A DNA stretch of 21,697 bases from positions 1-21,697 of the IMG/VR virus record IMGVR_UViG_3300025168_000785. One strand, written 5' to 3'. Within the stretch, counting starts at the first letter, position 1. Every line of letters starts with the position of its first letter. The DNA comes from a virus. The translations under genes were made by a program, and so were the position numbers. This document shows positions 1 through 21,697 of this stretch, piece by piece. Below the pieces are notes generated by a model, which saw only the letters and a list, made by a program, of their open reading frames with translations, was not told the DNA's origin and made no database searches.

Positions 1-371
1 TCGTTCCGGGCATCTACATAGTTGAATAGGAGTTCAAACTCCTGTTGAAGTTCATTGAGCCAGCCTTTGGACTGGCGTAAGACCGATACACGGCCTTCCG
101 CAATCTTGTCAGTACCAAGCATCCAGACCATCCCGACATCGGGAAGGACTTGCCCAGCTCCAAACATCAAGATTGGCTCGCCTTTGATTAGCCCCGTCCC
201 GCAGTTAGAACAGTTATCAAAGCCAATCTTTAAGGCGTCATAGGCCGATAGGCCCGAGTGGGCCTGGACCTCAGCCACATCAGCGTCCCGTAGCCGGGGG
301 GCCAGATACTCCACGTCCTCAAGGACTGAGGGTCTTACATAAGCGTCAGGAGTACCGTTGGGACCGGGCAT
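1..371 (-). CDS. gp13-like internal virion protein (DUF2833 type), partial
   Basis: The frame opens with ATG at 371, inside the end of tail tubular B (25 nt overlap), and runs off the left edge after 123 codons with no stop. The translation begins MPGPNGTPDAYVRPSVLEDV and later contains LKIGFDNCSNCGTG, VWMLGTDKI and ELLFNYVDARN. This matches the layout of T7 gp13, a GNAT-fold-like protein needed for virion maturation, which has a similar W-x-L...S/T-D-x-I segment followed by a NYV-x-x-x-N segment. Its place directly after gp12 is the T7 position. The assignment rests on pattern and synteny; the C-terminus is not visible. Much of the opposite strand is also open here, but it has no recognisable content. 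Confidence 0.75.
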   Translation of the reverse strand, partial: MPGPNGTPDAYVRPSVLEDVEYLAPRLRDADVAEVQAHSGLSAYDALKIGFDNCSNCGTGLIKGEPILMFGAGQVLPDVGMVWMLGTDKIAEGRVSVLRQSKGWLNELQQEFELLFNYVDARN

Positions 372-2808
372 TCAGAGATATCTCGTATTCAGCAGACATC
401 AGAGAGCATGGGAGAGGCGTGTCATTCTTGGCCTCAATCTTGACCTGATCAGCTTGAGAGTAGACAGGGATGCGGAAGGTGCCGGTTTCCAAGGGCACGC
501 TGCCCAACTTGTTGGCACCTGACCCCAAGATTCTACCCGTGAATGGGTGCGTACTGGTATCCCGATAGTCAGGAGTTACAACGACTTTGAAGAACCCAGA
601 TTCGGAATACGTCAGTGTCAGATAGCGGACCTGGACACGGCCCTCAGCTATCGCCACATCCCCACCGCCTTGAGTGGGCTCTCTCATGACGACATCGCTG
701 AACTCGTAGACCATCTCATACTTCTCACCAAGCCAATAGGTAGTCGAGGACAGATCCTCAGCCACCACGATCTGGTTGCTGTCGTTGGTCTGAGTCGCCA
801 CAGGGATACGCTTCCCGGCTTTGGTGATCACCTCGATGGTCGAGTTGGTGTAAGCCTTGTAGGGCATAGTGATCGTGGTGTTGCCGGTGCCTGAGCTGTA
901 GGAAGGCGTAGCGGCCGCTTGGTCCACCCGGCGATCCAAGAGCGTGCGGTATTCAACGCCTGTATCGACGAGCCCCGACTCCATTCGCATCTTGTCGAGG
1001 TAGATCCCATCGGCTCTCTTGACCACCAAGAACAAGGTGGTGTCGATGAACTCGATCCCTAGGATCGTGTCGTTACTTGAAAACTTAAAGCGGGACCATG
1101 AGGACTGGAGTCTTTCGCCGGATTGGTCAAAGAATTTATAGGCATATAGACTCGTACGGTCCCCATTAGCCAAGACGAACAGAATGTCCTCATGACTTGA
1201 TCCCGCCATATCTCGAATAGAACCGTTGATATATTGAGGAACCTGGCCCGAGATGTCCGCTGCATCAAACAGCGTCTCGGCGGTATCGGTTGAGATGTAA
1301 TACTGACGTATGCCGCTGAAGGAGCCTCGGGTGAATCCGAAGTAAATCGAAGACCCAATGGTCACGGGGCGGACATCAGAGATAGATTCGTAGTTAGTCG
1401 TCTTAGTCATCGCCACCGTCTTGGGGCTCAGGGGTGACGAGCCCTGAAGGACAAACTGGGTCTGCTCGCTGAACAGGACCAATTGCCGGGCGAAGGGGAT
1501 CGCCGACTGAAGGATCGAGACGGTGTTGTGAGTCGAGGCCACGTCGATAGGATCAGTGTCCATCAGGTCCGTGACTGTCGTTCTCCAGAAGTTGAAGAAC
1601 TCAGAGGTCTCCGACATGATCACGTTCTCATCGCCCAAGAGCCCCAGTCGGTTCTTGAAGAAGAAGATGTCGTTGATTGTGGTGCCCACGAAGGTAGGGT
1701 CAGCGTTGCTTACCTCATCTCCTGCGTTCCGCTCGCCCCATGTGGGCAGGGTCGCGTGTGAGCCATCACAGGGCCCGAAGACAAACGAGCCGTCAGCCTG
1801 GCGAACCAGCACATGAGGCATGGTGGAGGCGTCAAACTTGTACTTGATGTTCTTCTGGCGAAACTCTTGCCAGTAGCCAGATCCAAAGACCCCATCGTCA
1901 GCGACGAACTGGACGTAGTAGTCGTCGCGGGTGTCCGTAGCGTCCCCGACAATGCGGACTTCAAAGCCGTGAGGGGCCGTGGTCGGAAGGTCTGTCAGGT
2001 GTTGGACTTCATCTTTGATAATGACCATGGCTGTGTCGCCCAGACCATCAAAGCCGTCAATTGTAAAGTCGGTAGTGCTTGTACTTTGAAGCCAGATAAC
2101 ACTGCCCGAACGGCTCACGTTGAAATTTGTTATTGAGGCATCAAGCTGGTCGGCGATGTAATCAGTAGCAATTAAGGCCCGGTCGGCTACCACATCGCCA
2201 TCCGCGCTTGTGTGAGTTCTGGGCGTCGAAGCTCCGCTATGTACTACCGTATACGAATACTTAGTTGAGTAGTCGCCTTGCTTAACGAACACCAACGCCT
2301 CTGGGTTCCGGTTGGTCCCCAAGGTCGAGTCCATAGCTACCGTCTTGGTACGGTTGACGAAGAACGTGTAGTCGGCGATTGTCAACGCCCGCAGATTGGT
2401 GTCTGCGGTGTGTAATGCTGAAGGGGAACCAGTTGCTGGATCAACCATATTGAAATAGGCCAGATCGGTTGCATCGACTGCCGAGCCACCGGCATCGTTG
2501 ACGGTCTTAGCCGCCCCGCTAATGCTGTGGACCTTAAGAGTCGAGCCACTTTCGTTGGCCTTGATCGTAATGACGTACCGCTCTGTAGCGTCACGATTGA
2601 TCGTATGTATGAAGTAGTCCTCGGCATCTCCGGGAGTCGAAGAGTCCAGGTTTGCTACATGCTCCGTAGGCATCCTCTTGGTTAGGCCGTCAAGAACGCT
2701 TGGATAAGCGTTGTCTTGTACGTCGCATTGGTTATCAAACCGGGTGCTATCCGGTTGCTGCGAGACGCCTCCGATGAGGTTGGAGATTCCCTTGGAGACT
2801 AATGCCAT
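346..2808 (-). CDS. Tail tubular protein B (T7 gp12-like), tail nozzle
   Basis: This 820-residue protein is close to the length of T7 gp12 (794 residues), which forms the nozzle of the short non-contractile tail. The N-terminus MALVSKGISNLIGGVSQQPD is the classic gp12 opening, with the GGVSQQP motif. The internal segments FFFKNRLGLLGDENVIMSET, DPIDVAST and LVLFSEQTQFVLQG are the conserved gp12 core. The start overlaps the stop of tail tubular A by one base, so the two tail genes are translationally coupled. The C-terminal part, with VVTPDYRD and a GRILGSG segment, also fits the family. Nothing unusual was seen. Confidence 0.95.
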   Translation of the reverse strand: MALVSKGISNLIGGVSQQPDSTRFDNQCDVQDNAYPSVLDGLTKRMPTEHVANLDSSTPGDAEDYFIHTINRDATERYVITIKANESGSTLKVHSISGAAKTVNDAGGSAVDATDLAYFNMVDPATGSPSALHTADTNLRALTIADYTFFVNRTKTVAMDSTLGTNRNPEALVFVKQGDYSTKYSYTVVHSGASTPRTHTSADGDVVADRALIATDYIADQLDASITNFNVSRSGSVIWLQSTSTTDFTIDGFDGLGDTAMVIIKDEVQHLTDLPTTAPHGFEVRIVGDATDTRDDYYVQFVADDGVFGSGYWQEFRQKNIKYKFDASTMPHVLVRQADGSFVFGPCDGSHATLPTWGERNAGDEVSNADPTFVGTTINDIFFFKNRLGLLGDENVIMSETSEFFNFWRTTVTDLMDTDPIDVASTHNTVSILQSAIPFARQLVLFSEQTQFVLQGSSPLSPKTVAMTKTTNYESISDVRPVTIGSSIYFGFTRGSFSGIRQYYISTDTAETLFDAADISGQVPQYINGSIRDMAGSSHEDILFVLANGDRTSLYAYKFFDQSGERLQSSWSRFKFSSNDTILGIEFIDTTLFLVVKRADGIYLDKMRMESGLVDTGVEYRTLLDRRVDQAAATPSYSSGTGNTTITMPYKAYTNSTIEVITKAGKRIPVATQTNDSNQIVVAEDLSSTTYWLGEKYEMVYEFSDVVMREPTQGGGDVAIAEGRVQVRYLTLTYSESGFFKVVVTPDYRDTSTHPFTGRILGSGANKLGSVPLETGTFRIPVYSQADQVKIEAKNDTPLPCSLMSAEYEISLNARSQRYS

Positions 2809-3413
2809 CAGGAGATCCTGTTCCTTACATTGCCGCGATCAATGGTGCGTTTGACATCGTAGTTATCGAAGATGGTGTAGTCAGCGTTGTCACTCTCAGC
2901 TTCGCGGAGGGTCACAAGGGACTGATACTCATCCATCTGGTTAAAGTCGTGGTGCTTGCCAGAGCCGACAACACGGTCCTGGAGCTTCCGGGCAGCCCGG
3001 ATCATGATGTACTGACGAGCTGCTTGGGGAAGGTCTGTCCAATCAAGCAGGTAGACCACGGTGCATTTGAGGGCATCCGCGATCGTAAAGGTCTTGTCAG
3101 TCTTGTTGTAAATCTTCTGGCCCCGCTGGATGTATTGAGTTGTGTTTGAGTTCACAGGCTCTACATCGACACGGGCGACGTTTTCACTTAGAAGAATCTC
3201 GTTAGAAGTATTGGGACTAAGTGAAACCTCGTATTCACGGTTGAAATGCCAGCCCGCACTTTGAACTTCACGGGACACTTCATCCAGAATCGACTTAGCC
3301 ATGATGACATCCTGGGTCTGGCTAGAGGCGTCGAGGGTGTTTACCGGGGCCTCTCCGATTGCAGACATCATGGTGTTGATGGCTTCCAGTTTGGTGGTGT
3401 TAGCGAGAGGCAT
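2808..3413 (-). CDS. Tail tubular protein A (T7 gp11-like), head-tail adaptor
   Basis: The product has 201 residues; T7 gp11, the adaptor ring between portal and nozzle, has 196. The N-terminus LEAINTMMSAIGEAPVNTLD is diagnostic for the family, followed by QSAGWHFNREYEVSLSPN, DKTFTIADALKCTVVYLLDW and a helix ARQYIMIRAARKLQDRVVGS. It lies between the post-capsid terminator and tail tubular B, as in T7. A CTTAAGGA ribosome-binding site precedes the ATG. Confidence 0.95.
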   Translation of the reverse strand: MPLANTTKLEAINTMMSAIGEAPVNTLDASSQTQDVIMAKSILDEVSREVQSAGWHFNREYEVSLSPNTSNEILLSENVARVDVEPVNSNTTQYIQRGQKIYNKTDKTFTIADALKCTVVYLLDWTDLPQAARQYIMIRAARKLQDRVVGSGKHHDFNQMDEYQSLVTLREAESDNADYTIFDNYDVKRTIDRGNVRNRIS

Positions 3414-3423
3414 AGGTATTCCT

Positions 3424-3462
3424 TAAGAGAAAGGCGGTGACCCCCCGAAGAGGGCCACCACC
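3424..3462 (-). terminator. Intrinsic terminator after capsid (T7 T-phi position)
   Basis: Read on the minus strand, positions 3462-3433 fold into a 13-bp stem closed by a UUCG tetraloop (C-UUCG-G closing pair), with only G-U wobbles and no mismatches. The tract TTTCTCTTAA follows at once. It lies between the capsid stop (3489) and the tail tubular A start (3413), where T7 carries its phage terminator T-phi. It probably lowers expression of the tail genes relative to capsid. Confidence 0.85.
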
Positions 3463-3488
3463 GGATTGGCCGGGACGATGGCCTAGCC

Positions 3489-4490
3489 TTATGTAGTCAA
3501 TTCGACGAGAGCCTCGTGACGGAGGATGTCGTGACCCATAGCGTACCGAGCGACCATCAGGGTTCCCTGACGTTCGACCTGATACTCACTCTCGACCGAG
3601 AGATCCATGAGCTTGACTGTGCCCAATGCACTACGCTGGAAGATCAGCGCCTGTGAAATGTCACCAGCAGTGCCGACGTAGTCCTGAGCCCCTGAAAGGG
3701 TGCCGAGGTCTCCAGCGGGCGGAGTGTAGTCTGCCGTAGGCATGTGGTTGGACTTCAGAATCTGAATGCCAGCCACGCTGAGGACTACACCGCTTGCGAG
3801 GGAACCATTGCCTTCATTACCGTAGTCACGGTTGATGGCGTCTTTGTTCTCTTCGACCAGCTTGTAGTAGTTTGCCGGAGCCATGACGCAGAAGCGATCA
3901 TTAGCCGGAACATCCTTCTCATCGAGGGCCTGAGCCGCATCGACGATACCAGCGAGCAGTTCAGTACCGGTAGGACCGGCTCCGATATCAATCTGCGTAC
4001 CGAGGAAGGTGTTGCCACCAAATCGGTCAGCGGTTGAACCTGTAACTCGGGCACCAGAAAGGCCGTAGTTGATCAGAGTCTTATCGGCTTCGTTCGCCAG
4101 GGCATAGCCCATTTGCCGCGTATATTCTGATCTTACGTCATAGTGGTTTTTTGCTTCGTCGATTTGAGCGACGAAAGCAGCTGAGATAAGCAGGTCGTTG
4201 ATCGTGATTACCAGCTCGTTGTGCTTGATGCTGGACAGGTAGTTTGCACTTCCTGCATCTTGATCTTCGATGATTGACTCACCAGGAGTGTGGTAAGTCG
4301 CCGTTGCGGTGCCGACAGCCGGGAATTGGGCTGACTTACCGCTTGAAATAGTTCGGACAGTATGCAAAGGCATCATTACGTTTGCTGTCTCGAAAACAGA
4401 AAGGACTTCACCAGCCCACTGCTTCAGGAACAGAGTGTTTTGATCGCCTGTCGCATTGGCCTGACCCGAACGGGAAAGTACCATAGCCAT
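3489..4490 (-). CDS. Major capsid protein (T7 gp10A-like)
   Basis: The product has 333 residues, against 345 for T7 gp10A. It opens MAMVLSRSGQANATGDQNTL, then LFLKQWAGEVLSVFETANVM, RTISSGKSAQFPAVGTATA and YHTPGESI, which is the conserved N-arm and E-loop region of T7-like capsids. The later segments DLLISAAFVAQIDEAKNHYD and YTRQMGYALANEADKTLI form the spine helix and P-domain. No -1 frameshift product like T7 gp10B is evident: the stop is followed directly by the terminator stem. A GAGGTTATTCCT leader precedes the ATG. Confidence 0.96.
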   Translation of the reverse strand: MAMVLSRSGQANATGDQNTLFLKQWAGEVLSVFETANVMMPLHTVRTISSGKSAQFPAVGTATATYHTPGESIIEDQDAGSANYLSSIKHNELVITINDLLISAAFVAQIDEAKNHYDVRSEYTRQMGYALANEADKTLINYGLSGARVTGSTADRFGGNTFLGTQIDIGAGPTGTELLAGIVDAAQALDEKDVPANDRFCVMAPANYYKLVEENKDAINRDYGNEGNGSLASGVVLSVAGIQILKSNHMPTADYTPPAGDLGTLSGAQDYVGTAGDISQALIFQRSALGTVKLMDLSVESEYQVERQGTLMVARYAMGHDILRHEALVELTT

Positions 4491-4700
4491 AGGAATAACC
4501 TCTTGTGGTTAAGGATTAGAACGAATGTCGCGTTCCAGTACGCCTCGGACCACCGGTTATCCGCCTCAGCGGGCCAGTTCCTAATTCGTAGAAACTTCGT
4601 GCGACTCAATTAATGAGCAGCTCGCACATGGAGCTGCCTTAAGAATAGACAGGGCTTATGTTTCAAAACCATGCCTAACGTCCCCGAGGGGACATGTAGT
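4491..4700 (-). other. Untranslated leader before capsid with two hairpins
   Basis: A gap of 210 nt is large for this compact genome. It lies upstream of the most highly expressed gene and has no convincing reading frame. It contains a perfect 7-bp hairpin (GCAGCTC and GAGCTGC, 7-nt loop, 4617-4637) and a 5-bp GC stem with a 4-nt loop (4680-4693) just after the preceding gene. In T7 this position holds the phi-10 promoter and an RNase III site, so a phage promoter or processing site is expected. I could not identify a promoter consensus by eye. Confidence 0.5.
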
Positions 4701-4811
4701 TTATTTGCCGGGGATCATCTTAGTGATCCAGGGGCGAAGGATTGCACCAGCGGTGAAGCTAACAGCCCCAACTAACAGGACAAACCAAAGGGTGCCGAGA
4801 ATACTGCTCAT
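4701..4811 (-). CDS. 36-residue single-pass membrane protein
   Basis: The product starts MSSILGTLWFVLLVGAVSF and ends in a basic tail RPWITKMIPGK. Residues about 5-24 form one hydrophobic helix, so the predicted topology is a single membrane span with a positive C-terminal end. The start is chosen because ATG at 4811 is preceded by AGAAGGA nine bases upstream and overlaps the stop of the previous gene as ATGA. Its partner is the lipoprotein-like three-span gene just before it, and both are inserted between scaffold and capsid. A lysis role (small holin or antiholin) is possible but only inferred; no family was recognised. Confidence 0.7.
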   Translation of the reverse strand: MSSILGTLWFVLLVGAVSFTAGAILRPWITKMIPGK

Positions 4812-5200
4812 CGCGTTGTTTCCTTCTTTTTGAGAATGGCCTGCCGAACGATCCGGTAGGCATATGCCAGAGAGACGGCTGCGGACGCTACAAGCACTGG
4901 AATGAAGATCCAGTCCGCATAGCGAGCAATTGTATAGTTCAAGATCACCAGCCCCAAGCCGACGCCGAGGGCTCTCAAGCCTATGGAGCCACGGGTGATC
5001 ACCATAGCAGCGACCCCGCCAAGGATGCAGATCCCGCCCAACAAGCTCAGCAGGTCTAAAGTGCTTATAGCTTGTTTGGCGTGGTCCCAATCAGTGAGGC
5101 TGACGCCGGGAGGCGGGGCAACTGGTACAGGCTTATTCATTGACAGGCACCCCGTCATGAGGGGGGCCAGCAACATCGTGGCTAAGCCTTTGAGATTCAT
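4808..5200 (-). CDS. Membrane protein with lipobox-like N-terminus and three predicted spans
   Basis: The 130-residue product begins MNLKGLATMLLAPLMTGC, a short basic and hydrophobic stretch ending in MTGC, which resembles a lipobox with Cys18 as the modified residue. A proline-rich stretch (PVPVAPPPG) follows, then three hydrophobic segments at about residues 52-71, 75-96 and 97-117, and a basic tail KKKETTR. The ATG overlaps the scaffold stop as ATGA. Three spans plus a charged tail resemble class I holins, but a lipobox is unusual for a holin. Function is unknown; it may be an envelope-acting moron or a lysis protein. Confidence 0.75.
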   Translation of the reverse strand: MNLKGLATMLLAPLMTGCLSMNKPVPVAPPPGVSLTDWDHAKQAISTLDLLSLLGGICILGGVAAMVITRGSIGLRALGVGLGLVILNYTIARYADWIFIPVLVASAAVSLAYAYRIVRQAILKKKETTR

Positions 5201-5997
5201 TGGAGGTTAGACACCGACAAGCGGTTGGTGACATCAGCCCGGTACGCCGGATCGGTTCGATACCGCGTGTCCTTCATAGCCGTTGTAACCTCAGACCAAG
5301 AGCGGAATCCGTTGGAGCCGCTGATATTGCCCACGTCACCTGCAATGATATTAGGGCGTCCTTCAGCCTGCTGGTAGCGGGCGTGAAGACCTTGGATACT
5401 CATCATAATGGTGCTGCGGTCGCCTGAGTTCATCACGTTGTCATACGCTTCGATCTCAGATTCAGAAAGATTCTGCTCGGCCCAAGCGGTGAGAGCCCCA
5501 TAGGCTTCTTCGCCGCCGACTGCCCCAAGCATTTCCGATCTGGACTGGTCCATCAAGGCTTTTTGACCTTCCACATACGCTTCCACAAGATCCCGAGGAA
5601 GGCCACGGGATTCAAGCGACTGATAAGTATCATCGGAAAGGTTGCCGTCTTGCAGCACTTCATCAGCGTAGTTTTGCAGTTCGTTTGACGACAGGAGTTC
5701 ACCCGTCGTCCCTTCCTGCATTTCGGATTCTTCGGACATCTGGTCGCCCTCTTCAGGCACACCTGATCGCATCCGCTCCAATTCCATATACGACTGTGAC
5801 AAGGCTTCGACATCGACGGTCCCATCTTCCTGCATGAACTTATCCGGGACTTCAAAGGCGTGTTCCTCGGGAGCTTGTTCAGCTTGCCCTTCCGCCTGGA
5901 CTTCCTGCTCATGAACTTCGGAATCCTCATGGAGTGTTTGATTTGGGTCTTCAGGTCCGGTGACCTCGCCCGATACTTCAATTCGTTGTTGTTCCAT
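5197..5997 (-). CDS. Capsid assembly scaffolding protein (T7 gp9-like)
   Basis: The product is about 266 residues, against 307 for T7 gp9, and very acidic in its first half (runs rich in Glu, Gln and Asp). It contains FEVPDKFMQEDGTVDVEALS, a short PDKF-x-x-E/D-DG-x-VD motif seen in T7-like scaffolds, and predicted helical segments, ending TNRLSVSNLQ. I chose ATG at 5997 (MEQQRIEV) over 6012 because AGGGAC precedes it; both overlap the portal stop slightly. It lies between portal and capsid, as in T7, except for the two membrane genes that follow. Scaffolds diverge fast, so the call leans partly on position. Confidence 0.88.
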   Translation of the reverse strand: MEQQRIEVSGEVTGPEDPNQTLHEDSEVHEQEVQAEGQAEQAPEEHAFEVPDKFMQEDGTVDVEALSQSYMELERMRSGVPEEGDQMSEESEMQEGTTGELLSSNELQNYADEVLQDGNLSDDTYQSLESRGLPRDLVEAYVEGQKALMDQSRSEMLGAVGGEEAYGALTAWAEQNLSESEIEAYDNVMNSGDRSTIMMSIQGLHARYQQAEGRPNIIAGDVGNISGSNGFRSWSEVTTAMKDTRYRTDPAYRADVTNRLSVSNLQ

Positions 5998-6001
5998 GTC
6001 C

Positions 6002-7555
6002 CTATGCCTCATCTACTGGGGGTTGAACGGCCTGCTGAGTCATCGCGTCGATGACCTGTGGACCGAATGTCTGGGCAGCCTGCATCATCTGAGCCTGCTG
6101 CTGTTCAGCTTGTATCTGTTCTTCACTCTTGATGAGCCCATCAGTCTCGATACCGAGAGCCATAGCTCTGCGGTCCATGTACTCACGCATGTTGACGAAC
6201 TGGCCGAGGGCCTCTGGGCCCAGTAACTGGCCGACGCCCATCAAGAACTCATCCATTTTATTGAGATCGTTACCACGCCCCAGGGCCTCAACCCCGGTGA
6301 CGATTGCGGGATGAACCAGATCCGATGGGATGTCGGGCAGCCGGTTGTCCTGCTGCATCTGATCCATCAACCGCTGCACTAAAGGCAGCTGGAACTCTTG
6401 CGAGAGGACCGAGTAGATGCCCCCCAGCTGCCGCTCAATGCTCTGCGTGACGAGGCGGACTTCAGCCGCTGTCACCCGGTCGGCATTGCGAATAGCGTTG
6501 TCGGTTAGAAGAAACGCATAACTAAGACGATCCGAGATCGTCTGGATAGTTTGATATGCAATCGAGAGGTCCGACGCTTTATCGAGTTTAAGCACCGAGA
6601 CATCACCCGCCGATCCTTCAACAATAGCACCATTAGGAGCCTCCGCAAGAACTCGGGATCTAGTGACCCCGTTAGGAGATACAAGGAATAAGACCTTTGC
6701 GGCGGCAGCGGACGCCTCGACGATTGACATCATCAGGCTTTCGAGGCTCTTTAAGTCCCCGATGTACTGCTCAACATAGCCCCGGCCATAGTCCTCGCCC
6801 TCCGTGCGGTTCATTCGCAGCACGATGTATGGGCTTTTATTTTCGTCGTAAACGCCATAGGAGCCGGGGACCATTGATCCGCCTACCTCCTGGTAGACCT
6901 CAATGGTTCCGTCATCCTTATGCTTGACGCAGGTGTAGAGATCCACTGAGTCATCAAGCTTTGTGGCATCCATGCTCTGAGCCGCTAAAGGCTGTGCGTC
7001 TTTTGGGAGCAGTTCAGCAGAAATGCACTCTTTAGTAATGATCTTTCGAGGGTTACCCATGGCGTCACGCTTGACCACATAGCGGTCGAGGTGCAGAACC
7101 CGCATTCCCCCGCCTTCAGGCAGGTGGAGGCAGACGTTTCCGGTGACGATCAGGTGCCTAAGAGCTTCAAAGGCGTGGACCCGAAGGGCCTGGGTCTCGA
7201 TCTCGGTCATTACAGACCGTTCGATCTTGGCTAAAGAGGACTCAATCTCGGTCTTCATCTGAGCCCCATCCCGCTGGCCCTCCAGTTCATTCAGGGCCAT
7301 CTGGTCGATGACCAACCGGAAGAACGGCGCGTTGGGAGGCAGCAGGCTTAGAAGCAGAGCCGACGCAAGGTTGTTGACGCCCCGAGCCCCCACCGACTGG
7401 TAAGGGGTGGGCATCTTGCTAGATGCGTTGTGCCCCTCTTCCGGCATGATTGTCGGAATAGTGAGCAGGGAGGCATCCCGAGCCCTTTGGATATAAGGGT
7501 CTCTAAAGGCGCAGAGCTTTGTGTACTCACTCTGGGCGTTGCCTTGCGTGATCAT
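6002..7555 (-). CDS. Portal (head-tail connector, T7 gp8-like)
   Basis: The product has 517 residues, near the 536 of T7 gp8, the dodecameric portal at the head vertex. Recognisable segments are the N-terminal helix with YQSVGARGVNNLASALLLSL and LLPPNAPFFRL, then VTGNVCLHLPEGG, the YVKQYIGDL-like GYVEQYIGDLKSLESL, and DRVTAAEVRLVTQSIERQLG near residue 370. The C-terminus is rich in Gln and Ala (QAEQQQAQMMQAAQTFG), as is common in this family. An AAGGA site seven bases before the ATG supports the start. It follows a gp7.3-like gene, as in T7. Confidence 0.95.
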   Translation of the reverse strand: MITQGNAQSEYTKLCAFRDPYIQRARDASLLTIPTIMPEEGHNASSKMPTPYQSVGARGVNNLASALLLSLLPPNAPFFRLVIDQMALNELEGQRDGAQMKTEIESSLAKIERSVMTEIETQALRVHAFEALRHLIVTGNVCLHLPEGGGMRVLHLDRYVVKRDAMGNPRKIITKECISAELLPKDAQPLAAQSMDATKLDDSVDLYTCVKHKDDGTIEVYQEVGGSMVPGSYGVYDENKSPYIVLRMNRTEGEDYGRGYVEQYIGDLKSLESLMMSIVEASAAAAKVLFLVSPNGVTRSRVLAEAPNGAIVEGSAGDVSVLKLDKASDLSIAYQTIQTISDRLSYAFLLTDNAIRNADRVTAAEVRLVTQSIERQLGGIYSVLSQEFQLPLVQRLMDQMQQDNRLPDIPSDLVHPAIVTGVEALGRGNDLNKMDEFLMGVGQLLGPEALGQFVNMREYMDRRAMALGIETDGLIKSEEQIQAEQQQAQMMQAAQTFGPQVIDAMTQQAVQPPVDEA

Positions 7556-7564
7556 GGGGAGTCC

Positions 7565-7846
7565 TTAAGAATAGTTAACGCCGCCAGTCCGAGGAATACG
7601 GAGAGCGGACTTGCCTCGCTTACGGCGAATGGCTAAATCGCCCGAGCGGGCTGCAATCATTTCTTTGGTATTGGTTCGGGGAGCCCTGGCAGCCTTCTCA
7701 GCTGTTTTGGCCGGAGGAGGAGCGGGCGGCGGGGGTGGAGCCACTACGGGTTCGGGAGCCGGGGTCTCGGGAGCGGGTGGGGGTGGCGGCGGAGGGGGAG
7801 GGGGAGCCGGATTGGGCATTGACACACTTGGTGATGACATACACAT
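7565..7846 (-). CDS. Proline-rich gp7.3-like virion/tail assembly protein
   Basis: This 93-residue protein has a long proline tract (residues about 12-48) with Ala, Glu and Val, then a basic C-terminal part ending RKRGKSALRIPRTGGVNYS. That ending resembles the C-terminus of T7 gp7.3 as I recall it (GKKSLSVARSSGGGINI), and the gene sits immediately before the portal as 7.3 does. In T7, gp7.3 is a minor virion protein linked to the tail tip and adsorption. A TAGGAG site eight bases upstream of the ATG at 7846 decides the start. The proline tract is a peculiarity of this version. Confidence 0.7.
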   Translation of the reverse strand: MCMSSPSVSMPNPAPPPPPPPPPPAPETPAPEPVVAPPPPPAPPPAKTAEKAARAPRTNTKEMIAARSGDLAIRRKRGKSALRIPRTGGVNYS

Positions 7847-8047
7847 CTAACTTGCTCCTAAGATCGTTTCGTTCTGCCGCTTATGGCGTTCAATGAGGAA
7901 GTCCACGACAGCACGTTGACCTGCACGAAACCAAATCATGCGGTCTGCATCGTCTAGTCGAGGACATTGGACAGGAAACATCTCATCCAATACCTCCACT
8001 AATGCTTTTGGGATTGCTGGGATTTCGCCTTCCATAAGGTTCACCAT
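7847..8047 (-). CDS. Conserved small phage protein, unknown function
   Basis: The 66-residue product contains EIPAIPKALVEVLDEMFPVQ, CPRLDDADRMIWFRAGQRAV and VDFLIERHKRQNETIL. Small proteins with the same I-W-x-x-A-G-Q-R and V-V-D-F-L pattern are common in marine T7-like phages, as I recall them; their function is not known. Start is ATG at 8047 or the in-frame ATG at 8035; an AAGG lies too close to the first and rather far from the second, so this is undecided. It ends directly against the gp7.3-like gene. Confidence 0.75.
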   Translation of the reverse strand: MVNLMEGEIPAIPKALVEVLDEMFPVQCPRLDDADRMIWFRAGQRAVVDFLIERHKRQNETILGAS

Positions 8048-8049
8048 CC

Positions 8050-8388
8050 TTATTTAGAGCCCTTAGACTGCACATATGCAGACAGCAGGCAGATGTAGTT
8101 AATGACATCGACACAAGTGTCCTCGAAACTTTCGTCAGACACTTGAAACGTCCCGGTCTTGCAGAAGCCAGCCAGCCTTTTCATCTTATCAGCCAGCCGA
8201 ACCATGAAGCCTTGTTCGGTCGTCACGTTCATGCCCATCTCTTCCACGAACATAAAATTCTGGAAGGGGTTGGAGCCGTCCTCGCCCCCGGAATAGTCGT
8301 GATTCTTAGACATCGATAACTTCCGTGCGGCCTCGCACAGCAGCTTGTGATACTCGAAATACTCTTCTCGGTTCATGCGGGATTCCAT
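8050..8388 (-). CDS. DUF1599 / nucleotide-modification-associated (Nmad1-like) protein
   Basis: The 112-residue product carries KLSMSKNHDYSGG, GSNPFQNFMFVEEMG, QGFMVRLADKMKRLAG and ESFEDTCVDVINYICLLSAY. This K-x-x-DY, F-x-NF, R-x-x-DK-x-x-R, E-x-x-x-DT-x-D-x-x-NY series is the pattern of the all-alpha DUF1599/Nmad1 family, related in fold to MazG-like nucleotide pyrophosphohydrolases. A role in nucleotide pool control or DNA modification is inferred from the family only. ATG at 8388 is chosen because GAGGT lies seven bases upstream; an upstream ATG at 8418 lacks such a site. The start overlaps the exonuclease stop. Confidence 0.8.
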   Translation of the reverse strand: MESRMNREEYFEYHKLLCEAARKLSMSKNHDYSGGEDGSNPFQNFMFVEEMGMNVTTEQGFMVRLADKMKRLAGFCKTGTFQVSDESFEDTCVDVINYICLLSAYVQSKGSK

Positions 8389-9092
8389 AGTGTTACCTCT
8401 TCTGTTATGGGGTTCCATTCGTCAGTTCTGAGAATCCGGGCAACACGGGCTTGGGTCAGCGCGACTTCTTCACTGAGGCCCGCCTTCTCGTAAGCCCCGA
8501 CAACCTCATCCCAGGTTCCTTCTTCCAGTATTCTCTCAGCCGTTACCGGGCCTACGCGTGGGCATCCGGCGTAACCATCGGTGGCATCGCCTGTTAGCGA
8601 CTGTAACAAGTGATTGCGATCCGCCTCCTCGGGGCTGATATCCAGCCGCTCCTGAGCCATAGGGCGGTACAGGGCTCCGGGGATCGTCTTCATATCCTTA
8701 TCATCCGAGACGATGATGGTGTCCTGGGTCTGAAGAATGCCCATGACATCATCGGCTTCAAGGTTATCAAAGCAGGCGGTGGTGTATTCCTCTTGGAGAT
8801 GCTCCCGCAGGGGCACATAGATGACTGGCTTACGCTTGCCCTTGCGGTTGGACTTGTAGGTGTCCAGAACGTCGTGCCTCCAGTTGGTCTTGGCCGAGAG
8901 GGCAATCAAGACGCTGGTGGCTCCCAAAGCCTGGGTCCACTCATCCAACTCTTTCTCAATCATCTGCTTGGCCAGCCGGGCATCAGCGGTCAACGACCAC
9001 CAATCATTGCCCCAGTGGATGGGTTCTTCCACAGCACTGGACACTTGGTATAGCAGGATGTCTCCGTCAACTATTAATGTCGTCAAGTTCAT
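8373..9092 (-). CDS. 5'-3' exonuclease (T7 gp6-like, FEN/PIN fold)
   Basis: The product is 239 residues. It opens LIVDGDILLY (metal ligands Asp9 and Asp11), has NLEADDVMG at 110-117 and IIVSDDKDMKT at 127-136 for the acidic cluster, then LTGDATDGYAGCPRVGPVTA (167-186), the helix-three-turn-helix DNA-binding motif with Asp169 and Asp172. In T7, gp6 removes RNA primers and helps degrade host DNA and recombine concatemers. Two adjacent ATG codons exist (9095 and 9092); AAGGAG abuts the first, so the second is more likely. The start overlaps the preceding small gene by 26 nt. Confidence 0.94.
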   Translation of the reverse strand: MNLTTLIVDGDILLYQVSSAVEEPIHWGNDWWSLTADARLAKQMIEKELDEWTQALGATSVLIALSAKTNWRHDVLDTYKSNRKGKRKPVIYVPLREHLQEEYTTACFDNLEADDVMGILQTQDTIIVSDDKDMKTIPGALYRPMAQERLDISPEEADRNHLLQSLTGDATDGYAGCPRVGPVTAERILEEGTWDEVVGAYEKAGLSEEVALTQARVARILRTDEWNPITEEVTLWNPA

Positions 9093-9291
9093 CATCTCCT
9101 TCTCTGGCTAGGACCATCAGGCGGGAGGTCTCACAGAGACCCAAGCAGCCATAGAAGCTGCCGTTGTAGCAAAACAGCAGGGAGTCATCGACAGCTGTAC
9201 GCTTGACAGCCCCAATGAACACCATGTCATCCATACGTTTCTGAAGTTCCCTAAGGAGCTTCGATGTCTCTACGAACTCAAGATTCGCCAT
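9067..9291 (-). CDS. Small conserved phage protein, unknown
   Basis: The 74-residue product reads KLLRELQKRMDDMVFIGAVK and DSLLFCYNGSFYGCLGLCET, followed by SRLMVLAREGDDELDD. I recall similar short proteins with an F-I-G-x-V/A-K-R core between polymerase and exonuclease genes in marine podoviruses, but the function is unknown. It overlaps the nuclease gene upstream by 14 nt and the exonuclease start downstream, which fits a real gene in this tightly packed operon. The start at 9291 is the only good one. Confidence 0.75.
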   Translation of the reverse strand: MANLEFVETSKLLRELQKRMDDMVFIGAVKRTAVDDSLLFCYNGSFYGCLGLCETSRLMVLAREGDDELDDINS

Positions 9292-9673
9292 GTGTCACCT
9301 CGTACTCATCCCATCCATAATCCCGCTTTCGGGGACCGTTGTGCTTCTCTAAGTAGATCATTGTTCGCTCAGGTAGTTTATCGAATGGAATGACCCAGAT
9401 ACGACTGTCGGGGCCCACGACCCCCAAGAGGTCGAAGTCGCCTTCTTTGTAAGTGTTCCGTCCTCCGAGTTTGACTCGCAGATATGTAGAGGGGCCCTTC
9501 GTCCATGAAACGGCGGTCTTGACCTGGACCCGCTGGGTCTGCTTTTCCTTGACCATGACGAAATCGCACGGACTTGACCCGGTGGGTGGCCAGAAGATTT
9601 CCCAGCCATGCTCGCTAAAGTATGCAGCAGCTCTGTACTCAGAGGCTGAGCCCTTACGTTGGTTCGGGTGCAT
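9278..9673 (-). CDS. PD-(D/E)XK family endonuclease
   Basis: The 131-residue product starts MHPNQRKGSASEYRAAAYFS and continues GWEIFWPPTGSSPCDFVMV then QRVQVKTAVSW. Glu12, Asp37 and the Gln50-x-Lys52 pair form the E...D...(E/Q)XK catalytic arrangement of small restriction-like or resolvase-like nucleases that act on host or branched DNA. The later FDLLGVVGPDSRIWVIPFDK is a typical closing strand-helix pair. Start chosen because AAAGGA lies six bases before ATG 9673, 13 nt after the DNA polymerase stop; a longer frame reaching to 9838 inside polymerase is not needed. The exact substrate is unknown. Confidence 0.85.
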   Translation of the reverse strand: MHPNQRKGSASEYRAAAYFSEHGWEIFWPPTGSSPCDFVMVKEKQTQRVQVKTAVSWTKGPSTYLRVKLGGRNTYKEGDFDLLGVVGPDSRIWVIPFDKLPERTMIYLEKHNGPRKRDYGWDEYEVTHGES

Positions 9674-9686
9674 TGGAGTCCTTTCA

Positions 9687-11489
9687 TCAATGCGTCTCCG
9701 ACCAATCCCTTCCGATCTTGTACTCTCCATCGAGAGGGCACTTGAATCCGAAAGGTGTCCCGGCTTCCTGAATCGCCTGTACTGTAAGCTCCCCCACACG
9801 CTCGGCGTCTGCCGAGGCAACCTCGTATTGGATCTCATCGTGAATGTGGGCCACTTGATGGGAGTCTAGTTGCTCCATCCAGTGGAGCCTTCGAGCATCA
9901 ACTGTCGCCTGCTTCATGAGAACAGCACCGGCACACTGAAGGAGTGCGTTGAGTGCTGAGTGCTTTGAGCGAATAGGGATACGGCGACCATCTAGGCCCA
10001 CCAGATGCCCCCGACTCTCAAGTGCCTTCTCGATTGCAGACTTCAGATGCTTCAAGGCTGGCATCTTACTTAGGAAACGGGTCATCAATCGCTGGCCGTC
10101 CTTGACCCCTCCGTCAACGATTGAACCGATCTTCTGGGGCCCGGCTCCGTAGAGCCAAGCATAGATAAACGTCTTGGCCTGATCACGGGTCTCCAGCCCG
10201 GCGGCTTTCTGGTTTGCGGTATGAATGTCTCCATCCACGATGATGTCACCGTAGATGCCACCGTCGTACCGGTCGAGGTAGTGGGCCAAGCATCGAAGCT
10301 CCAAGCCCGAAGCGTCAGCCCCGACCAATACTTTATTCCTTCCAGCAGTGAACAGTCCCCGGCACTCCATGCCGTAGGGAGCGTAGACCGCTGGCACCTG
10401 CGCCACGTTCGGGCGTGAATGAGAGCAGCGACTTGTCACCGTGCCCATGGTGTTGACCCGGCCATAGATGCGGCCATGATCTTCGAGCTTGAGCCACGCC
10501 TCCTTACCCTCCGCCAACTGCCCGATCCTCTTAGAGATCGTCAGGTAGTCCACCAGCATCTTGGCCTCCTCATGGGGGAGAGCCTTGAGGATGGACTCAT
10601 CGACCTGGGGCTGCCCGTTGGGCGTGAAGACCTCAGGCTCCCAGCCGTACTTGTCAATGAGACACCGAGCGATCTGCTGACGACTGTCGGGATTGAAGGG
10701 TGTGACCTTCTCCTTCGGGGGTCCACGACGAATGTCGGCGTCCTTATGCCCGGCCTTCTTAGCCGCCGTCTTGGTGGGGAACCTATCGCCCGCTGCGACC
10801 CAATGAGCTGGGGTCTTCATCTTCACCACGGTGGGCGGGAAGGAGGCCACTAACTTAGTACGGAGCCCCTCTCTACCATCTGACAGTTCCGCGTACAATT
10901 TCGCAGCTTTTGTCACATTGAAGCCAAAGCCATACCGCTCCTGAGCCCCGATGCAATCAGCAAACATATGCTCCAGAGCCAGAGCCTCCGGCGAAAGATC
11001 CTCGCCCATGATCTTCTCGTACAGCTTCTGAGTGACAACGGTGTCTTGAATGCAGTAGTCCAGCATCTCATCGGTCAGCTTGTCCCAGCCGCCGGTGTAG
11101 TCACCCTTATGCTCGCCGAGCCTGTGGCCCCAAGCCTCCAAGGAGTGGTAGCCAACTAGGTTTCGAGGGAAGTCGTCGAGTTGATAATCCTGATCCTTCT
11201 GATCCGGGTAGGCCAGTCGGGCCATAAGCACCGTGTCCCGTACAAGACCCTGAGGCTTCCAGTCCGGGTAGAGCTTCTGAATCGCCGGGATGTCAAAGCC
11301 AGTGACGTTGTGGCCGACAATCAAGTCTTGGTTCCTGAGGAACTTCAAGCCCTCCACCATGTTCTCTTTGGTGTAATAGGTGGTGTCGTTGCCCTGCCGG
11401 ATCACCAAGCAATGAATAGACTCCAAGCCCTTCAGGGTTCGGAAGCAATCAATGGCTGTGGTTTCGATATCAAAGATGGTTGGAGTCAT
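9687..11489 (-). CDS. Family A DNA polymerase with 3'-5' exonuclease (T7 gp5-like)
   Basis: The product is 600 residues (T7 gp5 is 704). The exonuclease domain shows IFDIETT (Asp7, Glu9), VGHNVTGFD (Asp66) and CIQDTVVT (Asp149). The polymerase domain shows motif A VGADASGLELR (Asp391), motif B RDQAKTFIYAWLYGAG (Lys439, Tyr443, Tyr447) and motif C VAHIHDEIQYEV (Asp551, Glu552). Tyr443 corresponds to T7 Tyr526 / E. coli Phe762. ATG at 11489 (MTPTIFDIE) overlaps the stop of the preceding gene as ATGA, so it is preferred to the upstream ATG at 11534. It is likely the replicative polymerase, working with the encoded helicase and SSB. Confidence 0.97.
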   Translation of the reverse strand: MTPTIFDIETTAIDCFRTLKGLESIHCLVIRQGNDTTYYTKENMVEGLKFLRNQDLIVGHNVTGFDIPAIQKLYPDWKPQGLVRDTVLMARLAYPDQKDQDYQLDDFPRNLVGYHSLEAWGHRLGEHKGDYTGGWDKLTDEMLDYCIQDTVVTQKLYEKIMGEDLSPEALALEHMFADCIGAQERYGFGFNVTKAAKLYAELSDGREGLRTKLVASFPPTVVKMKTPAHWVAAGDRFPTKTAAKKAGHKDADIRRGPPKEKVTPFNPDSRQQIARCLIDKYGWEPEVFTPNGQPQVDESILKALPHEEAKMLVDYLTISKRIGQLAEGKEAWLKLEDHGRIYGRVNTMGTVTSRCSHSRPNVAQVPAVYAPYGMECRGLFTAGRNKVLVGADASGLELRCLAHYLDRYDGGIYGDIIVDGDIHTANQKAAGLETRDQAKTFIYAWLYGAGPQKIGSIVDGGVKDGQRLMTRFLSKMPALKHLKSAIEKALESRGHLVGLDGRRIPIRSKHSALNALLQCAGAVLMKQATVDARRLHWMEQLDSHQVAHIHDEIQYEVASADAERVGELTVQAIQEAGTPFGFKCPLDGEYKIGRDWSETH

Positions 11490-11710
11490 TGGTCTTCCAA
11501 GATAAGAGGCGTTTGCTCGCCGCACCAAAGGCATTGAATGTTATGGCAGTACCACTCGACAGCCTCGTCATAGGACATCCCCTGCTCCTGTAGAGCCTTG
11601 AGAATCCCCTGCTCGGAATAGACCGCGACAGGCTCACGGGACCACTGCCTTCCGTAACCAATAATTGCCGAGTCCAGACCGTCAAAAGTAATTGCGTGTT
11701 CCTCGTTCAT
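11486..11710 (-). CDS. Conserved small phage protein (FDG-x-D-x-AI-x-G), unknown
   Basis: The 74-residue product begins MNEEHAITFDGLDSAIIGYG, then VAVYSEQGILKALQEQGMSY, DEAVEWYCHNIQCLWCGEQT and PLIL. This pattern (FDG-x-D-x-A-I-x-G, a YS-x-x-x-I-L-x-x-L-x-x-x-GM segment, E-A-x-E-W/F, and a closing G-x-x-TP) is widespread in T7-like and T4-like marine phages, with no known function. ATG at 11710 overlaps the upstream stop as ATGA, with AAGGGA about seven bases before it. Translational coupling to DNA polymerase downstream suggests a replication-time role, but this is inference. Confidence 0.85.
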   Translation of the reverse strand: MNEEHAITFDGLDSAIIGYGRQWSREPVAVYSEQGILKALQEQGMSYDEAVEWYCHNIQCLWCGEQTPLILEDQ

Positions 11711-11982
11711 ACATCATCCCTTGATATGTAGCCCTGCTCGGCCAGCCACTCACGGATCACCCGGTCGTCTTGCAGTTTCCTACGAAGTTTTGCGAGAGCA
11801 GTCTCAGCCACTTTCTGAATCCTTTGCCGTGAGATCGGTACGCCTTCAACGGTCGAGATGTAGTGCGTTATCTTTTCCCAACTCCAAGGCGGTATTGACT
11901 CTACGCCAGTAAGCGTCGGTGCTTCCCTTGGAGGCCCCGCGTGGTCCTCCGTTCCATATCCTCGCGCAAGTCTGATAGTCAT
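11707..11982 (-). CDS. Small sigma-70 region 4-like HTH protein
   Basis: The 91-residue product has WSWEKITHYISTVEGVPISR, QRIQKVAETALAKLRRKLQ and VIREWLAEQGY. The core ISRQRIQKVAETALAKLRRK lines up with the region 4.2 helix-turn-helix of primary sigma factors (RERIRQIEAKALRKLR in E. coli RpoD), which binds the -35 box and the beta flap. There is no region 2, so it cannot be a full sigma factor; it may redirect or inhibit host RNA polymerase. The only possible start in this frame is ATG 11982, because an in-frame stop lies just upstream and no GTG, TTG or ATG follows, which forces a 137-nt overlap with the lysozyme gene. The ribosome-binding site is weak. Confidence 0.75.
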   Translation of the reverse strand: MTIRLARGYGTEDHAGPPREAPTLTGVESIPPWSWEKITHYISTVEGVPISRQRIQKVAETALAKLRRKLQDDRVIREWLAEQGYISRDDV

Positions 11983-12454
11983 CGGTGGGAGCCCATCTAT
12001 CTAAGTACGCCCAGAAGATTCGTTTGGCGTATTCAAGTTTCCTGCAATCCTCATAGGTTCCCCCGATAGCCGGGTCGTGATCCTTAGCATCCTGCCAACA
12101 CGCCCTTGATATCTGTAAAGGCCCTATCGACCTTCCTCCGTCACCGACTGCATTTTCTGGATCAGGATGTCCACCCGTCTCCACAGCCTGGATAGCCCTG
12201 CACAACTCAGAAGGGAACATCATCCACATCTTGTTGGTCCCACTCTGATAAACGTCCTGTTGCTGGGGCATACTTGACACGACAGGCAACTCCGGTATCT
12301 CCGGTGTAGCGGTTCTTAAGGACTCGGAGTGTCGTGGTGTTTTTGCTGTCGGCATCTTGCTGATCCCGTTCCAGCCCGATACAAATGTCAGACAACTGAG
12401 CAATAGCACCGCTACCACGAAGATGAGCAAGAGACACTTGACCGCCTTCTTCAT
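11846..12454 (-). CDS. Exported i-type (destabilase-like) lysozyme, N-terminus nested in helicase gene
   Basis: The 202-residue product starts MKKAVKCLLLIFVVAVLLLS, a basic tip and a 19-residue hydrophobic run ending in LLSC (possible lipobox) or serving as a signal anchor. A polar linker (30-80) follows, then a lysozyme domain: CRAIQAVETGG (Glu92), GDGGRSIGPLQIS (Asp105), CARIWNGGPRG and TDAYWRRV. These are hallmarks of invertebrate-type lysozymes, with the catalytic Glu and Asp 13 residues apart. Product: a peptidoglycan-cleaving endolysin or entry enzyme. AAGGA seven bases before ATG 12454 supports this start, which lies inside the helicase frame (248 nt overlap). A shorter start at 12229 or 12223 would remove the signal. 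Confidence 0.8.
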   Translation of the reverse strand: MKKAVKCLLLIFVVAVLLLSCLTFVSGWNGISKMPTAKTPRHSESLRTATPEIPELPVVSSMPQQQDVYQSGTNKMWMMFPSELCRAIQAVETGGHPDPENAVGDGGRSIGPLQISRACWQDAKDHDPAIGGTYEDCRKLEYAKRIFWAYLDRWAPTDDYQTCARIWNGGPRGASKGSTDAYWRRVNTALELGKDNALHLDR

Positions 12455-13814
12455 GACTTCTTCCTTCCGGTCGTTTGAGGTGTGAGACAATGATGAGAGA
12501 GATGTTCAGTTCTTCGACAAGACTGCGAAGACGGGTCATGGTGTTGTCGATCAGACGCCGCTCATCTCCATCCCCGATCCCTGAGATCACAATGCTGAGG
12601 TGGTCTAGGAAGATGTGAGTGCATCCCATACCCCTCGCCATGTAGCGAATCCGGGACAGCAGGTTCTGAGAGTCCACCGATCCCCAATGGTCATAAAGAA
12701 CACATCGACCGTTTCCTACCGTGGCCTCAAATGCTTCTCTCTTAGTCTCCTCCGTGATCTCCTTCTCCCCCCACTTATGGGGAGGACATTGGAGATACAG
12801 GCCCATGAGTGCCTGAGCTGATTGCTTTGTGTTCTCTTCCAGAGCCACGATGCCAACTCGATAGCCCTTGTTCAGCAGCCACAGCTCCCACTCTCGGATA
12901 ACGCTCGACTTGCCCTGCCCGGTGCCGGAGGTCAGCGTGACCACCTCGCCCTGGCGGAGCCCGTAGGTCATGCTGTTCAGCCCTGACCATGGATACTCAA
13001 CAGAGTCCACGTCGCTCTCTTCAATGATCTTGTCCCAGAGTTCCTCACCAGGAACGACGCCATCTGGCCGGTAGGGCTTGGCTTCCCAAAGGGCCGAGAT
13101 CAATTCTTTTGATCGGCCCTTGACCAACATCTCATTGGCATCCTTTAGGGGGAGGGATGCTATCGCCGCTTTCCCCGGCGACAACTGCATCGCACACTCG
13201 ACAGCCGCCTTCTGTCCCGGTTCGTCTTGATCAAACATGAAGACGACAACTTCGTAGGTCTCTAACCATTCCAGCTCACGCCGGATTACCTTGGGAGCGT
13301 TTTGAGCCCCCGAGGGTAGAGACACTACAGGCCAGCGATTGTTCTGAGCTTGCGATACCGACATGGCATCCAGCTCCCCCTCTGTGATGACCAATCTCTT
13401 CCCACCTTGGCCCCACAACCTCTTCCCCCATAGTTCAAGGTTTCGCCCCTCCCCCAAGATGGAGAAGTCCTTATCTTTCGTGCGCACTTTCTGCGCCACC
13501 AGGCCCCCATCCCCGTTGAAGTAGTTAGCCGCTTGAACGGTCTGCCCCTTCCAATGGGCAACGCCGTAACCAAACTTTCGGCATGTCTCTTCCGTGATGC
13601 GCCGTTTGGTCAGTGACTGATATTCAACGGGGAGGAGGCCAGCGACGGACGGAGGAGGGGTAGCAACCTCCCCGTCAACGCCTTCGTAGTGACCGCAACC
13701 AAAGCAGTAGCCGTGTCCATCGTCGTAGCGAGCGAGGTTGTCCTTGCTCTCACAACTAGGGCAGGGCTCATGTGCTATGAACTGACTGTTCTGATCAGAG
13801 TGAGTAGCTTGCAT
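12207..13814 (-). CDS. Primase-helicase (T7 gp4-like)
   Basis: The product has 535 residues (T7 gp4A is 566). An N-terminal zinc ribbon has CPSC (18-21) and CFGC (37-40); a TOPRIM primase domain has VITEGELDAMS (Glu145) and FMFDQDEPG (Asp195, Asp197). The RecA-like helicase has Walker A SGTGQGKSS (296-304), GIVALEENTKQ, the Walker B-like IFLDHLSIV (Asp404), and the C-terminal motif GGQVSLAHLRGSGAIAQLSD (457-476). It ends with the acidic DVDDVPF tail, which in T7 contacts polymerase. GAGGGG precedes the ATG, which overlaps the HTH gene by 20 nt. The last 82 codons also encode the lysozyme N-terminus in another frame. Confidence 0.96.
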   Translation of the reverse strand: MQATHSDQNSQFIAHEPCPSCESKDNLARYDDGHGYCFGCGHYEGVDGEVATPPPSVAGLLPVEYQSLTKRRITEETCRKFGYGVAHWKGQTVQAANYFNGDGGLVAQKVRTKDKDFSILGEGRNLELWGKRLWGQGGKRLVITEGELDAMSVSQAQNNRWPVVSLPSGAQNAPKVIRRELEWLETYEVVVFMFDQDEPGQKAAVECAMQLSPGKAAIASLPLKDANEMLVKGRSKELISALWEAKPYRPDGVVPGEELWDKIIEESDVDSVEYPWSGLNSMTYGLRQGEVVTLTSGTGQGKSSVIREWELWLLNKGYRVGIVALEENTKQSAQALMGLYLQCPPHKWGEKEITEETKREAFEATVGNGRCVLYDHWGSVDSQNLLSRIRYMARGMGCTHIFLDHLSIVISGIGDGDERRLIDNTMTRLRSLVEELNISLIIVSHLKRPEGRSHEEGGQVSLAHLRGSGAIAQLSDICIGLERDQQDADSKNTTTLRVLKNRYTGDTGVACRVKYAPATGRLSEWDQQDVDDVPF

Positions 13815-14022
13815 AACGCTTGCCCCTCAGATCAGTTTTCATATCCGTCTCGATCTCGTGACCCTGATCCCGCAGCTCATTAACACGGGCTGCAAGTCGG
13901 AAAATTCGGTATAAAGACATAGCCTCTAGCGCAGTTATCGAGCCCTTGATCCTCAGGTGATTCAGGATCAGGAGCGATTGGCTCATCGCGGCGGGCGGGG
14001 TGAACAGGTCCATCTGTTTCAT
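13795..14022 (-). CDS. Small helix-turn-helix protein (HTH_39-like)
   Basis: The 75-residue product contains SQSLLILNHLRIKGSITALE, AMSLYRIFRLAARVNELRDQ, GHEIETDM and ends GKRYASYSL. The spacing of an L-x-x-L-x-x-x-G-S-I-T-x-x-x-A helix followed by R-L-A-A-R-V-x-x-L-R-x-x-G-x-x-I fits the short phage winged-helix family Pfam calls HTH_39. It probably binds DNA, perhaps as a regulator. A GAGGAG site seven bases before ATG 14022 is one of the best in the window and argues the gene is real even though 143 nt lie inside the RusA frame. Confidence 0.8.
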   Translation of the reverse strand: MKQMDLFTPPAAMSQSLLILNHLRIKGSITALEAMSLYRIFRLAARVNELRDQGHEIETDMKTDLRGKRYASYSL

Positions 14023-14404
14023 CGTCGATCTCCTCGACTACAAGGTCAATTGACCCCTCATCTGCTGCAAAGTCTTTGAACGCATTGATGTGTGCGATCT
14101 GTTGATCATCCTCCCAGATGATCCCGTTGCAGCAGTCAAGGAGTAGTTTCATATAGTTGTCGATGTCGCCTCGGGGCGTCTTGAGCTTGGTGGTCTTAGG
14201 CTTCTTCAATGAGAAGACCACCCACACCCGCAGCTTCCCGCTCATAGGAACCTCAGGGAGAATCCCGTCCTCCCGCATTTGACTAAGGAGGGCTAAGGCT
14301 TCCGAGCGAAAAGCCTGGTGGTTCTTCCCGTAGTAAGTTCCCCAACGGGTAACTCGCGGGCGAGAAGCTGGCACCGGGTTTAGTTCGAGGCGAATGGTGA
14401 GCAT
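13880..14404 (-). CDS. RusA-type Holliday junction resolvase/endonuclease
   Basis: The 174-residue product has the RusA core: NPVPASRPRVTRWGTYY at the N-terminus, then RGDIDNYMKLLLDCCNGIIW and EDDQQIAHINAFKD. Asp80, Asp82 and Asp99/Asp100 match the catalytic aspartates of RusA, which cuts four-way DNA junctions. It sits between SSB and primase-helicase, where T7 carries endonuclease I (gp3), so it is probably a functional replacement resolving replication branches. Residues after about 127 (a polar tail without family features) are exactly the part that overlaps the HTH gene. The start overlaps the SSB stop by one base. Confidence 0.88.
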   Translation of the reverse strand: MLTIRLELNPVPASRPRVTRWGTYYGKNHQAFRSEALALLSQMREDGILPEVPMSGKLRVWVVFSLKKPKTTKLKTPRGDIDNYMKLLLDCCNGIIWEDDQQIAHINAFKDFAADEGSIDLVVEEIDDETDGPVHPARRDEPIAPDPESPEDQGLDNCARGYVFIPNFPTCSPC

Positions 14405-14982
14405 CAGAAGTCCGCGTCATCCGTTGACGGGGTATCCTCCGACGCCTCACTGAAAGTTACAGCCGCAGTCTCGAAGCCTTCCATCGCCGTGAATGAAACA
14501 CGGGAGGGGTTGTACTCTTTCAGTTCAAGCACCTGCACGCCCCGGAGTCGGAGGGTCACACCGACACCGAGAGCAGCCACGAACCAAGTGTTGGGCTGGA
14601 AGTCCACAACAACATCAGAGCCGCTGCCAATGACTTCCGCCATCGGTTGGAGCTTAGCGTCTACCAGGGTTGGACGTTGGGCCAGACCCTTTGACGTAGC
14701 AGCTTTGAGTTTGATGCGAAACAACCAGTTCCCTGTTGGGTTCTGTTCATCGTCATACTCTTCAGTAAAAGGTAGGTCGTGTTTCTTTAACTTAGGCTTC
14801 TTAGCCTTCTTGCACTCTTCCTTGTAAGCCTCTTCCCGAATCTCTTCGATCTGGTCAATGAGTGCCTGCCCCTCCTCGGGCCCCACACACAACTGCAACT
14901 GATAGACACCGGGGCCATCAGGATCAAACTTCTTATCGGGTTCGTTTAGATGCGGGTACACCGCAATGCCGCGTGCTTGCAT
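14404..14982 (-). CDS. Single-stranded DNA-binding protein (T7 gp2.5-like)
   Basis: The 192-residue product begins MQARGIAVYPHLNEPDKKFD, has an OB-fold-like arrangement with YQLQLCVGPEEGQALIDQIE, NPTGNWLFRIKLKAATSKG, VVDFQPNTWFVAALGVGVTL and RLRGVQVLELKEY, and ends EASEDTPSTDDADF. The acidic tail with terminal Phe is the feature by which T7 gp2.5 contacts polymerase and helicase. I chose ATG 14982 because AAGGAG lies six bases upstream; the ATG at 14997 has no such site. It follows the RNA polymerase gene. Confidence 0.93.
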   Translation of the reverse strand: MQARGIAVYPHLNEPDKKFDPDGPGVYQLQLCVGPEEGQALIDQIEEIREEAYKEECKKAKKPKLKKHDLPFTEEYDDEQNPTGNWLFRIKLKAATSKGLAQRPTLVDAKLQPMAEVIGSGSDVVVDFQPNTWFVAALGVGVTLRLRGVQVLELKEYNPSRVSFTAMEGFETAAVTFSEASEDTPSTDDADF

Positions 14983-15013
14983 GGTTATCTCCTTCATGCC
15001 TTAGTGGATTGAA

Positions 15014-17410
15014 TTACGCATAGAAATACTCGCTCTGCCTGACGAGTTCGATGTCCAGCTCGCCCCGCTCTGGAGGCTCTGGCACTGTAACTTCTGTCGG
15101 CAAGTAGTGTCGGATCTCATGAAAGAAATCCTCCATAAGATTCCCGCTGAAGATTTCGATCACCGACTCCAATAGATTCGCCCGCATCATCGGCATGTCC
15201 GGGGCCAAGCACAGGTAGGCGTCGTGGATAGACGACTGAAACTCCATACCCTGGCTTGAGTTCTTAAGGACAGTCCGGTGACAGATGGCCGCATCAATTG
15301 AGTGGATCTGATTAGGAGCCACACCGTTACAAGCCCTACGCTTGCAAAGCTTTCCGGTGCCGCTGCGAATCTTATGCTGCCGGATGACATCACCGATCAC
15401 TGTCTTCACTGACTGGCTCTGCCACGTCTCGTAAGCCTGCTTGACTACAAAGCCCGAGGGAGTCGTCCACCTCAAGGGCACGTTGTTATCAATGCACAGC
15501 TTGGCTACCTCTCGATACCAAGACATAGCCTTCTGAGCTTCACCAACTACATCGCTGATTGAATCCCAGACCATCCCAGCCAAGAAGTGTGCAGGTCGGA
15601 AGGTCTCTTCCCAGCCGAAGGGGTTAACCCCTCCCCGCTTCTTTACTTCATCCAAGAACCACTCACGAACGTAGTCCCGGCAGGCCCATAGGGTGCCGGA
15701 GTAGGGCACGACCATGCAGCTTCGCTTCGTCGTGGCCCTGGTAATCCCAAAGGCCAGCCACTTGCGAGCCATGTCGCTCCCATCCTCCTCCAACCGCCTG
15801 ATAGTAGCACCCGCCACATCTTGATAAATGTCTTGAGGGCGGTCGGTCGGGATGACGTTGGTGGCCAAAGCCCCCACCGGATCACGCATCAACAGTGAGT
15901 ACAGCTGCAATCCATTACACGATCCGTCGATGGAGATAGGAAGCCGAGTAACAAACTCAGAGCCTTCCTTCATGAAGCCATCCCACTCGAAGCAGAAGGC
16001 GAGGAACAGCTCAGGCTCATCAGCCTTACCCCAGACCGATGTGGTGCCGTCTGGATCTTTAGCCACCGAGGCAATCATGTCCCGGTTGTTGTGGACCCAC
16101 TCCACCCGCTCGTCCAGCGTGCCCTTATCCTCACCGAAGACGTTGGCCCCGTGGATGGCAAGCCACCGCTCGCCGTCCCCCGTACCTATACGTTTCCCGT
16201 GGCCAGCGGCTAACAAACTGCGAGCGGTCTTCGAGCCTTGGGGCTGGAGGAAGTAGACCCGGCTGTAGTTCCGGGATCTGAAGTCCATGTACCAAGGGAA
16301 GTAGATAATCAGCAGCATGAACTTCCGAGCCATCCAGAATATCTTGGCCATCTGGAGACGCTTGGACTCGTTGCTCTTATTCTCTGCGTGGATTCGGGCA
16401 GCAGCCTTACGCCACTTACGCCTAGCGTCTTCGTTCTCTCCGATGTCGTGAGGCTTTGATGGGATCTTCTGGCCAACCGCCGAGGGCAGGTCGCCGATCT
16501 CAATCTCACTCTCCCAACAATAGACAAGAGTCTCCAAGACCTTGGCGTTGATACTCCAAGCTGCTCGCTGCAACTGGTTCACCGCTGCCATCGGTTCATA
16601 AAGATCAACAGCGTTGAGGAACTCCAAGTGATGACGGTCGTTTGTCTTGACCAGTGGGCGGGGGTGTACGTTCTCAGTCAGGTAGCCCCCGGTGTAGACA
16701 TCAGTCCAATCAGCGGGCCTCTCGACCATCGGGAGATACATGGGCGACAAGTCTTCGGCGTACTTGTGAGCCTCCTTCATCCAGGCTTGCAGCTCATCGG
16801 TCGCGTGGACGTAGGTCTCACTCTTGCCCAACATGCCCCGGCGGGTCGTGATGTCGATGATGCCTGTGGATACACGCATCAACTCGATCAACGTCATGCC
16901 GATCTTGAGTCGGATGTTCTTAGGCCACTTCGAGAACTGAAGCTCTATGAACTTCTCCGTGTTGCGGAGAAACCGACGCTTGTTCTCATAGCCAGGGATC
17001 TTCTTGACCTGATCCTTCTGTAGTTTCCACAGGTCTGGGTGCTGGTCCTTCATCTCCCGCCACTTGACCTCATCCTCCAGAACTCTGGACACTTTGAAGG
17101 ACGCTTTAGTCAGACGTTCGTGCATCGAGATTGAGTCGATAACTGTCCGGGCAGTAAGGGCCGCAACGATAGACGGGTCGAGCATGTCAATGTAGGGGTA
17201 ACAGCCATTACGGTTCCCGACCGGCTGCTTCTCTACCTGCTTCTTCCACTGCCTAATCTGTTCAGCGAGTAGGTCAACCGACTCCGTGAGCAATCGTTTG
17301 CCCAAGGTGTGCTGACTCTCCATCCCGCCCTCGGTCGTCCGCTGTACTTTCTTCCAGTACCGGTGACGGCCTAGTTCTTTCATCTCAGCTTCGAGGTCTG
17401 ATTGGCGCAT
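15014..17410 (-). CDS. Phage single-subunit DNA-dependent RNA polymerase (T7 gp1-like)
   Basis: The 798-residue product (T7 gp1 is 883) has motif A PISIDGSCNGLQLYSLLMRD (Asp495), motif B GITRATTKRSCMVVPYSGT (Lys562, Tyr570), the conserved NGVAPNQIHSIDAA (695-708) and motif C SSIHDAYLCLAP (Asp730), and closes with FYA, similar to the C-terminal foot of T7 enzyme. It transcribes the phage middle and late genes from phage promoters. In motif B the usual YG is YS, a mild deviation. It is separated from integrase by a terminator and about 85 nt of leader containing a hairpin. A clear Shine-Dalgarno is absent; AAGGACGAAACGAGAAC precedes the ATG. Confidence 0.97.
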   Translation of the reverse strand: MRQSDLEAEMKELGRHRYWKKVQRTTEGGMESQHTLGKRLLTESVDLLAEQIRQWKKQVEKQPVGNRNGCYPYIDMLDPSIVAALTARTVIDSISMHERLTKASFKVSRVLEDEVKWREMKDQHPDLWKLQKDQVKKIPGYENKRRFLRNTEKFIELQFSKWPKNIRLKIGMTLIELMRVSTGIIDITTRRGMLGKSETYVHATDELQAWMKEAHKYAEDLSPMYLPMVERPADWTDVYTGGYLTENVHPRPLVKTNDRHHLEFLNAVDLYEPMAAVNQLQRAAWSINAKVLETLVYCWESEIEIGDLPSAVGQKIPSKPHDIGENEDARRKWRKAAARIHAENKSNESKRLQMAKIFWMARKFMLLIIYFPWYMDFRSRNYSRVYFLQPQGSKTARSLLAAGHGKRIGTGDGERWLAIHGANVFGEDKGTLDERVEWVHNNRDMIASVAKDPDGTTSVWGKADEPELFLAFCFEWDGFMKEGSEFVTRLPISIDGSCNGLQLYSLLMRDPVGALATNVIPTDRPQDIYQDVAGATIRRLEEDGSDMARKWLAFGITRATTKRSCMVVPYSGTLWACRDYVREWFLDEVKKRGGVNPFGWEETFRPAHFLAGMVWDSISDVVGEAQKAMSWYREVAKLCIDNNVPLRWTTPSGFVVKQAYETWQSQSVKTVIGDVIRQHKIRSGTGKLCKRRACNGVAPNQIHSIDAAICHRTVLKNSSQGMEFQSSIHDAYLCLAPDMPMMRANLLESVIEIFSGNLMEDFFHEIRHYLPTEVTVPEPPERGELDIELVRQSEYFYA

Positions 17411-17429
17411 GTTCTCGTTTCGTCCTTGA

Positions 17430-17453
17430 CTGTGGCCTAAGGTAACGCCACAG
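17430..17453 (-). other. Hairpin in RNA polymerase leader
   Basis: A 7-bp perfect inverted repeat (CTGTGGC and GCCACAG, 10-nt loop) lies 20 nt upstream of the RNA polymerase start. It has no T-tract, so it is unlikely to be a terminator. It may be an RNA-processing site or a binding site for a regulator of RNA polymerase expression; function is inferred only. Confidence 0.4.
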
Positions 17454-17467
17454 GAACTAAATCGGGC

Positions 17468-17492
17468 AGGTCCGTTGCCTGAGTGGATAGAT
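17468..17492. repeat. 25-nt direct repeat, copy 1
   Basis: The plus-strand core gttgcctgagtggat is identical in both copies; over 25 nt there are three mismatches with copy 2 at 17544-17568. The copies lie 76 nt apart and flank the terminator between tRNA-Leu and RNA polymerase. Candidate integrase arm-type sites or a repeated promoter element; I found no third copy in the window. Confidence 0.75.
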
Positions 17493-17497
17493 TATCT

Positions 17498-17529
17498 AAA
17501 AAGAAAACCCAAGGGGGTAAGCCCTTGGG
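17498..17529 (-). terminator. Intrinsic terminator between integrase/tRNA and RNA polymerase
   Basis: On the minus strand an 8-bp perfect stem (CCCAAGGG and CCCTTGGG, loop CTTACC) is followed by TTTTCTTTTT. It would stop transcripts coming from the regulator, integrase and tRNA before the RNA polymerase gene, so RNA polymerase needs its own promoter or antitermination. Confidence 0.85.
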
Positions 17530-17543
17530 AATCCTAAAGAGAA

Positions 17544-17568
17544 AGGTGTGTTGCCTGAGTGGATGGAT
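17544..17568. repeat. 25-nt direct repeat, copy 2
   Basis: Second copy of the repeat at 17468-17492 (22 of 25 positions equal). It lies between the terminator and the inverted repeat next to the tRNA, within 30 nt of the tRNA 3' end, a location typical of integrase arm sites. Confidence 0.75.
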
Positions 17569-17588
17569 CTTAAAAGGATTTTAAGTCC
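17565..17588. repeat. AT-rich inverted repeat beside the tRNA 3' end
   Basis: The segment has arms ggatcttaaaa and ttttaagtcc around a 3-nt centre: ten base pairs with one bulged base. It also shares the 10-mer attttaagtc with the anticodon stem-loop of the adjacent tRNA-Leu (about 17661-17671). It may form part of the integrase core or accessory region; this is inference. Confidence 0.5.
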
Positions 17589-17596
17589 AGTGCAAG

Positions 17597-17684
17597 TGGT
17601 GCGAGCGGCGGGACTCGAACCCGCAACCCATTGATAGGGGGCAGATTTTAAGTCTGCTGTGTATACCAATTCCACCACGCTCGC
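17597..17684 (-). tRNA. tRNA-Leu(UAA), complete with encoded CCA; candidate attachment site
   Basis: The 88-nt sequence folds as a class II tRNA: acceptor GCGAGCG with CGCTCGC, D-arm GTGGAATTGGTATACAC, anticodon stem GCAGA/TCTGC with loop CTTAAAA (anticodon UAA, codon UUA), a variable arm CCC...GGG, T-arm GCGGG-TTCGAGT-CCCGC, discriminator A and CCA. It resembles E. coli tRNA-Leu UAA closely in D- and T-arms. It lies 17 nt after the integrase stop with phage genes on both sides, so it is carried by the phage itself, not a host flank. It may be the attP core, a working tRNA, or both. Confidence 0.95.
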
Positions 17685-17701
17685 GTCCCCTTGCCACATA
17701 C

Positions 17702-18736
17702 TTATGCCACAACGTCTAACATAGGACTAGTCTGTCGGTTAGGTTCCAATGCAGCAATAGCGTTGACCAGATTATGAGGGGCAAGGTGAGCATACCGGAG
17801 CGTGATGTCCATAGTCTTATGGCCAGCCAGTTCCTTCACCGTCAGGATCGGGACACCACGCTGCACCAGGCGGGAGCAGAACGTGTGCCGAAGAGCGTGC
17901 ATCACTTCGTCCCCTGTAGCAGCCCACTCCATATGAAGCCTCAGGCGGTCCCACCAGTTCCGTAGGTGATGTTTCGTAGTCCAATCGAATGGACCCTTGG
18001 CCCCCCGGTCCATCGCTGTGAGAGCTTCCTGAGCCGCCTGAGTCAAAGGGACACCACGCGGACTATCGGACTTGGTGTCCGACAGGATCGCAACGTCTCC
18101 CTGGATGTCACGCCACTGAAGACCACGGGTCTCACTGACCCTGAGGCCAGTGTCGGCTTGGAACCTGACCCAGTGGGCCATGTTGGGATTACCAAGGTGA
18201 TGATAGTAGGCCACCATCCGGGCAAGCTCATCGTCAGTGAACCACCGGAGACGGTTGACACTCTCCCGCATCCTCTGGATCTTGGGCTTAGTGTCGATGA
18301 CCCCGATGTCCTTCGCTACCGTCAGGCACTTCGACAACGCAGCCAGCTTTCGGTTGATGGTGGCGTTGGAGTTACCACGATCCTTAAGCCCTAGGATCAC
18401 TCGGTCCACGGTGAACAGGTCGATGTCCTTCATCGCTGTCCCCATGCCGACCAATCCTCCAACTATCTCGGCGTTGCGTTTCAATCCGTCGCCAGATTTC
18501 GAGTCGGCCCAGTACCGGGTAGCGACGTACTCGATCATATGGCCAAGGGTCTTGGGGCGTTCCGCCGTGCCCCGCTCGGTGTTCCCCATTTCAGGAGTAC
18601 GCCCGGCGATCACGTCCGCCTTGGCCTGAGATTCCCAGACCTCAGCGTCTTGGAATGTGGCAAACTGCCTGCGCCATCGATGGCCCTTGTGACTAACGGT
18701 GGCCTGAAAGCCACGTTCCCGTGCATTGATTGTCAT
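17702..18736 (-). CDS. int: Tyrosine-recombinase integrase
   Basis: The 344-residue product has an N-terminal arm-binding-like region (GFQATVSHKGHRWRRQFATF), a SAM-like core-binding segment (about 63-150) and a catalytic domain. Visible catalytic residues are Arg199 in TGLRVSETRGLQW, Lys222 in SDTKSDSPRG, His280-x-x-Arg283 in MHALRHTFCSRL, His306 in ELAGHKTMDITL and the nucleophile Tyr315 in RYAHL. All are present, so it should be active in site-specific insertion and excision. The ATG overlaps the regulator stop as ATGA. The tRNA-Leu follows at once, the likely recombination target. Confidence 0.95.
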   Translation of the reverse strand: MTINARERGFQATVSHKGHRWRRQFATFQDAEVWESQAKADVIAGRTPEMGNTERGTAERPKTLGHMIEYVATRYWADSKSGDGLKRNAEIVGGLVGMGTAMKDIDLFTVDRVILGLKDRGNSNATINRKLAALSKCLTVAKDIGVIDTKPKIQRMRESVNRLRWFTDDELARMVAYYHHLGNPNMAHWVRFQADTGLRVSETRGLQWRDIQGDVAILSDTKSDSPRGVPLTQAAQEALTAMDRGAKGPFDWTTKHHLRNWWDRLRLHMEWAATGDEVMHALRHTFCSRLVQRGVPILTVKELAGHKTMDITLRYAHLAPHNLVNAIAALEPNRQTSPMLDVVA

Positions 18737-19050
18737 GAGAGTTTCTCCAAAGTCTCTTTTAGCCTTCGGCCAGATGCCGTCAGGCTCACCAGTTTTCTAC
18801 GTCGGTCCATGATATCCTCCTCGGCGGAGACTAATCGAAGCCCCGGCCGACGGTGGCGGCTCCAAGCCCCCAATGAGGCCACGTTTCTACTGACTGAGGA
18901 TTGAGCTAGGCCACTACGCCTACCCAAATCAGTCATCGAGATCGGGTCCGGGTCCATCTCGGCTACGAGTAGATACACCACCATGGTCTGAGCCTGGATC
19001 TCCGGGTCCAGTTGTCTGAATACTTCCAGACAGGCGGCTAAGTTTTTCAT
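18733..19050 (-). CDS. MarR-like winged-helix transcriptional regulator
   Basis: The 105-residue product has LEVFRQLDPEIQAQTMVVYL, then the HTH ISMTDLGRRSGLAQSSVSRN, a wing with RPGLRLVSAEEDIMDRRRKL and a closing helix VSLTASGRRLKETLEKL. This is the MarR fold: recognition helix SSVSRNVASLG and a D-x-R-R-R-K wing. ATG 19050 (MKNLAAC) is preferred because it matches the domain start and follows a four-codon frame ending ATGA. A longer start at 19104 would have its Shine-Dalgarno touching the ATG. It is translationally coupled to integrase. It may be the lysogeny regulator, but target sites are unproven. Confidence 0.85.
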   Translation of the reverse strand: MKNLAACLEVFRQLDPEIQAQTMVVYLLVAEMDPDPISMTDLGRRSGLAQSSVSRNVASLGAWSRHRRPGLRLVSAEEDIMDRRRKLVSLTASGRRLKETLEKLS

Positions 19051-19107
19051 TCGTTGTCCATATGACGTTGAGCCTCCAGCAACGCAGGAAATACTCGCCA
19101 TCATCCT

Positions 19108-19146
19108 CCCATGCCATTAGATGCGCAGGTGGATGCGAAATGTCAA
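19108..19146 (-). promoter_or_regulatory. Candidate sigma-70 promoter for regulator-integrase operon
   Basis: A perfect TTGACA (19146-19141) and TCTAAT (19121-19116) are separated by 19 nt, slightly long. Transcription would begin near 19108, ahead of the regulator start at 19050. Similar segments GATGCGCAGGTGGAT (19120-19134) and the related 19153-19169 (GATG...GTGGAT, plus strand) may be operator half-sites. Confidence 0.4.
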
Positions 19147-19190
19147 GATATAGATGTCCGATGGTGGATTGTATGAACATGGTGGGCCAG

Positions 19191-19219
19191 CAAATAATGA
19201 CGCCGTGCAAGGGTGTCAA
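19191..19219 (-). promoter_or_regulatory. Second candidate sigma-70 promoter
   Basis: Another perfect TTGACA (19219-19214) is followed after 17 nt by TATTTG (19196-19191), in the 200-nt gap between the early-operon terminator and the regulator. Spacing is ideal but the -10 box is only a partial match. Confidence 0.4.
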
Positions 19220-19241
19220 GGTGCAAATGATAATCAACAGC

Positions 19242-19282
19242 AAAAGGCCCCGGCCAACTAGGGGAGCCTAGCCGACCGGGGC
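19242..19282 (-). terminator. Strong intrinsic terminator ending the right-arm operon
   Basis: Positions 19282-19247 on the minus strand form a 16-bp stem (three G-U pairs, no mismatch) with loop CTCC, followed by CTTTT. It lies 14 nt after the stop of the 28-residue peptide gene and before the regulator promoters, separating the early small-gene operon from the lysogeny module. Confidence 0.9.
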
Positions 19283-19295
19283 ACCAGGAGAAATG

Positions 19296-19382
19296 CTATT
19301 GGGCGTGATCTTCGGGCATCATGATACCAACTGCAACCATAATCAGGGTGATGACGCCGACGATGTAGATGAAACTATCCAT
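19296..19382 (-). CDS. 28-residue membrane peptide
   Basis: The peptide reads MDSFIYIVGVITLIMVAVGI then MMPEDHAQ: one hydrophobic helix and a short acidic tail. AGGAGG lies nine bases before ATG 19382, and the start overlaps the preceding gene's end by 8 nt, which supports translation. It is the last gene before the terminator. No family was recognised; a small regulator of a membrane protein or a superinfection-exclusion peptide are possibilities. Confidence 0.6.
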   Translation of the reverse strand: MDSFIYIVGVITLIMVAVGIMMPEDHAQ

Positions 19383-19578
19383 TGGAGTTGTCCTCCTGCT
19401 GGCGGTAGTCGCGTACCTCGTTGCCCCAGATCCAGACATCACGGGGTATAGGGTTGATGATTCCCTCATCCATGACCGACTGACGCCAGGCCAGATACTT
19501 CCGTTGATATCCGATACGCTCGTCCGGCGTGAGCCGCTCGCGTTCAGGTTGAGATGGTGGTTTGGGTGGTCCGCTCAT
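19375..19578 (-). CDS. Small hypothetical protein (67 aa)
   Basis: The product starts MSGPPKPPSQPERERLTPDE and continues RIGYQRKYLAWRQSVMDEGI, INPIPRDVWIWGNEVRDYRQ, with a polar end QQEDNSNG. It is rich in charged residues and Trp and has no membrane segment. ATG 19578 overlaps the previous stop as ATGA. Function unknown; its place in a string of ATGA-overlapping genes suggests genuine translation. Confidence 0.65.
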   Translation of the reverse strand: MSGPPKPPSQPERERLTPDERIGYQRKYLAWRQSVMDEGIINPIPRDVWIWGNEVRDYRQQEDNSNG

Positions 19579-19760
19579 GCTTCACCGCCTTCCTGATTCT
19601 TGCGGACCCATCGGCCCGTATGGTCAACGTAGTTCGCCCAGGCCTGTAGACACCACGATGTAGCGGTGACGTGAGGCGGTGGGAATGATGCCGTCCAGAC
19701 CGGGTGGCCTTCGGGCTTGAAGACTTGGAGCTTCTCGTCTCGGGTAGGTTCGTCGGTCAT
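19575..19760 (-). CDS. Small hypothetical protein (61 aa)
   Basis: The product reads MTDEPTRDEKLQVFKPEGHP, VWTASFPPPHVTATSWCLQA and WANYVDHTGRWVRKNQEGGE. ATG 19760 overlaps the previous stop as ATGA and has GGAGGT five bases upstream, which decides this start over the longer frame from 19808. It is aromatic-rich with no recognised domain. Function unknown. Confidence 0.65.
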   Translation of the reverse strand: MTDEPTRDEKLQVFKPEGHPVWTASFPPPHVTATSWCLQAWANYVDHTGRWVRKNQEGGEA

Positions 19761-20155
19761 TCGGCACCTCCGGTCGCCTTGGCGATTGCTTCGCGAGCTG
19801 TCTTCCACTTCGCCAGCTCTGCATCGCTCAGAGCCTCCGCCAAGTCTCGACCCTCCGCCAACGTGGCGGCGATAGCGTCTAGATCATTGAGAGCGGCGAG
19901 TAGTTCAGGAGCGGCGCAGATCAGGGCCATATTGGCATTCTGCTCCGCCAGGGCTTGGGGGCTACCTACGCCACCCTCGCCTTGATATACGAACGCAATG
20001 CCCTTGATGAATCCATCCGGCGTGGTGACCTGTACGCGCGTGGTCTCCTGATATGGCTGGCCGTTGTATTTCTTCACGCTATCGGGCTGCATACTGCCGC
20101 ACCGGCCGCCGGGGCTCCATGGTCCCGGTGTGTGTGTTGTTGTTTCGATGTTCAC
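19757..20155 (-). CDS. Hypothetical protein with HTPGPW / APELLAAL motifs, GTG start
   Basis: The 132-residue product has THTPGPWSPGG at the N-terminus, GIAFVYQGEGGVGSPQALAE, QNANMALICAAPELLAALND and TAREAIAKATGGAE. HTPGPW with N-A-x-x-A-L/R-I-x-A-A-P-E-L-L-x-A-L is a very common phage and prophage pattern of unknown function. Translation starts at GTG 20155, with AGGAGGTGA close upstream, and overlaps the previous gene as GTGA. Its C-terminus is duplicated in the neighbouring gene at 20152-20595, down to the DNA level. Confidence 0.8.
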   Translation of the reverse strand: MNIETTTHTPGPWSPGGRCGSMQPDSVKKYNGQPYQETTRVQVTTPDGFIKGIAFVYQGEGGVGSPQALAEQNANMALICAAPELLAALNDLDAIAATLAEGRDLAEALSDAELAKWKTAREAIAKATGGAE

Positions 20156-20595
20156 GCTTCACCTCCTGTCGCCTGGGCGATTGCTTCGCGGGCTGTGGCG
20201 ATCACCGCAGCATCGTCGTCGCAATATTGTTCGTTGTCTTCGAACTGATCCAGCATGCCATCCAAGGCGGCGAGTAGTTCAGGAGCGGCGGCGACTACGT
20301 GAACAGGCGGCGCGGTCTGCTGGCCGAGTCGGATACCCTGGATCAAGGCGCCCAAGCGGTTGTATGTCTCCCGCTTGGTTCCGCGTGGGATGATATCGAC
20401 TACGCCTCCGCCTACGTTGTGCATCTGATCGACGCCCACGCCGCCATAGGTCCAGTCTAGATGGTAGTGGCCGACGTTGGCAGCCAAGCCGCCATCCTCA
20501 CGGCGTACAGGGTTCCATGGCTCCATCGGTTGCCCGGTCATCTCGTTCAATGTGTCGATGCGTTGTTGTAGGTCTGCTTTGGTTATTCGGTGCAT
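20152..20595 (-). CDS. Hypothetical protein sharing AAPELLAAL C-terminus with its neighbour
   Basis: The 147-residue product starts MHRITKADLQQRIDTLNEMT, contains LDWTYGGVGVDQMHNVGGGV and IPRGTKRETYNRLGALIQGI, then HVVAAAPELLAALDGMLDQF, DDDAAVIATAREAIAQATGG. ATG 20595 is set by AGGAGGAATCACC, the ribosome-binding module it shares with two other genes in this arm; a longer open frame up to 20766 overlaps the previous gene and lacks such a signal. The N-terminal half resembles a phage family that I cannot name. Function unknown. Confidence 0.75.
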   Translation of the reverse strand: MHRITKADLQQRIDTLNEMTGQPMEPWNPVRREDGGLAANVGHYHLDWTYGGVGVDQMHNVGGGVVDIIPRGTKRETYNRLGALIQGIRLGQQTAPPVHVVAAAPELLAALDGMLDQFEDNEQYCDDDAAVIATAREAIAQATGGEA

Positions 20596-20620
20596 GGTGA
20601 TTCCTCCTGGGGAATGGGGA
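20596..20620 (-). repeat. Conserved RBS spacer module, copy 1
   Basis: Minus strand: a CCCATTCC segment, then AGGAGGAATCACC directly before the ATG of the gene at 20152-20595. Nearly the same spacer recurs at 21242-21266 and 21486-21511, so the intergenic unit is conserved while the genes differ. Confidence 0.8.
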
Positions 20621-21241
20621 TTAGTTGATAGGGGTAAACGTGGATTCGATAGTGTCGGCCTTGATGGCATCGACGGCCCAGTCGATACGGACGTAGGTTC
20701 CGCCATTGTCGGACGTGTAATGCTCGTCCAGCGGGGCGTCCATGTACAGGGTCCACAAGTCTTCAACGCTCATGGATTCCAGACGGGCCGCCACGTCGGG
20801 GAGCCGTTCGGTCAGCCGTTCGCGGAAGTCCTCCGCCTCTACCTCGAACGCCTCGAACGCCGCCGCGTACTCAGACTCGCTGAAATGGTCTTCATCCAGA
20901 ACGGGGTACGCTTCGAGGGCTTCCGTGACCTCCATCGCGTACTGGATCAACACCGCCGCGTCGGGGTGGATGGCGACCCACTCCACCCAGCCGACGAGAC
21001 AATGCCGCTCGCGGACGATATGGTACGGCCCGCATTCTTCACCCGTGTACGGGTCGGTCCAGTCGCCGGACAGTGCCGGATCATGGCACGCCATGGATTC
21101 AATCGCATCGGTGCAGACGGTCCAGTTGGACATCGTGAGGATGTCGGATTCGCGGTGGCGGCTCACTGGGGCGACCATCCAGCCGTGCCAGTCACTGCCA
21201 GCATACGCGTCGGGTCGGGTCCATTTGGGCAGTTGTTTCAT
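20621..21241 (-). CDS. Hypothetical phage protein (206 aa)
   Basis: The product starts MKQLPKWTRPDAYAGSDWHG and contains SNWTVCTDAIESMACHDPAL, ERHCLVGWVEWVAIHPDAAV, EALEAYPVLDEDHFSESEYA and LESMSVEDLWTLYMDAPLDE. The VGWVEW-x-A-I-H and YPVLDE segments recur in phage proteins of unknown function from several phage groups, as I recall. The protein is very acidic, with no signal or membrane segment. ATG 21241 follows AGGAGGAATCACA, one of three copies of the shared spacer. Function unknown. Confidence 0.8.
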   Translation of the reverse strand: MKQLPKWTRPDAYAGSDWHGWMVAPVSRHRESDILTMSNWTVCTDAIESMACHDPALSGDWTDPYTGEECGPYHIVRERHCLVGWVEWVAIHPDAAVLIQYAMEVTEALEAYPVLDEDHFSESEYAAAFEAFEVEAEDFRERLTERLPDVAARLESMSVEDLWTLYMDAPLDEHYTSDNGGTYVRIDWAVDAIKADTIESTFTPIN

Positions 21242-21266
21242 TGTGATTCCTCCTAAGGAATGGGGT
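21242..21266 (-). repeat. Conserved RBS spacer module, copy 2
   Basis: Second copy of the 25-nt spacer (CCCCATTCC then AGGAGGAATCACA before ATG), lying exactly between the stop at 21267 and the start at 21241. Confidence 0.8.
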
Positions 21267-21485
21267 TTAGTCGGTTCCGTGGTGGCCCTGCTCGTTGCCA
21301 TTCTCGTCTCGACGTTCGATGATGAATAGGCTTCCGGCGTCCACCGGGACAAACGACCAGCCGCCTTCCTCTTCAGCCTCCACAGCCATCCCGTCACAGT
21401 AGACCTCGCCGTCTGGACCCGCCAACTGGCGGCATGCGGCTGCTGCGTCCTCGAAGGATTTGTATGTCGTTGGTTCGTTATTCAT
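21267..21485 (-). CDS. Small hypothetical protein (72 aa)
   Basis: The product starts MNNEPTTYKSFEDAAAACRQ, then LAGPDGEVYCDGMAVEAEEE, GGWSFVPVDAGSLFIIERRD, and ends GNEQGHHGTD. It is acidic, with a possible small beta-rich fold and no known motif. The start at 21485 follows AGGAGGAATCACC in the third spacer copy. Function unknown. Confidence 0.7.
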   Translation of the reverse strand: MNNEPTTYKSFEDAAAACRQLAGPDGEVYCDGMAVEAEEEGGWSFVPVDAGSLFIIERRDENGNEQGHHGTD

Positions 21486-21511
21486 GGTGATTCCTCCTGA
21501 TTGAATGAGGT
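21486..21511 (-). repeat. Conserved RBS spacer module, copy 3
   Basis: Third copy of the spacer (26 nt: a CTCATTCAATC segment then AGGAGGAATCACC), diverged in its middle compared with copies 1 and 2. Confidence 0.75.
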
Positions 21512-21646
21512 TCAGTGGTTCCGCTTGGCTTCACTGGCACGACGGGCTACGCCGTCGCACTCTTCGGACCAGTCGGACCAGTTCCGAACGATCCAGATGA
21601 TGAGGCCAGTGGGCACGATGATGGCGGTGGCGATGATGTAAGACAT
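21512..21646 (-). CDS. 44-residue single-pass membrane protein
   Basis: The product is MSYIIATAIIVPTGLIIWIV followed by RNWSDWSEECDGVARRASEA and KRNH. The first 20 residues form a hydrophobic helix; the rest is charged and would face the cytoplasm or periplasm. AGGAG lies eight bases before ATG 21646, and the stop is followed by the shared spacer module. Function unknown; small membrane proteins in early phage regions often act on the host envelope, but nothing specific can be seen here. Confidence 0.65.
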   Translation of the reverse strand: MSYIIATAIIVPTGLIIWIVRNWSDWSEECDGVARRASEAKRNH

Positions 21647-21697
21647 TGTGGTACTCCTGTGGTTTGGGGACGTGAGTCCGGTTCAGCCCGCCACCCC

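Follow-up and report, generated by a model that had tools for sequence, protein, structure and literature searches.

tRNA-dependent lysogeny has been proven in mycobacteriophages (Fionnbharth, Cluster L, Gaia), in which mutants show that the phage tRNA is required, and Guerrero-Bustamante and Hatfull asked how common it is beyond actinobacteriophages (PMC10865867). In Rhizobium, vTRX32-1 combines a 12-bp core with its own full tRNA-Leu, which replaces the split host gene (PMC8631192), and the Fonsibacter prophage uv-Fonsiphage-EPL has an 11-bp core in the host tRNA-Leu, its own tRNA-Leu being stated to restore the lost function (PMC6811365). The use of a short core together with a replacement tRNA-Leu in T7-like phages is already published for these two cases (PMC8631192, PMC6811365), both of which concern tRNA-Leu(UAG). 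For LUZ100 the authors considered the tRNA to be a relic of imprecise excision (PMC10134795). In the literature searched, outside of which lie most subscription papers including the original pelagiphage integration paper, we found no report linking the UAA group to replacement-tRNA lysogeny.

Gene order and the tRNA-Leu(UAA) region

The stretch of DNA analysed here in full (21,697 nucleotides or 21.7 kb, hereafter the window) is a viral fragment from a T7-like phage, with its genes read in reverse. Pfam matches were obtained to RNA_pol, SBB_T7, Helic-prim_T7_N, DNA_pol_A, Head-tail_con, Gp10A-like capsid and Phage_nozzle, and the products assigned by Pfam comprise an RNA polymerase, a single-strand binding protein, a RusA-type nuclease, a primase-helicase, a DNA polymerase, a connector, a capsid protein and a nozzle protein. 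With its single-subunit RNA polymerase, T7-type replication and structural genes and an integrase adjoining the polymerase, the window has the make-up of Autographiviridae that carry an integrase. On the minus strand, the MarR-like gene is followed by the integrase, tRNA-Leu(UAA), a spacer of 186 nt and the RNA polymerase gene (15014-17410, -; T7-type, Pfam RNA_pol E=3e-84). The integrase (17702-18736, -; 344 aa) is a phage tyrosine integrase, as in tRNA-dependent lysogeny (Pfam PF00589, Phage_integrase, E=2e-19), and is 87, 81 and 52% identical to those of three IMG/VR relatives and 37% identical to that of LUZ100, the closest named integrase. The MarR-like regulator directly upstream of it (18733-19104, -; Pfam MarR_2 E=8.8e-5, a match under the curated cut-off) takes the position of the MarR gene in LUZ100, HTVC200P and RHEph01. 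Further upstream of the MarR-like gene, a strong terminator-like hairpin with 16 pairs is found at 19247-19282 (-), which would set the MarR-integrase-tRNA unit apart from the early genes.

The tRNA-Leu(UAA) at 17597-17684 (-) is the sole tRNA detected by ARAGORN in the window. It has an encoded 3' CCA and every stem is complete, in agreement with the earlier note on this DNA, which had recognised a complete tRNA-Leu(UAA) beside the integrase. Being complete, it differs from the partial tRNA copy of a P-SSP7-type attP, in which a long core of 40 bp or more would be identical to the host; in P-SSP7 the tRNA-Leu piece is reportedly about 42 bp long. The same tRNA-Leu is present at the same place in all six phages of the window family, that is the window and five IMG/VR contigs (L001/L004, L002, L005, L025, L026), as well as in the MAG contig L022, which together form our conservation set, and in the close-family alignment 23 nt of its anticodon arm are invariant, a length reached by no other invariant block in this region. 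A full tRNA-Leu had been thought notable for a phage; it is in fact not unusual, as other phages carry one near the integrase gene, including LUZ100, HTVC200P, HTVC119P, S28C10, YIMV22061, Pasto, Lo5R7ANS and the RHEph phages. The most plausible view of the tRNA is that it replaces a disrupted host tRNA gene, the core described below pointing to the host target.

The 186-nt spacer contains a copy of the anticodon loop and two direct repeats with an intrinsic terminator between them. The terminator (CCCAAGGG-loop-CCCTTGGG-TTTTCTTTTT, 17498-17529, -; 17508-17529 in a narrower delimitation) lies between the proposed core and the RNA polymerase gene and was not among the features listed previously. 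A 46-nt stretch folds at -19.1 kcal/mol (z=-3.0), and the hairpin is conserved in the relatives. The paired direct repeats of 25 nt each had been noticed before and are indeed present at 17544-17568 (copy 1, -; ATCCATCCACTCAGGCAACACACCT) and 17468-17492 (copy 2, -; ATCTATCCACTCAGGCAACGGACCT), 88% identical and 76 nt apart; copy 2, the better conserved of the two, is kept in the relatives and copy 1 decays in L005, L002, L025 and L026. Their common motif AATCCACTnnGGCA occurs on the minus strand at 14995-15011, 17474-17490 and 17550-17566, in all cases intergenic and in sense direction, and is also found in the relatives of the window and in LUZ100, there at the same three places around the RNA polymerase gene. 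Because the third copy (CAATCCACTAAGGCATG, 14995-15011, -) is located between the RNA polymerase gene and ssb, outside any attP, a regulatory role is likelier than the arm sites proposed earlier; the repeats may be operators, phage-specific promoters or arm sites, with a regulatory role favoured. We did not adopt the view that they are promoters of the phage RNA polymerase, given that the LUZ100 motif lies outside the mapped promoters phi1 and phi2 (the window phage may differ).

Two inverted repeats complete the region. The AT-rich inverted repeat CTTAAAAGGATTTTAAG (17569-17585) echoes part of the anticodon loop, as had been described, and overlaps the proposed core, with one arm running into GGACTTAAAATCC; the other arm occurs in the window only and is missing from every relative, and with conservation in one arm only, the repeat was rejected as a functional element. 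Directly upstream of the RNA polymerase gene, sequence and alignment reveal an inverted repeat TGTGGC-N10-GCCACA (17431-17452), of which TGTGGC is kept in 6/6 aligned phages and the second arm GCCACA only in the window, L001 and L002. TGTGGC motifs are found at both ends of the attP region (17431-17452 and 17693-17711), and similar GTGnCA repeats occur at the same ends in BB8, YIMV22061, Pasto and the Rhizobium phages; these motifs are candidate sites for MarR or candidate arm sites of the integrase.

A short second copy of the anticodon arm

Eleven nucleotides of the anticodon arm, GACTTAAAATC, occur in two exact copies in the window and no further one: inside the tRNA at 17644-17654 (-), where the earlier note had placed the crossover, and at 17577-17587 in the spacer. 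The spacer copy appears in the alignment of six phages as ACTTAAAATC. Apart from the tRNA and the bases directly 3' of it, no invariant run in the spacer is longer, and the copy begins 12 nt into the spacer between tRNA and RNA polymerase gene in 7/7 phages, L022 included. In L022 the anticodon arm of the tRNA reads GGGCTTAAAACCC, yet the short copy remains AGACTTAAAATCT, indicating that the short copy is no by-product of the tRNA. The attP core is therefore likely the short copy GGACTTAAAATCC at 17576-17588 (-), outside the tRNA, which matches the anticodon loops of tRNA-Leu(UAA), is conserved in the relatives and is identical to the core deduced from a Shinella prophage remnant (see below).

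It could be argued that the short copy is instead part of a promoter (TTGCAC-17-TAAGAT) or a regulator site upstream of the RNA polymerase gene, resembling the anticodon loop by chance. Promoter or operator elements are expected at this place and a loose TTG...TAnnnT layout surrounds the copy; however, none of the sites in a scan for sigma-70-like promoters passed, and crossover took place at this same core in Shinella and at its UAG form in TRX32-1 (PMC8631192). We consider this reading very improbable.

Across integrase phages, the short core is paired with the tRNA. A core matching the anticodon of the carried tRNA (UAA or UAG) is located near the integrase in all 17 examined phages that carry a full tRNA-Leu, anticodon and core agreeing in every phage compared, and in none of the seven phages without this tRNA (BB8, L028, CRP-804, CRP-403, CRP-118, S-CBP1 and HTVC048P), bar a weak match in CRP-804 that consists of a bare CTTAAAA with the flanking bases absent. 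In LUZ100, HTVC200P, HTVC119P and S28C10 the tRNA-Leu(UAA) is antisense and lies across the integrase from its position in the window, and the short copy is still found downstream of the integrase (AACAGACTTAAAAGG, AACAGACTTAAAATCC, AACAGACTTAAAATCT and AACGGACTTAAAATAT, respectively). The tRNA-Leu(UAG) phages Lo5R7ANS, RHEph01 and RHEph21 carry a short copy of the UAG loop, CAGATTTAGGTT, in RHEph21 in the form TAGATTTAGGTT. Considering that either 7-nt motif has a chance of roughly 0.5 to 20% to occur in any one spacer, the weight rests on the joint pattern, the longer common flanks and the fixed place. Moreover, the phages are related, so that the counts of 17/17 and 0/7 are not independent, and on the integrase tree the label (tRNA/core) clusters weakly; for the Microcystis phage Mae-JY02, one of the 17, no RNA polymerase was recognised in the fetched stretch, and its branch in this tree is very long.

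Some of these phages offer additional observations. L028 and L022 have sister integrases, L022 with tRNA and core and L028 without both, i.e., a linked loss or gain. Downstream of their integrases, S-CBP1 (L051, 4015-4255) and HTVC048P (L052, 4377-4637) hold, in place of a full tRNA gene, partial tRNA-Leu sequence and an antisense stretch resembling tRNA-Cys, consistent with an alternative long-core strategy in related phages.

The pairing also bears on the question whether the tRNA only aids lytic translation or evades tRNA-cutting defences, the short core being the attP of a phage that integrates rarely or transiently. In favour of this explanation, integration at tRNA-Leu does not lead to stable lysogeny in T7-like cyanophages (PMC8776855) and LUZ100 yielded no lysogen (PMC10134795), but the carried tRNA is always the isoacceptor of the target (UAA with a UAA core, UAG with a UAG core), and the phages without a core, including L028 as the sister of L022, are also without the tRNA. 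We consider this explanation hardly probable.

A Shinella prophage remnant and the proposed integration module

Shinella sp. PSBB067 (NZ_CP069303.1, a record of 4.6 Mb designated as a plasmid) contains a T7-like remnant with a complete tRNA-Leu(UAA), a relative of the window phage with an integrase 58% identical to that of Pasto and 32% to that of the window, and an RNA polymerase 35% identical to that of the window. At one junction, the 5' half of the host tRNA-Leu(UAA) runs into GACTTAAAATCCCC, directly before the RNA polymerase gene, and at the other junction, 8.86 kb off, CACAGGACTTAAAATC leads into the 3' half of the host tRNA with its CCA. The joined flanks form a perfect tRNA-Leu(UAA) of 85 nt; neither junction alone gives a tRNA. 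The junctions have a common core of 11 bp, GACTTAAAATC, the host tRNA is split in its anticodon loop, and the implied attP contains GGACTTAAAATCC, identical to window positions 17576-17588. Among the 51 tRNAs detected by covariance model on the 4.6-Mb replicon, the other Leu anticodons are CAA, UAG, CAG and GAG, and the only intact tRNA-Leu(UAA) found there is the prophage's own, which further argues against a tRNA serving lytic growth only.

The remnant is informative for another proposal, namely that the phage tRNA itself is the attP, with a crossover in the anticodon loop and a long common 3' half that leaves an intact tRNA at both junctions, as the earlier note had suggested. A complete tRNA adjoins the integrase, no invariant block of the region is longer than its anticodon arm in the close family, and partial tRNA-Leu copies are the attP of the T7-like cyanophages P-SSP7 and S-TIP37 (PMC8776855). 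Although the Shinella prophage tRNA also holds GACTTAAAATC, recombination took place at the short core outside it; the host tRNA is split at both junctions, neither of which rebuilds a tRNA, and the full phage tRNA sits apart; the published accounts of Rhizobium TRX32-1 (PMC8631192) and Fonsibacter (PMC6811365) describe the same situation. Furthermore, the tRNA is antisense across the integrase in LUZ100, HTVC200P, HTVC119P, S28C10 and RHEph01/21 with the core staying downstream of the integrase, and in L022 the tRNA arm diverges from the conserved core. A core within the tRNA is thus unlikely, while the broader claim, that the integrase attachment region targets a gene for a leucine tRNA, holds.

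Taken together, the anatomy, its conservation, the pairing of tRNA and core across phages and a related remnant with both junctions make it probable that a temperate T7-like phage has its integration module in this region and uses replacement-tRNA ('tRNA-dependent') lysogeny; for the window phage, the support comes from anatomy and relatives and not from a junction of its own, and from these we infer its integration, its host, the expression of the tRNA in the lysogen and the insulating role of the terminator. The integrase would recombine the short attP core (GACTTAAAATC with flanks, 17576-17588) with the anticodon loop of the host tRNA-Leu(UAA), and the insertion would break the host gene in this loop, because the common core of only about 11-13 bp is too short for rebuilding it. 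The complete phage tRNA-Leu(UAA), located between integrase and core, would take over and the cell would survive. In the lysogen, the 5' half of the host tRNA and a first core would precede the RNA polymerase gene, and at the far end MarR, integrase and phage tRNA, in this order, would be followed by the second core and the 3' half of the host tRNA. The terminator between core and RNA polymerase gene would then keep transcription that starts at the host tRNA promoter from running into the phage RNA polymerase gene, and the phage tRNA, lying on the integrase strand, could be expressed with the MarR-integrase operon. Against replacement-tRNA lysogeny it has to be considered that in the close family the anticodon arm, with 23 invariant nt, surpasses the short core in conservation, so that by this alignment alone the tRNA copy may be the recombining site, and that the phage tRNA holds the 11-bp core, which makes self-insertion possible, whereas the Rhizobium phage tRNA is without its motif. 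As T7-like cyanophages integrate without stable lysogeny (PMC8776855), the outcome here may not be a lysogen.

Searching for the host, a strict pattern of the tRNA 3' half gave no match in 84,980 species genomes, and the host may be outside this set; neither this pattern search nor an integrase scan of genome contigs revealed a host or prophage of the close family of the window phage. Integrase alignment against genome contigs gave a single relative (40%) on a marine archaeal MAG contig, probably a free phage that was mis-binned. L022 (PBMS01000033.1), with T7-like integrase, tRNA and RNA polymerase in one unbroken block, is filed under a marine Euryarchaeota MAG and is probably a mis-binned free bacteriophage; genomes related to this archaeal MAG provided no useful host. 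The LUZ100 module matched only the host tRNA-Leu in E. coli genomes, and integrase matches in S. meliloti pSymB, Pseudochrobactrum and Pseudorhizobium were dismissed as not being tRNA-Leu prophages of the replacement-tRNA kind.

Comparison with known integration systems

The presence of this anatomy in the window and at least a dozen T7-like phages suggests that tRNA-dependent lysogeny is common there, and provides a testable reason for the single leucine tRNA of integrase-bearing T7-like phages: lysogen survival, not codon supply. It predicts that the LUZ100 tRNA is functional and that a phage stripped of its tRNA no longer forms stable lysogens. More tentatively, and as a possibility we would not yet call probable, replacement-tRNA lysogeny at leucine tRNAs may be ancestral to, or often regained in, temperate T7-like phages (with alpha-, beta- and gammaproteobacterial hosts, LUZ100 included), with the choice of tRNA (UAA or UAG) coupled to the core and the terminator before the RNA polymerase gene also insulating the phage from the host tRNA promoter that it captures.

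Among the described systems, the mycobacteriophages resemble the module proposed for the window in their short core (8-17 bp), which lies within a tRNA gene of the host and does not restore it, and in their cognate phage tRNA, yet they are phages of Actinobacteria unrelated to T7, use mostly tRNA-Lys(TTT) and are experimentally proven (PMC10865867). As proposed for the window, the T7-like cyanophages P-SSP7 and S-TIP37 combine an integrase with an attP aimed at tRNA-Leu, but this attP is an exact partial tRNA copy and stable lysogens are not formed (PMC8776855). A short core, in the window a proposed one, and a phage-borne tRNA-Leu are common to the window, the Fonsibacter prophage and the HTVC019P-type pelagiphages HTVC011P and HTVC025P, which differ in targeting tRNA-Leu(TAG), in their SAR11 hosts and in their lower GC (PMC6811365). 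The Rhizobium phages vTRX32-1, RHEph01 and RHEph21 (Autographiviridae, Paadamvirus; PMC8631192) are T7-like and have the order MarR-integrase-RNA polymerase (MarR is annotated in RHEph01 and RHEph21) and, like the core proposed for the window, a short core, the 12-bp CAGATTTAGGTT, downstream of the integrase; in contrast to the window, their tRNA is tRNA-Leu(UAG), lies antisense between MarR and integrase and is without the 12-bp motif, and their integrases are about 32% identical to that of the window. The Pseudomonas phage LUZ100 (PMC10134795) has MarR, integrase, terminator and the core AACAGACTTAAAAGG before the RNA polymerase gene and a tRNA-Leu(UAA), its repeat motif CTATCCACT flanks the terminator as in the window and its mapped terminator T4 is at the same place as the window terminator, whereas its tRNA is antisense and upstream of the integrase. 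Overall, the window phage seems to be a clear further example of the known replacement-tRNA trick.
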